From assembly GCF_028747805.1 (NCBI RefSeq), contig NZ_CP114887.1, positions 241,501 through 305,500 on the forward strand: a stretch of DNA of 64,000 nt. Reading direction: 5' to 3'. Below are positions 1-64,000 of this stretch, in pieces. Each line of letters begins with the position of its first letter. Within the stretch, counting starts at the first letter, position 1. A program made the position numbers and the translations under genes. The notes under the pieces are model-generated. The model worked only from the letters and a program-made list of their open reading frames with translations. It was not told the DNA's origin and ran no database searches. This DNA is from Solibacillus daqui (lineage in GTDB: Bacteria > Bacillota > Bacilli > Bacillales_A > Planococcaceae).

Positions 1-1
1 T

Positions 2-859
2 GTTGTGTTAACTGGAATCCCATTATCACGTTCATCAATCAGTGCATCAGCAGCGTCCGAATACCCCGATTTTTTCCGTAAGGCGTGGCACTTATTTACA
101 ACCTATTCAATTGATGAAAACGTTGATTTTCGCGAAATGAAGGTGGTAGATGTAGGCGATGTGAAAATGCATGGCACGAATATTTTACAGTGCCATGCCA
201 ATATCGAAGCAGCAATGAAAAACGTGTTAAGTGAGTGCCCAAACAGTTTTTACGTGCAAATCGGAGGCGATCATTCCATAACTGCACCAATTGTTCGCGC
301 ATTTCAGGAGCATACGAACAAACGCATTGGCATTTTACAGTTTGATACCCATTTAGATTTACGTGCTACCGATTCAGATGGCCCAACAAACGGTACGCCA
401 ATCCGCCAGCTGCTTGATGCAGGTGTGGTGCGTGGTGAGGACGTTTACAATATTGGACTTCACGGCTTTTATAATGCACCGAGCTTAATTCGCGCGGCAG
501 ATCATTACGGCGTGAACCGTATAACATTAAAGGATTTTCGTCGTAAAGGTGCAAGTGTCTTAATTGCTGAAGTAATGGCCGAGCTTGCTACGAAGGTCGA
601 TATTGTCTATGTCACGGTTGACATGGATGTACTTGATATTACCTATGCACCAGGAGTTCCGGCATCTACACCAGGTGGTATGCGTACGGATGAGCTGTTT
701 GATTTATTATTTGAGGTTGGGAAGTACGAACATGTATGTGGCATGGACTTTGTTTGTCTGGATCCTCACCGTGATTCGCGGGAGCAGCAAACTGTCAAGG
801 CCGGGGTATATGCCTTTTTACAGGTGATGCTGTCGCGATTTATGCATGTAAAAAAATAA
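2..859 (+). CDS. Formimidoylglutamase-like ureohydrolase (HutG type), 5' truncated by window edge
   Basis: This is a ureohydrolase-fold Mn-dependent hydrolase. Such enzymes split formimidoylglutamate, agmatine or arginine; the N-terminal VLTGIPLSRSSIS and the DGPTNGTPIRQLLD stretch look most like HutG of histidine degradation. The metal-binding motifs are visible: GGDHS near residue 87, FDTHLD near 113 and VDMDVLD near 204. The frame is open to base 2, so the GTG at base 5 is probably internal and 20-40 N-terminal residues lie outside the window. No other hut gene follows in this window, so the substrate is inferred. Arginase or agmatinase is the alternative. Confidence 0.8.
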   Translation, partial: VVLTGIPLSRSSISASAASEYPDFFRKAWHLFTTYSIDENVDFREMKVVDVGDVKMHGTNILQCHANIEAAMKNVLSECPNSFYVQIGGDHSITAPIVRAFQEHTNKRIGILQFDTHLDLRATDSDGPTNGTPIRQLLDAGVVRGEDVYNIGLHGFYNAPSLIRAADHYGVNRITLKDFRRKGASVLIAEVMAELATKVDIVYVTVDMDVLDITYAPGVPASTPGGMRTDELFDLLFEVGKYEHVCGMDFVCLDPHRDSREQQTVKAGVYAFLQVMLSRFMHVKK

Positions 860-925
860 TGGATTCAAGGGCTGTCCGGAAAGTTAGTTCAAGAGTAAGC
901 TTCTTCAAATAAATTAATGTGAAGA

Positions 926-975
926 GAAGGGGTGTTAAAAGTTAAATAGACTTATAACACCTCTTTTTTATTTGT
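926..975 (+). terminator. Intrinsic terminator after the ureohydrolase gene
   Basis: An imperfect hairpin pairs GGTGTT with AACACC, with an inner AAGT/ACTT pairing, and is followed by CTCTTTTTTA. The sequence from here to the next gene (about 145 bases) shows no ORF. A partial hairpin-like piece at 880-900 (GCTGTCCGG) resembles the R3 repeat hairpin but is too short to call. Confidence 0.6.
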
Positions 976-1119
976 TGATAAGCAGAAATTTTTGGATTTT
1001 TAGCAATGTCTAGGTACTTACGCTAGTTCCTCGTCCCATCAGCATGCCCCTTTAAAAGTGGTGGATCGTTTACTGAGTTTTGTATAATAATACTAATTTA
1101 ACTGAAGAGGTGATATATC

Positions 1120-2340
1120 ATGAGTTTACTATTAAAAAATGTCCGTCTTGAAACAGGATATCAGTTTGAAAATGAAGAAGTCATCAGAACAAATACCGAG
1201 CTAATGGATATTTTGATGGAAGATGGCGTTTTTAAAAAAATAGAAAAGCAAATAGAGCCATCAGAAAATGTGACAGTACTTGATGCAAAAGGTCGTTTAT
1301 TATTACCATCATTAAAGGATATGCATATACATTTAGATAAAACGTATTACAGCGGGCCATGGAAAGCACCGACAATTGCTAAAAAGGGCATTTGGACACG
1401 TATTGAAGAAGAACAGCAGTTATTACCAAAGCAACTGCCCGTAATGGTTGATCGTGCACAAGCGATTATTGAACTCTTAATTAGTAATGGTCATACGCAT
1501 ATTCGAACACATTGTAATGTAGATCCACTAATCGGAACGAAACATGTTGAGTTGGTACTTGAGCTTTTAGAAAACTACCGAGATAAAATTACATACGAGT
1601 TAGTGGCATTTCCGCAGCACGGGTTATTGCACTCACAGGTGGAACAACAATTGCAGCAAGCGTTACAAATGGGCGCAACGCATATTGGGGGATTGGACCC
1701 AGCAACTGTCGATCAAGATATAAATCGCTCTCTCGAAACGATGGTCCGCTTAGCGCATGAGGCAGATAAAGGGATTGATATCCATCTACATGATGGCGGG
1801 ACACTAGGGGAATATGAAATCCATCGTCTCATGGATTATTTAGAGCACTATCAGTTTAAAAATGAAGTAACAATTAGTCATGCCTTTGCATTGGCAGACA
1901 TTTCGACAGCTTCATTAGAAAAATTAATGGAACGAATGAAGAAGCATCAAATTAATATTGCAACAACTGTGCCTTTTGGACAAAATCGCCCAACGATTCC
2001 AGTTTTCCACTTAACAAACAGTGGCATTGGTGTTGCCGTGGGACACGATAGCTTAACGGATCATTGGTCACCTTTTGGTTCAGGTGACACCGTTGATAAG
2101 CTGAAAATTTTAGCGGAGCGCTTTTATTGCAGTGACGAGCGCCGATTAGGACAGTGCTGGAAGTTTGGCTCTGGGAATATAACGCCGCTAAATGAGCAAG
2201 GTCTTCAGCAATGGCCAAAAATAGGTGATGAGGCAAATGCAGTGTTAGTTGAAGCAGTATGTAGTGCGCAAGTAATTGCACGTAATCGTCCAATTGAATA
2301 CGTATTGTTTCGAGGGAATGTAACGTTTGAAAAACAGTAA
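1120..2340 (+). CDS. Amidohydrolase, cytosine deaminase-like
   Basis: Metal-dependent amidohydrolase of the cytosine-deaminase branch, which deaminates or hydrolyses N-heterocycles and related amides in the cytosol. Visible family motifs in order are DMHIHLDKTYY near residue 67 (HxH metal site), RTHCNVDP near 130, HLHDGG near 224 (metal His), ISHAFAL near 250 and VGHDSLTDHWSPFGSGD near 310, where the Asp is the catalytic metal ligand. The length of 406 aa is normal. A good ribosome binding site (GAAGAGGTG) precedes the ATG. It stands alone between two terminators. The substrate cannot be read from the sequence; cytosine, creatinine-like or triazine-like compounds are all handled by relatives. 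Confidence 0.8.
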   Translation: MSLLLKNVRLETGYQFENEEVIRTNTELMDILMEDGVFKKIEKQIEPSENVTVLDAKGRLLLPSLKDMHIHLDKTYYSGPWKAPTIAKKGIWTRIEEEQQLLPKQLPVMVDRAQAIIELLISNGHTHIRTHCNVDPLIGTKHVELVLELLENYRDKITYELVAFPQHGLLHSQVEQQLQQALQMGATHIGGLDPATVDQDINRSLETMVRLAHEADKGIDIHLHDGGTLGEYEIHRLMDYLEHYQFKNEVTISHAFALADISTASLEKLMERMKKHQINIATTVPFGQNRPTIPVFHLTNSGIGVAVGHDSLTDHWSPFGSGDTVDKLKILAERFYCSDERRLGQCWKFGSGNITPLNEQGLQQWPKIGDEANAVLVEAVCSAQVIARNRPIEYVLFRGNVTFEKQ

Positions 2341-2343
2341 TTG

Positions 2344-2374
2344 TAGGGAGAGCTAAAAATAGCTCTCCTTTTGT
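2344..2374 (+). terminator. Intrinsic terminator after amidohydrolase gene
   Basis: Perfect hairpin GGAGAGCTA/TAGCTCTCC with a short A-rich loop, followed by TTTTG. Confidence 0.85.
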
Positions 2375-2457
2375 TCGTTGATTGTATTAGTAATTTATTG
2401 GTAAAAATATGAAACTTAACCTTTTCCTTGACGTATATAGAAGGAGGAGGTGTGTGT

Positions 2458-2742
2458 ATGTTTAAGCGTAAAATGTTGTTCTCGTTATTCGGAGCATTGA
2501 TTATACATATCGCTTATGTTCTGATACAGCTATTAATTGGCATTATCCAAACGTTTTTCTATCAGCCTCAATTTGCACCGAACGATGTTGTATTGCAATC
2601 AGAGGTAGTGTTTGGGTTTATTATGCAGGGTACGCCACTAATATTACTCGGGAGTTATGTTATTGTCGCAGTCGTGTTGTTTACAATATTAAATACAAAG
2701 GAAGCATTAAAAAGAAAGGTGCGAGGTCATGATCGAAATTAA
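2458..2742 (+). CDS. Small two-helix membrane protein, unknown
   Basis: A 94-aa protein with two clear hydrophobic segments (about residues 7-30 and 58-82) joined by a polar loop, and a basic C-terminal tail. The start chosen is the ATG preceded by AAGGAGGAGG with good spacing; an upstream in-frame GTG/ATG has no such site. It overlaps the decayed rtcB-like reading frame by 14 bases, so the two were probably once translationally coupled. I recognise no family. It is likely an inner-membrane protein with both ends in the cytosol. Confidence 0.65.
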   Translation: MFKRKMLFSLFGALIIHIAYVLIQLLIGIIQTFFYQPQFAPNDVVLQSEVVFGFIMQGTPLILLGSYVIVAVVLFTILNTKEALKRKVRGHDRN

Positions 2743-2990
2743 CGGAAAATTTACCGACGCCAAAATTTATACGAATCGCCCACAGCAGGTAGCAATTGAG
2801 CAAATTGATGAGCTCGTAAATCAGTCGTTCATGTCGGGGACAAAGGTTCGTATTATGCCGGATTATCATGTTGGTAAGGGCTGTGTGGACAAGACGTGGA
2901 TTTTGATAAAGCCTACAGTTCACATTATAAATAACTCGCAAATTTGAACAGCTTGATAAACCAATCAGTTTCCCGCTATACGAATGAATT
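2729..2990 (+). pseudogene. Decayed N-terminal remnant of an RtcB RNA ligase
   Basis: The first ~50 codons (MIEINGKF...KIYTNR..., then KVRIMPDYHVGKGCV) match the N-terminus of RtcB-type RNA-splicing ligases. In RtcB the corresponding motif is PDCHAG, whose Cys binds Mn; here it is Tyr, so the metal site is lost. After KGCV the similarity stops abruptly and the frame ends at 2947. Short protein-like pieces then continue in other frames (for example KFEQLDKPISFPLYE ending near 2987), which is what a gene broken by deletions and frameshifts looks like. A full RtcB is about 380-480 aa. No function is expected. Confidence 0.7.
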
Positions 2991-3095
2991 TGAACACTTT
3001 TAGTCATGTATGAAAAATACATGTTTTAATTGCAAGCGTGTGCACTTGAGTTTCGCTAAAAAACAAGCCACAATAAGGTTTGAGGAGGCGTGACA

Positions 3096-4154
3096 ATGAC
3101 ATTAGCGCTTACAGAACAACTTCAACAACGTATTGAATTTTTAACTTTATATAAACAAGAAACAAAGCAATCAGACACTTGGCTAAAACAGCGGATACAG
3201 CAGGCACAAGAACGGGATTTTTCATTAACAACCGATGAGCTCACATATGGTGCACGTGTTGCCTGGCGCAATAGCAATAAATGCATTGGCCGTTTATTTT
3301 GGAACAGTTTAACGGTGTTTGACCGCCGTGAATTACTAGAGCCTCAACAAATTTTTGAAGCACTAGTAACGCATATTGACTTCGCAACAAATGGCGGCAA
3401 AATCCGACCAGCGATTTCGGTGTTTGATCCGACGCGGGTGCGTATTTGGAATCATCAGCTTATTCGTTATGCGGGCTATGAAACGGAAGTAGGCATTATT
3501 GGTGATTCGGATTCACTCGATTTTACGAAAGTTTGCGAACAACTGGGCTGGCATGGGGAACGTACAAATTATGATGTACTACCACTTGTTATTCAAGTAG
3601 ATGATAGTGTGCCGCAAGTTTTTGAAATTCCGAAAGAAGCTTTACTAGAAGTAACTATTACGCATCCTGATTATGATTTTAGTCAGCTGAACATGCAGTG
3701 GTATGCGGTTCCAATTATTTCGAACATGCGCTTTAACATTGCGGGTGTGGATTATCAGGCTGCACCATTTAACGGCTGGTACATGGGCACGGAAATCGGC
3801 GCACGTAATTTAGCAGATGATTACCGGTATAATTTTTTGCCGGATGTAGCACTAGTAATGGGGCTAGATACATCACGAAATGCATCATTATGGAAAGACC
3901 GCGCGTTAGTGGAACTCAATTTAGCGGTGCTCCATTCCTATAAACAAGCAGGAGTCAGTATTGTCGACCACCACACAGCCGCGCAGCAGTTCTTACTATT
4001 CCAACAGCAAGAACAGGAAAGTGAACGTGAAGTTACTGGTAACTGGGTATGGCTTGTGCCACCATTATCGCCTGCAACAACATCGATTTATCATCAACCA
4101 ATCGACAACACATTAAAAAAACCAAATTATTTGTATCAAACACAGCCTTATTAA
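3096..4154 (+). CDS. nos: Bacterial nitric oxide synthase oxygenase
   Basis: Haem enzyme that oxidises arginine to citrulline and NO, with a separate reductase supplying electrons; in Bacillus and Staphylococcus it protects against oxidative stress and antibiotics. The haem-thiolate motif WRNSNKCIGR is present (Cys about residue 63), as is the substrate-binding segment GWYMGTEIGARN that carries the arginine-binding Glu. The length of 352 aa fits the oxygenase-only bacterial form (about 360 aa). ATG 3096 is preferred over GTG 3090 because GAGGAGG lies 7 bases upstream of it. The gene has its own promoter region and a strong terminator, so it is monocistronic. Confidence 0.95.
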   Translation: MTLALTEQLQQRIEFLTLYKQETKQSDTWLKQRIQQAQERDFSLTTDELTYGARVAWRNSNKCIGRLFWNSLTVFDRRELLEPQQIFEALVTHIDFATNGGKIRPAISVFDPTRVRIWNHQLIRYAGYETEVGIIGDSDSLDFTKVCEQLGWHGERTNYDVLPLVIQVDDSVPQVFEIPKEALLEVTITHPDYDFSQLNMQWYAVPIISNMRFNIAGVDYQAAPFNGWYMGTEIGARNLADDYRYNFLPDVALVMGLDTSRNASLWKDRALVELNLAVLHSYKQAGVSIVDHHTAAQQFLLFQQQEQESEREVTGNWVWLVPPLSPATTSIYHQPIDNTLKKPNYLYQTQPY

Positions 4155-4195
4155 AAGAAGTCAGTGCAAAAAAAATGCACTGACTTCTTTTTTCA
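4154..4195 (+). terminator. Strong terminator of nos
   Basis: Perfect 15-bp stem AAAGAAGTCAGTGCA/TGCACTGACTTCTTT with an A-rich loop and T-run. It may also serve the convergent minus-strand gene. Confidence 0.9.
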
Positions 4196-4226
4196 TAAGG
4201 TTTTATAATAAACAATTTGAGCTGAG

Positions 4227-4781
4227 TTACTTTTTATTTAAGATTAATTGAATCAATTCTTCTCGATCGATTAAATATACATCGTTAATGTCTGCCAATT
4301 TTTCGGCTTGCTTAGTGAAGTGGGAGTTTGTAACAACCCAAGCTTCTGTTGCGTCGTACATTTTGACTGCACCGATAATTTCTTGTACAGCTTTCACACC
4401 AACAGTGCTTGAATAACGCTTTGCTTGTACTGCAATGATGTCATTACCATCTTTTAAAATCAAGTCTGCCCCATAATCACCACTTGTAGCGGTATAGTTC
4501 ACTTTAAAGCCGCGACGTTTAAATAATTCCCCTAAAAAATATTCAAAGTTTTCACCGCTCATTTGGTCAACTTCCCGAATCCCTGATTTGCGAAGCTTGG
4601 CGGTTTTACGAGATTTGGCCCAAATTTTAAACCCAATATATAGCACGAAATAGCAAGCAATTCCATAACCTATACCTTCTAACGTGTTACTAAAATGCCA
4701 GCCAGCATATCCAGCGAGCGCAATGGGCATAAGCCGGAAAATGGGTATGCGCTTTTTATTTCGTCTTCTTTTTTTACGCAA
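4227..4781 (-). CDS. Membrane-anchored Mrr-like restriction endonuclease domain protein
   Basis: The N-terminus is very basic (RKKRRRNKKR) and followed by two hydrophobic segments (about residues 14-32 and 34-52), so the protein is probably tethered to the membrane. The C-terminal part (about 75-180) is a PD-(D/E)XK nuclease domain of the Mrr_cat type: ENFEYFLGELFKRRGF, then the acidic GDYGADLIL and the catalytic AVQAKR (QxK variant). Soluble Mrr cuts methylated DNA; membrane-anchored relatives are common in Firmicutes and their role is not settled. The start is a TTG with AAAGGAG 10 bases upstream. It lies alone, with no methylase near it. Confidence 0.8.
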   Translation of the reverse strand: MRKKRRRNKKRIPIFRLMPIALAGYAGWHFSNTLEGIGYGIACYFVLYIGFKIWAKSRKTAKLRKSGIREVDQMSGENFEYFLGELFKRRGFKVNYTATSGDYGADLILKDGNDIIAVQAKRYSSTVGVKAVQEIIGAVKMYDATEAWVVTNSHFTKQAEKLADINDVYLIDREELIQLILNKK

Positions 4782-4843
4782 TGCAATTGTACTCCTTTAA
4801 TTTACTTACGTTTAGTATAACATAAAAGGGTACATACGTTTGG

Positions 4844-6043
4844 TTATATGGTACGATTTTTTGCGCTTGTAAAGGAAGCAATAAATAATAGCAACGATGC
4901 CAGAACAAATAGCGCGAGCGGCACAAACCAACTATCCGTAACGTCGTGAACAAATCCAAATAACACTGGACCAATAGCCGCGACTAAATAGCCAAAACTT
5001 TGTGCAAAACCTGATAACTCGGCTGCTTCAAAGGCGGTATTAGTCCGCAGTGTAAACAGCATAAGTACAAGACCGAAAGAAGCACCACCTGCAAAGCCTA
5101 AGAAAATCATCCATACGACTGCAAGGCTTGTCCATTCGAATAATAGCCCACTAAAACCGATGAGGTAGCAAATTGTAAAGAAGACGACAATCGGACGTTG
5201 CGATTTCATTTTCTCTGCGATAATTGGAATAATGAATGTCATCGGAATTTGTGAAAACTGCATGATCGATACCATCCAACCAGCCGATGTCGCGTCTAAG
5301 CCCTGGCTAATAAATATTTCCGGAATCCATGCCGCACAACAGTAAAATATAAATGATTGAAAGCCCATCGCTACAGCAATTGCCCAAGCGAGTGGTTGTT
5401 GCCACATTTTTTTCTGCACAGTTTGTTCGGAAGGGGTGTGCATTTCTACTTTGGCATTACGTAAAAGCGGTAGCCAAATGATAAGTGTTAGTAACCCTAA
5501 AATAATGGAAAAGCTAAGGGCAATTTGCCAGCCAGCAGACTGAGCAATCGGAAAGCTTATTCCAGCCGCAATACCTGATGACATATTCATCGACACCGTA
5601 TAAATACCGGTTAATAATCCAATATGTAATGGGAATTTTAATTTAAAATAACTCGGAATCAGTACATTACCAAAGGCAATTGCTACGCCAATTAATATTG
5701 TACCGAGTACGAGCAGTGACGTTACGCCAATCGAACGTAAAATAACGCCAGTACACAATAAAATTACCGAATAAAATAGTGTCCACTCCATGCCAAATTT
5801 TCGTGCAATACGCGGTGCAAATGGTGACACAACAGCAAAGGCTAATAGTGGAATCGTCGTTAGAAAGCCTGCTAGTACATTTGAAATTCCGAGTCCATCA
5901 CGGATAAATGAGGTAATCGGACCAACAACAGTAATCGGTGCTCGTAATGTCGTTGCGAATAAAAAAATGGCGATTATAAAAAATAATAAAGCCTTGTTTG
6001 ATAGTATTTTTTTGCTTTGATAATCTGCTTGTTCGGAATCCAT
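4844..6043 (-). CDS. MFS transporter, CynX/NimT (YeaN) family
   Basis: A 399-aa major facilitator protein with twelve hydrophobic segments. The N-terminal TTLRAPITVVGPI and the following FLTTIPLLAFAVVSPFAPRIARKFG are typical of the CynX/NimT subfamily, which includes cyanate and 2-nitroimidazole carriers. The ATG is preceded by AAGAAGGAG. The substrate is unknown. It is transcribed away from the lysine riboswitch and appears monocistronic. Confidence 0.85.
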   Translation of the reverse strand: MDSEQADYQSKKILSNKALLFFIIAIFLFATTLRAPITVVGPITSFIRDGLGISNVLAGFLTTIPLLAFAVVSPFAPRIARKFGMEWTLFYSVILLCTGVILRSIGVTSLLVLGTILIGVAIAFGNVLIPSYFKLKFPLHIGLLTGIYTVSMNMSSGIAAGISFPIAQSAGWQIALSFSIILGLLTLIIWLPLLRNAKVEMHTPSEQTVQKKMWQQPLAWAIAVAMGFQSFIFYCCAAWIPEIFISQGLDATSAGWMVSIMQFSQIPMTFIIPIIAEKMKSQRPIVVFFTICYLIGFSGLLFEWTSLAVVWMIFLGFAGGASFGLVLMLFTLRTNTAFEAAELSGFAQSFGYLVAAIGPVLFGFVHDVTDSWFVPLALFVLASLLLFIASFTSAKNRTI

Positions 6044-6189
6044 AATCTAGCTCCTTCTTTAAATAATTTATATTATAACAACATATAACGTAAGGGTTAA
6101 TTCTCTGAAAAATAAGAAAAATACTAATTCGTTGCGATCAAATAGTTGTTATGATAGACTATAAGTCGTTATTAAATTTAATAGATATA

Positions 6190-6432
6190 CCTCATGAAAA
6201 AGTGAGGTAGAGGTCGCGACCATTATAATTAGTATAGCTGAGATTGAGGAGAATCGGTGAAGCTTTATGAAAGGAATGGTTGCCGAAGTGTTGTTTTTCT
6301 TCTTAAAAACAATGCTGGGGCTGTTTCCGATAAGGAACAGAACTGTCACATGTGTCGCGCATGTGTTGAGCTATCTTTCAAGTTTTGAGGTTTATAAAAG
6401 CCGTCACATAACTTGTGGCGGCTTTTCTTTTT
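6190..6432 (+). promoter_or_regulatory. Lysine riboswitch (L-box) with terminator, controlling lysP
   Basis: The 5' side AGGTAGAGGTCGCGA, the AGTATAGCTGA segment, GAAAGGAATGGTTGCCGAAG and the downstream GGGGCTG element match the lysine aptamer core in order. The P1 helix closes between AGGTAG (about 6205) and CTATCT (6371-6376), with one G-U pair. About 20 bases later the terminator pairs AAAGCCGTCACA with TGTGGCGGCTTT (6397-6426) and is followed by TTCTTTTT. Established behaviour of the class is that lysine binding stabilises the aptamer and ends transcription. The next gene is a lysine permease, which fits. A 66-aa antisense ORF across it is a shadow. Confidence 0.92.
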
Positions 6433-6503
6433 ATAAAAAAATCTAGAGTCGGTTTATTCGAGCCATAATAAATCGAAGGAAAACTAAATAAGGAGATTTT
6501 TTC

Positions 6504-7961
6504 ATGAGTGAAGTTAAAATAGATCAGCTTGGCAAAAAAAATGAGCTGAAACGTAGTTTAAAAAGTCGTCATATTACAATGATTTCGCTAGGCGGAACAA
6601 TCGGTACGGGGCTGTTTTTAGCTTCAGGTGGCGCAATTGCGCAAGCAGGTCCAGGTGGTGCGTTGCTAGCTTACGCATTAATCGGGATTATGGTGTACTT
6701 CTTAATGACATCACTAGGGGAGATGGCAGCATTCATGCCAACTTCAGGATCATTTAGTACGTACGCAACAAAATTCGTCGATCCGGCGTTAGGCTTTGCA
6801 CTAGGCTGGAATTATTGGTACAACTGGGCAATTACGATTGCAGCTGAAATCGCAGCCGTTTCATTAATTATGAAATATTGGTTCCCAGATAGTTCATCAT
6901 TAACATGGACAATATTATTTATCGTTGTCGTATTAACGTTTAACGTCTTATCCGTAAAAGCATACGGCGAGGCAGAATATTGGTTTGCGATGATTAAGGT
7001 TGTAACGGTTATTATTTTCATCATTGTCAGCTTCTTAATGATTTTCGGTCTATTAGGAGGAAATGATCCGGTAGGTTTCAAAAACTTCTTTGAAGGCGAC
7101 GCACCGTTTAACGGCGGCTTCCTTGCAATGTTCGGTATTTTCTTAGCAGCAGGATTTAGCTTCCAAGGAACAGAAATGCTAGGAGTTACGGCTGGTGAAA
7201 CAGATGATCCAGCAAAAAACATTCCAAAGGCAGTACGTTCAGTGTTCTGGCGTATTCTATTGTTCTACATTTTCGCCATTGGTGCGATTGGTTTATTAAT
7301 TCCATATACGGATACACGTTTATTATCAGAAGATATTGCGACAAGTCCATTTACATTAGTATTTGAAAACCTAGGTGTCGCATTTGCAGCATCCGTGATG
7401 AACGCGATTATTTTAACAGCGATGCTTTCTGCTGGTAACTCGGGGTTATATGCAGCGAGTCGTATGTTATTCCAATTATCGGTTGATGGTAAAGCGCCTA
7501 AAATATTCCAAAAAGTAAATACGCGCGGTGTGCCAATTTATGCATTACTTGCAACATTAGCAGTAGGCTGTCTATCATTCTTAGCTTCATTCTTCGGGGA
7601 TGGCGTTGTCTACATTTGGCTATTAAACGCTTCAGGTATGTCTGGCTTCATTGCTTGGTTAGGGATTGCAATTAGTCATTACCGTTTCCGTCGCGCATAT
7701 GTCGCACAAGGCAATTCATTAAGCGATTTACCGTACGTATCGAAATTTTTCCCATTCGGTCCGCTATTCGCGTTCGCACTTTGTTTGATTGTCGTATTAG
7801 GTCAAAACTATATGGCATTTACAGGTGATACGATTGACTGGTACGGTGTCATTGTTTCGTATATTGGCTTACCATTATTCGCGTTATTGTGGTTAGGCTA
7901 TAAAGTAAAATATAAAACGAAAATCGTGCCGTTAGATCAGTGTGATTTAACGCATAAATAA
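6504..7961 (+). CDS. lysP: Lysine-specific permease
   Basis: A 485-aa amino-acid/proton symporter of the APC superfamily with twelve hydrophobic segments. Long stretches align with E. coli LysP: SRHITMISLGGTIGTGLF, GGALLAYALIGIMVYFLMTS, ALGWNYWYNWA, FSFQGTEMLGVTAGE and WLGIAISHYRFRR. It imports L-lysine across the membrane. The lysine riboswitch directly upstream supports the substrate, since repression by lysine would save uptake when lysine is plentiful. An AAGGAG site precedes the ATG at good distance. The gene is followed by its own terminator and is monocistronic. Confidence 0.93.
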   Translation: MSEVKIDQLGKKNELKRSLKSRHITMISLGGTIGTGLFLASGGAIAQAGPGGALLAYALIGIMVYFLMTSLGEMAAFMPTSGSFSTYATKFVDPALGFALGWNYWYNWAITIAAEIAAVSLIMKYWFPDSSSLTWTILFIVVVLTFNVLSVKAYGEAEYWFAMIKVVTVIIFIIVSFLMIFGLLGGNDPVGFKNFFEGDAPFNGGFLAMFGIFLAAGFSFQGTEMLGVTAGETDDPAKNIPKAVRSVFWRILLFYIFAIGAIGLLIPYTDTRLLSEDIATSPFTLVFENLGVAFAASVMNAIILTAMLSAGNSGLYAASRMLFQLSVDGKAPKIFQKVNTRGVPIYALLATLAVGCLSFLASFFGDGVVYIWLLNASGMSGFIAWLGIAISHYRFRRAYVAQGNSLSDLPYVSKFFPFGPLFAFALCLIVVLGQNYMAFTGDTIDWYGVIVSYIGLPLFALLWLGYKVKYKTKIVPLDQCDLTHK

Positions 7962-7965
7962 ATCT

Positions 7966-8000
7966 AAAAGAAATCTCTTAACGGAGGTTTCTTTTTTTAT
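7966..8000 (+). terminator. Terminator of lysP
   Basis: Hairpin GAAATCTC/GAGGTTTC (one G-U) followed by TTTTTTT. Confidence 0.8.
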
Positions 8001-8087
8001 TGAAATCTTTGAATGTTTTTACATTTAGTCACATAAAATTCTAAATGAAGATATTGGTAATGCTATAATAAAGGAGGGGGAGCTAAT

Positions 8088-8639
8088 ATGAATTTAGTAG
8101 ACAAAGCAACACAATTTATTGCACTAAAATATGATGGGCAACGACGTACAGCCATGCAAATTCCGTATGTGACCCATTTATTTGGGGTAGCCCGAATGTT
8201 AAAAAACAATGGTTATCGTGATATTGTAGTTACAGCAGGGTTGTTACATGATATTCTAGAAGATAATTTAGCAAGTGATGCTGAATTAATCGAGCTTTTT
8301 GGTTCAGAGGTGCTAGAACTTGTAAAGGCAACTACCGAAATGTCAAAAAGCTATACATGGCAAACCCGTAAAGAATATGTAATAGCAACAATAAAAGATA
8401 AATCACCTGACGAGTTAGCGATTTTATTGGCAGAAAAAATACAGAATGTGAAATCTATTTTTGCAGAGTTAGAGCAATTTGGAGAAGGCCTATGGGAGAA
8501 CTTCAATGCGCCAAAAGAGCGGCAAGAATGGTATTATAGAAGTATTATTAAACAAGTTGAAACCTACCATCCGAATGCGCTACTACTACCACAATTACAG
8601 CAAGCGGTAGATAAGCTATTCGTGAAGGTTGCTTATTAA
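8088..8639 (+). CDS. HD-domain phosphohydrolase, RelA/SpoT hydrolase-like
   Basis: A 183-aa single-domain protein of the HD superfamily, close in style to the (p)ppGpp-hydrolase domain of SpoT and small Mesh1-like enzymes. The motifs are TAMQIPYVTHLFGVARML, GLLHDILED near residue 50 (metal-binding HD), then LLAEKIQNVKSI near 122, where family members usually read LADKLHN. The Asp-to-Glu change there may alter metal binding or substrate. No synthetase domain is present. It may hydrolyse a phosphorylated nucleotide; the substrate is uncertain. The gene immediately downstream starts within about 20 bases of its stop and is probably co-transcribed. Confidence 0.7.
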   Translation: MNLVDKATQFIALKYDGQRRTAMQIPYVTHLFGVARMLKNNGYRDIVVTAGLLHDILEDNLASDAELIELFGSEVLELVKATTEMSKSYTWQTRKEYVIATIKDKSPDELAILLAEKIQNVKSIFAELEQFGEGLWENFNAPKERQEWYYRSIIKQVETYHPNALLLPQLQQAVDKLFVKVAY

Positions 8640-8655
8640 GGAAGTGAAGAGACGG

Positions 8656-9336
8656 ATGCCTATTTCAGTGGGGTTTTATAAAAAAATTTATCAATGGTTG
8701 ATGGATGCACAAGGGCAAACGGTGAAGTTTAGACCCTTTTTAACAAAGGGCAATCCTTATAAATCACGCATTTTTTTAGTAAGTGCAAATGCAGTACCTC
8801 AGTTTCATGTAGAGGATGATGGTGAAAAGATCTTTGCAGAAGCCCTTATTAATCGTGCGTATTTAGAGGGTGAATATTTAGATGAACTAAAGTTAGCGCC
8901 GCGTGAATTTCAAGGTTCATTGCAATTTGAAGCTTGGCTAGAAAAACTTGGCGAATCGCTTATATATACGGCATTAAATGCGTATCAGTTAGATACACTT
9001 GATGATGCAAAGTGGGCAAAGCAAGAGGATATTGAAAATTATACTCGCGGTGAAGAAATATTCCATGAAGTATTAGAAGAATTTCAACCTGAGATTTTGA
9101 TTTTACAAGGTACGACAGCGTTTAACCAATTCAAAAAGCAATTTGCTGAAAACCTTGTCATTTATAATCCAGCGATTACGAAAGTCCAGTTATTAGAAGA
9201 AGCTGGCCCATTTGCAGAAATGCATTTTGCGAGTGGTAAAAAGATGCTTGTGTTTGTTACACGAAGCATGAGCTACTTTGGACAAGACAGTGAGAAGTTT
9301 AAAAAGTTTAAAGAAAACTTAATAAAAATACTATGA
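8656..9336 (+). CDS. Conserved hypothetical protein, possibly uracil-DNA-glycosylase-like fold
   Basis: A 226-aa soluble protein. The segment EILILQGTTAFNQF near residue 145, and the late segment FVTRSMSYFG near 205, recall the hydrophobic-strand motif and C-terminal loop of uracil-DNA glycosylase-fold proteins. I could not see an active-site GxxPG-type motif, so enzyme activity is doubtful. Start choice is uncertain: TTG 8629 and GTG 8644 are in frame but poorly placed relative to a ribosome binding site, and ATG 8656 follows a weak AGAGACGG. It follows the HD-domain gene almost directly, so the two probably form an operon. Confidence 0.55.
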   Translation: MPISVGFYKKIYQWLMDAQGQTVKFRPFLTKGNPYKSRIFLVSANAVPQFHVEDDGEKIFAEALINRAYLEGEYLDELKLAPREFQGSLQFEAWLEKLGESLIYTALNAYQLDTLDDAKWAKQEDIENYTRGEEIFHEVLEEFQPEILILQGTTAFNQFKKQFAENLVIYNPAITKVQLLEEAGPFAEMHFASGKKMLVFVTRSMSYFGQDSEKFKKFKENLIKIL

Positions 9337-9485
9337 ATATACGCAAAAACCGAACATTAATATTCCAAAAACCGTATTTTTTATCAAATTTCCGAAAAAT
9401 ATGAATAATATTATTATTTAAAGGTTCTTGCAATTCGGTTTTCCCATGATTATAATTGGAACATTCATAAACTTAAATTTCATAA
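9337..9485. other. Intergenic stretch before the guanine riboswitch
   Basis: AT-rich sequence with no ORF. The promoter of the xpt-pbuX transcript should lie here, but I could not choose a convincing -35/-10 pair. Confidence 0.4.
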
Positions 9486-9690
9486 CTTTACTCATATAAT
9501 AGCAAGGATAGGCTTGCAAGTTTCTACCGATTTACCGTAAATAAATCGACTATGGGTAAGGCAGGTTTAACTAATGTATTTGTCCAATTATTTTCTAATA
9601 TTTGAACCGTCATTCGTTATTACTTTTGAATCTACTCGAAAGTTCTTGCTTTACTCATTGATTGAGAAAGCAGGACTTTCGGGTTTTTTA
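9486..9690 (+). promoter_or_regulatory. Guanine-class purine riboswitch with terminator, controlling xpt-pbuX
   Basis: The aptamer (about 9488-9559) reads TTACTCATATAAT..., then GTTTCTACCG and the closing GACTATGGGTAA, which are the conserved purine-riboswitch elements. P1 pairs TTACTC with GGGTAA. The discriminating base in GACTATG is C, the guanine/hypoxanthine form; adenine riboswitches carry U. A long terminator stem follows (CGAAAGTTC...TTGCTTT with AAAGCAGGACTTTCG, about 9637-9682) ending in GGGTTTTTTA. The ligand prediction agrees with the downstream xanthine salvage genes. Confidence 0.95.
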
Positions 9691-9700
9691 TTTGAGTTAA

Positions 9701-10294
<594 letters not shown>

Positions 10295-10381
10295 GAAGTT
10301 TTGTATAAAAAAAAGTAAAATAGTTCAAGCGTGTTTTTAACTCAACATAGGGTACACATAAATTGGAGGAAAACTTTTTTT

Positions 10382-11692
10382 ATGAATAACACAAAAGCAA
10401 CGATGCTCGGAATTCAGCATCTATTAGCAATGTATGCAGGTGCCATTTTAGTACCATTAATTATCGGTGGTGCACTCGGTTTTGACTCTGCACAAATGAC
10501 GTATTTAGTCGCAATTGATATTTTCATGTGTGGTGTTGCAACACTGCTACAAGTTTGGAAAGGTAAATTTATTGGGATTGGTTTACCGGTAGTATTAGGC
10601 TGTACGTTTACAGCTGTTAGCCCAATTATCGCCATCGGTACAGGTGGTAGCTTAGGTGATGTATATGGTGCGATTATCGCATCAGGTTTAATTGTTGTAT
10701 TAATCGGTGGTTTATTTGGTAAATTAATTCCGTTTTTCCCACCAGTAGTAACGGGTTCGGTTGTAACAATTATCGGGATTAGCTTAATTCCAGTTGCGAT
10801 TAACAATATGGGTGGCGGTCAAGGTGCACCTGATTTCGCATCTGGCTCTAATGTAGCATTAGCAATGATTACTTTAGTCATTATTTTAGTTGTTTACCGC
10901 TTCTCAGTAGGCTTCATTCGCGCAATTTCAATTTTACTTGGACTAATTGCTGGTACGATTATTGGTATCTTTATGGATAAGGTAGATTTCACACCAGTGG
11001 CTGATGCATCTTGGTTACACATGATGCAGCCATTCTACTTAGCAACACCAACATTTAGCGCTTCAGCGATTTTAACGATGACGTTAGTAGCGATGGTATC
11101 ATTAGTAGAATCAACAGGTGTTTACTATGCGTTAAGTGATATTTGTAAAAAAGATTTAACTTCAAAGGATTTAGCAAAAGGGTACCGTGCTGAAGGGTTA
11201 GCTTCGATTATCGGTGGTATTTTCAACGCCTTCCCTTACACAACGTTCTCGCAAAACGTTGGTCTTCTCCAAATGTCTGGCGTGCGTGACCGCAAAGTGA
11301 TTTACATTACAGGTGGGATGCTAGTTGCTTTAGGTTTCTTACCAAAATTAGCAGCCATTACAACAATCATTCCAACACCAGTACTTGGTGCGGCAATGTT
11401 AGCGATGTTCGGTATGGTAGTTACACAAGGTGTGAAAATGTTAGCACCAGAAATCGCAAAATCAATGGAAAATGCAATGGTAGCAGCACTTGCAGTTGGC
11501 TTAGGTGTCGGCGTAGCAAGCGTGCCAGGTGTATTTGCTAACGTAACACAGGGTATGCCTTCATGGTTATCGGAAGTCATTACAGTGATTACATCAAATG
11601 GTATCGTAGCAGGTGCGTTAACAGCAATCGTATTAAATATCTTATTTAACATGATTGGTCCTAAACGCCAAGATCCGATGCATGTAGAATAA
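10382..11692 (+). CDS. pbuX: Xanthine permease
   Basis: A 436-aa nucleobase/cation symporter of the NCS2 family with about twelve to fourteen hydrophobic segments. It imports xanthine that Xpt then converts to XMP. Typical segments include LGIQHLLAMYAGAILVPLI at the N-terminus, GIGLPVVLGCTFTAVSPI, LVESTGVYYALSDIC and FNAFPYTTFSQNVGLLQMSG. An upstream TTG at 10331 would add 17 residues, but ATG 10382 has GGAGGA 11 bases before it and gives the normal N-terminus. It is co-regulated with xpt by the riboswitch. Confidence 0.95.
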   Translation: MNNTKATMLGIQHLLAMYAGAILVPLIIGGALGFDSAQMTYLVAIDIFMCGVATLLQVWKGKFIGIGLPVVLGCTFTAVSPIIAIGTGGSLGDVYGAIIASGLIVVLIGGLFGKLIPFFPPVVTGSVVTIIGISLIPVAINNMGGGQGAPDFASGSNVALAMITLVIILVVYRFSVGFIRAISILLGLIAGTIIGIFMDKVDFTPVADASWLHMMQPFYLATPTFSASAILTMTLVAMVSLVESTGVYYALSDICKKDLTSKDLAKGYRAEGLASIIGGIFNAFPYTTFSQNVGLLQMSGVRDRKVIYITGGMLVALGFLPKLAAITTIIPTPVLGAAMLAMFGMVVTQGVKMLAPEIAKSMENAMVAALAVGLGVGVASVPGVFANVTQGMPSWLSEVITVITSNGIVAGALTAIVLNILFNMIGPKRQDPMHVE

Positions 11693-11696
11693 AAAC

Positions 11697-11752
11697 GAAT
11701 CGTCTATTTAAACGGTGAAAATCGTCTAAATAGGCGATTTTTTTCGTTCAAA
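11697..11752 (+). terminator. Terminator of xpt-pbuX
   Basis: Stem AATCGTCTATTTA/TAAATAGGCGATT (one G-U) with a long loop, followed by TTTTTTCG. Confidence 0.8.
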
Positions 11753-11828
11753 AATCCAGTTTGCTCAAGGGAGAAGGAATGGTTTTCTTAGGAGGCGAAT
11801 GATAGGGAAAGGAGGTGGTGAGGTGGAG

Positions 11829-12584
11829 ATGCTAATGGTATTTTTTATGGGTATTATTGGTGCAATTTTAGGCTCGTTTTTTAATGTTGTCGGATTGCGT
11901 ATACCGGAAAAGGAATCGATTATTGCACCACCATCTAATTGTCCTAGCTGTGCGCATACGTTAAGTATTATTGATTTAATACCGGTGTTGTCTTATGGAT
12001 TATTGCGCGGGAAATGTCGAGTTTGCGGTGTACGTATTTCGCCAATTTATCCGCTTGTCGAAGCAGCAACTGCGTTATTATTTGCTTTTGCGACATGGGA
12101 AATCGGATTGAAGTGGGAGTTATTAGTGGTACTATTGTTTATCTCATTACTAATGATTATTACCGTTTCAGATATCGCTTATATGCTCATTCCTGATAAA
12201 GTGTTGCTGTTCTTCTTGCCATTTTTTATAGTAGGACGAATATTGTCACCGTTAACGCCTTGGTGGGATAGTGTATTAGGTGCTACAATTGGCTTCTCAC
12301 TCTTACTGTTCATTGCCGTTGTGTCGAAGGGTGGTATGGGTGGGGGAGATATTAAGCTGTTTTTGTTAATAGGTATTGTATTAGGGACGGTTAACACGTT
12401 ATTAACACTGTTTTTAGCCGCGCTATTCGGCATTGTTTTTGGTGGGATCATGCACATTCATCGTAAACAGGGACGCAAAACGCCAATACCATTTGGACCA
12501 GCCATTGTTGTCGCTGCACTTGTTGTTTATTTTTACGGTGCGCAACTGATCCAAATTTACATAAAGCTATTTTTCAAGCTGTAA
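11829..12584 (+). CDS. comC: Type 4 prepilin peptidase (A24 family), ComC-like
   Basis: Membrane aspartyl protease and N-methylase that cleaves prepilin leaders of type 4 pili or competence pseudopili. Near the N-terminus it has GSFFNVVGLRIP and two CxxC pairs (CPSC and CRVC) that bind zinc in bifunctional members. The catalytic aspartates sit in ITVSDIAYMLIPD and in GGMGGGDIKLF. Six to eight hydrophobic segments are visible and the length is about 250 aa, as usual. Starts at ATG 11799, GTG 11823 and ATG 11829 are all in frame; the strong AAAGGAGGTG at 11808-11817 favours 11823 or 11829. No pilin gene is adjacent. Confidence 0.9.
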   Translation: MLMVFFMGIIGAILGSFFNVVGLRIPEKESIIAPPSNCPSCAHTLSIIDLIPVLSYGLLRGKCRVCGVRISPIYPLVEAATALLFAFATWEIGLKWELLVVLLFISLLMIITVSDIAYMLIPDKVLLFFLPFFIVGRILSPLTPWWDSVLGATIGFSLLLFIAVVSKGGMGGGDIKLFLLIGIVLGTVNTLLTLFLAALFGIVFGGIMHIHRKQGRKTPIPFGPAIVVAALVVYFYGAQLIQIYIKLFFKL

Positions 12585-12624
12585 AAGCTTTTTGGGTACG
12601 TTTCTTACAGAGTATAGCCTGTCA

Positions 12625-12840
12625 TTAATAATCACGAATAACTTGCTCGAGCGGATGATGCGCTAACAATTCCTTCGTCGCCATTTCTACCGCTTGTTCT
12701 TCTGAATCAGCCAAAATTAAAATTCGGTACTTATCAAAATCCTTGTAATACGCATCAGCCTCAATAATCGGAGAATCGGTTTCATTAGGGATTGTCACCA
12801 CAATTTCATAACCATTTTCAATGAATTCAATTTTCTTCAT
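12625..12840 (-). CDS. Small conserved hypothetical protein
   Basis: A 71-aa soluble, acidic protein with alternating hydrophobic and charged stretches, consistent with a small alpha/beta fold. It begins MKKIEFIENGYEIVVTIPNE and ends LLAHHPLEQVIRDY. An AAGGGGTGTG site precedes the ATG. I recognise no family or motif. It stands alone between convergent comC and the intergenic region. Confidence 0.6.
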   Translation of the reverse strand: MKKIEFIENGYEIVVTIPNETDSPIIEADAYYKDFDKYRILILADSEEQAVEMATKELLAHHPLEQVIRDY

Positions 12841-13261
12841 AAAAACACACCCCTTCTATAAAAAAAGTATTTACCATTTGGCAAATGTTTATTAAACATT
12901 TGCTGGGAAAATATAAGCGGCAATTATTCAGAGTAAAAGTAGGTTTGGTCACCGTCATTAGTTAAAATGTACCTACGTATAGTATGCATATCACATTAAG
13001 TATACGGATAATCGTACGAAATTAGCGAAATCTATCATGCAAAAGAATTAGTGATTTTAGAGGCAATTTTAGAAAAATATATTGGGATTTTTAATGAGTT
13101 TCCTCGATATACTCCAATTTATTGGTTCGAAATAATATCGTAGAAAGTGTAATGATTTTCATCATATTTGAAGTATTCTTCTAAGTGAGTTGTATATAGA
13201 GTTCATTATCTTTGATATAATCATAATAATTGGAAATTTGCTTATAAGGGGGTGGCTAATT
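12841..13261. other. Intergenic region with a possible coding fragment at 13018-13143
   Basis: Mostly AT-rich and without clear genes. On the plus strand, 13018-13143 is an open stretch of 41 codons (EISEIYHAKELVILEAILEK and onward to ...YWFEIIS) that looks protein-like, but it has a stop just upstream and no start codon with a ribosome binding site. It may be a leftover of a deleted gene. No regulatory element was recognised; the promoter of the GGDEF gene must lie near 13200-13250. Confidence 0.3.
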
Positions 13262-14446
13262 ATGAATTTATTTTTGGATATGAAAACAATTATTCTATTA
13301 CTTGGTATAGGCTACTTAATTACTTTAATTCTTATTGGTGCTTATGGGCATAATCATACAAAGGGTTTAACAGTTAGAACTTTTTTTTTAGCAAAATGCT
13401 TCCAGACCATAGCATGGTTTTGTATGATTTTTCGAGGAGATGTTCCCGACTTTCTATCCATCTCTTTTGCTAATTCGTTACTATTTATTGGAGCATCCTT
13501 AGAAGTTATAGCATTATTGTCTCTTCAAAATGCTTTCCGTCTAACGACCAAGATGATGATATATCTCGGTTTGACTCTACTCAGCATTATCGGTTTTCAA
13601 CTCATTGTTCACTTTTCTAACCAGGAAAATCTACGGATTGCATATTTCTCCTTTGCTATCGTGGTAATCTTAATTCCCGTATATCGTATGGCTCTGGGGA
13701 AAACTTCCACGATACTTATGAGAATCATTGGTAGTCTATATCTCCTTGTTACCGCAGCTTTTTTAATCAGAGGAGTAACCGCTTTACTTTCAACTTCAGT
13801 TTCGACAAGCTTCTATAATCCTGGATTTTACCAATTGATTTCCTTACTAACTATTTATCTAGTTACGAATTTAGGCAATTTAGGTTTTATCCTGTTAATC
13901 AAGGAAAAAGCAGACCACGAGTTAATCCGTTTAGCTTGTTATGATGATTTAACAGGCACGTTGAACCGTAGAACCTTTACAGAAAAGGCGAATAAGTATC
14001 TTACTGTGTATTCTAAAAAAGGACAACCTCTATCCTATTTGCTTTTTGATATAGACAACTTTAAAACAATTAACGACACTTATGGGCATCACGTTGGTGA
14101 CCAAGTACTGCAAGACTTGACTACACGAATTATGCTGCATTTGGGCAAAGAAGATTTGTTCGTACGTTATGGCGGTGATGAATTTGGAATACTAATCCCT
14201 GGTAAAGATGAAACCGATTCAAATGAGATTGCCGAGCAAATACTGCAGACACTTAATGGAGCTATCAGCCAAAGTCTTCCGGTGACATATACTATTAGTT
14301 TGGGTGTTCTCACCGTATATCCAGATAAGTACATGCAATTAGAAACACTATACACTACTTGCGACAAAGCCCTTTACAACGCAAAAAATAACGGCCGAAA
14401 TGGTATTTTTCGAGGTCATATAGACATACATAATGCTGTTTCATAA
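13262..14446 (+). CDS. Membrane diguanylate cyclase (GGDEF protein)
   Basis: A 394-aa protein with about seven hydrophobic segments in the first ~215 residues, followed by a GGDEF domain. The intact signature RYGGDEF (near residue 301) and the metal/nucleotide segments DDLTGTLNRRTF and LLFDIDNFKTINDTYGHHVGD predict an active enzyme that makes c-di-GMP from two GTP. The inhibitory I-site (RxxD five residues upstream) reads GKED, so its Arg is missing and product inhibition may be weak. The N-terminal membrane region is an unidentified sensor. ATG 13262 follows AAGGGGGTGG; the longer frame from 13190 has no such site. Confidence 0.88.
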   Translation: MNLFLDMKTIILLLGIGYLITLILIGAYGHNHTKGLTVRTFFLAKCFQTIAWFCMIFRGDVPDFLSISFANSLLFIGASLEVIALLSLQNAFRLTTKMMIYLGLTLLSIIGFQLIVHFSNQENLRIAYFSFAIVVILIPVYRMALGKTSTILMRIIGSLYLLVTAAFLIRGVTALLSTSVSTSFYNPGFYQLISLLTIYLVTNLGNLGFILLIKEKADHELIRLACYDDLTGTLNRRTFTEKANKYLTVYSKKGQPLSYLLFDIDNFKTINDTYGHHVGDQVLQDLTTRIMLHLGKEDLFVRYGGDEFGILIPGKDETDSNEIAEQILQTLNGAISQSLPVTYTISLGVLTVYPDKYMQLETLYTTCDKALYNAKNNGRNGIFRGHIDIHNAVS

Positions 14447-14463
14447 CTGGAAATTTGAACTTT

Positions 14464-14507
14464 AAAACCACCTAAAACATCGTCAAATCAACGTTCTAGG
14501 TGGTCTA
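14464..14507. terminator. Bidirectional terminator between GGDEF gene and fumC
   Basis: Stem ACCACCTA/TAGGTGGT extended by imperfect pairing, with A-rich and T-rich flanks, placed between two convergent genes. Confidence 0.75.
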
Positions 14508-14563
14508 ATTTTATAAAACGCACCAAAGAGTCATTCCTTGGCACGCTCGTATCTAACTATTTC

Positions 14564-15955
14564 TTACTCTGCATTTGGGTAAATCATCGTTGCTGGGTCT
14601 ACGTATTGATCGTATTGTTCTTCAGTTAATAAACCTGAAGCTAAAGCCGCTTCTTTTAATGTTGTTCCATCTTTGTGTGCTGTTTTCGCGATTTTTGCTG
14701 CGTTTTCGTAACCGATGTATGGATTTAATGCAGTAACAAGCATTAAAGAATTTTTTAAATTATTATCGAGTACTTCTGAATTTGGTTCAATACCAACTGC
14801 GCAGTTATCGTTGAAGCTTTGCATCGTATCTGCCAGTAAGCGAGCTGATTGTAAGAAGTTATAAATAATGACAGGTTTGAATACGTTTAATTCAAAGTTT
14901 CCTTGGGACGCAGCAAATCCGATTGCTGCATCATTTCCGAACACTTGGCAAGCGACCATTGTCATCGCCTCTGATTGCGTTGGATTCACTTTACCTGGCA
15001 TGATGGATGAACCTGGCTCGTTTTCTGGGATGGTAATTTCGCCGATACCAGAACGTGGACCACTTGCTAACCAACGAACGTCATTTGCGATTTTCATTAA
15101 GTCAGCCGCTAACGCTTTTAACGCACCATGTGCAGTCGTTACTTCATCATGCGAAGTTAATGCGTGGAATTTGTTTTCAGCAGTAATGAAATTTTTCGCT
15201 GTATAAGTGGCGATTTCTTCAGCAACCATTGCACCGAATTTCGGGTGCGCGTTAATGCCTGTACCAACAGCTGTACCACCGATTGCTAATTCTTTCATGA
15301 AGTCGCTCGTTACCTGAATCATTTTTTCAGATTTCACAAGCATATGCGTCCATCCTGAAATTTCTTGACCTAACGTAAGTGGTGTCGCATCTTGTAAATG
15401 CGTACGACCGATTTTAATGATGTCTTTAAACGCTTCTTGCTTTTGTTGTAACGTTGCCTTTAATACGTTTAGTTTAGGTAATACTAAATCTTCTACCGCA
15501 ATAACAGCCGCCACGTGAAGGGCAGTAGGGAATGTATCGTTTGAGCTTTGTGACATGTTGACATCATCGTTTGGATGTACCTTTTCTTCCGAGCCTTGCT
15601 CAGTTAAAAGTTGGTTAGCTCGGAATGACAGTACTTCGTTTACGTTCATGTTCGATTGTGTACCTGAACCAGTTTGCCAAACGACAAGAGGAAATTGATC
15701 ATCGAGCTTACCTGCTAATACTTCATCAGCTGCCGTAACGATGGCCTTTGTTTTAACATCTGATAATTTGCCTAGTTTGTTGTTAGCGAGTGCACAAGAG
15801 CGCTTTAATATCGCAAAAGCATGAATAATTTCAATTGGCATTTTTTCTGTGCCAATTTTAAAATTTTCTAAACTGCGTTGTGTTTGTGCTTTCCAAAGCT
15901 TGTCTGCGGGTACTTTAATTTCACCCATTGTGTCTTTTTCAATACGATATTCCAT
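14564..15955 (-). CDS. fumC: Fumarate hydratase, class II
   Basis: TCA-cycle enzyme that interconverts fumarate and malate without an iron-sulfur cluster. The 463-aa length is typical. The superfamily signature [11 protein letters not shown] is present (near residue 317), as are [15 protein letters not shown]-like and [14 protein letters not shown] segments that form the active site. ATG 15955 with AGGAG nine bases upstream gives the usual [13 protein letters not shown] start; the two TTG codons before it are less likely. A Fur-box promoter lies about 210 bases upstream but is separated from fumC by a terminator, so it more likely drives a small RNA. Confidence 0.95.
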
Positions 15956-16000
15956 TTTCAACAACTCCTTTTATATAGGTATGCCCAATATGTAGCTATG

Positions 16001-16157
16001 AAAAAATGGCAAATCTTGTGAGGAGATTTGCCACTTTTTCAGGAGAAAAGAATATGCTTCTTTTCGAAATATGAGTAAAGTAATTAATGAGTTTTCGAAC
16101 CAGAACTGGGGGGAACGGTCTCGAAAGTTTGTTAACAACTAAGATGTCTTCCTTACA
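16001..16157 (-). ncRNA. Putative Fur-regulated small RNA, FsrA/IsrR-like design (candidate 1)
   Basis: A ~157-nt transcript is predicted from the promoter at 16164-16192 to the T-run at 16001-16006. No convincing ORF lies within it. The RNA folds into three local hairpins. The first (16093-16126) pairs UUUCGA plus ACC with GGU plus UCGAAA and holds a CCCCCC run in its loop. The second (16045-16065) is a perfect 8-bp stem GAAAAGAA/UUCUUUUC, directly followed by CUCC. The third is the terminator GGCAAAUC.../...GAUUUGCC. The C-rich loop and CUCC could pair with Shine-Dalgarno regions, as known for FsrA in Bacillus. Orthology to FsrA was not shown; this is a structural and contextual inference. 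Confidence 0.55.
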
Positions 16158-16163
16158 ATGATA

Positions 16164-16192
16164 ATGATAATCCTTATCAATTAGAAAGTCAA
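16164..16192 (-). promoter_or_regulatory. Promoter overlapped by a Fur box
   Basis: On the minus strand -35 TTGACT (16187-16192), a 17-bp spacer and -10 TATCAT (16164-16169) form a good sigma-A promoter. A 7-1-7 Fur box (TGATAAT-C-CTTATCA on the plus strand, 16165-16179) matches the ideal palindrome at 14 of 15 positions and covers the -10 region, so iron-loaded Fur should block it. Confidence 0.75.
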
Positions 16193-16229
16193 CATTATTA
16201 TTGAATTTTTTTAAAAAAGTTTTTAACAT

Positions 16230-16281
16230 TAAACAACGTCTACCGTATCGAATTGTTATCGATGCATTAGACGTTGTTTAG
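16230..16281 (-). terminator. Hairpin downstream of the 103-aa gene
   Basis: AAACAACGTCTA pairs with TAGACGTTGTTT around a ~25-base loop with further pairing. On the minus strand it is followed by a T-rich stretch, fitting a terminator for the gene at 16313-16624. Confidence 0.6.
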
Positions 16282-16312
16282 ACGAATATTCACGTAATTT
16301 GTCTCCTCATAA

Positions 16313-16624
16313 TTAAATGATTTTCACATAAAAGTCGCGACCATTAGTTAATTCTAAAATCTCAGTTCCTTTTTTGCGTTTATAGTAGTCTGAAATAATA
16401 GTTGCTAGACCGCTATAGCCGTTTAAAAACGTCCCTTGTTTAATTTCCTTTGCAATGTTGTGGAACTCGAAGTATGCGATTACATCTTCGCTCATGCTGT
16501 TTAAAATATTCTCTATATCTAATAAAGGAATATGCACACCGCGTGTATAGCGACATTCGCGTTTGTACGTGTGGTGTTGAATGTTTACTGGTGTAGTTTC
16601 TGTAATCATCGTCATTTGATTCAT
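16313..16624 (-). CDS. Hypothetical protein, 103 aa
   Basis: Soluble protein without signal peptide. The middle (DIENILNSMSEDVIAYFEF) looks helical, and the end (GRDFYVKII) looks like a beta strand. A strong AAGGGGG site precedes the ATG. Its neighbours are ypsA upstream and the sRNA candidate downstream. I recognise no family. The acid-helix and strand pattern might suit a small regulatory or phage-derived protein, but that is only a guess. Confidence 0.55.
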   Translation of the reverse strand: MNQMTMITETTPVNIQHHTYKRECRYTRGVHIPLLDIENILNSMSEDVIAYFEFHNIAKEIKQGTFLNGYSGLATIISDYYKRKKGTEILELTNGRDFYVKII

Positions 16625-16730
16625 AGAGTGTCCCCCTTAGATTGTATATATTTCTAAAAAAATTATACCAAAAAATGAAAAAATTAATTAGAAAATTATA
16701 TTAATTTAGAATTTTGATAAAAATAATACT

Positions 16731-17288
16731 TTACCAATCTTCTCCGCGTTGCAAATCTTCAGCAACCATTTGCAAATCGTAGGCATTTATGATGAAAAGC
16801 TCGTAATCTTCGTGGATTTCTTGATACTTTTGCACAAGGCGATGCACGTATTTTGGGGAGCCTTCGTTTTCTTCATCGTATACGAGTAGGGTAGCATCGG
16901 TATTATCAATGATGAATTTATCCTTTTCGATAAATTGCCAAGGAGCTTCATAAGGACGCTTTGTCACGCTAGTCGTAAAATCGGCCTCACTTATTATATG
17001 CATGTAAGTTGCTTGTTTATGCTCATTCCAATTTTTTTCTTGCTCTAAAAATGGAGTAATAATAGAGTATTTGAGTTCGGGGTATTCTTTTTTTAATTCA
17101 ATTACTACTTGAGCAGCCCATGTTTCAACACCTTGTTGGCCGCTAATGACGATCCATTCTAGCTCTTCCTCTAAAAAAAGGCGAAGTTGATTTTCAATAG
17201 CGGTTTTAATAATCACAACACCTGGATGCTTGTCATTGAAAATACCAAGCTCATGTGGTCGATAGCCTGTAATATAAAGTGATTTCAT
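16731..17288 (-). CDS. ypsA: YpsA family protein (DUF1273, SLOG fold)
   Basis: A 185-aa cytosolic protein related to Bacillus YpsA, which influences cell division and stress responses. It shows the family start MKSLYITGYRPHELGIF and the nucleotide-binding-like stretch WIVISGQQGVETWAAQ near residue 45, plus FIIDNTDATLLVYDEENEGS later. SLOG-fold proteins are thought to bind a nucleotide-derived ligand. ATG follows GGAGGGATATAC. In other Bacilli it lies near cell-division genes; here it sits near the efflux gene, so the context says little. Confidence 0.88.
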   Translation of the reverse strand: MKSLYITGYRPHELGIFNDKHPGVVIIKTAIENQLRLFLEEELEWIVISGQQGVETWAAQVVIELKKEYPELKYSIITPFLEQEKNWNEHKQATYMHIISEADFTTSVTKRPYEAPWQFIEKDKFIIDNTDATLLVYDEENEGSPKYVHRLVQKYQEIHEDYELFIINAYDLQMVAEDLQRGEDW

Positions 17289-17427
17289 GTATATCCCTCC
17301 GAAAAAGTGAAAAGGGCTGTGCTGAAGTGTATCAGTACAACCCTGTTATGATGATAGTAAGAATTTCTTTTTTTCCTCGAGCTTATCCCGTATTAAGGGA
17401 CAGTAAGACGCCCATTTCAAGCTGACA

Positions 17428-17483
17428 AATGAAAGCTAATGCTCGGTGGGAATGAGGAATACCCCCACCGATTAAAGTTTCAC
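17428..17483. repeat. R2 repeat, copy a, at the 3' end of the multidrug pump gene
   Basis: Hairpin-forming element with the core GAAAGCTAATGCTCGGTGGG, ATGAGGAA and a closing side CCCACCGATTAAAGTTTC. A second copy lies at 31265-31324. It sits immediately after a stop codon, as a terminator would. The preceding sequence TATCCCGTATTAAGGGACAG (17383-17402) may belong to the same element. Confidence 0.65.
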
Positions 17484-17484
17484 A

Positions 17485-18648
17485 TTATCTGTACGAAGCA
17501 GGTTTTTTCCAAATAAGTGTTAATAAAATACCAAATACTAATACAACTGTAGCAAAGTAATATGGGTAGTTAATATCAATATCAAATAGGATTCCACCTA
17601 AAATGGGTCCGAAAATATTGGCAAGACTTGTAAACATGGAGTTCATACCACCAACAAAACCTTGCTCGTTGCCAGCAATTTTCGATAAATAACTCGTTAC
17701 AGCTGGTCGGAATAAGTCAAAGCCAACAAATACGAAGCATGTTACGAGTAAGATTGCGAAATAAGAACTTACTGCCGTCATTAAAAATACTAAAATCGCA
17801 GATAAAATTAATGTATAACGAATGAGTTTAATTTCGCCCCATTTTTGTGCTAAACGGTCAAATAATGCAACTTGCGCAATCGCACCGAAAATGGCACTGC
17901 CTGTAATAATAATCGCGATATCCGTTGGTGTGAAGCCGAATTTATGGTCAACGAATAAGCTGAAGAATGATTCAAACGCCGCTAAGCCGAATGATGCGAC
18001 GAAAATTAAAATGAAGGCAATGAAGTACATTGGTGCAAAAATTCGCTTAAAGCCTGACTTTTGGTCTGGTGCACTTTCAACATTTTCCGCATTACGCTGT
18101 GGTTCTCTCAGTAAAATAAATGACAAAATGGCAGCTGTTGTACCAAGTGCCCCTGCAAAATAGAATGGCACACGTGTACCAAAATCCGCTAAGAAGCCAC
18201 CAATACCAGGTCCGATAATGAAGCCCGTACTAATTGCTGCACTCATATAACCAAGAGCTTTTGGTCGTGTTTCCATTGTCGTAATATCTGCAATAAACGC
18301 AGTAACGGCAGGCATAATAAATGCCGCACTAATCCCACCAAGAATACGAGAAATAAATAATACCTCAATCGTTTTCCCTAAACCGAATAAAAATTCCGAA
18401 AAACCGAAAATGAATAACCCTAAGACGATCATAATTTTTCGACCATATTTATCAACCGCTTTACCAGCAAGTGGTGAAACGATTAGCTGTGCAATCGCAA
18501 ATGCAGCTGTTAAATAACCAACTGTTGTGCCGTTAATGCCTAACTCATTCATTAACGTTGGAAGTACTGGAATGACTAATCCGATCCCTAAAAAGGCGAT
18601 GAATAAGTTTAAAAGCAGTAATCCTAACGTTACTTTGATTTCTTTCAT
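17485..18648 (-). CDS. Multidrug efflux MFS transporter, Bmr/Blt/NorA type
   Basis: A 387-aa, twelve-segment drug:H+ antiporter. The N-terminal LFIAFLGIGLVIPVLPTLMNE, motif A GKAVDKYGRKIMIV (near residue 60) and motif C-like GFIIGPGIGGFLADFG (near residue 135) are those of Bmr, Blt and NorA. ATG 18648 with AAGGAG is preferred to the longer frame, which would run through the promoter. The divergent-type MerR promoter just upstream and the neighbouring bltR/bmrR-like gene indicate drug-induced expression. It is probably active against cationic dyes and fluoroquinolone-like compounds. Confidence 0.9.
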   Translation of the reverse strand: MKEIKVTLGLLLLNLFIAFLGIGLVIPVLPTLMNELGINGTTVGYLTAAFAIAQLIVSPLAGKAVDKYGRKIMIVLGLFIFGFSEFLFGLGKTIEVLFISRILGGISAAFIMPAVTAFIADITTMETRPKALGYMSAAISTGFIIGPGIGGFLADFGTRVPFYFAGALGTTAAILSFILLREPQRNAENVESAPDQKSGFKRIFAPMYFIAFILIFVASFGLAAFESFFSLFVDHKFGFTPTDIAIIITGSAIFGAIAQVALFDRLAQKWGEIKLIRYTLILSAILVFLMTAVSSYFAILLVTCFVFVGFDLFRPAVTSYLSKIAGNEQGFVGGMNSMFTSLANIFGPILGGILFDIDINYPYYFATVVLVFGILLTLIWKKPASYR

Positions 18649-18704
18649 AGCTGTTTTCTCCTTACTTATGTTGCTAGAAATTTCGTGTTTAACCCGCACT
18701 TTCT

Positions 18705-18735
18705 AACATAAACCCTATAGTTACTATAGAGTCAA
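18705..18735 (-). promoter_or_regulatory. MerR-type promoter with 19-bp spacer for the multidrug pump
   Basis: On the minus strand -35 TTGACT (18730-18735) and -10 TATGTT (18705-18710) are separated by 19 bp, longer than the normal 17. The spacer holds the dyad CTATAG-TAA-CTATAG. Overlong spacers with a central dyad are the hallmark of MerR-family activation, in which the regulator untwists the DNA. The regulator gene is the next one upstream. Confidence 0.85.
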
Positions 18736-18765
18736 TGAAACAGCATTAAATTATTGTAAAAATTG

Positions 18766-19599
18766 TTAGGCAAGCTGTACCTTTAATTCAACGATAAATT
18801 TGTCCTCTTCATTTGGTGAATAATTAAGTGGCATAAAAATTTCATAGACGGTAGGCATAATTTGTAACTGCTCGCTCTCAATATAATTGTAGAGCTTGTC
18901 ATATTGTGTTAAATACGCCTCACGCGTAAAGATAAAGGCGATACATACATAACGACCAGCTGGAATCATCTGTACATCCATATCGCTTGTTAAATGTGTA
19001 ATATACCGATCTGTAAGCAGTGGCGTAAAAATATGGCTATAAAATAACGTATCTACATCATGGTACTGCTTATACGGATAAATACAGCCGTAACGACTAC
19101 TTAAAAAGCTGTTTTCGGTTTCTAACGTCTTAATTAGAGAACTATAGTACACATTTGGTATATCAGAAACCGTGAGTCCCTTCGTTTGGATGGTTAATAT
19201 ACGCGAAGTTTCCTCAAATTTAATGTACACGGTATCCAATACATCGATCTCGAGCTGTTCTTGCATTTGTTTTTTCGTTTTATAGAGCGTTTGCTGAATC
19301 TCATGTAGGCGGCTCATGCGCTGTTCTATTACTTGTTCCTGCCGCTGTAAAAATGCAAGCAATTCATCAGGTGTAAACTGTTGTGCTGCTTTAATTTCAT
19401 CTAGTGAGACGCCTATATATTTCAGTGATTTAATGATATCTAAATAGTAAATTTGAGAATCTTTATAATAGCGATAATTAGTTTCCGCATCGACATAAGA
19501 TGGCTTAAATAAATCGATTTGGTCGTAATAGCGTAGTGTCTGAATCGAAATATTTGTCAGCTTGGCAACTTCACCGATTGAATAGTAGTTTTCTTCCAT
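18766..19599 (-). CDS. MerR-family multidrug-responsive activator, BltR/BmrR-like
   Basis: A 277-aa protein. The winged-helix start YYSIGEVAKLTNISIQTLRY is the MerR DNA-binding domain, followed by a coiled-coil linker (about residues 80-118) and a C-terminal ligand-binding domain of the GyrI/BmrR type. It is expected to bind the dyad in the 19-bp-spacer promoter downstream and to activate the pump when bound by cationic drugs. A related sequence at 19629-19648 (CTATA..CTATA) upstream of this gene may give autoregulation. The ATG is preceded by GGAGGGTAC. Confidence 0.88.
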   Translation of the reverse strand: MEENYYSIGEVAKLTNISIQTLRYYDQIDLFKPSYVDAETNYRYYKDSQIYYLDIIKSLKYIGVSLDEIKAAQQFTPDELLAFLQRQEQVIEQRMSRLHEIQQTLYKTKKQMQEQLEIDVLDTVYIKFEETSRILTIQTKGLTVSDIPNVYYSSLIKTLETENSFLSSRYGCIYPYKQYHDVDTLFYSHIFTPLLTDRYITHLTSDMDVQMIPAGRYVCIAFIFTREAYLTQYDKLYNYIESEQLQIMPTVYEIFMPLNYSPNEEDKFIVELKVQLA

Positions 19600-19628
19600 A
19601 ATGTATGTACCCTCCAGTAATCGACGTA

Positions 19629-19648
19629 GTGTATAGCTCCACTATAGT
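19629..19648 (-). promoter_or_regulatory. Possible second operator of the MerR regulator
   Basis: ACTATAGTGGAGCTATAC upstream of the merR-type gene resembles the CTATAG dyad of the pump promoter. It directly abuts repeat R1 copy 1. The similarity is short, so this is tentative. Confidence 0.35.
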
Positions 19649-19783
19649 CTTAACTTGATTCAGTGGGGGGTGAACCCCCACTGAATCAAGTTAAGCCCCG
19701 GCGGATGTCACAGATTTTTTAGAGGAGTTTTTCAAGTGAACTTGAAAACAATCTGGACGCAATTACGCCGAAGCGCAATTGAT
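19649..19783. repeat. R1 structured repeat, copy 1
   Basis: Three hairpins in series. The first pairs CTTAACTTGATTCAGTGGGG with its reverse complement almost perfectly (19649-19695). The second pairs CAGATT with AATCTG (19711-19755) and has an inner TTTTCAAG/CTTGAAAA stem. The third pairs CAATT..CGC with GCG..AATTG. Between them lies the conserved linker GGCGGATGTCA. Two homologous copies occur at 31370-31510 and 47290-47416. It fills the gap between the merR-type gene and the YbfB-type gene. Confidence 0.8.
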
Positions 19784-19784
19784 T

Positions 19785-20969
19785 TTAATTGTACAACTCT
19801 TGCGCTATCGGTACAGACTTTTTCTTACTATAATAATAGCCAATAATTAAAATAATAAGGGCAACGGTTACAGTTCCACCTGCAAAAAGTAACGGAGCCT
19901 TAAAGGTTACATAATACGTTTCAAGTCGGCCTGCAATGACAGGTCCAACAATTTGACCGAGTGCGTAAAATGTCGTTAACATCGATACTACGTAACCGCT
20001 TTGCTGAGGGTAAAGCTGACGTGCATAGCCAGTGGACATTGTGACAAGCCCAACGAATGTAAAGCCGTATAAAAATGCCGATAAAAGTACACTCCAAGCA
20101 GTTTGCGACAATACAGGCAGTAAAATACCGATAATTTGCATTGCATAGGCAAGTGCCATCATTGAAATGGTCGAAAAGCGCGACATTAAGTGCATCCAAA
20201 CTGGAGCGGATGGGATAGCCGCAATACCAACAACAACCCAACTATAGCCCGCAAAGCTACGTAACGCCTCAATATTGTAAATGATATCGACTAAAAACGT
20301 CCCTGTAATGATGTAGCCAAGTCCCTCTAAACCATAAGCGATAATGAGCCACGGCATAAAGCCATACCAAATGGATGTTTGCTCACCTTTAGGAAGGGAT
20401 GCTTGGTTTGGCACAGTCAAACGTCGCCATAAAAATACCGTTGTCACCAAAAAGATTGCTGATATCATACCAAGCCCGATCCATGAGCCTTGCCACTGGA
20501 CACGTGCTTCAAAAAACGGTACAAGTAAACCAGAAAGCGCAATCCCAAAGCCAATACCACTAAATACATAACCACTCCAACGTGTCAGTAAGTGTGTAGC
20601 TAAATAATCCATTACAATGCTAGATGTCAAAACAAAAATAAAGCCGCTTGTGAGCCCCATAATTAATCGTAATACAATCCAAATTATGTAAGAATCAATG
20701 AACCCCATTAAAATAATTGATGTTACATTGATTACTACATTTAATAGTAGAAAATTCTTTTTAGCGCGGTAAATAAAGGCAGCTCCAAGTGCCCCGATAA
20801 AGTAACCTACATAATTACTCGATGCAAGCCAGCCACCTTGTGCAAATGATAAATTTTCATCTATGCGCATAAATGGCAACAAAGGTGTAAGAGCAAATCG
20901 GCTAATGCCCATCGCCACCACCAAAAACAAAATTCCGCCAACAATGACCCCCATATGTTGTCGATTCAT
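19785..20969 (-). CDS. MFS transporter, YbfB/YjiJ family
   Basis: A 394-aa protein with twelve hydrophobic segments. The start VVAMGISRFALTPLLPFM and the SNYVGYFIGALGAAF stretch match the YbfB/YjiJ group of MFS carriers, whose substrates are largely unknown. ATG is preceded by AAGGGGG. Its 3' end abuts repeat R1 copy 1. Its own promoter lies in the ~100 bases before 21074. Confidence 0.85.
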   Translation of the reverse strand: MNRQHMGVIVGGILFLVVAMGISRFALTPLLPFMRIDENLSFAQGGWLASSNYVGYFIGALGAAFIYRAKKNFLLLNVVINVTSIILMGFIDSYIIWIVLRLIMGLTSGFIFVLTSSIVMDYLATHLLTRWSGYVFSGIGFGIALSGLLVPFFEARVQWQGSWIGLGMISAIFLVTTVFLWRRLTVPNQASLPKGEQTSIWYGFMPWLIIAYGLEGLGYIITGTFLVDIIYNIEALRSFAGYSWVVVGIAAIPSAPVWMHLMSRFSTISMMALAYAMQIIGILLPVLSQTAWSVLLSAFLYGFTFVGLVTMSTGYARQLYPQQSGYVVSMLTTFYALGQIVGPVIAGRLETYYVTFKAPLLFAGGTVTVALIILIIGYYYSKKKSVPIAQELYN

Positions 20970-21058
20970 GAAAATTCCCCCTTATCAAACAATCCTCTTT
21001 AACGAATTATAGCATTATTGAATTTGGTAATAATAGAAAGATTTAATGTATAAAAGAG

Positions 21059-21092
21059 AAAAAACCTAACTTTTCACCAAAAGTTAGGTTTC
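21059..21092 (-). terminator. Hairpin at the end of the DUF2269-like gene
   Basis: Perfect stem AAACCTAACTTTT/AAAAGTTAGGTTT with a 4-base loop overlapping the last codons of the 21074-21514 gene, followed by TTTTCTC on the minus strand. Confidence 0.75.
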
Positions 21093-21514
21093 GATGTCAT
21101 AAGCCAAATGAAAAAGCACATGAGTGCGATATATTTCCATGTTGCCACTTTGACCATATGAATATATGTATCTTTTGAAAAGTCGGCACTTTTTGCAAAG
21201 TTCCTTGCGGGTTTAAATGCGCTTGCCATAAAATAAAGAGATGCCGTCATCGCAATATAAGTCACGATTAACCACGAACTTCCCCATGACCAACCACTAA
21301 AATGAATGAGCATCAGTCCTGTTGGTACGACATAATGCCCACCGTGTGCAACAGCACGCAAAATACCTTGTAAGGCATTTACATAGCTCAATGCTTCAGC
21401 TTCAGGTGCTTTTTTCATGCGACTTAATAATGGGAAAATCGCAAATAGCGGACCGGTTGCAACGACCGCACTTACGACGTGTACAAATAATAGGAGTTTG
21501 TAAAGCAAATTCAT
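21074..21514 (-). CDS. Integral membrane protein, DUF2269-like
   Basis: A 146-aa protein with four hydrophobic segments. The start NLLYKLLLFVHVVSAVVATG, with a His and small residues in the first helix, is typical of DUF2269 membrane proteins, which resemble small cytochrome-b-like helical bundles (no haem binding has been shown here). The GGHYVVPTGLMLI stretch is also conserved-looking. No partner gene is adjacent. Function is unknown. Confidence 0.7.
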   Translation of the reverse strand: MNLLYKLLLFVHVVSAVVATGPLFAIFPLLSRMKKAPEAEALSYVNALQGILRAVAHGGHYVVPTGLMLIHFSGWSWGSSWLIVTYIAMTASLYFMASAFKPARNFAKSADFSKDTYIHMVKVATWKYIALMCFFIWLMTSKPNFW

Positions 21515-21558
21515 CCCTCACTAAACAATAATTACAGTTAGTGTAACACGAATGAAAA

Positions 21559-21592
21559 AGGCAAGCTACGTCCCCTTAACGTAGCTTGTCTC
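21559..21592. terminator. Bidirectional hairpin between the DUF2269-like and OFA genes
   Basis: CAAGCTACG pairs with CGTAGCTTG around CCCCTTAA. It acts as terminator for the OFA-family gene on the minus strand. Confidence 0.7.
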
Positions 21593-21599
21593 TAAACCC

Positions 21600-22865
21600 T
21601 TATGAATGTGCAGGTTTGCTTTCTCCCACTTGTTGTGTTTGTTCTTTTGCACGCTGTTTTTTCATTTTGTTAACATCAGAACGTAGTAATAATGAAATAC
21701 CGAATGAAATAGCGATTAAAACACTGAATACATAAAACACTGGTTCGTAGCTATTCGCTGCTTCATGAATCGTTGATACAATAATTGGACCAAAAATCCC
21801 GCCTAATGACCAAGTAGTTAGTAAGTACCCGTGGATAACACCAAGTTGTTTTGTACCAAATAAATCTGACGCAAAGGCTGGTAAGTTTGAGAATCCACCA
21901 CCATAGCAACTAACAACTAAGAAAATAAATAGTTGGAATAATAGAACGTTTGTTGTGAATGGTAATGTAATGAACGCGATTAACTGAATGACAAAGAAGA
22001 TAACAAATACATTTTGACGCCCAAAATAATCTGAAGCTGCCGCCCAAATTAAGCGACCACCACCGTTAAATAAGCCCATTAACCCAACCATTGTTGCCGC
22101 AGCTGCGACTGAAAGGCCTACGATTTCTTGTGCCATTGGTGAGGCAACTGAAATCATCATTAAACCAGAAGTTACATTAATTAAATGCATTGACCAAAGC
22201 ATCCAAAACTGCTTTGTTTTTACTGCTTCACGAGCTGACATTTGCGCGATTTCTGTTGTTTTTACTTTACCTGAAGCAGTTGCTTCTTCTACATCACCCG
22301 GTTTTGGTGGGGCAATATATAAGGCACCTAGCATCATTAAAGTGAAGTAGCTAATCCCCAATACAAAATAGGTATTGGAAATACCAATAGAAGCCATTAA
22401 GCTAACAGCAACCGGTGCAGTAATTAACGAACCTGAACCAAATCCTAGAACAGCCATCCCTGTCGCTAAACCGCGACGATTTGGGAACCATTTTACGAGC
22501 GTTGATACTGGAGAAATATAACCAATCCCCATCCCGAGACCGCTTAATAATCCGTATGTTAGCCAATAAAGGACAACAGAGTCTGAAAGAATGGCAACTC
22601 CAGCACCAGCTTGACCAAGTCCGAATAAAACAGCCGCAACCATGGCAGCTTTGCGAGGCCCTAATTTTTCTACGATCCCACCAAATAATGCCGCGGAAAA
22701 TCCGGCTAACCCCATCATGATTGTGAAAGCAATTGTAATTTGTGAAGCATCCCATCCAAGCTCTGTAGCAATTGGATTTTTATACACACTGTATGCATAT
22801 GCTCCACCGATTGATAAATGAATAGAAATTGCTGATGCAGCAATCAACCAGCGATTCTTTTTCAT
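21600..22865 (-). CDS. MFS transporter, oxalate/formate antiporter (OFA) family
   Basis: A 421-aa, twelve-segment carrier. The N-terminal IHLSIGGAYAYSVYKNPI and LSGLGMGIGYISPVSTLVKW are diagnostic of the OFA group (OxlT, YhjX and relatives), which exchange small carboxylates such as oxalate/formate or take up pyruvate. The C-terminus is charged. ATG follows AGGGGGAATTCC. A palindrome about 25 bases upstream may be an operator. The precise substrate is unknown. Confidence 0.88.
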   Translation of the reverse strand: MKKNRWLIAASAISIHLSIGGAYAYSVYKNPIATELGWDASQITIAFTIMMGLAGFSAALFGGIVEKLGPRKAAMVAAVLFGLGQAGAGVAILSDSVVLYWLTYGLLSGLGMGIGYISPVSTLVKWFPNRRGLATGMAVLGFGSGSLITAPVAVSLMASIGISNTYFVLGISYFTLMMLGALYIAPPKPGDVEEATASGKVKTTEIAQMSAREAVKTKQFWMLWSMHLINVTSGLMMISVASPMAQEIVGLSVAAAATMVGLMGLFNGGGRLIWAAASDYFGRQNVFVIFFVIQLIAFITLPFTTNVLLFQLFIFLVVSCYGGGFSNLPAFASDLFGTKQLGVIHGYLLTTWSLGGIFGPIIVSTIHEAANSYEPVFYVFSVLIAISFGISLLLRSDVNKMKKQRAKEQTQQVGESKPAHS

Positions 22866-22889
22866 GGAATTCCCCCTAATGCGTTTTAT

Positions 22890-22908
22890 TTATCGTTTTG
22901 TACGATAA
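22890..22908. promoter_or_regulatory. Palindrome upstream of the OFA transporter gene
   Basis: TTATCGT-TTTGT-ACGATAA is a perfect 7-bp dyad with a 5-bp centre, 25 bases before the start codon. It could be an operator for an unidentified regulator or, less likely, a leader hairpin. Confidence 0.4.
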
Positions 22909-23681
22909 TTTCTACCTGAAGTAGTTGTGTCGAAATGATGACTTTCCATGGCAATAACTTAACATCATTTTATTATGTTAGGCAAGTGAAATTTGAAAAA
23001 TAAATTATGTCGAAAAAACATAAATATCTTTTTTGGAGAGTAAAAATTGTACTTTACGTTGTAGGTATTACGGGTTTTCCTTATGGATAAACCCTTTGTT
23101 TTCAACGTTTCTGAACATTTTTCGATAAAATAAAAATCGAGGATAAGAGTTTTTGAAATAATAATAAAAAATATAAAAAAATAAATTAAATTGTACTTAA
23201 ATAATTAAAATAGCTTAGTTTTACTTATAAATTCTAAAATAACAACAAAAAAACTGCATGTTTAAATACTATTGTTTTAATAATATAACAGTTACTAATA
23301 CACATAAAAATGAATGCTGAATATTATTATGCATTGGTAAATCAACGTTTTTAACGATAATCCACAAAAAAATAGCCATAGAAAATGAAATGTTTTTTTA
23401 AAAGGTGAAACTGTTTATAACAGTTTGATAAAAAGAGTATTTTTGAAGTTTCGATAAATAAATTTACTTTTTGTAGAAATTATTTTGTAGTTAGAAACAG
23501 TTGAATTGGTTGATTTTTGGGATTTTTAACTGGATTTAAATTGGTTTTTTAATGTAAACAACACTGGATTTATCTATTGAATAAATATGCTTTCGAGAAA
23601 AAGGAGGAAAAAAGAAAAAAATTGACGTTTGTTAGTCAGTTCTCTAAAGTCAAAATAGTAATAAGAAATGAGGTTGGTAAG
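22909..23681. other. Long AT-rich intergenic region
   Basis: About 770 bases of very AT-rich DNA. I saw no ORF with a ribosome binding site, no riboswitch core and no strong terminator. A frame open from 23577 joins the flavin reductase gene but starts at a TTG without a proper site. The stretch may hold divergent promoters for the OFA and flavin reductase genes. Confidence 0.5.
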
Positions 23682-24293
23682 ATGAAACAATTAGATCCGA
23701 AACAACTAACAGAACGTGAAAATTATAAATTTTTGATTGGCTCGATTATTCCAAGACCAATTGCCTTCATAACATCAATGTCAGAAGGTGGCATAGTGAA
23801 TGCTGCGCCATTTAGTTTTTTTAATATTGTATCGTCAAATCCCCCGATGATTTCGGTGAGTATTCAGCGAAAAGCTGGACAAATGAAGGACACAGCACGC
23901 AATATCAAACAAAACGGTCAATTTGTAGTGCATATTGTTGATCCAGACAATGTTGAGCAAGTGAATGAAACGGCTGCAAATATGCCCCCACATGAAAGTG
24001 AAGTGGAGCGCGCACAATTTACATTAGTGGAAAGTACAAAAATTGCCGTACCAGGTGTAAAAGAATCGAAAGTTCGCTTTGAATGTGAGCTAGAAACGGT
24101 ATTAGAGCTTGGTGGCGACGAAAATAATGCCGGCTGTGACCTTATCATCGGCAAAGTATTGTACTATCATATAGAAGATGCCATTTACGAGGACGGAAAA
24201 ATTGATCCTGAGGCATTAGCGGCGATTAGCCGTTTGGCGGGCAATGACTATGCAAAAATCGGAGAGCAATTCACGATTGAGCGCCCACAGTAA
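23682..24293 (+). CDS. Flavin reductase-like FMN-binding protein
   Basis: A 203-aa protein of the FMN-binding split-barrel (flavin reductase) family, related to YwrF. It shows the family stretches IGSIIPRPIAFITSMSEGG and NAAPFSFFNIVSSNPPMISVS near the N-terminus, which form the FMN pocket. Such proteins reduce flavin with NAD(P)H, or use FMN for other redox steps, in the cytosol. ATG 23682 follows GAGGTTGGTAAG; the longer frame from 23577 gives an atypical basic N-terminus. It lies 17 bases before the epimerase gene and probably starts that operon. Confidence 0.85.
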   Translation: MKQLDPKQLTERENYKFLIGSIIPRPIAFITSMSEGGIVNAAPFSFFNIVSSNPPMISVSIQRKAGQMKDTARNIKQNGQFVVHIVDPDNVEQVNETAANMPPHESEVERAQFTLVESTKIAVPGVKESKVRFECELETVLELGGDENNAGCDLIIGKVLYYHIEDAIYEDGKIDPEALAAISRLAGNDYAKIGEQFTIERPQ

Positions 24294-24310
24294 TTATAGG
24301 AGGCAACACC

Positions 24311-25423
24311 ATGTTAAAAATCCAATCAATTGAACTTTTTAATATCGAATTACCATTAATAGAGCCATTTATCGTTAGTTACGGCACCTATCCAAATATG
24401 CCGTCAATTATTGTGAAAATGACGACAGAATGTGGCTTAGTTGGATGGGGCGAGGCAGTTCCAGACGAACATGTAACAGGTGAATCATTAGAAGGTACAT
24501 ATGCAGTATTAAAGCATACGTTAGCGCCTGCTATGATCGGTGAAAACCCGATGAATTTTGAGCAAATTCATGCCAAAATGGATGCCTTAATTTATAGTGC
24601 TCCAGCAGCAAAGGCAGCAATTGATATTGCATGCTTTGATGTAGTCGGTAAAAAGCTAGGCGTACCGGCATATCAATTAACAGGCGGACGTTATCACGAA
24701 AAATTCCCAATTACGCACGTATTAAGTATTGGTACACCTGAAAAAATGGCTGATGAAGCAGCTGAACGTGTAAAAATGGGCTACAACTCATTTAAAATGA
24801 AGGTTGGCCGTGATGTGGCAAGTGATGTTGCACGTATTCAAGCAGTACGCGCGCAAGTGGGAGATGCAATTGCAATTCGTGTCGACGTGAACCAAGGTTG
24901 GGTGAATAGTTCGACAACAATGCAGGCGGTGCGTGAGCTAGAAAAATTAAATATTGACTGGCTAGAACAACCAGTGCGCGCTGATGACATTGACGGCATG
25001 GTTGAAATTAAAGCAAAAACATCCATTCCAGTAATGATTGATGAAGGCTTACGAGGCGTACGTGAAATGCGAGAAATTATCGCCAAACGTGCAGCCGATA
25101 AAGTTAACATTAAGCTAATGAAATGTGGTGGCATTTATCCAGCCATGAAATTAGCTCATATGGCAGAAATGGCTGGTATGGAATGTCAAATCGGTTCGAT
25201 GGTTGAATCGTCAGTCGGCTCCGCTGCTGGTTTCCATGTGGCATTTTCGAATAAATCATTCACAAGTGTGGAGTTAACCGGACCATTAAAATTCTCAAAA
25301 GATATCGGGAATCTTCATTATGATGTGCCGTTTATCGAGTTAACTGAGCGTCCAGGTCTGGGTGTCGATGTTGATGAAGCGATTTTAGCCGAATTAACGC
25401 GTGAGCAATATGTGGTGCAGTAA
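24311..25423 (+). CDS. Enolase-superfamily epimerase/racemase (MR/MLE subgroup)
   Basis: A 370-aa (beta/alpha)7-barrel enzyme that abstracts a proton next to a carboxylate using Mg. The catalytic set is visible: KMK in SFKMKVG near residue 163, metal ligands in VDVNQG (about 192), LEQP (about 218) and IDEG (about 243), and the second base in IKLMKCGG (about 268). The pattern and the IGSMVESSVGSAAG stretch resemble dipeptide (Ala-Glu) epimerases and cycloisomerases. The adjacent GNAT gene starts right after the stop. Substrate is not known: dipeptide, N-acylamino acid or muconate-like compounds are options. AGGAGG precedes the ATG. Confidence 0.82.
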   Translation: MLKIQSIELFNIELPLIEPFIVSYGTYPNMPSIIVKMTTECGLVGWGEAVPDEHVTGESLEGTYAVLKHTLAPAMIGENPMNFEQIHAKMDALIYSAPAAKAAIDIACFDVVGKKLGVPAYQLTGGRYHEKFPITHVLSIGTPEKMADEAAERVKMGYNSFKMKVGRDVASDVARIQAVRAQVGDAIAIRVDVNQGWVNSSTTMQAVRELEKLNIDWLEQPVRADDIDGMVEIKAKTSIPVMIDEGLRGVREMREIIAKRAADKVNIKLMKCGGIYPAMKLAHMAEMAGMECQIGSMVESSVGSAAGFHVAFSNKSFTSVELTGPLKFSKDIGNLHYDVPFIELTERPGLGVDVDEAILAELTREQYVVQ

Positions 25424-26104
25424 ATGATTGCTACAGGATATTTAGTGCAAGCTGTATATGAAGTCCATGTATTAACGGAAGCACATATTCCGCAATTGAT
25501 GAAGCTGCAATTCGAAGTGGTGGATGCGCTTGAAAATAAGGCCATCTTGCAGCCGCTTGATGTAGGCGAGTTAGGCTTTATTTTACGTGGTAATGGTGTA
25601 ATGATTGGGGTATTTGTCGAAGGGAAATTAATCGCATTCCGTGCCTTACTTCAGCCTGAACTGGATGACGAGCATTTAGGCTATGATATTGGCTTAACGA
25701 CAGAAGCCGAGTTAAAAAAGGTGCTGTATCAGGAAATTTCGAATGTTCACCCAGATTATCGAGGGTTTGGTTTACAACGAACGATGGCGGATGTCATTAT
25801 GCAGCAAATCGATTTATCGAAATTTACAGTTGTTTGTGCAACCGTGATGCCGGGCAATATTGCGAGCTTAAAGGATAAATTTTCGCAAGGGATGCATGTA
25901 GCAGCCTTGAAATATAAATACGGTGGGAAATTACGCTATGTGTTTATGAAGGATTTAGTGGGCAAGGAAAATGCTCTATGGCAAGAAGAAAAGTTCGTCG
26001 CGATGGATGAAACAGAAGAGCAACAACAATTATTAAAAGCAGGATTTGTTGGGCGAACAATGAAAAAAGATGGCGACAGCTGGCTTGTTCAATACGTGAA
26101 ATAA
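25424..26104 (+). CDS. GNAT-like N-acyltransferase partner of the epimerase
   Basis: A 226-aa protein whose middle (EISNVHPDYRGFGLQRTM, near residue 110) carries the R/Q-x-x-G-x-G/A-type acyl-CoA loop in the form RGFGLQ. It starts directly at the ATG following the epimerase stop, so translation is coupled. In Geobacillus a GNAT succinyltransferase works with an MR/MLE racemase to convert D- to L-amino acids through N-succinyl forms; a similar pairing is possible here but no desuccinylase is adjacent. A terminator follows within the next 45 bases. Confidence 0.7.
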   Translation: MIATGYLVQAVYEVHVLTEAHIPQLMKLQFEVVDALENKAILQPLDVGELGFILRGNGVMIGVFVEGKLIAFRALLQPELDDEHLGYDIGLTTEAELKKVLYQEISNVHPDYRGFGLQRTMADVIMQQIDLSKFTVVCATVMPGNIASLKDKFSQGMHVAALKYKYGGKLRYVFMKDLVGKENALWQEEKFVAMDETEEQQQLLKAGFVGRTMKKDGDSWLVQYVK

Positions 26105-26148
26105 TAAAGGATGTGGCGAGATTTATTTTTTCGCCACATCCTTTATCG
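26105..26148. terminator. Bidirectional terminator after the epimerase/GNAT operon
   Basis: Perfect stem AAAGGATGTGGCGA/TCGCCACATCCTTT with T-rich loop and flanks. It also serves the minus-strand 35-aa ORF that converges on it. Confidence 0.85.
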
Positions 26149-26180
26149 ATTTACTAGACCTCATGTCGTGTGTTTGCTCC

Positions 26181-26288
26181 TTAAATATCGTTGTCATCAA
26201 AGCTGTCTAAATCGAAGAAATCGTCGTTGTCTTCGAATAAGTAAGATACATCATTTTCATCCGTTGTTAAGTATGTGTAGTTTGTCAT
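26181..26288 (-). CDS. Tiny, highly acidic 35-aa protein
   Basis: An unlisted short ORF with ATG at 26288, AAAAGGAG ten bases upstream and a TAA at 26181. The product starts MTNYTYLTTDENDVS and ends FFDLDSFDDNDI; 13 of 35 residues are Asp or Glu and there are no Lys or Arg. The ribosome binding site, the codon pattern and the terminator at its 3' end support expression. It has no membrane segment or Cys. Function is unknown; such peptides may mimic DNA or bind a basic partner. Confidence 0.55.
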   Translation of the reverse strand: MTNYTYLTTDENDVSYLFEDNDDFFDLDSFDDNDI

Positions 26289-26374
26289 ATCATATCAGCT
26301 CCTTTTAATAACTATACAATAGTCAGAAAATTAAGTAAAGTCAAAAATCGTAAAGATTTTTTTGAATGATGGTT

Positions 26375-26460
26375 CATGAAAACGTTTTACATAAACGTTT
26401 TATCCTATTGGTTACGGTTACATTTTGCATAAAAAAATATTTAATAAAGCGTTTTCATAC
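26375..26460. promoter_or_regulatory. Cluster of cre-like sites upstream of the BTAD regulator
   Basis: Three near-copies of a CcpA-site-like motif: TGAAAACGTTTTAC (about 26377), ATAAACGTTTTATC (about 26391) and, on the other strand, ATGAAAACGCTTTAT (about 26448). Each deviates from the cre consensus at the last two positions. They lie between the tiny ORF and the regulator gene, 275-360 bases upstream of the latter. Function is tentative. The remaining sequence up to 26734 shows nothing I can name. Confidence 0.35.
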
Positions 26461-26734
26461 ATATTTTCATACATAAATTGAGTGGAACAAAGTAGCTTTT
26501 CGCCACATAAATAGAAGAAATTATCGCCTTCGATAAATTATTCGGGTGACATTGCATATATATTTACTGGCTATACAAAATCATGATGAAAGAAAAAGCG
26601 TGCTGATGAAGGTGATTACGTAGAAAAAATACTGGGTGAAATTTCTATTAAAGTAAAATTATCTAATAATATGAAATAATATTCTGTTTTGTGTTAAGAT
26701 ATTGTTCAATAAATGAAATGTAGGGGATGGTCGC

Positions 26735-29700
26735 ATGGAGCAACATGTTTTTGTATCTAAGTTAATTCCTCCAACACCAACTAATTACTATTTAAGAAAA
26801 GCAAATTTAATGAAGAAACTTACAGGTTGGCATCAAGCGAAATGTACAATTTTGCATAGTAGCGCAGGTTACGGAAAAACATCACTTATTAGCCAGTTTA
26901 TCCAAGATAGCAATACATCCTGTGCGTGGTATCAAATTACTTCGGATGATGATTCGATTTTCCCTTTTTTAAGGCACTTTATTTATAGTGTTCAACAAAA
27001 TTTCCCGTCATTTGGAGAAAATTTAAAAGGATGGGATTTGAACATAAAATTTCATAATGTAGAAGAATTACTTCAGCTTTCAAAACAACTAGTAAACGAG
27101 TTTCATAAAATTACAATACCGTTCATTATGGTGTTAGACGATTATCATCATGTATCGCATGTTTTTTCTATTAATTATGTAATGAATCAGTTGCTTCAAT
27201 ATTTACCACGGCAACATCATTTAATAGTGGCCTCGCGTAAAATGCCTGAATGGAGTTGCTTACTTCATTTAAGAATGAACAATCAGCTCATTGAGTGCTT
27301 TGAGCATGAATTTGTATTTTCCGAAGATGATGTGCAATTTTTATTCGAGACTTATTTTGAACGCAAGGTCTCGGACAAAGAATGTGAATTTGTTATGCAA
27401 ATGACTGAGGGCTGGGCGATGGCGGTTATGTTACTTGCATATCAAGCAAAATATAGTCCTCAAAAATTAGTAGATATTGCACAAGGGAACGTTGTGAATT
27501 TTTTTGCTTATTTATCAGCAGAAGTATTTGAAAAATTGGATGAACAATTTCAGCAGGACTTGTTGAAAGTAGGCATTCATCAAGTAATCTCGCTAGAAGA
27601 ATTGACCGAGTTATATGGGGCTGATTGGGTAAAGGGCTTGCAGGATAATCTGAAAAATTTAGCCTTTGTCATTCCATTAGCAGGTGGTACAAAGTATCGC
27701 TTCCATGCATTATTCCAGCATTTTTTACAGCAAAGATTACAAGAACATGCTCCGGCACTTTTTGAGCAATATCATGAAGAAGCTGCAAATTATTATGCAA
27801 GTCATCAGCAAGGAATACAAGCCGTTTCACATGCTGCCCAACTTAAAAATAAAACGTATTATGCAACACACTTATTACAGTTTTCGCAACAGTTTATTGA
27901 AGCAGGACAATTTGATTATTTACTTGATCGGTTAAAAGATTTGTCCCAGGATGAAAAAAACTATCAATTGCTGTTTTATGAAGGTGAGAGCCAGCGTTAC
28001 CGAGCGCAATATGAAAAGGCGAAAAATGCCTATATGGAGTGCTTCCACAAAGCACAGTCTGAGCAGGATCTATTATATATGATGCGTGCCCAGTTTGGCT
28101 TAGCCAATATTTATTTGGATACATTACAGCCAGTTTTTGCTGAACACCACTTACAGCAAACAATCGAATTATTAATGCAAGTAGACGTAAGTGAGGAAGA
28201 AAGTCAGCAAATTAACAGCTATTATACGGAAAACTTGATTAATTTAGGGCGGGCAGGAGAAGCACAACGATGGAGTAATGGGCAAAATTTGAAGTTGAGC
28301 TTAAATAATATTGATGCGCGCATGTACTTACGTCAGGGGCAACTGGAACAAGCAAAGGAAATTTTACAACAACGTGTAGTGAAGCAATTTCGCTGGGAAG
28401 AGGCACATCGAACAACGGATTTATTGCTTGTACTCATTGATGTTTTAATGGGCGAAAATGAGCAAGCCTATGCCCGTATTATTGAAAGTGAGAAGGAACA
28501 ATTAGTTGATATGCCATTCACACTTGCGATAATAAAGCTGAGAAAAGGTCTCGCGCTATTAAATATGGATGTGAAAGATTTGACCTTAGCAAAGCAGTGT
28601 TTAGACGAAACATTAGAATTAATGGGGCAAATTCACGTGAAGCGTGTAAAAGCAGAATGCTATATGGGTCTTGTATTATTTCATAGAGACAATGTAAATG
28701 AAGCGAAACGTTATGCCCAAATGGGTTTGAGAGAAACAGAAAAAGTGCAGGATTACTGGATGTCAGCGCTACTACTAACAGCTTTAACGAAAGTTTTAGT
28801 AGAAAACGAGCATTATGAAGAGGCGATTGAGACTGCGAAACAAGCACTTGCTTATTATACATGCAGCGAAGACAGCTATGGCCAAATGATTTGTTCGTTT
28901 TGGTTAGCTGTTTGTAATGAACAATTAGGTCGACGAACACAGGCAATTCAGGATTATGAAGTGTATTGGAATCTTTGCTCGGAAAAGTATCCTTACTTTA
29001 TTAAAAGGCGCACTTTATTTGGTCCACAAAGGTCCTTGTTATTTATACGATTAGCGCAACGTCTAGAAAAGCAACATGAGCTTTTTGTAATGATGGCAGC
29101 AGAAAACGTTCCCAATACGCAACTACATTTAACGTTATTTGGACCCGTATCGATTCAACGAGAGCAACAGGTGGTTCATGATAAAGAATGGAAAAGAATG
29201 AAAGCAAAAGAATTGTTTTTATATCTGTACAGTTGTCGGGACCAATTTGTTACCAAACAACAGTTATGCGAAGTGATTTGGAATTATGATGAAGAAGCAA
29301 TGGTAAGGGACTTTAAAGTAGTCTATAATGCTATGTTAAAAACACTAGAGCCAAATCGCTCAGCTCGCGAAGAAAGTCATTTTATTATTCGACGACAGCA
29401 TCTTTACAAGCTAGATACGGCTTGGATTCAAAGTGACGTAGCATTATTTGAGTACTATATGCAAAAAGGGTTTGACGAGTCCATACCTAAAATTTCGAAT
29501 GAATGGTTAAAGCTAGCGATACGCTTTGTTGACTCTCCATTTTGCTCAGATATTGATCGGGATTGGGTGAACACTTTACGGGTTTATTACGAAGAGCAAG
29601 CAATAAAAGTAATGGAACGTTTAGCTCAAAACTATGTAAGATTACAAAGTTTTACAGATGTAATTTACTATGCGAATCGAATGCGAACAATTGATGATGG

Positions 29701-29866
29701 CTATGAAGAAGCATATCGTTTACTGATTTTAGCTCATTATTATCTAGGGAATCGAAGAGAAGCGTTAAAAATTTATGACGAATGCGTAAAAGTATTAGAT
29801 GAACAATATGAGCTACCTCCAATGGAAACGACCGAGCAACTATATGACCTTATTTTAAAAATGTAA
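26735..29866 (+). CDS. STAND-type transcriptional regulator with TPR and BTAD (SARP-like) domains
   Basis: A 1043-aa regulator. The N-terminus is a MalT-like STAND ATPase with Walker A AGYGKTS (residues 44-50) and Walker B FIMVLDDYHHV (about 131). The middle (about 370-770) is helical TPR-like repeats. From about residue 795 (LTLFGPVSIQRE) comes a winged helix of the OmpR/SARP type and then a bacterial transcriptional activator domain. It lacks the C-terminal LuxR helix-turn-helix of MalT. It probably binds a ligand through the ATPase/TPR part and activates the downstream Liv transporter and acyl-CoA genes. The ATG follows a weak GGGGATGG site. A terminator separates it from the target operon. 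Confidence 0.88.
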   Translation: MEQHVFVSKLIPPTPTNYYLRKANLMKKLTGWHQAKCTILHSSAGYGKTSLISQFIQDSNTSCAWYQITSDDDSIFPFLRHFIYSVQQNFPSFGENLKGWDLNIKFHNVEELLQLSKQLVNEFHKITIPFIMVLDDYHHVSHVFSINYVMNQLLQYLPRQHHLIVASRKMPEWSCLLHLRMNNQLIECFEHEFVFSEDDVQFLFETYFERKVSDKECEFVMQMTEGWAMAVMLLAYQAKYSPQKLVDIAQGNVVNFFAYLSAEVFEKLDEQFQQDLLKVGIHQVISLEELTELYGADWVKGLQDNLKNLAFVIPLAGGTKYRFHALFQHFLQQRLQEHAPALFEQYHEEAANYYASHQQGIQAVSHAAQLKNKTYYATHLLQFSQQFIEAGQFDYLLDRLKDLSQDEKNYQLLFYEGESQRYRAQYEKAKNAYMECFHKAQSEQDLLYMMRAQFGLANIYLDTLQPVFAEHHLQQTIELLMQVDVSEEESQQINSYYTENLINLGRAGEAQRWSNGQNLKLSLNNIDARMYLRQGQLEQAKEILQQRVVKQFRWEEAHRTTDLLLVLIDVLMGENEQAYARIIESEKEQLVDMPFTLAIIKLRKGLALLNMDVKDLTLAKQCLDETLELMGQIHVKRVKAECYMGLVLFHRDNVNEAKRYAQMGLRETEKVQDYWMSALLLTALTKVLVENEHYEEAIETAKQALAYYTCSEDSYGQMICSFWLAVCNEQLGRRTQAIQDYEVYWNLCSEKYPYFIKRRTLFGPQRSLLFIRLAQRLEKQHELFVMMAAENVPNTQLHLTLFGPVSIQREQQVVHDKEWKRMKAKELFLYLYSCRDQFVTKQQLCEVIWNYDEEAMVRDFKVVYNAMLKTLEPNRSAREESHFIIRRQHLYKLDTAWIQSDVALFEYYMQKGFDESIPKISNEWLKLAIRFVDSPFCSDIDRDWVNTLRVYYEEQAIKVMERLAQNYVRLQSFTDVIYYANRMRTIDDGYEEAYRLLILAHYYLGNRREALKIYDECVKVLDEQYELPPMETTEQLYDLILKM

Positions 29867-29870
29867 GAAG

Positions 29871-29905
29871 CATCCCTTAAGTTACTTAAACTTAAGGGAT
29901 GTTTT
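29871..29905 (+). terminator. Terminator of the BTAD regulator gene
   Basis: Perfect 13-bp stem CATCCCTTAAGTT/AACTTAAGGGATG, followed by eight T. Confidence 0.9.
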
Positions 29906-29991
29906 TTTTTGTAACTAATTTGTAACTAGGCATTGGTAAAGTATGCTAAAGCAGGAATTCATGCTGAAATTAATGCTAGGAGGGACAGTTA

Positions 29992-31239
29992 ATGAAAAAG
30001 CATTTATGGTTAGTTTTTGCGGTATTATCTATGTTTTTATTAGTTGCGTGTAATAACGACTCAAATGAAAGCGCTTCAACGAGTACAGATTCAGGCGTAC
30101 AAGGTGAAAGCGGTAAAGAAGAAGTTGTTTCAAGTGACCCAATTAAAGTAGGTGTTCTTGCTTCATTAACAGGTGCGCTTGAATCGTACGGCAAGCAAAC
30201 GAAGAATGGTTTTGAACTGGGCCTAGAGTATGCAACAGGAGGCACGATGGAAGTTGAAGGGCGCAAAATTGAGGTTGTTTGGGAAGATACAGAAACAAAG
30301 CCAGAAGTAGCAGTTCAAAAAGCGACGAAGCTATTAGAGGATGATGCAGTTGATTTCTTAGTAGGTTCTTCAAGCTCAGGTGATACGTTAGCTGTTTTAC
30401 CGTTAGCCGAAGAGTACGAAAAAATTATGATTGTTGAGCCAGCGGTTGCGGATAGTATTACAGGTTCAGAATTTAATCCATATATTTTCCGTACAGCACG
30501 TAACTCTTCACAAGATGCCTATGCAGCGGCAGCAGCCATTGCGGGAGAAGGCGTAAAAATTGCAACATTCGCACCAGACTATTCATTTGGTTTGGATGGG
30601 GTATCTGCATTCAAAACAGCAGCAGAAAAATTAGGGGCTGAAATTGTTTTAGAAGAATATGCAGACCCAGCAGCAACCGATTTCACGTCGAATTTACAAA
30701 AAATCATTGAAGCGAAACCAGATTTTTTATTTGTTGTTTGGGCAGGAGCGAACTCTCCGTGGAATCAAATTGCAGATTTAAAACTTCAAGAAAAGGGCAT
30801 TAAAATTTCGACAGGTGCTCCGGATATTATCGCACTTCAGTTTATGGAGCCGTTAATTGGAATGGAAGGATTCACAGTTTATCACCATACATTACCAAAT
30901 AATGATGTCAATGATTGGTTAGTAAAAGAGCACAAAGCGCGCTTTAATGGCGAAGTTCCTGATTTATTCACACCTGGTGGATTCTCAGCGGCTGTTGCGA
31001 TTGTTGAGGCACTGAAAAAATCAGGCGGAGATGCGGATGGGAATGCATTAATTCCGTTAATGGAAGGTATGTCATTTGAAACGCCAAAAGGCACAATGAC
31101 CTTCCGTAAAGAAGATCATCAAGCATTACAACCAATGTATTCCATTAAATTAGAAAAAGTAGCAGAGTTCGATTATCCAATTCCTGTGCTTATTCGTGAG
31201 TTATCACCGGAAGAAACAGAACCACCAATTATGAATTAA
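29992..31239 (+). CDS. ABC transporter substrate-binding lipoprotein, Liv/Peripla_BP_6 type
   Basis: A 415-aa exported lipoprotein: signal peptide MKKHLWLVFAVLSMFLLVAC with the lipidation Cys at about residue 20, a Ser/Asn/Asp-rich linker, then a LivJ-like binding domain (IKVGVLASLTGALESYGKQ, ATKLLEDDAVDFLVGSSSSG). It captures the substrate for the LivGFHM-type ABC importer encoded downstream. The family binds branched-chain amino acids, amides and many aromatic or aliphatic carboxylates. The CoA ligase at the end of the operon suggests a carboxylic acid here. An AGGAGG site precedes the ATG. R2 and R1 repeats separate it from livG. Confidence 0.92.
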   Translation: MKKHLWLVFAVLSMFLLVACNNDSNESASTSTDSGVQGESGKEEVVSSDPIKVGVLASLTGALESYGKQTKNGFELGLEYATGGTMEVEGRKIEVVWEDTETKPEVAVQKATKLLEDDAVDFLVGSSSSGDTLAVLPLAEEYEKIMIVEPAVADSITGSEFNPYIFRTARNSSQDAYAAAAAIAGEGVKIATFAPDYSFGLDGVSAFKTAAEKLGAEIVLEEYADPAATDFTSNLQKIIEAKPDFLFVVWAGANSPWNQIADLKLQEKGIKISTGAPDIIALQFMEPLIGMEGFTVYHHTLPNNDVNDWLVKEHKARFNGEVPDLFTPGGFSAAVAIVEALKKSGGDADGNALIPLMEGMSFETPKGTMTFRKEDHQALQPMYSIKLEKVAEFDYPIPVLIRELSPEETEPPIMN

Positions 31240-31264
31240 TCTGCTTTGTCCCTAAAAACCCGTT

Positions 31265-31324
31265 TGGTGAAGGCTAATGCTCGGTTGGGGGATGAGGAAA
31301 TTCCTCACCGAGCAAAGCTTCACT
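31265..31324. repeat. R2 repeat, copy b
   Basis: GTGAAGGCTAATGCTCGGTT ... ATGAGGAA ... CCTCACCGAGCAAAGCTTCAC forms a hairpin and matches the copy at 17428-17483. It follows the binding-protein gene by about 25 bases. Confidence 0.7.
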
Positions 31325-31327
31325 TTA

Positions 31328-31362
31328 AGAGAACAGATGACAGGGGTGTCATCTGTTCTTCT
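31328..31362 (+). terminator. Hairpin between the binding-protein gene and livG
   Basis: Perfect 12-bp stem GAACAGATGACA/TGTCATCTGTTC with loop GGGG, followed by TTCTT. It may partially terminate transcripts so the binding protein is made in excess over the ABC subunits. Confidence 0.7.
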
Positions 31363-31531
31363 TAACTACCTTCAACTTGATTCAGCGGGGGTTCTAACCC
31401 CGGCTGAATCAAGTTGAAGCCCCCGGCGGATGTCACAGATTTTTAGAGGAGTTTTTCGAGAAAGCTCGAAAAAAATCTGGACGCAATTACGCCGAGGCGT
31501 AATTGATAAGCGGAAGGTAGTTAAGAAGAAC
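31354..31531. repeat. R1 structured repeat, copy 2, enclosed by a 19-bp inverted repeat
   Basis: The R1 core (31370-31510) has the same three hairpins and GGCGGATGTCACAGATTTT linker as copy 1. The third stem is perfect here (CAATTACGCC/GGCGTAATTG), where copy 1 has changed bases on both arms. Flanking it, GTTCTTCTTAACTACCTTC (31354-31372) and its exact reverse complement (31513-31531) form an outer 19-bp stem. The whole lies between the binding-protein gene and livG and ends 3 bases before the livG ribosome binding site. Confidence 0.82.
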
Positions 31532-31544
31532 AAGAAGGAGTGAG

Positions 31545-32306
31545 ATGATGGAAGCTATTTTAAAGACAACGAATCTATCAATAAAATTCGGTGAACATAA
31601 GGCTGTAGACGGTGTGAATTTTGAAATGCCGGCTAAACATTTCAAATCGATTATTGGTCCTAATGGTGCAGGGAAGACGACCTTTTTTAACTTAATTAGT
31701 GGGGAGCTCGAACCTACAGAAGGCGATGTACTTTTAAAAGGGGCGTCATTAAAGAAAAAGTCCTCTGTTGAACGAACGCGCTTAGGGGTTGGTCGTTCAT
31801 TTCAAATTACCAATGTATTTCCTAATTTAACTGTCTTAGAAAATGTACGTTTAGCAGTACAGTCAAAACGCAAAGTTCGCTTTGATATGTTCCGCCATTT
31901 TTTACAATACAAAAATATTACAGCAGAAGCGGAGCAAATTTTACAGCAAGTGCTCTTAACGGACAAAATGCATCAAGTAGCCAATCAACTATCACATGGT
32001 GAAAAACGCAAGCTAGAAATAGGGATGTTACTAGCATTAGATACAGAGATTTTACTATTAGATGAGCCAACTGCTGGCATGTCTTTAGAGGAAGTACCTG
32101 CCATTTTAGAGGTGATTCGTTCGATTAAAGAGCGCGGAGACAAAACAATTTTATTAATTGAACACAAAATGGATATGATTATCGATTTGTCGGATTCAAT
32201 TATGGTGTTATTTAACGGTACATTGCTGGCAGATGGGACACCGAAAGAAATTATGGACAATGAAACGGTGCAACAAGCGTACTTAGGGGGACTTGCGTAT
32301 GAATGA
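31545..32306 (+). CDS. ABC transporter ATPase, LivG-like
   Basis: A 253-aa ATP-binding subunit. Walker A GPNGAGKTT is at residues 38-46, the signature LSHGEKRKLEIGM near 148 and Walker B ILLLDEP near 169. The branched-chain-amino-acid-type C-terminal stretch HKMDMIIDLSDSIMVL marks LivG. It pairs with the LivF-like subunit and drives import through the two permeases. AAGGAG precedes ATG 31545. Its stop overlaps the start of the next gene. Confidence 0.93.
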   Translation: MMEAILKTTNLSIKFGEHKAVDGVNFEMPAKHFKSIIGPNGAGKTTFFNLISGELEPTEGDVLLKGASLKKKSSVERTRLGVGRSFQITNVFPNLTVLENVRLAVQSKRKVRFDMFRHFLQYKNITAEAEQILQQVLLTDKMHQVANQLSHGEKRKLEIGMLLALDTEILLLDEPTAGMSLEEVPAILEVIRSIKERGDKTILLIEHKMDMIIDLSDSIMVLFNGTLLADGTPKEIMDNETVQQAYLGGLAYE

Positions 32307-33006
32307 TATTTTAAAGCTTGGACAGGTTGAAACCTATATTTCGCAATACCATATTTTACAGGGCATTTCGTTTGAGGCGAAGGTCGGGGCGGTATCGGTA
32401 CTATTAGGTAGAAATGGCGCAGGGAAAACGACAACGCTTCGTACAATTATGGGATTAACGCCAGCTGCGAAAGGTTCGGTTATCTTTGATGGCAAGGATA
32501 TTTCAAAGATGGCAACATACGAAATCGCTAATCATGGAATCGGTTATGTCCCAGAGAATCAAGGGATATTTGCAGAATTAACCGTTGAGGAAAATATGCG
32601 TGTAGCTGTTCGTAAGGAAACGGAATCCGTTATGCAAAAGCAAGATTATATATTAGAACTTTTCCCAGACTTAAAAAAGTTTTGGAAAAAGCATGGGGGT
32701 AATTTATCGGGTGGTCAAAAACAAATGCTGGCAATGGCCAGAGCATTCGTGAATGACAGCAAGCTATTACTCATCGATGAGCCATCTAAGGGATTAGCGC
32801 CAATCGTTATTGAAAAAGTAATGGAAGCAATTACAGAAATGAAAAAGCACACATCGATTTTACTTGTCGAGCAAAACTTTATGATGGCAAGCCGAATCGG
32901 TGATACGTATACACTGATTGATGATGGGCGAACGGTACAATCCGGTACTATGGAAATGTTGATTGAAGACGAACAATTGAAACGTAAATATTTAGGGATT
33001 GGTTAA
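32299..33006 (+). CDS. ABC transporter ATPase, LivF-like
   Basis: A 235-aa ATP-binding subunit with Walker A GRNGAGKTT, the LivF-specific GIGYVPENQGIFAELTVEEN stretch, signature LSGGQKQML and Walker B LLLIDEPSKGLAP. ATG 32299 overlaps the livG stop by 8 bases, giving translational coupling; the TTG at 32293 is less likely. It works as a heterodimer with the LivG-like subunit. Confidence 0.93.
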   Translation: MNDILKLGQVETYISQYHILQGISFEAKVGAVSVLLGRNGAGKTTTLRTIMGLTPAAKGSVIFDGKDISKMATYEIANHGIGYVPENQGIFAELTVEENMRVAVRKETESVMQKQDYILELFPDLKKFWKKHGGNLSGGQKQMLAMARAFVNDSKLLLIDEPSKGLAPIVIEKVMEAITEMKKHTSILLVEQNFMMASRIGDTYTLIDDGRTVQSGTMEMLIEDEQLKRKYLGIG

Positions 33007-33020
33007 AGGAGGAGTTGGCA

Positions 33021-33884
33021 ATGGAGTTAATTATAAGTTTGACAATCAATGGTTTGGCAACAGGGATGCTTATTTTCTTATTAGCAGCAGGGCTAACGCT
33101 AATCTTTGGCTTAATGGATGTATTGAACTTTGCTCATGGCGGATTATTTGTGTGGGGCGCTTATACAGGGGTTTTCACTTATGCTTGGAGTGAAAGTTTT
33201 GTAGTAGGAATTATTGCAGCCATTTTAACAGGTCTTGTACTTGGCTTTGTTACTGAAAAGCTCATTATTACCCCGGTTTATGGAAATCACGTGCAACAAA
33301 TTCTCATTACATTAGGTTTTATGCTGGTGCTTCAAGAAATGATTAAGGTTGTATTTGGTCCTAATGGTGTTCCAGTAAAAGTGCCGCCTTATTTAGCGGG
33401 AAGCTGGGAAATCGGTGAATTAACAATTATTAAGTACCGTGTATTTATTATTGTTGTGGGATTTGCTTTATTTGGTATTTTGCAATTTATTTTAAAACGT
33501 ACAAAAGTGGGGTTAATTGTACGTGCGGGTGTTATGAATAAGGAAATGACACAAGCATTAGGGATCAATATTAAACGTGTCTTCCTACTTGTATTTATGT
33601 GCGGTGCAGCTCTTGCCGCTTTAGGGGGCATGCTGATGGCTCCTTATTCGGGAATTGTGTATGCCGAGATGGGAATGGAATACGCAATTTTAGGTTTCAT
33701 TGTCGTTGTAATTGGCGGAATGGGAAGTTTTCAAGGTTCATTAATGGCAGCGATATTAGTTGGTCTTGCAGGAAGTTTTATGGCCTATTATGTACCATTT
33801 TTATCTGTTGCAGTGAACATGATTTTAATGGCAATCGTTTTAATTTTCCGTCCACAAGGCTTATTTTCGGTAGTGAAAGGGTGA
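33021..33884 (+). CDS. ABC transporter permease, LivH-like
   Basis: A 287-aa permease with about eight hydrophobic segments. GLTLIFGLMDVLNFAHGG near residue 25 is the LivH signature, and GVMNKEMTQALGINIKRV is the cytoplasmic coupling loop that meets the ATPase. ATG 33021 lies 8 bases after AAAGGAGG; the in-frame TTG at 33015 is too close. Co-transcribed with livF and livM. Confidence 0.93.
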   Translation: MELIISLTINGLATGMLIFLLAAGLTLIFGLMDVLNFAHGGLFVWGAYTGVFTYAWSESFVVGIIAAILTGLVLGFVTEKLIITPVYGNHVQQILITLGFMLVLQEMIKVVFGPNGVPVKVPPYLAGSWEIGELTIIKYRVFIIVVGFALFGILQFILKRTKVGLIVRAGVMNKEMTQALGINIKRVFLLVFMCGAALAALGGMLMAPYSGIVYAEMGMEYAILGFIVVVIGGMGSFQGSLMAAILVGLAGSFMAYYVPFLSVAVNMILMAIVLIFRPQGLFSVVKG

Positions 33885-33888
33885 GCAT

Positions 33889-34905
33889 ATGATAAAACAG
33901 CCGTCAATTTTATCAAAAACAAATTTATTTTATGCACTTGTAGTCGGGGTCATGATCGTATTGCCGATAGCAATGGACTCAAGAACATTAACGATTTTAT
34001 TAACGCAGTTTTGTATTTTCGCTATTTTAGCGATGAGTTATGATATTTTACTTGGCTATACAGGAATTATTTCATTTGGTCATGCGATGTTTTTCGGGGT
34101 AGGAGCTTATTCAACAGCGATCATGCTAAGTGATTTTGGCCCTACTTTGGGGAGTTTTATGGCTTCGATTGCGGTAGGTATTGTGCTTTCGAGTTTAATT
34201 AGTATTGTCAGTGGCGCTCTTACATTACGCCTAAAAAATCACTTTTATGCGATGTTTACGTTGGCGATTTCGGGTTTATTTTTAGTCGTTGCAGAGAAAT
34301 GGCGTACGGTAACGAAAGGAAATGATGGATTTACATTTCGTGCACCAGAATTTTTCCGTGAGCGTTTGTACTTCTATTTATTTGTATTAATTTGTTTAGT
34401 AATCGTCTTTATTTTACTGAAACGATTCGTTTCTTCTCCATTTGGAAAGGTACTTGTAGCAATTAGGGAAAATGAACAGCGTACACGCTCTTTAGGATTT
34501 AAAACGCTCGGTTATAAAATTATTGCTTCTGTTGTAGCGGGTGCAGTAGCAAGTTTAGCTGGTTCCTTGTATGCTGTGTCATTACGTTTTGTGAATACAA
34601 GTGTAATGACGATGGATATTACGTTGGACGCACTTATGATGACGATAATCGGAGGTGTCGGAACATTAATTGGACCGATTATTGGTGCGGGTGTCATTGA
34701 ATTTGCACAGCATTATTTATCAGGACTTGCAAGGGATTATCCAATTTTCGAACGATGGATTATTTTCTTCGGAATTTTATACATTTTAGCAGTGATTTTC
34801 TTCCCACGAGGCATTGTTGGTACGGTTTATATGAAGTATCAAGAGTGGAGTGTGAAGAGAGGTCGTAAATCTGCAACTTTAAAATTTGTGGAAGAGAAGG
34901 AGTGA
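33889..34905 (+). CDS. ABC transporter permease, LivM-like
   Basis: A 338-aa permease with about ten hydrophobic segments. YDILLGYTGIISFGHAMFFG near residue 50 is the LivM signature, and RENEQRTRSLGFKT near 195 is the ATPase-coupling loop. It starts 4 bases after the livH stop. Its last codons reach into the ribosome binding region of the KAS III-like gene, so the transporter and enzyme genes form one unit. Confidence 0.93.
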   Translation: MIKQPSILSKTNLFYALVVGVMIVLPIAMDSRTLTILLTQFCIFAILAMSYDILLGYTGIISFGHAMFFGVGAYSTAIMLSDFGPTLGSFMASIAVGIVLSSLISIVSGALTLRLKNHFYAMFTLAISGLFLVVAEKWRTVTKGNDGFTFRAPEFFRERLYFYLFVLICLVIVFILLKRFVSSPFGKVLVAIRENEQRTRSLGFKTLGYKIIASVVAGAVASLAGSLYAVSLRFVNTSVMTMDITLDALMMTIIGGVGTLIGPIIGAGVIEFAQHYLSGLARDYPIFERWIIFFGILYILAVIFFPRGIVGTVYMKYQEWSVKRGRKSATLKFVEEKE

Positions 34906-34910
34906 CATCC

Positions 34911-35915
34911 ATGATTGGAATTACGGGGATTGGTGTGCACTTACCAGAAGGGCGTATGACAGGGGAAGAAATTTCAAAACTTGCAGGTATTCCTAAAATT
35001 GTCGTTGAAACGAAGATGGGGATTATCGAAAAAGTTGTCGCTGGACCAAATGATCATCCTGTTGAAATGAGTATTAAAGCTGCACGTGATGCCATTTTCG
35101 AAGCACAAATAGATGCAAAAGAAATTGATGTCATTATTTATATTGGTGAGGAACATAAAGAATATCCACTTTGGACAGCAGCAATAAAAATTCAAGAAGA
35201 AGTTGGTGCTGCTAATGCATGGGCATTTGATGTGCAGTTGAGATGTGGTACTGCCATCATGGCGATGAAGGTTGCTAAAAGCTTGATGCAGGCAGATGAA
35301 TCAATTCGTACGGTGTTATTGGCTGGTGGTTATCGCAATCATGATTTTATAGATTACAAAAATGAGCGAACTCGTTTTATGTTTAATTTAGGTGCAGGTG
35401 CAGGTGCGATGGTTTTGCAAAGGAATGCTGGAGGTCATGAAGTACTAGAAACAGAACTCATTACAGATGGCTCTTTTTCGGAAGATGTTGTCGTACCTGT
35501 CGGGGGAACGAAACAACCATTAACGTCAGAGCATTTACAACAAGGTGAATATATTTTAGATGTGTTAGATCCTGAAGGGATGAAACTTCGATTAGAGCAA
35601 AAGTCACTTGAGAACTTTTTAAAGGTAATTCGACGTTCTTTAGAGAAAAGTGGATATAGCGAGCGAGATTTGAGTTATGTGGCCATGTTGCATATGAAAA
35701 AATCTGCGCATGATTATGTCTTAGAAGAACTTGGTTTAACGGGAGCGCATTCGATTTATTTATCGCATTACGGCCATATTGGTCAAATCGATCAAATACT
35801 ATCACTCTATCTTGCTAGAGAAGCGGGAGCACTTCAACAAGGCAGCATCGTTTCCTTAGTAAGTGCAGGTATTGGTTATGCATGGGGAGCAATTACTATA
35901 AAATGGGGGGCTTAA
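34911..35915 (+). CDS. KAS III/thiolase-superfamily enzyme (FabH-like) with an altered triad
   Basis: A 334-aa FabH-like condensing-enzyme fold. The nucleophile Cys sits in VQLRCGTAIMAM (about residue 111), and a His follows in MLHMKKSAH where FabH has PHQAN. The Asn of the FabH triad (YGN) is replaced by His in SHYGHIGQ. That argues against a housekeeping fatty-acid initiator and for another acyl-transfer, condensation or thiolytic reaction on CoA substrates. ATG 34911 follows AAGGAG; GTG 34902 overlaps the previous stop. The surrounding transporter, hydrolase, reductase and ligase genes suggest carboxylic-acid metabolism. Confidence 0.8.
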   Translation: MIGITGIGVHLPEGRMTGEEISKLAGIPKIVVETKMGIIEKVVAGPNDHPVEMSIKAARDAIFEAQIDAKEIDVIIYIGEEHKEYPLWTAAIKIQEEVGAANAWAFDVQLRCGTAIMAMKVAKSLMQADESIRTVLLAGGYRNHDFIDYKNERTRFMFNLGAGAGAMVLQRNAGGHEVLETELITDGSFSEDVVVPVGGTKQPLTSEHLQQGEYILDVLDPEGMKLRLEQKSLENFLKVIRRSLEKSGYSERDLSYVAMLHMKKSAHDYVLEELGLTGAHSIYLSHYGHIGQIDQILSLYLAREAGALQQGSIVSLVSAGIGYAWGAITIKWGA

Positions 35916-35917
35916 GT

Positions 35918-36817
35918 ATGAATCAATTAGATAATTTACACAAGGTAGCATTATCAAATGGTGAAACGTTATCCTATCGCAAACGTGATGGTGGCGATGA
36001 AGTGGTTGTACTAATTCATGGTAATATGACATCTTCAAAGCATTGGGATATATTGATGGAATCGCTGGATGAACGCTTTACAATCTATGCAGTTGATATG
36101 CGTGGATTTGGCGAATCGACTTACAATCAGCGTATAACGTCAATTAAAGATTTTAGTGAAGATATAAAGCTATGGGTGGATGCGTTACAACTGAATCATT
36201 TCACAATAATTGGTTGGTCGACAGGTGGTAATGTAGCGATGCAGTTTTGTGCAGACTATCCAAATTACAGTAAAAATCTCGTGCTTTTTGCATCAGGTTC
36301 GACACGCGGCTATCCGTTTTATAGCTCAAATCCTGATGGTACACCAAACTTAAAAGACCGTTTCATGACGATTGAGCAAATTGAACAAGACCAAGTTAAA
36401 ACGATTCCAATGCAACAAATGTATGATACAAAAAATCGTGACGCTTTAAAGTTTGTTTGGAATAGCGTGATTTATACGCACAATCAACCAGATGAAGCTC
36501 GCTACGAACAGTATGTAGACGATATGCTGACGCAACGTAACTTAGCCGACGTGTATCATGCATTAAATACGTTTAATATAAGTGCAGTTGACAATGAAGT
36601 AGCAAAGGGGACAAATCAAGTATGCACCATTCAAGTTCCGACTTTAGTTTTATATGGTGACCGAGATTTTGTTGTAATCGAGGCAATGACAAATGAGATT
36701 ATCGAAGATTTTGAGGGACGAGCGCAAGTAAAAAAACTACAAAACTGTGGGCATTCACCGCTAATCGATTGTTTAGATGAAACGAAAGAAATAATTGAGC
36801 AATTTATTTTATTGTAA
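35918..36817 (+). CDS. Alpha/beta hydrolase
   Basis: A 299-aa alpha/beta-fold hydrolase. The oxyanion-hole segment VLIHGNMTSS is near residue 32, the nucleophile elbow GWSTGG near 100 (Ser nucleophile), the acid in LYGDRDFV near 249 and the His in NCGHSP near 278. It could act as an esterase, thioesterase or C-C hydrolase in the operon's pathway. ATG 35918 lies 2 bases after the preceding stop, with GGGGGG upstream. The Ser nucleophile rules out a haloalkane-dehalogenase/OleB-type enzyme. Confidence 0.88.
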   Translation: MNQLDNLHKVALSNGETLSYRKRDGGDEVVVLIHGNMTSSKHWDILMESLDERFTIYAVDMRGFGESTYNQRITSIKDFSEDIKLWVDALQLNHFTIIGWSTGGNVAMQFCADYPNYSKNLVLFASGSTRGYPFYSSNPDGTPNLKDRFMTIEQIEQDQVKTIPMQQMYDTKNRDALKFVWNSVIYTHNQPDEARYEQYVDDMLTQRNLADVYHALNTFNISAVDNEVAKGTNQVCTIQVPTLVLYGDRDFVVIEAMTNEIIEDFEGRAQVKKLQNCGHSPLIDCLDETKEIIEQFILL

Positions 36818-36831
36818 AAGGGGTTGAAATT

Positions 36832-37563
36832 ATGCGGTTAGAAAATAAAGTAGCCATCATAACAGGCGGTGCAGGTGGAATTGGCTATGCAGCTGTGAAG
36901 CGGTTTTTAGAAGAAGGGGCAAAAGTAGCGATTGTTGATTATGATCAAGCGTTAGGTGAAAAAGTCGCAGCCGAACTAGGAGACAATGTAGCCTTTTTCG
37001 CAGTCGATGTCTCCGTTTTAGCGCAAGTTCAGGAAATGGTACAACAAGTTGTGGCGCGATTTGGAAAGATTGATATTTTAGTCAATAATGCTGGTATTAC
37101 GCGTGACGCAACCCTTGTAAAAATGAACGAAGAAGACTTTGATAAAGTGATTCAAATCAACTTAAATGGAGTATATTATTGTACGCAATCTGTAGCACCA
37201 TATCTGATTGCACAAGGGTCAGGTAAAATTATAAGTACATCTTCGGTAAGCGGTGTTTACGGGAATTTTGGTCAAACCAACTATGCAGCAACAAAGGCCG
37301 CAATTATAGGGATGACAAAAACTTGGGCGAAGGAGCTTGGGCGTAAAGGGATTAATGTTAATGCAGTAGCACCAGGTTTTACCGCTACGCCTATGGTTGA
37401 AAAGATGCCAGAAAAGGTATTGCAGCAAATGCAAGGAATTACAAGCCTACAACGTTTAGGGAAACCTGAAGATATTGCAAATGCCTATTTATTTTTAGCA
37501 TCGGAAGAATCAAATTATATTACAGGTCATGTATTGCACGTAGATGGTGGCATCATGATGTAA
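36832..37563 (+). CDS. FabG/PhaB-like 3-oxoacyl reductase (classical SDR)
   Basis: A 243-aa NAD(P)H-dependent short-chain dehydrogenase. The cofactor motif TGGAGGIG is near residue 12, NNAG near 87, the catalytic Ser in STSSVSGVYGNFGQ near 139 and YxxxK in YAATKAAIIG near 152. The close match to FabG/acetoacetyl-CoA reductases (LQRLGKPEDIANAYLFLASE) suggests a 3-oxoacyl or 3-hydroxyacyl-CoA substrate. It is the third enzyme gene in the operon. The ATG follows AAAAGGGGTTG. Confidence 0.9.
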   Translation: MRLENKVAIITGGAGGIGYAAVKRFLEEGAKVAIVDYDQALGEKVAAELGDNVAFFAVDVSVLAQVQEMVQQVVARFGKIDILVNNAGITRDATLVKMNEEDFDKVIQINLNGVYYCTQSVAPYLIAQGSGKIISTSSVSGVYGNFGQTNYAATKAAIIGMTKTWAKELGRKGINVNAVAPGFTATPMVEKMPEKVLQQMQGITSLQRLGKPEDIANAYLFLASEESNYITGHVLHVDGGIMM

Positions 37564-37578
37564 AAGGCGGGAAGGCTT

Positions 37579-39066
37579 ATGCAACAACTAGATTTTTGGA
37601 TTGCCAAACGAGCGCGCCAAACACCGAATAAGAAAGCTTTAATTCAAATTGAAACGGGTGAAACGTGGACATATGAACAGCTCATGCGGTACGCAAACGG
37701 TTGGAGTACATGGTTTTCTCACAATTCATTTCAAAAAGGGGATCGAATAGCGGTATTACTAGAAAATTCCATACAAAGTTTTGCTATTTTATTTGCTTGT
37801 CGAATGAGTGAGCTTATTTATGTCCCGTTGAATACAAAATTATCGAATATGGAGCTAGGCATTGTACTGGAAGATTGTACACCAGTACAAATGATTTGTG
37901 ATGGTGTTCATGAAGTGCGTGCCAAGTTGCTAATGCCAGGGAGTACTTTTCGAGTGGAGCAGTGCGAACCAGTACAAGCCTTCTCCTATGAATGGCGAGA
38001 TGAGCCAACATTACCTTGGCTAATGATTTACACAGGTGGAACAACAGGGAAATCGAAAGGCGTTGTACTATCGTATGAAGCGGTAACTGCTAATGCCATT
38101 AATACGATTGTTAGCTGGGGAATAAATGACCAAGATTGTACACTAAATTATATGCCTTTATTTCATACTGGTGGGATTAATGCCTTATCATTACCGATTT
38201 TTCTTGCGGGGGGGACAGTTGTAATCGGTCAAAAATTTGATCCAGAGCGTGCTGTTCGTGCGCTTGATGGCTACAAAACAACGATTTCACTATTTGTACC
38301 AACGATGTACCAATTGATGACAGATACAACTTATTTTAAGGAATCGAGTTTCCCGACGGTAAAAGTGTTTTTGTCTGGTGGCGCACCGTGTCCTAAACCG
38401 ATATATGAGCGTTTTAAAAAACAGGGATTGTTATTTAAAGAGGGGTACGGCTTAACAGAGGCTGGACCAAATAATTTTGTCATTGATGCAGAAGTAGCTA
38501 TGCTAAAAAAAGGTGCAATTGGTAAAGGGATGTTGTTTAACGACGTACAAATTATGAATGATGCGGGAGAAATATGTGCTCAAGGTGAGGTTGGGGAGCT
38601 TTGTTTAAAAGGAAGTCATATTTTCTCAAAGTATTGGAATAACGAGGCAGAAACAAAAAAAGCATTTCATAATGGTTGGTTAAAGACAGGTGATTTAGCA
38701 AAAGTGGACGAAGATGGTGATTTTCGTATCGTCGGTCGAAAAAAAGAAATGATTATTACCGGTGGAGAAAATGTTTATCCTCAAGAAGTTGAAGAATGTC
38801 TAATTACAGAGCAAGGCGTCGATGAAGTATCAGTTATTGGTGTACCGAATGAAAAGTGGGGCGAGTGTGTTGTAGCATTTGTTGTATCGAAGCAGCCATC
38901 CAAACAGCTTGAACAAACATTGAAATGGGCATGTAAAGAGCGTCTGGCAAATTATAAAGTACCAAAGCAATTTTATTTTTTATCAGAACTCCCGAAAACT
39001 GTAGTTGGTAAGATTGATAAAAAGCAATTGGTCTCCTACGCAAAAGATAAAATGAAAATAGAATAG
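37579..39066 (+). CDS. Acyl-CoA synthetase (AMP-forming, FadD/MenE-like)
   Basis: A 495-aa ANL-superfamily ligase that activates a carboxylic acid with ATP and CoA. The P-loop YTGGTTGKSKGV is near residue 152, the A5 motif GYGLTEAGP near 290, the hinge GDLAKVDEDGDFRIVGRKKE near 375 and the catalytic Lys in VGKIDKKQL near 480. It is the last gene of the transporter-enzyme operon and probably catalyses the first intracellular step on the imported acid. R3 repeat sequence follows within 25 bases. Confidence 0.92.
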   Translation: MQQLDFWIAKRARQTPNKKALIQIETGETWTYEQLMRYANGWSTWFSHNSFQKGDRIAVLLENSIQSFAILFACRMSELIYVPLNTKLSNMELGIVLEDCTPVQMICDGVHEVRAKLLMPGSTFRVEQCEPVQAFSYEWRDEPTLPWLMIYTGGTTGKSKGVVLSYEAVTANAINTIVSWGINDQDCTLNYMPLFHTGGINALSLPIFLAGGTVVIGQKFDPERAVRALDGYKTTISLFVPTMYQLMTDTTYFKESSFPTVKVFLSGGAPCPKPIYERFKKQGLLFKEGYGLTEAGPNNFVIDAEVAMLKKGAIGKGMLFNDVQIMNDAGEICAQGEVGELCLKGSHIFSKYWNNEAETKKAFHNGWLKTGDLAKVDEDGDFRIVGRKKEMIITGGENVYPQEVEECLITEQGVDEVSVIGVPNEKWGECVVAFVVSKQPSKQLEQTLKWACKERLANYKVPKQFYFLSELPKTVVGKIDKKQLVSYAKDKMKIE

Positions 39067-39087
39067 TTAGAAGAGAAACGTACAAAG

Positions 39088-39300
39088 GGGGTGTCCGAGA
39101 AGTGATTCTGGGACACCCCCTTTGCGCCGAGGATGGAGGCCAGCACGATGCTGGTCATGAATGCGTTGTCACACGATGTGACGGTTTTAGCATTCGTTCC
39201 TATTTCGACCACCGCAGAAGCACCGCCAGCAGCGGATAATTAATACACGAACGAAGCACTGCGCGAGAAGTATTTACTTTTCGCGCAGCCCCTTTGTGTT
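39088..39300. repeat. R3 modular repeat, longest copy
   Basis: Begins with a terminator-like hairpin (GGTGTCC...GGGACACC) after the ligase gene, then GCGCCGAGGATGGAGGCCAGC, a CAGCATCGTGCTG-type hairpin, an inverted module GAATGC...GTCACA/TGTGAC...GCATTC, GCAGAAGCACC and a final GCGCGAGAAGTATT hairpin. Pieces recur at 43607, 46797, 54640, 56298 and 57403 in either orientation. No ORF is present. Confidence 0.75.
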
Positions 39301-39326
39301 GAAGGAAACTATAAATAATTGCCTTT

Positions 39327-39363
39327 AAAGTTTATATAAAGTTTATATTCCGTTTTTATAATA
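39327..39363 (+). promoter_or_regulatory. Promoter of the MMPL gene with tandem 11-bp repeats
   Basis: AAAGTTTATAT occurs twice back to back (39327-39337 and 39338-39348), followed by -10 TATAAT at 39358-39363. Direct repeats at 11-bp pitch overlapping the -35 region are typical binding sites for OmpR/PhoB-type regulators, and such a regulator is encoded just downstream. Confidence 0.65.
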
Positions 39364-39390
39364 GGAATGTAAATTTAAAGGAGGACAATT

Positions 39391-41493
39391 ATGAATAAAT
39401 TACTACAGCTGATTACGGACTGGGTATCAACGAAGCGTGGTGCTTGGATTACGTTAATCATTTGGCTTGTTCTAATGATCGGTTTAAGCACTGGTCCAAA
39501 GCTAGGTGACTATAAAACATCAAATTTCCAATCACTGCCTGATGATTCGCAGTCAATTATCGCAGAAAATAAATTATCCGAATACTTCCCGAACGATCAA
39601 GGGACACCAGGGATTCTTGTTTTCCATAATGAAAACGGCGAAATTAATTCCAAAAGTGTAGCAGCTATTTTAAATGCAATCATTGCAGAGGACATTGAAG
39701 GTATTGATCAAATTGTAGATATATCAAAACTTCCACCACAAGCATTAGGAGGTTTCACATCAAAAGACAAATCTACAATGATTGTGCCAATGACGCTTGA
39801 AAAAGGACTTGGTAATGCAGCTTATGAAGAAATAAATGATCATGCTTCAAAAGTAGGGAACGAGGCAGCTGAAGTAACAGGCGATACGAAATTTTACATT
39901 ACAGGTCCAGCAGGGATTGCCGGTGATACGATTAAGCTGTTTGAACAAGCAGACTTTCAGTTATTATTCGCAACAATCTTTATTATTTTAATATTATTAA
40001 TCGTAATTTACCGTTCACCACTACTTGCGATTATTCCATTATTAGCAACAGTAATTGTTTACCAAGTAGCAAACCAAACGATTGCATTAATGGGTGCAGC
40101 GGGCTTAGAAATTAACAACTCCACGACATCCATTATGAGTATTTTATTATTCGCAGCAGTAATCGATTACTCACTTTTTGTATTCTCACGCTATCGTGAA
40201 GAGTTAAACCGTTATGCCGATAAATACGAGGCGATGAAGCATGCGATGCGTGCAACAGGAGAGCCAGTATTCTTTGCAGGTGGTACGGTATTAGCGGCTA
40301 TGTTAATTTTATTCTTCGCTGATTTCCGTGATTATCAAAACTTTGCGCCAATTTTTGGGATGGCAGTATTTATCATCATGCTTGGATCGGTAACATTAGT
40401 ACCGGCATTATTTGCACTATTTGGTCGAAAAGCATTCTGGCCAAAAGTACCGAAATTTGGTGAAGTAAAAGAAGTTAAACATGGTATTTGGGGTCCAATA
40501 GCGAAGTTTGTGGTCAACAAGCCGTATGTTTCAGGTGGTTTAGTTTTAGTCTTTATGTTGATTACGTCTCTGAATGTGCTTAACCTAAAGTACGAATTTG
40601 ATACGGTAAAGTCATTCCCGGAAGAATTACCTTCACGTGTTGGATACGAAATCGTCGAATCCCGTTTTGACAAAGGAGAGCTTGCGCCAACGTCATTACT
40701 TGTGGAAAGTAAAGAAGCCATTACAGAAGAACAACAACAGGCTTTAACAGCAAGCTTATTAGCAGATGATACACTCGCATCAGTACGTCCATCAGCAGTG
40801 TCTGAAGATGGTACAAAAGTGAAGTTATCACTGGCATTTGATTTAAATCCGTATTCTCCAGAAGCGATTGAAAAGCTAGAGGAAATGCGTGAAAATAGTG
40901 CCGATTATTTAAAAGAAGCAGGCATTGAAGGCGAGCTATTATTTGCTGGTACAACAGCAAAATTAGTGGATGAGCGTAACGTCAATAACGCCGACATATA
41001 CAAAATTGTTCTACTAGAAACATTATTAATTTTAGTGCTGTTATTCGTGTTAACACGCTCTTGGAAAATGCCTATTTATATGATGGCAACCATTTTAGTA
41101 TCATACTTATCTGCATTAGGTTTAGGTTTGTTCTTAGTTGATGTTTTATTCGGCTATGATGCAATTAGTACACGTGTACCAGTATATGCGTTCATTTTCT
41201 TAGTGGCGCTTGGTATCGACTACAACATTATTTTAGTATCGCGCTTTATCGAAGAACGCAAAACACGTGCGGTGAAAGAAGCACTTGAAATTGCGATTCG
41301 CAATACAGGTGGGGTGATTTCATCAGCGGGTGTTATTTTAGCAGCAACATTTGCGGCACTAATGACAATGCCAATTGCCGATCTATTCGTATTCGGCTTC
41401 ATGGTAGCAGTCGGCATTATTATCGACACCTTCCTAGTGCGCGGCATGCTATTACCGATGCTGATTTTAACATTTGAAAAAGATAAGAAATAA
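39391..41493 (+). CDS. MMPL-family RND transporter (YdfJ-like)
   Basis: A 700-aa membrane protein with two copies of the RND/MMPL architecture. Each has one segment, a large extracellular loop and then five segments (segments near residues 18-38 and 190-340, then 380-400 and 545-695). Asp-containing stretches AAVIDYSLFVFSRYREE and LGIDYNIILVSRFIEE are the proton-relay motifs of MMPL exporters. It probably exports lipids, surfactants or antimicrobials. AAAGGAGGAC precedes the ATG. The two-component system follows after a terminator. Confidence 0.9.
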   Translation: MNKLLQLITDWVSTKRGAWITLIIWLVLMIGLSTGPKLGDYKTSNFQSLPDDSQSIIAENKLSEYFPNDQGTPGILVFHNENGEINSKSVAAILNAIIAEDIEGIDQIVDISKLPPQALGGFTSKDKSTMIVPMTLEKGLGNAAYEEINDHASKVGNEAAEVTGDTKFYITGPAGIAGDTIKLFEQADFQLLFATIFIILILLIVIYRSPLLAIIPLLATVIVYQVANQTIALMGAAGLEINNSTTSIMSILLFAAVIDYSLFVFSRYREELNRYADKYEAMKHAMRATGEPVFFAGGTVLAAMLILFFADFRDYQNFAPIFGMAVFIIMLGSVTLVPALFALFGRKAFWPKVPKFGEVKEVKHGIWGPIAKFVVNKPYVSGGLVLVFMLITSLNVLNLKYEFDTVKSFPEELPSRVGYEIVESRFDKGELAPTSLLVESKEAITEEQQQALTASLLADDTLASVRPSAVSEDGTKVKLSLAFDLNPYSPEAIEKLEEMRENSADYLKEAGIEGELLFAGTTAKLVDERNVNNADIYKIVLLETLLILVLLFVLTRSWKMPIYMMATILVSYLSALGLGLFLVDVLFGYDAISTRVPVYAFIFLVALGIDYNIILVSRFIEERKTRAVKEALEIAIRNTGGVISSAGVILAATFAALMTMPIADLFVFGFMVAVGIIIDTFLVRGMLLPMLILTFEKDKK

Positions 41494-41502
41494 CAGATAA
41501 TA

Positions 41503-41537
41503 GGAAGAGGTATCGAGCAAATCGATGCCTCTTTTTA
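41503..41537 (+). terminator. Terminator between the MMPL gene and the response regulator
   Basis: Stem AAGAGGTATCGA/TCGATGCCTCTT (one G-U) followed by TTT. It may allow partial read-through. Confidence 0.75.
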
Positions 41538-41559
41538 AAATATATAAGCAGGTGAACAC

Positions 41560-42228
41560 ATGCAAATTTTAGTGGTAGATGATGATGCATTTATTCGTAA
41601 ATTAATTGGCATTCATCTTAGGAAAGAAGGCTACACAGCACATTTTGCAAGTGATGGGATAGAGGCACTGATATTGCTTTCAGAACATGATTTTGATTTA
41701 GCAATCGTTGATGTGATGATGCCAAAAATGGACGGTATTCAATTGACAAAGCGTTTGACTGAGCAGGAGATACCTGTGTTGATGCTAACTGCAAAAGCAA
41801 CATTAGATGATAAAGAAAAAGGGTTTTTAGCAGGAGCCGATGATTATATGATCAAACCGTTCGAACCAAAAGAACTATTGTTTCGAGTGCGTGCCATATT
41901 ACGCCGCTTTCAAAAAATGGGGCGTGGCATAACAAAAATTGCTAATATGATGATTGACCGCCAAACATTTGAAGTAAATGTAGGTGAGCAGGGGTTAATG
42001 TTACCGTTAAAAGAATTTGAATTATTAAGTATTTTATGTAGCCGCCCGGATGTCGTATTTTCACGCAATCAGCTAATGGAGCAAGTGTGGGGCTACGATT
42101 ATGATGGAGATGATTTTACGTTAACAACGCATATTAAGCGGCTGCGTACACGTTTAGAAGAAGTAAACGCGAATGTGAAAATTCAAACGGTGCGAGGCAT
42201 TGGCTATAAAATCGAGGAAATCAAATGA
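41560..42228 (+). CDS. OmpR/PhoB-family response regulator
   Basis: A 222-aa regulator. The receiver domain has the acidic pocket in LVVDDDAF, the phospho-acceptor Asp in AIVDVMMPKMDG (about residue 51), Thr in MLTAKAT and Lys in MIKPFEP. The C-terminal winged helix runs from about 125 to 222 (FSRNQLMEQVWGYDYDGDDF, IQTVRGIGYKIE). It overlaps the kinase gene by 4 bases. The tandem 11-bp repeats before the MMPL gene are its probable target. Confidence 0.92.
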   Translation: MQILVVDDDAFIRKLIGIHLRKEGYTAHFASDGIEALILLSEHDFDLAIVDVMMPKMDGIQLTKRLTEQEIPVLMLTAKATLDDKEKGFLAGADDYMIKPFEPKELLFRVRAILRRFQKMGRGITKIANMMIDRQTFEVNVGEQGLMLPLKEFELLSILCSRPDVVFSRNQLMEQVWGYDYDGDDFTLTTHIKRLRTRLEEVNANVKIQTVRGIGYKIEEIK

Positions 42229-43592
42229 AAACATTGTATAAGCAATATATTGTCGTCACACTAGTGGTCATTGCAGCAAGTATTACACTGTCAATGCTGT
42301 TTCTTGGGCAAATTTATAATGCACAAATTCGTCCTGATACGGATAAGGAAAACTTTGAAGTGGCGCAAGAAGTAAAGCAAATCTTAAATGCTATGCCAGA
42401 GGAAAGCTATAATGAGTATTTCCGGTCAATTGCCAAGTTAGGATATCAAGTAACGATTGTAAATGAAGCGGGGAAAACCACACATTATGGGACAGCGTTT
42501 AAAAAAAATGATTTAAATAGAGCGATGAGTGCAATTATCGGTACAGAAAATGTGTATCATGGCATTCAAGGTTATAAGGAAAACTTTTTCTTTATGAACT
42601 ATTTTGCTAATGATGTACAAAATACGATTGGTGTTTCAATTTTATTAAGTGGAGAGCCGCATGCGCTATTTATTCGTCAAGATAATGCGACGCTATTTTC
42701 AGAAATGCACTTTTTAATCGTTGGTTTTATTATTATTAGTGCCATTATTATTTTGGGAACGATGATTTTTTTAGCCCGTCAGCTTGTGCTACCATTAAAG
42801 CAATTACAGCACGCAACTGAACAAATAGCGCAGGAAAATTATGATATCCAGATAAATATCGCGCGTGATGATGAGCTAGGCATGCTTGCAACGCAGTTTC
42901 AAAAAATGGCAAAGCGCCTAGCAGAAAATGACCAAACGAAAAAGGACTTTATCAATAATGTGTCGCATGATTTTCAGTCACCACTTTTAAACATTCAAGG
43001 CTATGCCAATGTGTTAAAAGACTCGGATAATACGGAAGAGGAACGTATTCAATATTTAGAAATTATTGAGCAGGAAACGAAACGATTATCAGCGCTGACA
43101 AAACAGCTACTATTATTAAGCTCGCTTGATCAAAAAAACTTACCGATTGATAAAAAGCATTTCGCGCTTGATCAGCAGTTGAAAGAACGTTTATTTTCAA
43201 AGCGCTGGAAGCTAGATGACCGCCAAATGGAGCTTATTTATGAGTTGGAGCCAGTTGAAATTTATGCGGATGAACATTTATTTGAGCAGGTGTGGGACAA
43301 TTTATTGTCAAACGCGATTCGTTATAGTGAGGAGCGCGGCAAAATTATTGTGACATGTAGTAAAAAAGAGGATACTGTGCAAGTAGTCATTCAGGATTAT
43401 GGCATTGGTATTCCAGAAGAAGCATTGGAAAAGGTTAAGGAACGTTTTTACCGTGTAGACCGCTCACGTTCGAATCAAAGCAGTGGGTTGGGTCTCGCGA
43501 TTGTGACAGAAATTGTGAAGCGCCATGAAGGGGAATTGTTAATTGAAAGTGAGCTTGGTAAAGGAACGAAGGTAACGATACGGTTATCATGA
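42225..43592 (+). CDS. Sensor histidine kinase
   Basis: A 455-aa membrane kinase. It has segments near residues 8-30 and 163-186 flanking a ~130-aa extracellular sensor, then HAMP (LVLPLKQLQHATEQI...). The dimerisation/phospho-acceptor motif is FINNVSHDFQSPLLN, with His at about residue 247, followed by an ATPase domain with N-box WDNLLSNAIRYS and G-boxes DYGIGIP and GLGLAI. The HDFQSP form of the H-box is common in Firmicutes kinases. It is encoded with its regulator and follows an efflux-type transporter, so cell-envelope or antimicrobial stress is the likely signal. Confidence 0.92.
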   Translation: MKTLYKQYIVVTLVVIAASITLSMLFLGQIYNAQIRPDTDKENFEVAQEVKQILNAMPEESYNEYFRSIAKLGYQVTIVNEAGKTTHYGTAFKKNDLNRAMSAIIGTENVYHGIQGYKENFFFMNYFANDVQNTIGVSILLSGEPHALFIRQDNATLFSEMHFLIVGFIIISAIIILGTMIFLARQLVLPLKQLQHATEQIAQENYDIQINIARDDELGMLATQFQKMAKRLAENDQTKKDFINNVSHDFQSPLLNIQGYANVLKDSDNTEEERIQYLEIIEQETKRLSALTKQLLLLSSLDQKNLPIDKKHFALDQQLKERLFSKRWKLDDRQMELIYELEPVEIYADEHLFEQVWDNLLSNAIRYSEERGKIIVTCSKKEDTVQVVIQDYGIGIPEEALEKVKERFYRVDRSRSNQSSGLGLAIVTEIVKRHEGELLIESELGKGTKVTIRLS

Positions 43593-43606
43593 AGAGTAGT
43601 GGGATT

Positions 43607-43690
43607 GGGTCTGTCCAAAAAGTAAATACTTTTTGGACAGTGTCTGCTAGTAATACGGATAATGCTAAAAACGTCACTTCCTATAAAAAT
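43607..43690. repeat. R3 repeat fragment after the kinase gene
   Basis: Perfect hairpin CTGTCCAAAAAGTA/TACTTTTTGGACAG (43611-43640), then the module AATGCTAAAAACGTCACTTCC, which also occurs at 54661. A 92-aa frame across it is not a gene: it is AT-rich, lacks a ribosome binding site and overlaps fructokinase antisense. Confidence 0.65.
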
Positions 43691-43772
43691 AAAATCATGA
43701 ACAATATCGTGCTGAGCTCAATTCCAGGCGCAAAGAAATCGTCTAAAAATGAACTTTTCAGACGGTATTTTT

Positions 43773-44717
43773 TTATGCCATTTTTGCTTCTGTTAATGTT
43801 GGTAACGCTTCGATTGCTCCGACTTTTTCGCATACTTTTGCACCAACACGATTTGCAAATTCGATAATCGATACCCACTCAGCTTGCGAGATTTCTGTCG
43901 TGTCACGCAGAGCTAGCTCATACAATACCGCGCCAACAAACGCATCGCCAGCTCCGGTTGCATCGATTGCATTTACTGAAATGGAAGGAACTACTGTAAT
44001 CACACCATTTTGAATGTAAATTGTACCCTCTGCACCTTGTGTAATGGCAATTGCTTTATCTTCGAATTGAGTAGCCCAATTTAACGCTTCCTTAAAATTT
44101 TCCGTACGGGCGAATAATAGTAGTTCCTCGCTACTCATTTTAATAAAATGCGCGGCGTCGATAAAAGGTGCACATTTTTCGATAAATCGCTCAGTGTCAC
44201 CCTTCCATAAATTTGTGCGGTAATTCGGATCAAATGAAATAAAATGATTTTGCATAATTAATGTTTGCATCAACTGCTCGTATGTTTTACTAAATGGGTC
44301 ACTAAGCAGTGCGGTTGCAGAACCGAAATGAATAATATCCATGTCCATTAGCTTTTGTAAATATAAGTCTTCAATGCGTAGCAGCTCGTCAGCACCACGA
44401 TTAAAAATAAAGTCGCGCTCACCATCCATTTCACGAGAGACAAAAGCAAGAGTTGTTGGTGCAGAAGGATCTAAAATGAGTTGTTCTGTACAGACACCGG
44501 CATTTTGCAGTGTTTGCTGTAAAAAGTGGCCAAAAGCATCATCGCCAACTTTACCGCAAAAGAAAGCGTTACCACCAAATTTGGCAATCGCTGCTGCGAC
44601 ATTTGCTGGAGCGCCACCTGCTTGTTTTTCGAAAGTTGTTGCTTCTATAAGAGACTGTTGGATTTCAGTCGTAAAAAAATCGATTAGTAATTCACCGATG
44701 CAAAGAATTTTCTTCAA
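43773..44717 (-). CDS. Fructokinase / PfkB-family sugar kinase
   Basis: A 314-aa ribokinase-fold kinase that phosphorylates a free sugar (probably fructose) with ATP. The N-terminal motif GGAPANVAAAIAKFGG is near residue 34, and the C-terminal signature DATGAGDAFVGAVL near 252 holds the catalytic Asp and anion hole. The start is TTG 44717 with AGGAGG eight bases upstream. No sugar transporter or hydrolase is adjacent, so the sugar is inferred from family resemblance to fructokinases. A cre-like sequence TGAAAGCGTTTAAA lies 170 bases upstream, inside the terminator of the small locus. Confidence 0.88.
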   Translation of the reverse strand: MKKILCIGELLIDFFTTEIQQSLIEATTFEKQAGGAPANVAAAIAKFGGNAFFCGKVGDDAFGHFLQQTLQNAGVCTEQLILDPSAPTTLAFVSREMDGERDFIFNRGADELLRIEDLYLQKLMDMDIIHFGSATALLSDPFSKTYEQLMQTLIMQNHFISFDPNYRTNLWKGDTERFIEKCAPFIDAAHFIKMSSEELLLFARTENFKEALNWATQFEDKAIAITQGAEGTIYIQNGVITVVPSISVNAIDATGAGDAFVGAVLYELALRDTTEISQAEWVSIIEFANRVGAKVCEKVGAIEALPTLTEAKMA

Positions 44718-44871
44718 AAGAGAGTCCTCCTAAATTCCATAGTTCTTTAAATTTTGGCATAGATATGCCAAAAATAAAAACAATTACGTTGAAATTGAAG
44801 TGAAAAATGTATAAAAATTACAATTATGTGTCGGTTAATTATTAGGTTTTTACCCTTTGGAATACAAAAAA

Positions 44872-44900
44872 ACACTTTCACAAAAAGGTGAAAGCGTTTA
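44872..44900 (-). terminator. Terminator of the small orphan locus
   Basis: Stem AACGCTTTCAC/GTGAAAGTGTT (one G-U) with loop CTTTTT, followed on the minus strand by TTTTTTG. Confidence 0.8.
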
Positions 44901-44904
44901 AAAG

Positions 44905-45045
44905 TTAAATATTAGCTAGCATACTTATGTAAGCAGCCACATTGCCGTAGTTATTATAGAAAGTTTTAAACCACCACTCCTCAAAGTGGGTGTTCGCAAA
45001 TGCTATCCTGTCTATCCCAGAGTCAAAAGAGTCCGGGCACGCCAT
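44905..45045 (-). CDS. Possible 46-aa protein in a structured small transcript
   Basis: An open frame from ATG 45045 (MACPDSFDSGIDRIAFAN then ...HFEEWWFKTFYNNYG and ending SMLANI) looks protein-like, with GC content above its surroundings. Its ATG has only a weak ribosome binding site; ATG 45054, in another frame, has GGGAG at good spacing but encodes just 13 codons. The same bases also fold well: AAGTTTTAACC (about 45090) pairs with GGTTTAAAACTT (about 44965), GCTACGTTG (about 45113) with CAATGTGGC (about 44939), and there is an inner CCCGGA..CTGGG hairpin. It may be a small gene, a structured RNA or a decayed gene. Confidence 0.35.
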   Translation of the reverse strand: MACPDSFDSGIDRIAFANTHFEEWWFKTFYNNYGNVAAYISMLANI

Positions 45046-45125
45046 TCCAACATCGATGTAAAACTCCCTGTATAAGTATAAAGGTTAAAACTTAATATTC
45101 GTACGTACAACGTAGCCTTATTGTT

Positions 45126-45154
45126 ATCATATAGTATCATTTTGTACATTGCAA
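45126..45154 (-). promoter_or_regulatory. Promoter of the small orphan locus
   Basis: On the minus strand -35 TTGCAA (45149-45154), 17-bp spacer, -10 TATGAT (45126-45131). Transcription would begin near 45119, giving a ~240-nt RNA to the terminator at 44872. Confidence 0.6.
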
Positions 45155-45196
45155 TAAAGTATGTTTTCGAAAAAAAGTCAAATAATTTGAATGGTC

Positions 45197-45475
45197 TTAT
45201 TGTATATCATCTAGAGTGATTTTTGCATTTGATTGAAAATGTAGGCTATATCTACGTTCATAATAAATTGGCGCATCGCCTTCTTTTTTACCGTCACGGT
45301 TGTCGAATTTTTCGTCCATATAGACAAATACAGAGTCGTAACGAATGCCGTCTGCGTTGAGTGTTTTTGAATATCCTGAACATGATTAAAAAACGTCTCT
45401 TTAGATTAGCCTTTATACAAAGGAAATTCAATTGTTATCGATGGGGCAACAGGGACATCTACAGTTGGTGACCAA
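45197..45475 (-). pseudogene. C-terminal debris of an anti-sigma-factor-like membrane protein
   Basis: Protein-like pieces in different frames run in order on the minus strand: QADWSPTVDVPVAPSITIEF (ends in TAA near 45414), SKETFFNHVQDIQK, and, after a frameshift, NADGIRYDSVFVYMDEKFDN continuing to ...SNAKITLDDIQ and a stop at 45197. Position directly after a broken ECF sigma gene suggests the remains of its cognate anti-sigma factor (extracytoplasmic C-terminal part). The N-terminal half is deleted. No function is expected. Confidence 0.6.
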
Positions 45476-45898
45476 TCAGCTTGTGAAAATTGTTTTGGAA
45501 CGGAGCAACACAATTTCTTTCAATGGTGGTTCTATTTGCTCGATTTTTGTTAGGAGCCGTTTAGCTTCGTCTTTTAGCTCGATTAATTGCTCTGTCGTAA
45601 ATAAAGGCAACGTTGGCTGTGCTTCAATTTTCGTGAGTAAGTTCTTTTCATAGTGCTTTTTGCGATAGTGTTTTTTTAATAAATTGTTCGCTATTTTAAA
45701 TAGCCATGTCGAAAGGGTAGCCTCTCCACGATATGTATGAATGGACTTTGTTGCTTCGTAAAAAACATCCTGAGTTAGATCTTCAGCGATGGCTGAGTAG
45801 GACGTTTTTATGAAAAAGTAAGCGTCAGTTTTGGCTGAAGATCTGTATAAATTTGCGCTAACGCATTCACTCAGTTCACCTCTCAAAATGTTCTTCAA
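45476..45898 (-). pseudogene. Broken ECF sigma factor gene
   Basis: The core carries sigma region 2: AIAEDLTQDVFYEATKSIHT and GEATLSTWLFKIANNLLKKH. Region 4 is missing: after PPLKEIVLLR the frame runs into unrelated sequence and stops. The N-terminal part is also shifted; the expected AQIYTDLQPKLTLTFS appears in another frame just before FIKTSYS. So the gene has at least one frameshift and a 3' deletion that joins it to the anti-sigma debris. Intact ECF factors are about 170-190 aa. Confidence 0.72.
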
Positions 45899-45943
45899 TA
45901 GTAAAGTACCTTCAACTTAGGATTCGTTATAAAAAAAGTCAAA

Positions 45944-45978
45944 ATAAAAAAGCCTTCCTGCCGTTTCGGAAGCCTTTG
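45944..45978 (-). terminator. Terminator of the YfbR-like gene
   Basis: Minus-strand hairpin AAAGGCTTCC/GGAAGGCTTT with one mismatch, followed by TTTTTATTT. Confidence 0.7.
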
Positions 45979-45981
45979 TCG

Positions 45982-46617
45982 TTAATCTGTATGTTGTTTT
46001 AAGATGTTTTCTGTTAGCTTTGCAATATCTATAATTGTTTTTTCGGCGACTGCATCCGCTAAAATTTCGTTGCGGAAGTATTGTACGCTTGTCGGTAAAT
46101 CAATTAGTAGCAGTTTGGATAATGCTACTTGGTACATATGAACAAACTCTTTATCTGTATTGCCACGCTTTAATTCAGCGAAGGATTCGTAAAACTGATC
46201 GAGCTTATCAGCAAATTCGAGTAAACGGCCTTCGATCGTGCCATCCTTGCCTTCTTTCATACGCTCAAAGAAAATGTCCTGTAAGTCTTCCGGAATTTCT
46301 TCAATAATGAATTTCTCCATCATCTTTTCTTCAACATGAGAAAGCATTTGCTTTAACTCAACGCTTGCATGTTTGACCGGCGTTTTAATATCGCCAATGA
46401 ACACTTCGGCAAAATCGTGGTTAATTGTTTTTTCGTATAATGACTTCCAATCAATGTTGTTGCCTGCACGTTCCTCAAGTGTCGCGAAAAACATCGCATA
46501 TTGTGAAACTTTCCACGAATGAGCTGCTACGTTATGTTCTTCAAATTTAAAGCGTCCTGGACAGCGAATAATGCGCTCAAGGTCGTTTAAACTTGTAAAA
46601 AATGTGTGGATTCCTAT
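45982..46617 (-). CDS. YfbR-like 5'-deoxynucleotidase (HD superfamily), probable non-ATG start
   Basis: A ~211-aa HD-domain hydrolase that removes phosphate from deoxynucleoside monophosphates. Motifs: CPGRFKFEEHNVAAHSWKVS near the N-terminus (metal-binding His), INHDFAEVFIGDIKTPVKH (HD) and LEFADKLDQFYES (Asp). Family members begin M-GIHxFFTSL; here the codon before GIH is ATA (46617-46615), with AGGAG 8 bases upstream. The in-frame GTG at 46626 overlaps the AGGAG itself and is badly placed. So ATA, or ATT three bases earlier, is the likely start codon, unless this strain's sequence has a point change. Confidence 0.82.
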   Translation of the reverse strand: MGIHTFFTSLNDLERIIRCPGRFKFEEHNVAAHSWKVSQYAMFFATLEERAGNNIDWKSLYEKTINHDFAEVFIGDIKTPVKHASVELKQMLSHVEEKMMEKFIIEEIPEDLQDIFFERMKEGKDGTIEGRLLEFADKLDQFYESFAELKRGNTDKEFVHMYQVALSKLLLIDLPTSVQYFRNEILADAVAEKTIIDIAKLTENILKQHTD

Positions 46618-46796
46618 AATTATCACTCCTTTAATTTGGTTAACTTTATTTTACTCCTTGTTATACCCGAAAAACGAATTTTTAAAAGTTCTTAAAAAAA
46701 CTTTAACAATCCATTTACAAAGGGAATATTCGAGTCGGAATTCCAATCACAATAGGAGCAACCTCCTTAAGAAGATTATTACTACTTGAGACGAGC

Positions 46797-46832
46797 ACTG
46801 TCCAAAAAGGAAGTACTTCTGGACAGCCTCTC
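46797..46832. repeat. R3-type hairpin
   Basis: CTGTCC...AAGTACTTCT...GGACAG matches the hairpin at 43611 and stands between the small motility-protein gene and an AT-rich gap. It probably ends the minus-strand gene. Confidence 0.6.
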
Positions 46833-46841
46833 CTATAGAGC

Positions 46842-47030
46842 TTAAACTTGGACGTCAATTACCTGTCCCTTGTAAGGGTGGGCTGCAGGTGCAGCTTGTT
46901 GCTGAGGAATATCTTCCATCATTTCAATGACACCGGCTGCGCCAGTAGTCATGGCTTTGTCTAAAATGCTCATTTGCAAAGTTTGTTGTAGTGACGCAAG
47001 TTGAGAAGTCATCATCGTATTAATGTCCAT
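46842..47030 (-). CDS. Putative motility protein, YjfB family
   Basis: A 62-aa protein starting MDINTMMTSQLASLQQTL, with the helical SILDKAMTTGAAGVIEMME stretch typical of small YjfB-type proteins, which belong to the motility regulon in Bacillus. The C-terminus is Gln/Ala/Pro-rich. ATG 47030 follows AAGGAGGGGA; the upstream extension in the same frame has no site. No flagellar gene is adjacent. Confidence 0.75.
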   Translation of the reverse strand: MDINTMMTSQLASLQQTLQMSILDKAMTTGAAGVIEMMEDIPQQQAAPAAHPYKGQVIDVQV

Positions 47031-47144
47031 TATTATCCCCTCCTTTTTCTTTTTATCGACATATTCATTAAAAATTCGAACGCTTCTTGATGTGTTTGTC
47101 ATGTAATGGCAAATAAATTGCCAATTTTTATCGAAAAATACCAT

Positions 47145-47289
47145 TATTGACGGTTAAAATGCAGAAAACTTGCTAATGATGATAGTAAAAATGTGATATT
47201 TATCCATTGATTTTGCAAAGTTTTTGTAATGCGCAGTTTATAAAGTCGTTATATAACGGCAATCTAGATACGGTAATGTGGGAGCACAG
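47145..47289. other. Intergenic stretch before R1 copy 3
   Basis: AT-rich, no ORF. It probably holds the promoters of the divergent motility-protein and LysM-3D genes, but none was assigned. Confidence 0.4.
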
Positions 47290-47416
47290 TTTAACTTGCC
47301 TCTGTAGTTGATGCAAGTTAAAGCCATGGCGGTTCTCACAGGTTTTTGAAGGAGCAATTCATTTCAAGCTAACTCAAAAAATCTGGTTAAGAGTTAGTCA
47401 AGGCGTATTTGATAAG
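47290..47416. repeat. R1 structured repeat, copy 3 (degenerate)
   Basis: TTAACTTG...CAAGTTAAAGCC, GGCGG..CTCACAGGTTTTTGA, an AATCTGG element and a GGCGTATTTGATAAG end align in order with copies 1 and 2. Many bases differ but the hairpin plan is kept. It lies in the leader of the LysM-3D gene, ending about 40 bases before its start. Confidence 0.7.
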
Positions 47417-47456
47417 GGTGTCGAATTTACTTACAAGAAATTGGAGGAACAGTAAA

Positions 47457-48236
47457 TTGAAGAATAAAAAGATGATTGCATTAACATTAGCTGGAGCATT
47501 AACCTTCTGGGGATTTGTCGCGAAAGGAGCTTCGGCAGAACCATACACAATTCAATCGGGTGATACACTGTATTCGATTAGTCAGCAATTCAATACAACC
47601 ATTGCATCGATAATGGAAGTTAATCATTTAAAGAGTGATTTAATATATGCTGATGACACGATAGAAATTGGCTTGGACACGGAGTTATACCTTATAGAAC
47701 CAGGTGATACATTATTTCGAATAGCTGCAGACCACAATGTATCTGTCGAACAGTTGCAAGAATGGAATGACCTAAGTTCAGATTTAATTTATGCAGGTGA
47801 TACAATTTCAGTTTCAGGTTCAACGGAAGAGGTCCTCGCAGTAATAGCGGATCAATCAAGTGATGCGGATTCAAATGCAACAGAAACAGATTCATCTGAT
47901 CGCGTTGAAACAATAGAAGAAACATCTGCGCCAACATCAAATGTCGAACGGACAATGACAGTTGAAGCGACTGCCTATACAGCTTATTGTGATGGCTGCT
48001 CAGGTACAACAGCGAACGGTACAAATTTACGTGCTAACCCAAATTTAAAAGTAATCGCAGTTGATCCACGTGTCATTCCATTAGGTACAAAAGTATGGGT
48101 TGAAGGCTACGGGGAAGCAGTAGCAGCGGATACAGGTGGTGCGATCAAAGGCAATAAAATCGACGTGTTTATACCAAATTTAGATGGTGCTTATGAATGG
48201 GGGCGCCGTACAGTAACAATCAAAATTTTAGACTAA
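47457..48236 (+). CDS. Secreted cell-wall protein with two LysM and a 3D domain (YocH/YabE-type)
   Basis: A 259-aa exported protein. It has a signal peptide (about residues 1-29, ALTLAGALTFWGFVAKGASA), LysM repeats at about 30-73 (YTIQSGDTLYSISQQFN) and 76-120 (YLIEPGDTLFRIAADHN), a Ser/Thr/Glu linker and a C-terminal 3D domain with its three Asp (VIAVDPRVIPLGTKVWV, AADTGG, IDVFIP). It binds peptidoglycan and probably cleaves it (muralytic, lytic-transglycosylase-like). The start is TTG 47457 with GGAGGA upstream. The R1 repeat occupies its leader. Confidence 0.9.
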   Translation: MKNKKMIALTLAGALTFWGFVAKGASAEPYTIQSGDTLYSISQQFNTTIASIMEVNHLKSDLIYADDTIEIGLDTELYLIEPGDTLFRIAADHNVSVEQLQEWNDLSSDLIYAGDTISVSGSTEEVLAVIADQSSDADSNATETDSSDRVETIEETSAPTSNVERTMTVEATAYTAYCDGCSGTTANGTNLRANPNLKVIAVDPRVIPLGTKVWVEGYGEAVAADTGGAIKGNKIDVFIPNLDGAYEWGRRTVTIKILD

Positions 48237-48284
48237 TAATTAGTGGACATGTATATTGAATGAAATAACATGTTCATAACAATT

Positions 48285-48326
48285 AAGAAGTGTCGTTTTC
48301 TAATTTGGAAAACGGCATTTTTTTAT
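48285..48326 (+). terminator. Terminator of the LysM-3D gene
   Basis: Stem GTCGTTTTC/GAAAACGGC with flanking pairs, followed by ATTTTTTTA. Confidence 0.8.
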
Positions 48327-48385
48327 GGACTCGATGTGCATAACTTTTTACTAATTTGAAATACTAATGCAAAAGGAGTGACGAT

Positions 48386-48925
48386 ATGCGGAAAGTATGG
48401 ATTATTAGTAGTGTGATGTTATTAGTGGGTTGTAATTATTTTCAATCCGAAAAAGTTCCAGTAAGCGCTCCGCAAGCTCTATCAGCAAAAGCGTTGATGT
48501 ACAATACAAAAAATGAATTGGTTGGCGAAATTGCGCTGAAAGAAACCGAAAAAGGTGTGGAATTAACAGCGGTTATAAATAATTTAACGCCAGGAGAACA
48601 TGGCATTCACTTACATGAAACTGGTAAATGTGAAGCACCCACTTTTGAAACGGCTGGTGCTCATTTTAATCCAACGAAAAAACAACATGGCATTAATAAC
48701 CCATTAGGACCACATAAGGGAGATTTACCGAATTTAGAGGTTGATGAAACAGGGCAGGTGCAATTAAATTTCATAACTGCCGATTTTACATTGGAAAAAG
48801 GCCAACAAACGTCAATTTTTGATGAAGATGGTACGTCAATTATTATTCATGAAAAGAGAGATGATTATAAAACAGACCCTTCAGGAAATTCAGGCGCGCG
48901 AATTGTATGTGGGGAAATAGAGTGA
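48386..48925 (+). CDS. sodC: Cu/Zn superoxide dismutase lipoprotein (SodC/YojM-like)
   Basis: A 179-aa lipoprotein with signal MRKVWIISSVMLLVGC and the lipidation Cys at about 16. The SOD fold carries metal ligands in GIHLHETGKC, GAHFNPTKKQHG, LGPHKGDLPN and IIIHEKRDD, plus the second disulfide Cys in RIVCGEIE. These are enough for both Cu and Zn sites; Bacillus YojM lacks some of them, so this one may be active against extracellular superoxide. Monocistronic, with a terminator directly after. Confidence 0.9.
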   Translation: MRKVWIISSVMLLVGCNYFQSEKVPVSAPQALSAKALMYNTKNELVGEIALKETEKGVELTAVINNLTPGEHGIHLHETGKCEAPTFETAGAHFNPTKKQHGINNPLGPHKGDLPNLEVDETGQVQLNFITADFTLEKGQQTSIFDEDGTSIIIHEKRDDYKTDPSGNSGARIVCGEIE

Positions 48926-48957
48926 ACTGCATTCCATAGGGAGTGCAGTTTTTTTGT
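48922..48957 (+). terminator. Terminator of sodC
   Basis: Stem AACTGCATTCC/GGAGTGCAGTT (one mismatch) followed by TTTTTTG. Confidence 0.85.
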
Positions 48958-49179
48958 GATGCTATATTAAATATTGTGGATGTCTTGAAAGTAAACATTT
49001 GATAACTTCATGCGAAAATAGTGATTCTGAAAATGATTTATACAAAAATTATGCGAAATTTTATCGCAGAAATGTAATTTTGTAAAGGTGTTAATAGTAT
49101 TTTTATGAAAATAACAGAAATAAAAAGGTTTTAAGAGCTATGTATTAATTATCATAATATAAAAATATTTCTAATATTA

Positions 49180-49209
49180 TTGACTTTTGAATAAATATGT
49201 ATGTAAAAT
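49180..49209 (+). promoter_or_regulatory. Promoter of the TRAP operon with an ARG-box-like sequence
   Basis: -35 TTGACT (49180-49185), 18-bp spacer, -10 TAAAAT (49204-49209). The spacer TTTGAATAAATATGTATG resembles an AhrC/ArgR box (TGAATAAATATTCA-like). The rest of the 290-base gap after sodC shows no other feature. Confidence 0.5.
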
Positions 49210-49243
49210 GAATCCATGATTAAGTAAAAGGGGGAATTTTTAC

Positions 49244-50254
49244 ATGTTCAAATCTAAAAATATACTATTCATGTTTATTTTAAGCGCTTTCATTTTAGTG
49301 CTAGCGGCATGTGGTGGAGATGATAAATCTTCAACAGATTCTGGTACTTCAGATTCAGGTACAGATAAAGAAACAGCTGGAACTGATTATAGCGGTGAGT
49401 TTTTAAGTATTTTAACAGGTGGTACACAAGGAACTTACTACCCGTTAGGTGGTACATTCGCTGATTTAATTACTTCAGAAACAGGTGCTAAAGTAACAGC
49501 TGAGGTTTCACAAGCATCTGCTGCCAATATGACAGCACTTGACGCAGGTGAAGGCGATGTAGCATTCGTACAAACAGACATCGCGTACTATGCAACAAAC
49601 GGTACAATGATGTTTGATGGTAAAAAAATTGATTCAATTTCTGCATTAGGGGCGTTATATCCAGAAACAATTCAATTAGTAACATTAGCAGATTCAGGCA
49701 TTAAAACTTATGCAGACTTAAAAGGTAAAAAGGTTTCTGTAGGTGCACCAGGTTCTGGAACATTTGCAAACGCAGAACAATTATTAGAAATACATGGTTT
49801 ATCAATGGATGATATTAAAGCGCAGAACTTAGATTTCGGTGAATCAACAGACGGTATTCAATCTGGTCAAATTGATGCAGCATTCATTACAGCAGGTTAT
49901 CCAACAAGTGCTGTAGAAGCATTAAACGCAACAAATGGTGTATACATTGTGCCGGTTGAAGCTGACAAAGCAGAAGAGTTAATCGCGAAATATCCATACT
50001 ATGCAGTGGATAACATTCCAGCAGGCACATATGGCTTAGAAGCAGATACACCAGCTGTATCAGTAGGCGCGATGTTAGCAGTTAAGAAGGATTTACCAGA
50101 AGACTTAGTTTATGCAATGACAAAGGCGATTTATGATAATACAGATAAAATCAGCCATGCAAAAGGCGCGTTAATTAAAGCAGAAACGGGCTTAGATGGA
50201 ATCGGTATTGATGTTCACCCAGGTGCACAAAAATACTTTGATGAAGTGAAGTAG
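49244..50254 (+). CDS. TAXI-family TRAP transporter solute-binding lipoprotein
   Basis: A 336-aa lipoprotein: signal with ILVLAAC lipobox (Cys about residue 23), Ser/Asp-rich linker, then the TAXI domain (SILTGGTQGTYYPLGGTFAD, GAPGSGTFANAEQLLE). TAXI receptors deliver carboxylates such as glutamate or glutarate-like acids to a fused TRAP permease, driven by an ion gradient. The order binding protein, DUF1850, permease is the normal one. AGGGGG precedes the ATG. Confidence 0.93.
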   Translation: MFKSKNILFMFILSAFILVLAACGGDDKSSTDSGTSDSGTDKETAGTDYSGEFLSILTGGTQGTYYPLGGTFADLITSETGAKVTAEVSQASAANMTALDAGEGDVAFVQTDIAYYATNGTMMFDGKKIDSISALGALYPETIQLVTLADSGIKTYADLKGKKVSVGAPGSGTFANAEQLLEIHGLSMDDIKAQNLDFGESTDGIQSGQIDAAFITAGYPTSAVEALNATNGVYIVPVEADKAEELIAKYPYYAVDNIPAGTYGLEADTPAVSVGAMLAVKKDLPEDLVYAMTKAIYDNTDKISHAKGALIKAETGLDGIGIDVHPGAQKYFDEVK

Positions 50255-50259
50255 TATCG

Positions 50260-50297
50260 GAAAGAGGCCTCTGGTGCAGTTTGCTCAGAGGTCTTTT
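50260..50297 (+). terminator. Hairpin between the TAXI gene and DUF1850 gene
   Basis: Stem AAGAGGCCTCTG/CAGAGGTCTTT followed by TTTAG. Probably partial, so that the binding protein is produced in excess over the permease. Confidence 0.75.
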
Positions 50298-50420
50298 TAG
50301 TGAATAAGAAAGTAATATTTCTAATAAAATCCATCTACAAAGAGACAACATTTCGCGCTATTTGCCGCGAAATATGTTTTTTAAATGCACACAGAGGTCT
50401 TGAATTCGCAGGTGATCGCA

Positions 50421-50933
50421 ATGAAGAAGTGGCTTGTCATTATATTTGTATTAATTAGTGTAATAATCTGTTTTATTCCATATGAGCGGAGTATAACATT
50501 TACACAGACACGTACAGAACAGCCTGTTATGTATTATTTGCCGCTGAATGATGCATTCGATTTCCAAATAGTATTTACGCATTCTATTCATTTAACAGAT
50601 GTAATAGAAAGCTATCGAGTGTTAACGAATAATGAACTACAGCTATTGTCAATGCAATATGAGGACGTAGCAATCGGAATGCCGAGTTCAGCAGAAGAGG
50701 GCCAAACATTAACGTATGAAAAAGGCCGATACACACTGCGTTATGATGATGCCAAATTAAAGGATTTTACGTTACATGTTGGTGATGTAGATTATAAATT
50801 AAATTTGCAGCATAAAGATGAAGTAATTGCACTAAAAGAAAAACTAACACGTGGGAAATCCTACGTACTTAAAATTAAGAAATTATCATTTTATCAAAAA
50901 ATGAAGGGAGTCGAATTAAATGAATCAAAATAA
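50421..50933 (+). CDS. DUF1850 protein of the TRAP-TAXI operon
   Basis: A 170-aa protein with one N-terminal hydrophobic segment (WLVIIFVLISVIICFI) and an extracytoplasmic domain. FTHSIHLTDVIESYRV is the DUF1850 signature. It nearly always sits between TAXI receptor and permease genes, and its role in transport is not known. ATG 50421, with CAGGTGATC upstream, gives the normal short N-terminus; ATG 50385 would add 12 polar residues before the segment. It overlaps the permease gene by 14 bases. Confidence 0.85.
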   Translation: MKKWLVIIFVLISVIICFIPYERSITFTQTRTEQPVMYYLPLNDAFDFQIVFTHSIHLTDVIESYRVLTNNELQLLSMQYEDVAIGMPSSAEEGQTLTYEKGRYTLRYDDAKLKDFTLHVGDVDYKLNLQHKDEVIALKEKLTRGKSYVLKIKKLSFYQKMKGVELNESK

Positions 50934-52935
50934 AGAGCAACATCAACAAATGGATCAGATGGAAACGTTGACACTCGAACAACAGCAAGAGCTACTTGAA
51001 AAGTTCGATATCGAATCGAATCAGCGTAATCCACAAAATTTTATGAAGTATATTATTTATTTTGGACTACTTGCATTTACATTATTCCAATTATACACAG
51101 CAATTTTTGGACAGTTTCCAGCACAAATTCAGCGTACTGTGCATTTAGGCTTTGCATTAACGTTTGTCTTTTTACTATTTCCAGCTAGTCGCAAGTTATC
51201 AAAAAAGTCGATTGCGATTTATGATTATATCCTTGCAGCAATTGCTATTTTTATAGGGGCTTATTGGGTAATCAACTATGAGCGTTTAGTTCAAAGCTTA
51301 GGAAAGCTTGATACGATGGACTTTTATGTAGGGCTATTAGCTGTTGTTTTAGTATTAGAAGCAGCTCGTCGTGCGGTAGGTTTACCGATAGCAATTATTG
51401 CGGGATTGTTTTTACTGTATGCCTTTTATGGACCGTACATGCCTGACTTTATGGCGCACCGTGGTCAAAGTTTAGATGGAATTGTGAACTTAATGTATTA
51501 CTCAACAGATGGTATTTTAGGAACACCACTTGCGGTATCAGCTACATACATTTTTGCCTTTCTTTTATTTGGTGCCTTCCTTGTAAAAACGGGAGTAGGT
51601 GAATACTTTAATGATTTAGCAATTTCGGTTGCGGGTAAGCTTGTTGGTGGACCTGCAAAAGTAGCTATTTTTTCATCTGCATTACAAGGTACGATTTCAG
51701 GAAGCTCAGTAGCAAACGTAGTAACTTCAGGTGCTTATACGATTCCGTTAATGAAACGTTTAGGTTATGAGAAAAACTTCGCGGGGGCGGTAGAAGCTTC
51801 ATCATCTACTGGTGGTCAGTTAATGCCACCAATTATGGGTGCAGCGGCATTCTTAATGGTTGAATTTATCGGGCGTGGTGTATCATATTGGGATATCGCA
51901 AAAGCGGCAGCGATTCCGGCTGTATTATACTTTGCGGGTATTTGGATTATGACACACTTCGAAGCGAAACGTTTAGGTTTACGTGGTTTAACCGATGAAG
52001 AAATGCCAGATCGTAAGCTTATTTTAAAGAAACTTTATTTATTAATTCCAATTGCATTGATTATCGTGATTATGATGTTCGGTGTACCAGTTATTCACTC
52101 AGCATTATACGGAATTTTAGCGTGTATCATTGTAGGGATTATTAATCCAGACGTAAAATTTGGTTTTAAAGAAATTATTGATGCGATGGTAGAAGGTGCA
52201 CGTACTGCTGTTCCAGTAGCAGCTGCGACTGCGTGTGCAGGTATTATTGTAGGTGTTGTTGTAAAAACGGGCTTAGGTTTATCGTTGGCAAACAGTTTAG
52301 TGAAATTAGCAGGCGGTAGCATTTTAATTACGTTATTCTTCGTAATGATTGCATCACTTATTCTAGGGATGGGTGCACCAACAACGGCCAACTATGTTAT
52401 TACATCAACAATTGCAGCACCAGCAATTATTGCGTTACTTGCACCGGATGTTCCAGCAAGTGTAGCGCCGATTGTTGTTGTATTATCGGCACATTTCTTT
52501 GTATTCTATTTTGGTATTATTGCGGATATTACACCGCCTGTTGCACTCGCCGCCTTCTCTGCAGCTGCTATTTCAGGAGGCGATCCAATCAAAACAGGGA
52601 TTCATTCGGCGAAGTTAGCTATTGCTGCTTTCATTATTCCATATATGATTGTCTTTTCACCAGCGTTGTTAATGATTGACGTAACAATTTGGCAGATTAT
52701 ATGGGTAGTATTTACGGCGATGATGGGTATGCTTGCAATCGGTGCAGGGGTTATTGGTTATTGGTATCGTTCAATTAATTGGTTAGAGCGTATCATTTTA
52801 CTCGCAGCCGGCTTAGCGATGATTTACCCAGAATCATTATCAGATACAATTGGTTTAATCGTCTTTGGGATTATGTTTGTGATTCAATGGATGACGAAAA
52901 ATAAAGGTGACGAACCAAAAGTGGCAATTTCGTAA
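50920..52935 (+). CDS. TRAP transporter fused permease (4TM+12TM), TAXI type
   Basis: A 671-aa membrane protein that joins the small (DctQ-like) and large (DctM-like) TRAP subunits in one chain. The small part has four segments at about residues 40-190. The large part follows, with GPAKVAIFSSALQGTISGSS near 244 and LILGMGAPTTANYVITSTIA near 480, the paired motifs of the transport site. Ion-gradient driven, it works with the TAXI receptor encoded upstream. It ends in a strong terminator. Confidence 0.93.
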   Translation: MNQNKEQHQQMDQMETLTLEQQQELLEKFDIESNQRNPQNFMKYIIYFGLLAFTLFQLYTAIFGQFPAQIQRTVHLGFALTFVFLLFPASRKLSKKSIAIYDYILAAIAIFIGAYWVINYERLVQSLGKLDTMDFYVGLLAVVLVLEAARRAVGLPIAIIAGLFLLYAFYGPYMPDFMAHRGQSLDGIVNLMYYSTDGILGTPLAVSATYIFAFLLFGAFLVKTGVGEYFNDLAISVAGKLVGGPAKVAIFSSALQGTISGSSVANVVTSGAYTIPLMKRLGYEKNFAGAVEASSSTGGQLMPPIMGAAAFLMVEFIGRGVSYWDIAKAAAIPAVLYFAGIWIMTHFEAKRLGLRGLTDEEMPDRKLILKKLYLLIPIALIIVIMMFGVPVIHSALYGILACIIVGIINPDVKFGFKEIIDAMVEGARTAVPVAAATACAGIIVGVVVKTGLGLSLANSLVKLAGGSILITLFFVMIASLILGMGAPTTANYVITSTIAAPAIIALLAPDVPASVAPIVVVLSAHFFVFYFGIIADITPPVALAAFSAAAISGGDPIKTGIHSAKLAIAAFIIPYMIVFSPALLMIDVTIWQIIWVVFTAMMGMLAIGAGVIGYWYRSINWLERIILLAAGLAMIYPESLSDTIGLIVFGIMFVIQWMTKNKGDEPKVAIS

Positions 52936-52936
52936 A

Positions 52937-52982
52937 CAAAAGCTACATTGAGAGAGTGCAATCTCTTAATGTAGCTTTTTTG
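52937..52982 (+). terminator. Terminator of the TRAP operon
   Basis: Stem AAAGCTACATT.GAGA/TCTC..AATGTAGCTTTT followed by TTGATTT. Confidence 0.85.
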
Positions 52983-53130
52983 ATTTCTAATTAAGAAGTT
53001 TTTGTGGATTGTTCTCTAAATGAGATAGGTTATATAGTTTTTAAGGATCAATTGAGTTTAATGATTGAATTTCATTTCATTTTACTTTATTATTTAAAAT
53101 AATTAAAAATTCAAACAATTGAAGGGGTGA

Positions 53131-53280
53131 ATGAAAATGAAACAAGCAGCATTGTTAAATTCAACGTTAGAAACCTATTTATTGGATGAGGATTTTGAGT
53201 TTGAAGCGCTAGAGCTAGAGGAAACAGAGCAAGTTGAACAGCGTACACAATATCCAAGCGGCTTCTTTTCGGGCCTATAA
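53131..53280 (+). CDS. Small acidic peptide gene, 49 aa (possible precursor peptide)
   Basis: ATG 53131 follows GAAGGGGTGA; a second in-frame ATG is at 53137. The product starts MKMKQAALLNSTLETYLLDE, continues with an acidic central part (DFEFEALELEETEQ) and ends RTQYPSGFFSGL. An acidic leader-like region followed by a short aromatic/Gly tail resembles ribosomal peptide precursors, but no modification or export gene is adjacent. Immediately after its stop, AAGGAG precedes a 7-codon ORF (MIQLNLT), and then a hairpin. Its function is unknown. Confidence 0.55.
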   Translation: MKMKQAALLNSTLETYLLDEDFEFEALELEETEQVEQRTQYPSGFFSGL

Positions 53281-53311
53281 GGAGTATATAGGCATGATAC
53301 AACTAAATTTA

Positions 53312-53347
53312 ACGTAGCAGCACTTGTCATAAACAGAGTGCTGCTTT
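53312..53347 (+). terminator. Terminator of the small peptide gene
   Basis: Stem AGCAGCACT/AGTGCTGCT around GTCATAAACAG, followed by TTTATT. A second small dyad (GCCTAttattAGGC) follows. Confidence 0.75.
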
Positions 53348-53436
53348 TATTATGCCTATTATTAGGCAACAATAATGCGGCATACGAAGTTTTTGCTGTA
53401 TACTAAATATAACAAAATTAATTCGAGGTGCAATTC

Positions 53437-54549
53437 ATGTTGGCAGTAAAATCGAGTGAGCAAATGATTTTTGATTGGTTTCAGTATTTCCATGCAAATC
53501 CGGAAATTAGCTGGAAAGAAGTGAATACAACAGCGCGACTAGCGGAAATTTTGAGCGAAATGGGTGTTTCAATAAAACGTTTTGATGATGTGACTGGCTT
53601 AGTCGCAGAAATTGGTACAGGTAAAGATGTAATTGCGGTTCGTGCGGATATTGATGCACTTTGGCAAGAGGTAGACGGTGTTATGAAAGCTAACCATTCT
53701 TGTGGGCATGATGCGAATATTTCAATGGTATTAGGTGCGCTTCACGCATTAAAAGATGAAGTATTAACAAAACGTATTCGCTTTATTTTTCAACCAGCGG
53801 AAGAAACAGGCGGTGGTGCGCTAGCGATGATTGAGCGCGGTGTTATGCAAGATGTGACTCATTTATTTGGTGTGCATTTACGTCCACAAGAGGAGTTGCC
53901 ACTTGGTAAAATCGCACCGGCAATTTATCACGGGGCCGCTGCATTTTTAGGTGGTACGATTTCAGGAGCAGATGCGCATGGGGCTCGCCCACATCAAGGC
54001 AATAATGCCATAGAGGTAGTTGTGGCGATTCAACAAATGCTTAAAAACATTCATATTGATCCGTTTGAAGTGTATTCGGCAAAATTAACGAAAATTGTTG
54101 CTGATGGGGGCAGTGTAAACATTATTCCAGGTAACGCAAGCTTCTCAATCGATGTACGTGCGCAAAAAAATGAAATATTAGCGCAAGTACAGCAATATAT
54201 AGATAGAGGGCTGAAGCAAATCGCAGGGATGTTCCACATTGATATTGAATGGGATTGGCAAGACGTGACACCGGGTGCGGAAGTGTCAATAGAAGCGGCG
54301 GCAGTAGCCGAGCGTGCTATTGTTGAATCGTTAGGTGAGTCGTATTTAGCACCAGCAGTTGTAACGCCTGGTAGTGATGATTTCCACTTCTATACAATCA
54401 AGAACCCGCAGTTAAAAGCGACGATGATCGGCGTAGGAGCAAACTTAGAGCCAGGATTACATCACCCTAAAATGACATTCAATGCCCAAGCTTTATTAGA
54501 CGGGGCTAAAGCAGTAGCCGCAACATTAAAAATGATGGCAACAAAATAA
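53437..54549 (+). CDS. M20-family amidohydrolase, AmhX-like
   Basis: A 370-aa di-zinc hydrolase of the M20D group, which deacylates N-acyl amino acids or cleaves related amides. The metal and catalytic motifs are VRADIDAL near residue 68, SCGHDANISM near 87, FQPAEETGGGA near 119 (general base Glu) and VHLRPQEELP near 145. A dimerisation insert follows (SGADAHGARPHQGNNA). ATG 53437 lies 7 bases after GAGGTG; GTG 53428 overlaps that site. It is near the peptide gene but separated by a terminator. Confidence 0.88.
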   Translation: MLAVKSSEQMIFDWFQYFHANPEISWKEVNTTARLAEILSEMGVSIKRFDDVTGLVAEIGTGKDVIAVRADIDALWQEVDGVMKANHSCGHDANISMVLGALHALKDEVLTKRIRFIFQPAEETGGGALAMIERGVMQDVTHLFGVHLRPQEELPLGKIAPAIYHGAAAFLGGTISGADAHGARPHQGNNAIEVVVAIQQMLKNIHIDPFEVYSAKLTKIVADGGSVNIIPGNASFSIDVRAQKNEILAQVQQYIDRGLKQIAGMFHIDIEWDWQDVTPGAEVSIEAAAVAERAIVESLGESYLAPAVVTPGSDDFHFYTIKNPQLKATMIGVGANLEPGLHHPKMTFNAQALLDGAKAVAATLKMMATK

Positions 54550-54639
54550 TAGATACGTTAATGGAGTTGTGTAAAACGAAATAACCTTTTACACAGTGCG
54601 TCCCATATTTATTTAAAATCCGATTTAAGCAGCTTTTCG

Positions 54640-54775
54640 TGGTGGTTACAAGTAAAAAACGAATGCTAAAAACGTCACGTCCTGTGACTACTCATTCATG
54701 ACCACCTTTTTACTAGCATAATTCTTCAGAGCAAAGTGAGTGTCCCAAAAGTGATTCTGGGACACTCACTTTATT
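54640..54775. repeat. R3 repeat copy between the AmhX-like and FhuF-like genes
   Basis: Contains CGAATGCTAAAAACGTCACG and CTCATTCATGACCACC, which match the reverse complement of 39155-39210, and ends in the hairpin GTGTCCCAAAAGTGATTCTG...GGGACAC (54739-54770) seen at 39093. The hairpin lies at the 3' end of the FhuF-like gene. Confidence 0.72.
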
Positions 54776-55490
54776 ATTTAATCGGACAAAAGCCACAAGC
54801 CATTAAGCCAGGGATATCTTTTGAGAAGCAGCAGCTTTTACGAACTGGTTGATTTATTAGCGCAGATGGACTTTTGCCACCTGTGTAATTTAAGAATAAT
54901 GATTTATCTGAGAAGTAACGCCATACATTTTTTTCTTCTAACATATCTAAATCCTCAAATGCACGGTCTGCCAAAGCCGGCTTGGCAAGTAATGTGTGGA
55001 AATGCCACAGCATATAACCAAAAATATTTTCCCACAATATTAAAGGAGAAATTGATGTCGTTTTGCGTAATTGCCCGATGACTACGGACGTTTTATATAA
55101 AACATCTGACATAACACGCTCACGTTCATCATCTTCTACATAGCGAAAATCATTTGGATTGATGTACATGCCGAGCGTATGTATGCCGAATTCAGGAACC
55201 ATTGCAAAACGTAAATCTTCGGGCTTTCCATCCCAAACTTCATCGTAGGTTGTGAGCATATAAAACTGCATTGCCACAAACATACCGTAGCGACGACCAA
55301 AATGAGAAATCGCCGCTGCCTCTGTTGCAGCATTTGTAATACCCATCATTAAATTAAGAAAATCTGTTAAATAAAAATCTTTATGCAAATTCGCTAATGT
55401 AAAAAGCGGACGCTGCGGTTCTTCGGTAAAAATACTATATGAATTTAATTGACGTACTTGATCGTATGAAAGTGCAGGCACTAAAATCAC
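54774..55490 (-). CDS. FhuF-like ferric siderophore reductase with C-terminal [2Fe-2S] site
   Basis: A ~238-aa cytosolic protein. Its C-terminus carries CC-x10-C-x2-C (CCFSKDIPGLMACGFC), the exact FhuF cluster signature, preceded by ALINQPVRKS as in FhuF-type proteins (typically RxxCC). It probably releases iron from ferric siderophores by reduction. The start is unclear: GTG 55490 or GTG 55481, the latter with AAAGGTG at 6 bases. No siderophore transport gene is adjacent, but the second Fur-box RNA lies 550 bases away. No Fur box was seen at this gene itself. Confidence 0.75.
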   Translation of the reverse strand: MILVPALSYDQVRQLNSYSIFTEEPQRPLFTLANLHKDFYLTDFLNLMMGITNAATEAAAISHFGRRYGMFVAMQFYMLTTYDEVWDGKPEDLRFAMVPEFGIHTLGMYINPNDFRYVEDDERERVMSDVLYKTSVVIGQLRKTTSISPLILWENIFGYMLWHFHTLLAKPALADRAFEDLDMLEEKNVWRYFSDKSLFLNYTGGKSPSALINQPVRKSCCFSKDIPGLMACGFCPIK

Positions 55491-55588
55491 CTTTTCTAAA
55501 ATTAGTTAACCTTACTATAACATTTCTCTTCACAAACGCGTGAAAAAACGTTAAACTAAATAAAACATATAAGAAAGGTTGGTTTTGT

Positions 55589-56017
55589 ATGCCGAAACCG
55601 ATTTCGATTCCGCGACCTTTAGTTCGTGTCAATCAATGGACCATTTTTATTTCGGTTGTTTTAACATGGATTACAGGGCAGTACTGGCTTTTAACGATTC
55701 CTTTAGTGGCTAATCTACTTGGTGTTTTAACTGGATTTAATCCGATTATGCGTATTGCCAAGCTTTTTTTAACGAAGGAAATAAAATCATATATTCCAGA
55801 AGATATCGGGCAACAAAAATTTAATGCAACAATTGCCTGTGTATGTTTAGCGGGTGGGCTATTAGGATTTTTGCTAGATATATCAGTAATAGCTTATAGT
55901 TTTACCATTATGGTAGGACTTGCGTCATTTATTGCAATTCTAGGTTTTTGTATTGGGTGCTTCCTTCATTTTCAACTGAAGCAATTTCAATATCGTAACT
56001 TCTTAAAAAATTCTTAA
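55589..56017 (+). CDS. DUF4395 integral membrane protein
   Basis: A 142-aa protein with four hydrophobic segments (about 18-50 in two parts, 85-105 and 108-130). The start PKPISIPRPLVRVNQWTIFI and the GFNPIMRI stretch are typical of DUF4395 proteins. AAAGGTTGG precedes the ATG. Function is unknown; in other Bacilli it is sometimes next to thioredoxin-like genes, which is not so here. Confidence 0.8.
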   Translation: MPKPISIPRPLVRVNQWTIFISVVLTWITGQYWLLTIPLVANLLGVLTGFNPIMRIAKLFLTKEIKSYIPEDIGQQKFNATIACVCLAGGLLGFLLDISVIAYSFTIMVGLASFIAILGFCIGCFLHFQLKQFQYRNFLKNS

Positions 56018-56035
56018 AAAAGTATAGAAATTGTA

Positions 56036-56064
56036 TTGACAGTGATAGTGATAATCATTATCAT
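56036..56064 (+). promoter_or_regulatory. Promoter overlapped by a perfect Fur box
   Basis: -35 TTGACA (56036-56041), 17-bp spacer, -10 TATCAT (56059-56064). The spacer and -10 contain TGATAAT-C-ATTATCA (56049-56063), a perfect 7-1-7 Fur palindrome, extended upstream by a further GTGATAG. Repression by Fur-Fe(II) is expected. Confidence 0.85.
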
Positions 56065-56070
56065 ATAAGG

Positions 56071-56294
56071 TATAGCAAGAGCTTATTTGTAATTCAGTAC
56101 AAGTAAGTCCTGAGCTAACCTACTTTTCTCCAGGAGTAAGTTAGCTTAGGTATAACATTCTAAACCCCCTCATTTAGAGTGTAGTTTGACTTTGTTCAGA
56201 CTTGAGTTTTTCACCCTTTATATTTTTCTTCAAAGTTGTACTTCCTGTTTGGAAGACCTTTTCCCGTATCTTGCATAGATGCGGGATTTTTTAT
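56071..56294 (+). ncRNA. Putative Fur-regulated small RNA, FsrA/IsrR-like design (candidate 2)
   Basis: A ~224-nt transcript from the Fur-box promoter to an intrinsic terminator, with no plausible ORF. Hairpin 1 (56111-56148) is a 14-bp stem with one mismatch whose loop is UUUCUCCAGG, an anti-Shine-Dalgarno. Hairpin 2 (56157-56180) is an 8-bp stem AUUCUAAA/UUUAGAGU that displays CCCCCUCA in its loop. The terminator CCCGUAUCU/AGAUGCGGG is at 56263-56285, with UUUUUU after it. C-rich loops that block ribosome binding sites are how FsrA (Bacillus) and IsrR (Staphylococcus) spare iron. The same layout occurs at 16001-16157. Not a proven homologue. Confidence 0.68.
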
Positions 56295-56297
56295 TAT

Positions 56298-56372
56298 GAC
56301 TAGCTTCGTGCTAGCCTCCATCATCGGCGAAATGGGTCTACCCCAGAATTACTTCTCGGGCAGACCCGTTTT
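56298..56372. repeat. R3 repeat copy overlapping the end of the efflux gene
   Basis: AGCTTCGTGCTAGCCTCCAT, CATCGGCGAAATGGGTCT and CAGAATTACTTCTCGGGCAG match the reverse complement of 39093-39150. The hairpin GGGTCT.CCC/GGG.AGACCC (56334-56370) includes the stop codon and last few codons (GLPEK) of the minus-strand efflux gene. Confidence 0.75.
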
Positions 56373-57326
56373 TGTGATAGCGAGCTGTTTTTTACTTTCG
56401 AGTATTGTATGGTAACTATGTAGTAACATCCCGATAATAATGACTGTTAAGCCCGCTAATGCAATTGGCTGTGGTAAAGGTACGCTTAGTAATACCATTT
56501 CTCCAATCATCGCAAATAGCACTTCAGTTGATTGCGTTGCTTCAACGGCTGCCAGTTTGCCTTGGTTATGTCGTACACGGTCCGTCGCAATGAAAAACAA
56601 TACCGTCGCAATAACACCTGAAGACACTGCAACGAGTAATGATTGAAATACTTGGTTGGAAGAGGGGACACCTACTGTCAACAATGCATAAATTGCAAGA
56701 ATAATCCAAGCAGGAAGCGAAGCAATGGTCATACCAAGTACTCGCTGAAACGGATCTACACGTCCGCCACACAGTTCCATCATTTTACGATTCCCTAGAG
56801 GATAAGCAAAAGCCGCAACGACAACCGGTAAAATTCCAAGGAGTAGACTTTTGGTTGAAACGCTTTGTGCTTGTGGTATTTGAATCATTAAAATACCGAT
56901 TAAAATAATGCTCGAGATGCCAAGTGAAATGAGCGGGATTTTGGCACGAATGGATTGACCAGCAATGACTGTTACAAAAAGTGGGGCAAGTAGCACACCA
57001 GCCACAATCGTAAATTGCCATGTACCTGATACGAGCCATCCCGGTCCAAACGCTGCTGCGAACGTTAGTGGTGCGTAAAATAGTACGAAACCAACAAAAC
57101 TCCAAATCACCCAAGCCCATGGATGTTGCTTCATCTCAGAAGTCATGATACGAAAACCATTATTTCCACGTATTGCGACGATAGCAATTAAAAACGGTAG
57201 CATAAAGAAATACCGTAGTGAGGAGCTCCATAACCAACTGCCACCCTCAAGCTCCATCGAATGATTTAATACGAATGTTACAGCAAAAAACAGTGCTGCT
57301 AAAATCCCGATTAATATTTCCTTCAT
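56349..57326 (-). CDS. Multidrug resistance efflux transporter, EmrE-like DMT family
   Basis: A 325-aa protein with ten hydrophobic segments, in two halves, of the drug/metabolite transporter superfamily. ILAALFFAVTFVLNHSMELE at the N-terminus and GGSWLWSSSLRYFFMLP are typical of the multidrug efflux group (PF13536-like). The last five codons lie in an R3 repeat hairpin, so the C-terminus appears to have been reshaped by repeat insertion. The ATG follows GAGGTGCAG. Confidence 0.8.
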   Translation of the reverse strand: MKEILIGILAALFFAVTFVLNHSMELEGGSWLWSSSLRYFFMLPFLIAIVAIRGNNGFRIMTSEMKQHPWAWVIWSFVGFVLFYAPLTFAAAFGPGWLVSGTWQFTIVAGVLLAPLFVTVIAGQSIRAKIPLISLGISSIILIGILMIQIPQAQSVSTKSLLLGILPVVVAAFAYPLGNRKMMELCGGRVDPFQRVLGMTIASLPAWIILAIYALLTVGVPSSNQVFQSLLVAVSSGVIATVLFFIATDRVRHNQGKLAAVEATQSTEVLFAMIGEMVLLSVPLPQPIALAGLTVIIIGMLLHSYHTILESKKQLAITKTGLPEK

Positions 57327-57389
57327 ACTGCACCTCGCTTCATATTGTGAATTTTCTGATAATATTGTATAAAAAAACGGAGTGAAAAT

Positions 57390-57472
57390 AAAGTCTAAAA
57401 AATTTTTTAGACTTTATTTTTGCGCCGAGGAGAGTAAAATACATATTTTACTCCCCGCAGAAGCACCTTATT
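57390..57472. repeat. R3-related module between the efflux and pepT genes
   Basis: Perfect hairpin AAAGTCTAAAAAA/TTTTTTAGACTTT (57390-57415), then GCGCCGAGGAG, an inner AGTAAAATA/TATTTTACT hairpin and CCGCAGAAGCACC. GCGCCGAGGA and CCGCAGAAGCACC are shared with the longest R3 copy at 39124 and 39218. Confidence 0.7.
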
Positions 57473-57513
57473 TAATTGTTTGCCGATACAAAGCAGTATT
57501 CGGGTTTTCGTTT

Positions 57514-58740
57514 TTAGTTACGTTTCTCGAATAACTGAACGATTTCGATAATAACCTCTGTTGCTTTTTCCATCGTTTCGCCCGATACGAACTCATATTT
57601 TCCGTGCATGTTTTCGCCACCAGCGAAGATGTTTGGTGTTGGCAAGCCCATGTAAGAAAGTTGTGACCCGTCTGTTCCGCCACGGATTGGTTCAACAATT
57701 GGCGTAATATCAAATTTCGCAAATGCCTCTTTTACGATATCCACGATTTCCATAACTGGCTCGATTTTTTCACCCATATTGTAATATTGGTCGTCAATTT
57801 GTACTGTAATCGTGTCTTCACCGTATTTTGCTTGCATATCTTGACCGACTTTTGCCATGTATGCTTTTTTCTCTTCGAATTTCGCGCGGTCATGGTCACG
57901 GATAATGTAAGACATTGTTGATTCTTCAATGCCTCCATCAAAATGCATTAAGTGAATGAACCCTTCGTAGCCATCTGTTTTTTCAGGAACCGCATCTTTT
58001 GGCATTGCGTTTTGGAATTCGATAGCTTTTGTAATTGAGTTTACCATTTTGTCTTTTGCAGAGCCTGGGTGAATGTTAGTGCCACGTGTTGTTACTTTTA
58101 CGCCTGCCGCATTGAAGCTTTCGAATTGTAACTCACCAAGTGGGCCGCCATCCATTGTATACGCATAGTCAGCGCCAAACTGTGCTACGTCGAATTTGTG
58201 TGGGCCACGACCGATTTCTTCATCTGGTGTGAAGGCAACACGAATTTTACCATGTTTAATTTCAGGATTGTTCACTAGGAACTCCATTGCTGTCATAATT
58301 TCAGCAATACCGGCTTTGTCGTCTGCACCTAACAATGTATTGCCGTCTGTTGTGATTAACGTTAGGCCTACATAATTTTTTAAATTTGGGAAGTAGTCAG
58401 GTGACATCACCAAACCATTTTTTAATGTAATTGCTTCACCGTCATAGTTGTCGATACGTTGAGGCTGAACGTTTGTACCAGTGTAATCTGTTGTTGTATC
58501 AACATGCGCTAAAAAGCCGATTGTTGGTACGTTTTTATCTGTGTTTGCTTCTAATGTTGCGAAAAGGTAACCGTTTTCATCTAATGTAATGTCTGTTAAA
58601 CCGATTTCAGCTAATTCATCTTTTAAAACATGTAATAAATCAAATTGTTTCATTGTTGATGGTGTAGTTTCTGAGTTGAAATCTGATTGTGTGTCGATTT
58701 TTGCATAGCGTACTAAGCGCTCAATAACTTTTTCTTTCAT
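57514..58740 (-). CDS. pepT: Peptidase T (tripeptide aminopeptidase)
   Basis: A 408-aa M20B di-zinc peptidase that removes the N-terminal residue of tripeptides in the cytosol. The motifs are [11 protein letters not shown] near residue 76 (metal His and Asp), [12 protein letters not shown] near 140, [15 protein letters not shown] near 173 (catalytic Glu pair) and [12 protein letters not shown] near 196. The length matches PepT (about 410). ATG 58740 has AGGAGG 10 bases upstream; the longer frame to 58782 lacks a site. Likely monocistronic. Confidence 0.95.
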
Positions 58741-58785
58741 ATGAAAAAGGCCTCCTAAATAGATAGTACTTTTATTGTACACTCT

Positions 58786-59433
58786 TTATTTCGGTTTTTG
58801 AACTATTTTGAAATATTGTGAAATACTTAGCATGAACAAAAATTGTGCGCCGTAATAAGTAAACATAATTAGTTCATGTGAATATGGAACGGCGAACATA
58901 AATTTGTTGATTGCTAAAATAGAATCCGACGTAATAAACAGTAGTGCGCCGGCAATCGCCAAAGAACTACCTGTTCGAAACGATGTCCACCCCATCATTA
59001 AAATGACCAACATGTATGCGACAACGGCAATTGCCAAAACAGTATCACCATTTTTAAAGATAGAACCAGCGATCCAGGTAAGCATGAAAAGTCCATACGC
59101 GCCTAAAAGGATTTTTACGTAAGTTGGTGTTGTACTGACGCCGGTTGATCGAAAGGCAAAGATATAAAAAACATGCCCAATTAAGAAAAAGCTAAGCCCG
59201 ATAATAAACCACTGCAACGTATAGTCGCCAATCGCACAAAAGATGAGCCCAATTGAGATGAGCCAATAATAAGGCGTTTTCAATGGTACTTTTGTAGAAA
59301 AGGCAAGACCAATAAGCAGTACCATCGGAATGAGTTTAAATACCATTTTTAATGAGGCGTCGATTGATTCAAAAAAGAATACATAATAGAAGCCAAAGCC
59401 TAAAAAAAATAAAATAAGTAGTTTTCTTGTCAT
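58786..59433 (-). CDS. YhhN/TMEM86-family membrane protein (lysoplasmalogenase-like)
   Basis: A 215-aa protein with about eight hydrophobic segments. FCAIGDYTLQWFIIGLSFFL and IGHVFYIFAF, together with SDSILAINKFMFAVPYS, are the YhhN signatures (Asp residues in membrane segments). Animal TMEM86 and some bacterial members hydrolyse lysoplasmalogens; substrate here is inferred from the family. The stop lies 45 bases before the pepT start, so the two may be co-transcribed. AGGGGG precedes the ATG. Confidence 0.85.
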   Translation of the reverse strand: MTRKLLILFFLGFGFYYVFFFESIDASLKMVFKLIPMVLLIGLAFSTKVPLKTPYYWLISIGLIFCAIGDYTLQWFIIGLSFFLIGHVFYIFAFRSTGVSTTPTYVKILLGAYGLFMLTWIAGSIFKNGDTVLAIAVVAYMLVILMMGWTSFRTGSSLAIAGALLFITSDSILAINKFMFAVPYSHELIMFTYYGAQFLFMLSISQYFKIVQKPK

Positions 59434-59522
59434 ATTTTTCCCCCTGGAATTCCTGATTTTCTATTGTTTATGAATCTTTTTTTTCGGTTATTCGTAAATA
59501 GTACATAGAGAGGATGATTTAG

Positions 59523-61199
59523 ATGGGACAATTATTTTTGATAACCGCGATTGGCTCACTAGCAATGACGCTACTATTAGTGCCGTTTTCGAAAAAAATT
59601 CGCAATAAAGAATTATCGACTAAAGTAGTTTCTATTAGTACAGTAATTGTATTTATTGTAAGTTTTATTTCGCTTTTTGTAACTGTTTATATTTCAAAAA
59701 TTGATTTATCGTGGACAATTTTTTTATATTTGTTGCCTGTAGTGGCACTATGCGGTGCAATTATTGCAGTTGGTATAGAACAAAAAGTGAAATCGTTTTT
59801 TGTTTTAGTGGGAATTATCGGCATAGGCTATTTAGTTTCAGCGCCATTTTTAAATGCGGAAGACAAATACAATTCGGCTGAAATGGAAGAACAAACGGAA
59901 ATTGCACCGTTTGATGAAACGAAAACTCCAGCGAGTGTACCACCACAATTTGTGAAAAATAAAATGAAAAAAGCGTTTGGTCAAGTGCCAAATACAAGTT
60001 ATTACGAGTTAGGGAATTTACAAATTCAAAAGGTAAATGGTGCGTATGTTTATATTGCGCCGGTTGAATTTTCTGGTTTCTTTAAATGGTTCAACGGTAA
60101 AACAACACCGGGTTACTTCACGATGAGCGCGACGGATTCTAGTGATAATCCAAAGTTTGTTAAACAAGAGATGAGCTATATTCCGTCAGCATTTTTAAAC
60201 AAAAACTTAGAGCGTCATATGCGTTTACAGTATCCATCATTAATTTTCAATGGTGATCCACAACTTGAAATTGATGAGGGCGGTAAACCTTACTACATCC
60301 GTTCTTATGGTGAATTTATTTCAGCCCGTAACGGTTTTGATGTAAAAGGGGTTGTATTAGTAGATGCTGCGTCAGGTAATACAGAAAAACTTGCATTAGC
60401 AGATGTGCCGGAATTTATTGATGGCGCGGTATCACCAGAAACAGTCAGCCTACAAAATAGTTACTACGGGAATTATGTGCATGGTTTCTGGAATAGCTTA
60501 GTTGGCAAAAAAGATGTAAAAGTTCCAAGTGATGAAGGAACAGAGGCAAATGTAAGCCCAATCTTTATGGAAGACGGCGAAATGTACTATTTCACGGATT
60601 TCACAAGCCCAAAAGAGGGCGTTGATTCGATGCTTGGCTATGCGCTGACAAATGCCCGAACAGGTCAAGCAACATATTATACAGGTAACTTAGAGGAGTC
60701 CTACATGGATTCACAGGGAGCGCTTGATATTATCGAGAAGAAGTTCGTGGAAAAAGAATGGGAAGGCGAAATGCCGATTCTCTATAATTTCTATGGTGAA
60801 GCGAGCTGGTTATCAGCTGTATTAGATGCGAATGGATTCTTACAAAACTATTTCATTGTATCAGCTGCAAATCCTGAAATTTCAGCGTATGGTACGACAC
60901 CAAATGAAGCTTTAAAGCTGTATAAAACAGCGCTTAGCCGCGGTGGCAGTACAGTCGATGGTACGTCAAATGCAGAAGAAGCAAAGGCAACGGTTGAAGT
61001 AGTACGTGTATATAAAGAACGTGTGGGGGATTTCACCATTGTGTCATTTCTAACGAAAACAGGTGAAAACTTCATCGTTAGCTCAGAAGTCTCACCATTT
61101 GCGATTTATTTACAAGAGGGCGATAAAGTAGCAATCACCTACGCAAAAACAGGTGAGGACTTCCAACCTGTAAAAGTATTGCAAATTGAAGGATTATAA
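59523..61199 (+). CDS. Large membrane protein of unknown function (4 TM plus ~450-aa extracytoplasmic domain)
   Basis: A 558-aa protein. Four hydrophobic segments lie at about residues 4-22, 33-57, 62-85 and 88-110, followed by a long domain rich in beta strands and aromatic residues (for example SYYELGNLQIQKVNG, FYGEASWLSAVLDANG). A C-terminal part (about 475-558, VRVYKERVGDFTIVSF...VAITYAKTGEDF) could be a small beta-barrel. No catalytic motif, sortase signal or lipobox was seen. ATG follows AGAGGATG. I recognise no family. It has its own terminator. Confidence 0.7.
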   Translation: MGQLFLITAIGSLAMTLLLVPFSKKIRNKELSTKVVSISTVIVFIVSFISLFVTVYISKIDLSWTIFLYLLPVVALCGAIIAVGIEQKVKSFFVLVGIIGIGYLVSAPFLNAEDKYNSAEMEEQTEIAPFDETKTPASVPPQFVKNKMKKAFGQVPNTSYYELGNLQIQKVNGAYVYIAPVEFSGFFKWFNGKTTPGYFTMSATDSSDNPKFVKQEMSYIPSAFLNKNLERHMRLQYPSLIFNGDPQLEIDEGGKPYYIRSYGEFISARNGFDVKGVVLVDAASGNTEKLALADVPEFIDGAVSPETVSLQNSYYGNYVHGFWNSLVGKKDVKVPSDEGTEANVSPIFMEDGEMYYFTDFTSPKEGVDSMLGYALTNARTGQATYYTGNLEESYMDSQGALDIIEKKFVEKEWEGEMPILYNFYGEASWLSAVLDANGFLQNYFIVSAANPEISAYGTTPNEALKLYKTALSRGGSTVDGTSNAEEAKATVEVVRVYKERVGDFTIVSFLTKTGENFIVSSEVSPFAIYLQEGDKVAITYAKTGEDFQPVKVLQIEGL

Positions 61200-61200
61200 C

Positions 61201-61236
61201 AAAAAGGAGAACGCAATTTTAGCGTTCTCCTTTTAT
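61201..61236. terminator. Bidirectional terminator between convergent genes
   Basis: Perfect stem AAAAGGAGAACGC/GCGTTCTCCTTTT with loop AATTTTA; it overlaps the last codons of the minus-strand 144-aa gene. Confidence 0.9.
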
Positions 61237-61653
61237 TTTTTCAAAATCCATAATATGATCAAGCATTTTCGTGCGACGCATTTCGATATGTTCGTTTGAA
61301 TATAGCGTAATTTTCAGGAACTTTTGACGTTGTTCTTCCAAAATACTACGGGCATTTTTATACAATTCGGCAGGCTCACGATCTAAAATATATTTTAAAT
61401 GGAAGAGTTGCATTAGTGCCACTTCAGGGTCTTCTAAATTGCATACAAATTTGATGTTCCAAACATGTGTATGTGAAATATATTGATTCACATAACCAGT
61501 TGCTGCTTCGTATTTGATTTCGTCGATGTGTGGTGCGAGCTGCTGGTGGACGTCTTTTAGTGCTGTATTAATATCGACAATTTGTAAGGATAGCTTGCGT
61601 ACAGATTTTAAATGCTGACGCTCCATTGATTTCGCTACAAAACTTGAATTCAT
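61219..61653 (-). CDS. Hypothetical protein, paralogue A of a tandem pair
   Basis: A 144-aa soluble, helix-rich protein. The stretch APHIDEIKYEAATGYVNQYI, then SHTHVWNIKF and EDPEVALMQLFHLKYILDRE, is shared at high identity with the neighbouring 142-aa protein. Start ATG 61653 follows GGGAGG at 8 bases. No domain is recognised. The many His (HID, SHTH, LFHLK) could bind metal, but this is speculative. Confidence 0.65.
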   Translation of the reverse strand: MNSSFVAKSMERQHLKSVRKLSLQIVDINTALKDVHQQLAPHIDEIKYEAATGYVNQYISHTHVWNIKFVCNLEDPEVALMQLFHLKYILDREPAELYKNARSILEEQRQKFLKITLYSNEHIEMRRTKMLDHIMDFEKIKGER

Positions 61654-61846
61654 TTGAAATCCTCCCGTCAGTTTGTAAGAATATTGTATCAATAAAAAGA
61701 GAAAAAGTTTTAGGTACAATAGATTGAATTATTTACTTAAATTTCATATTTTCTATAAGGCGCTATATAAAAAGAACGATAGAAACCCTTTTATTAGAAT
61801 AATTTAACTTGCATCAGCAAATTCTTTTTGTACCAAAAACGAAGCG

Positions 61847-62275
61847 TCAGGTACACAAGTCCTCTACTTTTGGTTCAAAGTTATGAATGTAGTCGAGCAT
61901 TTTTACTTCTCGTAATTTTAGCTGCTCATCAGAGTAAAGTGTAATACGACGAAACTTATGAGTTAACTCCTCTAAATTAGAGCGGATTGATTGATGTAGG
62001 TGAGCAGGCTCGGAAGCTAAAATGAATTTCAAATGGAAGAGTTGCATTAGGGCTACTTCAGGATTTTCTAGATTATTAGCAAATTTCAGATCCCAAATAT
62101 GTGTATGCGAGATATATTGGTTTGCATAGGATGTGATGGCTTCGTATCTCGTCTCATCAATATGTGGTGCGATATGATCGTGCAGTACTTTTAAATTTTC
62201 ATTAAGAGTAGCGATTTGTAAAGGATATCTGCGGATAGTTTTTAAATGTGATTTTGATGTAATACTGATGCCCAT
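61847..62275 (-). CDS. Hypothetical protein, paralogue B of a tandem pair
   Basis: A 142-aa homologue of the preceding gene: APHIDETRYEAITSYANQYI, SHTHIWDLKF and ENPEVALMQLFHLKFILASE align without gaps to paralogue A, and both end with a KMLDxIxxFE segment. AAGGGAG precedes the ATG. The two genes are separated by ~190 bases without an obvious terminator, indicating an old tandem duplication with divergence. Function is unknown. Confidence 0.65.
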   Translation of the reverse strand: MGISITSKSHLKTIRRYPLQIATLNENLKVLHDHIAPHIDETRYEAITSYANQYISHTHIWDLKFANNLENPEVALMQLFHLKFILASEPAHLHQSIRSNLEELTHKFRRITLYSDEQLKLREVKMLDYIHNFEPKVEDLCT

Positions 62276-62446
62276 TATAAATCACTCCCTTATTATTATA
62301 TGAAAGATGCTTCGTGTAATAGATAGATTGTTATATATAATGTTGGATGCATTATGTATATAAATAACTATGATTTTTGGTTCTATTGTAATGTTGCTAT
62401 TATATGCATTTATTAAAATAGAATCAATCCTTTAAGAAATAAAAAA

Positions 62447-62480
62447 AGATACACCGTTTCATGTTGAAAGGGTGTACCCA
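62447..62480 (-). terminator. Terminator of the nitroreductase gene
   Basis: GGTACACC pairs with GGTGTATC (one G-U, ends open) with a long loop, followed on the minus strand by TTTTTTT. Confidence 0.7.
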
Positions 62481-62487
62481 AAAAATA

Positions 62488-63222
62488 TTATTTCCAAGTG
62501 AAGCCTTTTGACGCTAAGAATTCTTTAATGAATGGGCGTTTTTGATCAATTAAGAAATCAGCCATTTGTTTTGTCCATGTTGCCATTTTTTGATTTGATG
62601 AACGACTTGCATAGTAGTTTTCCATCGTTGCATCGTATTCAGCAAGTAGTGTGTCGTATTTTTCAACGTCATAGCTATTTTCGTGAAGTACAGCATCTAC
62701 TGGTAAACGTGGTTTTGTTTCGTTACGTTTTGTTGGCGTACCAATCGTCATTGCAAATAGAGGGAAAACATATTCTGGTAAGTTGAATAGCTCGCTAATT
62801 TCTTTTGGGTTTGTACGTGCACCCCCGATGTAGCAAATGCCGTAGCCTAATGCTTCAGCTGCCACAACAAAGTTTTGCGCGAATAATGATACGTCCGCAA
62901 CCCCAACAAGTACGTTTTCAGCAGAATCTGCTACGATGTCGACACCGTGCATTTTACCTGCAACTTGCAAGCGTTTAAAGTCTACGCAAAATAGGAACGA
63001 TGCACCAGCTGTTCCGAATTGAAATTCATTTTTTGATAGTTCGCCGAGTTTTTTCTTTTTGTCTTCGTCTGTTACCCAAATGACGCTATATGCTTGAACA
63101 AAGTGTGAGCTTGCTGCCATTTGAGCTGTTTCGATTAAATCGATAACGGTTTCCTTTGAAATTTGCTCGCCTGTATATTTACGAACAGATGAGTGACTGC
63201 GTAATAATTCTCTAGTTTCCAC
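62488..63222 (-). CDS. NADPH-dependent nitroreductase/flavin reductase, NfsA/NfrA1-like
   Basis: A 244-aa flavoprotein that uses FMN to reduce nitro compounds, quinones or flavins. LLRSHSSVRKYTGEQISKET at the N-terminus is the FMN-phosphate-binding start, and ALGYGICYIGGARTNPKEIS near residue 135 is the NfsA-type segment; LFAMTIGTPTKRNETKPRLP follows. The start is GTG 63222 with AAGGGAG 8 bases upstream; the longer TTG/ATG forms extend past that site. Monocistronic. Confidence 0.9.
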   Translation of the reverse strand: METRELLRSHSSVRKYTGEQISKETVIDLIETAQMAASSHFVQAYSVIWVTDEDKKKKLGELSKNEFQFGTAGASFLFCVDFKRLQVAGKMHGVDIVADSAENVLVGVADVSLFAQNFVVAAEALGYGICYIGGARTNPKEISELFNLPEYVFPLFAMTIGTPTKRNETKPRLPVDAVLHENSYDVEKYDTLLAEYDATMENYYASRSSNQKMATWTKQMADFLIDQKRPFIKEFLASKGFTWK

Positions 63223-63315
63223 GTGAACATCTCCCTTGTATGTAATATTAGAAAGATACATTATGCATGATATTGGCGCATGAATGTTGTTCTTTCGTAT
63301 GTCGCTAATACGACA

Positions 63316-63346
63316 AAAAGCTTAAAGGAATTTTCCTTTAAGCCTA
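63316..63346 (-). terminator. Terminator of the anion transporter gene
   Basis: Perfect stem GCTTAAAGGA/TCCTTTAAGC with loop AAAT, followed on the minus strand by TTTTTG. Confidence 0.85.
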
Positions 63347-63374
63347 TTTTAGTCAATTTTAAGGTTGAAGTCGA

Positions 63375-64000
63375 TTACAACAACCCGATCCATTTCCAGT
63401 AAGTCGCACTGAAAATTAAAATTAAGATGAAGCCGAAAATTGTTAACGGAAGCCCTGATTTTAAGAAATCCTTCGTTGTAAACGTCCCTGTACCGTAAGC
63501 CAGCATGTTTTGCGGCGCACTTACTGGTAATAAGAAACCGAAGCAAATAACGAATTGTTGAATAATAACGAAGCCAATTTGGTTTTCAACAGGCATTGGT
63601 AAACTCAATGCTAATGCGATAAATACCGGAATTAACGCAGAAGCTAAACTGGTTGCTGAGGCGAAACCTAAGTGAATAATAATGTTAAACACTGTAACTA
63701 ATGCGATCGTTGCTAAAATTGGCATTGTATCTAAGCCTAGTGAACCGAAAATTGTATCTGACAGCCAAGCAGCACCTTTTGTATTTAATAACGTAGAGCC
63801 TAAAGAAATACCTACTGCGAATACGATTAATGTACCCCAGTCAATGCGGCTAGAGGCTTCCTGCCAGTTGAATACACCTACTTTAGGAGTTAATAAAAAG
63901 GCAATCGCGACAATCGTAATTGTTGTTGTATCGAATGGGTGTAGCTTTCCTTCAGTAGACCAGAAGAATAGTAAAACTAAAGTTGTAATAATTAATGTGA
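63375..64000 (-). CDS. DASS (SLC13-like) anion/dicarboxylate symporter, 5' part outside window
   Basis: The C-terminal ~208 residues of a sodium- or proton-coupled carboxylate carrier. DWGTLIVFAVGISLGSTLLN and, near the end, LLPVSAPQNMLAYGTGTFTT match the paired DASS motifs (the second carries the SNT/SPQN-type Na/anion site). The frame stays open to base 64000, so the start lies outside. At least six hydrophobic segments are visible. Substrates of relatives include succinate, malate, citrate and sulfate; none can be chosen here. Confidence 0.88.
   Translation of the reverse strand, partial: TLIITTLVLLFFWSTEGKLHPFDTTTITIVAIAFLLTPKVGVFNWQEASSRIDWGTLIVFAVGISLGSTLLNTKGAAWLSDTIFGSLGLDTMPILATIALVTVFNIIIHLGFASATSLASALIPVFIALALSLPMPVENQIGFVIIQQFVICFGFLLPVSAPQNMLAYGTGTFTTKDFLKSGLPLTIFGFILILIFSATYWKWIGLL

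Follow-up and report, generated by a model that had tools for sequence, protein, structure and literature searches.

The window examined here is the whole 64-kb length of DNA analysed, which occupies positions 241501-305500 on a chromosome of 4.1 Mb. Our analysis indicates that one stretch of it is, with high probability, a genuine sRNA gene that is switched on when iron is short and is kept across the family of Lysinibacillus, Solibacillus, Kurthia and their relatives. As judged from sequence, the RNA probably pairs with the ribosome binding sites of mRNAs for iron-using enzymes and thereby keeps these from being translated. The locus combines a promoter, a Fur box, a terminator, a covarying structure, invariant loops and family-wide orthology, and has no conserved open reading frame. 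We put at about 80% the probability that it is a stand-alone sRNA gene representing a new RNA family restricted to the Planococcaceae/Caryophanaceae, repressed by Fur and sparing iron through the pairing of its loops with ribosome binding sites.

We infer that the RNA is transcribed, that Fur represses it, and that it pairs with and represses its targets, in the following way. Fur together with iron would block the sRNA promoter; when iron is scarce, the RNA would be made and its three core hairpins and terminator would fold, presenting the C-rich loops CUCC and CCCCCUCA. These loops would then pair with the G-rich ribosome binding sites of iron-enzyme mRNAs, with gltB as the best candidate, followed by sdhC, citB, qcrA and hemA, and the translation of iron-using enzymes would be stopped and iron spared.

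Promoter, terminator and fold of the RNA

The earlier note on this DNA had described a sigma-A promoter with 17-bp spacing, a perfect 15-bp Fur palindrome lying over it and an intrinsic terminator at the end of the transcript, and all three are present (Table 1). The promoter agrees with the consensus at 11 of 12 positions, which is the top score within the 2.5 kb scanned. The perfect TGATAATnATTATCA palindrome has a single exact copy within the window, the one that overlaps this promoter; at up to two mismatches, the window holds four matches to the Fur palindrome, versus 1.2 expected by chance.

Table 1. Features of the sRNA locus and of a second candidate RNA, numbered from the first letter of the window.
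Feature	Position	Strand	Basis or remark
Sigma-A-type promoter, TTGACA-17-TATCAT	56036..56064	+	Consensus scoring; kept upstream of homologues
Fur box, perfect 7-1-7 palindrome TGATAATCATTATCA	56049..56063	+	Overlapping second heptamer pair from 56043
Predicted sRNA transcript, ~224 nt	56071..56294	+	5' end inferred from -10 position
Hairpin 1, covarying stem	56081..56108	+	Folding, alignment
Hairpin 2, invariant apical CUUUUCUCCA, loop CUCC 56128-56131 (anti-Shine-Dalgarno)	56109..56150	+	
Hairpin 3, covarying stem, invariant loop AAACCCCCUCA (loop 56165-56172)	56155..56182	+	
Hairpin 4	56183..56202	+	Limited to the genus and some relatives
Unpaired UUUUUCACCCUUUAUAUUUUUCUUC	56206..56232	+	Kept in own and nearest genera only; missing from Lysinibacillus copies
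Intrinsic terminator	56262..56293	+	10-pair stem 56262-56286, then T6; equivalents in homologues
238-aa protein, no Pfam match	54774..55490	-	Synteny marker
DUF4395 membrane protein	55589..56017	+	Synteny marker
EmrE/EamA-type transporter gene, convergent	56349..57326	-	Synteny marker
Second Fur-controlled C-rich RNA candidate	16192-15998	-	Upstream of fumC, 14564-15964 (-)

The predicted transcript folds with an energy of -73 kcal/mol, compared with -41.4 +/- 4.1 in shuffled sequences (z = -7.6). Folding gives four hairpins ahead of the terminator, and not the two strong ones that had been proposed. The loop sequences ascribed to them stood in part: hairpin 3 of the folded RNA does carry CCCCCUCA in its loop, but UUUUCUCCAGG does not lie fully in the loop of hairpin 2 and is partly paired, because the CUCC loop there is closed by weak U-A/U-G pairs. 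The proposed absence of an open reading frame is right in substance, since the frames found reach at most 37 aa, are unconserved and lack ribosome binding sites. In homologues, the open frames vary in position, length and sequence, and nearly all are without binding sites. The earlier note had set conservation of a reading frame, in place of the hairpin loops, against its own proposal; among relatives it is the loops that are conserved, and no frame is.

Distribution and constraint across the family

Searches of Rfam at gathering and permissive thresholds returned no family for the sRNA, only chance-level matches to unrelated families. Elsewhere, the window holds two Bacillaceae-1 RNAs (RF01690) at 39140-39206 (-) and 54650-54707 (+), the second barely over the cut-off, as well as an ordinary lysine riboswitch at 6200-6381 (+), a purine riboswitch at 9472-9572 (+) and a 6S RNA at 44930-45121 (-).

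A DNA search found the sRNA in all 14 further genomes of the same genus in our sample. A covariance search of relatives, which the earlier note had put forward as a check, revealed the RNA throughout the family with its Fur box and terminator: a first model, built from 15 sequences, gave matches in 69 of the 200 family genomes searched, covering 11 of 19 genera and 16/16 genomes of the genus. The pattern search of the class described below added two genera to those of the model, and six family genera gave no match by either model or pattern. When the model matches were read singly, down to E ~0.01, nearly all had a Fur box 23-31 nt ahead, a TTGAC -35 element, both loop motifs and a terminator; in nearly all homologues, the Fur box, at -23 to -31, has 0-3 mismatches. 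Two low-scoring matches were treated differently, one (L081), without motifs or Fur box, being rejected as false and the other (L076) set apart as a promoterless extra (third) copy. The model matches L120, L269, L270 and the second in L138, whose positions differed from those of the pattern matches, were left out.

We also scanned 84,980 named species with a pattern composed of a Fur half-site, TTTTCTCCA and CCCCCTCA. Its 58 matches all fall in Planococcaceae-type genera (Lysinibacillus, Solibacillus, Viridibacillus, Psychrobacillus, Caryophanon, Paenisporosarcina, Rummeliibacillus, Kurthia, Metasolibacillus and Metalysinibacillus), a record labelled Bacillus ndiopicus being counted among the 58. 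Neither a similar pattern in 399 genomes of the class nor a broader model (R2) in 300 genomes of a second class-wide sample gave a match outside the bacterial family itself. Copy number varies: in Caryophanon (L074, L075, L080) the copies stand in tandem at a spacing of about 240 nt and every copy has a Fur box to itself, and several Lysinibacillus (L103/L119, L099/L134 and similar) have a second copy at an unrelated site.

The gene order supports a single orthologous locus, as in 76 of 86 loci, taken from across the family, the 238-aa protein adjoins the sRNA. Among the loci compared, the nearest named relative is Solibacillus palustris, with 93-100% identity in the flanking proteins. This gene order also bears on whether the stretch could be a leader or riboswitch-like cis element, or else a small protein gene. 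Strong structure and a terminator are typical of leaders too, but the next downstream gene is convergent, and therefore the sRNA is not its leader; with this order kept in relatives, the leader reading is close to refuted. What is conserved are loops rather than a riboswitch pocket, and a protein gene would be at odds with the lack of a conserved frame, so that we find any of these readings scarcely credible and retain that of a stand-alone sRNA gene.

Conservation within the RNA is divided between stems and loops. In a 35-sequence alignment, two-sided changes occur in 34 of 40 pairs, two-sided-change cells number 226 versus 68 in shuffles (another run was similar) and the covariation score is 0.447 versus at most 0.088 in slid-partner controls, figures that lean toward structure because this alignment was fitted to it. 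In an unfitted alignment, two-sided changes are seen in hairpin 1 too, and in an unfitted one of 24 diverse members most invariant columns lie within CUUUUCUCCA and AACCCCC(C)UCA. Variable stems with fixed loops would be the pattern expected of an RNA whose loops meet partners.

Predicted targets and a second candidate RNA

The targets of FsrA include sdhC, citB and gltAB (PMC12871923), and those of IsrR include gltB2 (PMC9410917). We compared predicted pairings with a background of 409 start regions, taken by simple gene calling from the window and 400 kb of sampled stretches. The proposal that both loops can pair with ribosome binding sites agrees with the predicted pairing of the C-rich loop of hairpin 3, which fits G-rich sites and that of gltB above all (-20.6 kcal/mol, beyond 409/409 background genes). 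Hairpin 2 was discarded as a binder of gltB, sdhC and citB since it did no better than background; the CACCC stretch was likewise set aside, as it fits gltB only (2.2%). The ranks of gltB and of qcrA (1.0%) and hemA (2.0%) are not independent tests, because these genes came out of searches or out of the background list itself, and gltB was first noticed when the complement of the loop was searched for as a pattern. The genes sdhC and citB were chosen beforehand, and their ranks are modest (3.4% and 12%, respectively).

The sites themselves are conserved G-runs: that of gltB (GAAUGAGGGGGAAU) is unchanged in 14/14 congeners, and those of sdhC (UAAGGGGGGUAAC) and citB (UAGGGGGAAC) hardly vary in 16/16, where both genes have G5-G6 sites, compared with background frequencies of 8% for G5 runs and 0.5% for G6 runs. 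Caryophanon and the three nearest genera keep the gltB site as a G6 run, and farther out it is GGAGGG or similar; as a guess, distant genera might rely instead on the CCUCC arm of hairpin 1 or on the CUCC loop. The sdhC G-run is also found in family members where the sRNA was not found, and G-rich sites also precede many genes other than iron genes. Among about 39 genes read at G6 sites across the genome, with 100 of the 138 sites listed, two, judged by eye from the sequence, are clear Fe-S genes (qcrA and a FadF-like gene), which is too few for us to claim any enrichment of iron genes.

It is conceivable that a Fur-controlled sRNA of this kind acts mainly beyond iron enzymes, for example with a small number of siderophore or transport mRNAs as its targets or as a sponge that takes up other C/G-rich RNAs, and the loop-fitting G-rich sites that precede many unrelated genes, including that of a DctR-like response regulator, would agree with this. 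We consider it unlikely, as the best-fitting conserved site is that of gltB, a known FsrA/IsrR target gene, and we thus favour iron sparing as the main role. The site of the response regulator just mentioned, which is DctR/CitT-like (L170, G000:C1 ~1157643, position 1501), is AAUGAGGGGGC; it is complementary to loop 3 (-18.8 kcal/mol), and control of dicarboxylate uptake may therefore be a further target.

The window has one other good Fur box, and this led us to a second candidate RNA (Table 1), with a promoter (TTGACT-17-TATCAT) under the Fur box, a hairpin loop UUCCCCCCAGUU and a terminator (16033-16007) just ahead of fumC. All eight further genomes of the genus with fumC within reach have this RNA together with the Fur box, and the other Fur boxes read in relatives yielded no copies outside the genus. 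A weak RsaD match, which at 28.9 bits stays below the cut-off of 50, covers it. Its loop gives -20.3 with citB, beyond 409/409 background genes, -18.2 with gltB (0.5%) and -17.1 with sdhC (1.7%), and none of these three genes had been selected with the second RNA in mind. This fit makes an iron-sparing reading of the whole locus more likely, and the two RNAs together suggest divided targets; the iron-independent fumarase may be under Fur control too. Tentatively, the Planococcaceae could possess an iron-sparing system of their own, which in this genus would comprise two Fur-controlled C-rich RNAs, unrelated to each other and separated by 40 kb, one whose loop 3 fits gltB best and one whose UUCCCCCCAGUU loop fits citB best, the second sharing its Fur promoter with fumarase. 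If this is true, the shared promoter would act as one switch that turns iron enzymes off and an iron-free replacement on.

Relation to known iron-sparing RNAs

The earlier note had likened the layout to that of FsrA and IsrR. The likeness holds for the predicted Fur control, the C-rich loops and the G-rich sites of known targets, but does not amount to identity with FsrA. The Bacillus subtilis FsrA (RF02273) has a Fur box over its promoter, as does the sRNA described here, and aims C-rich single-stranded parts at ribosome binding sites, much as the C-rich loops would do here. It is, however, an RNA of 83-84 nt with one 5' hairpin, an unpaired C-rich middle and a terminator, in contrast to about 224 nt and four hairpins before the terminator. 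The common regulator, the C-rich loops, the position of the Fur box and the likely overlap in targets could be taken to mean that our sRNA is a divergent FsrA or IsrR orthologue. We regard this as highly improbable, given the other layout of the 83-nt FsrA and the covariance searches: the FsrA model (membership threshold 80 bits) matches nothing in 55950-56450 even with E allowed up to 10, and the family model of our sRNA has none on the coding strand of FsrA. The best FsrA-model match in the whole genome of origin lies elsewhere, at 17.9 bits, and 37 genomes of the same family gave only sub-threshold noise, compared with a true match in a Bacillus-like control. With FsrA not found in the family genomes searched, the sRNA is probably its functional counterpart and not a homologue. 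It is thus a candidate for the missing iron-sparing regulator of a large group of soil bacteria in which no FsrA match over the cut-off was found, and searches of the open-access literature turned up nothing on an RNA of this kind in these genera. The alignment is of sufficient quality to serve as the basis of a new RNA family, and the predicted target pairings are specific and conserved.

Among proteobacteria, RyhB and PrrF are likewise Fur-repressed iron-sparing sRNAs, a likeness drawn from general knowledge and PMC9410917 and not from sequence; they differ in being Hfq-dependent and in belonging to other phyla. The Staphylococcus IsrR (174 nt) is Fur-repressed, has several hairpins with C-rich loops, as are found here, and pairs with the binding sites of iron-enzyme mRNAs including gltB2 (PMC9410917), which resembles the predicted pairing of our sRNA with gltB. 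IsrR has two Fur boxes, compared with one perfect box and an overlapping second heptamer pair here, and is described as conserved within Staphylococcus and not orthologous to FsrA (PMC9410917); neither the pattern nor the model of our sRNA matched a genome outside its own bacterial family. We class the sRNA as a new RNA family whose functional kind is already known; if the proposed role is true, the Bacilli would have arrived at the same solution independently once more, in addition to FsrA and IsrR.
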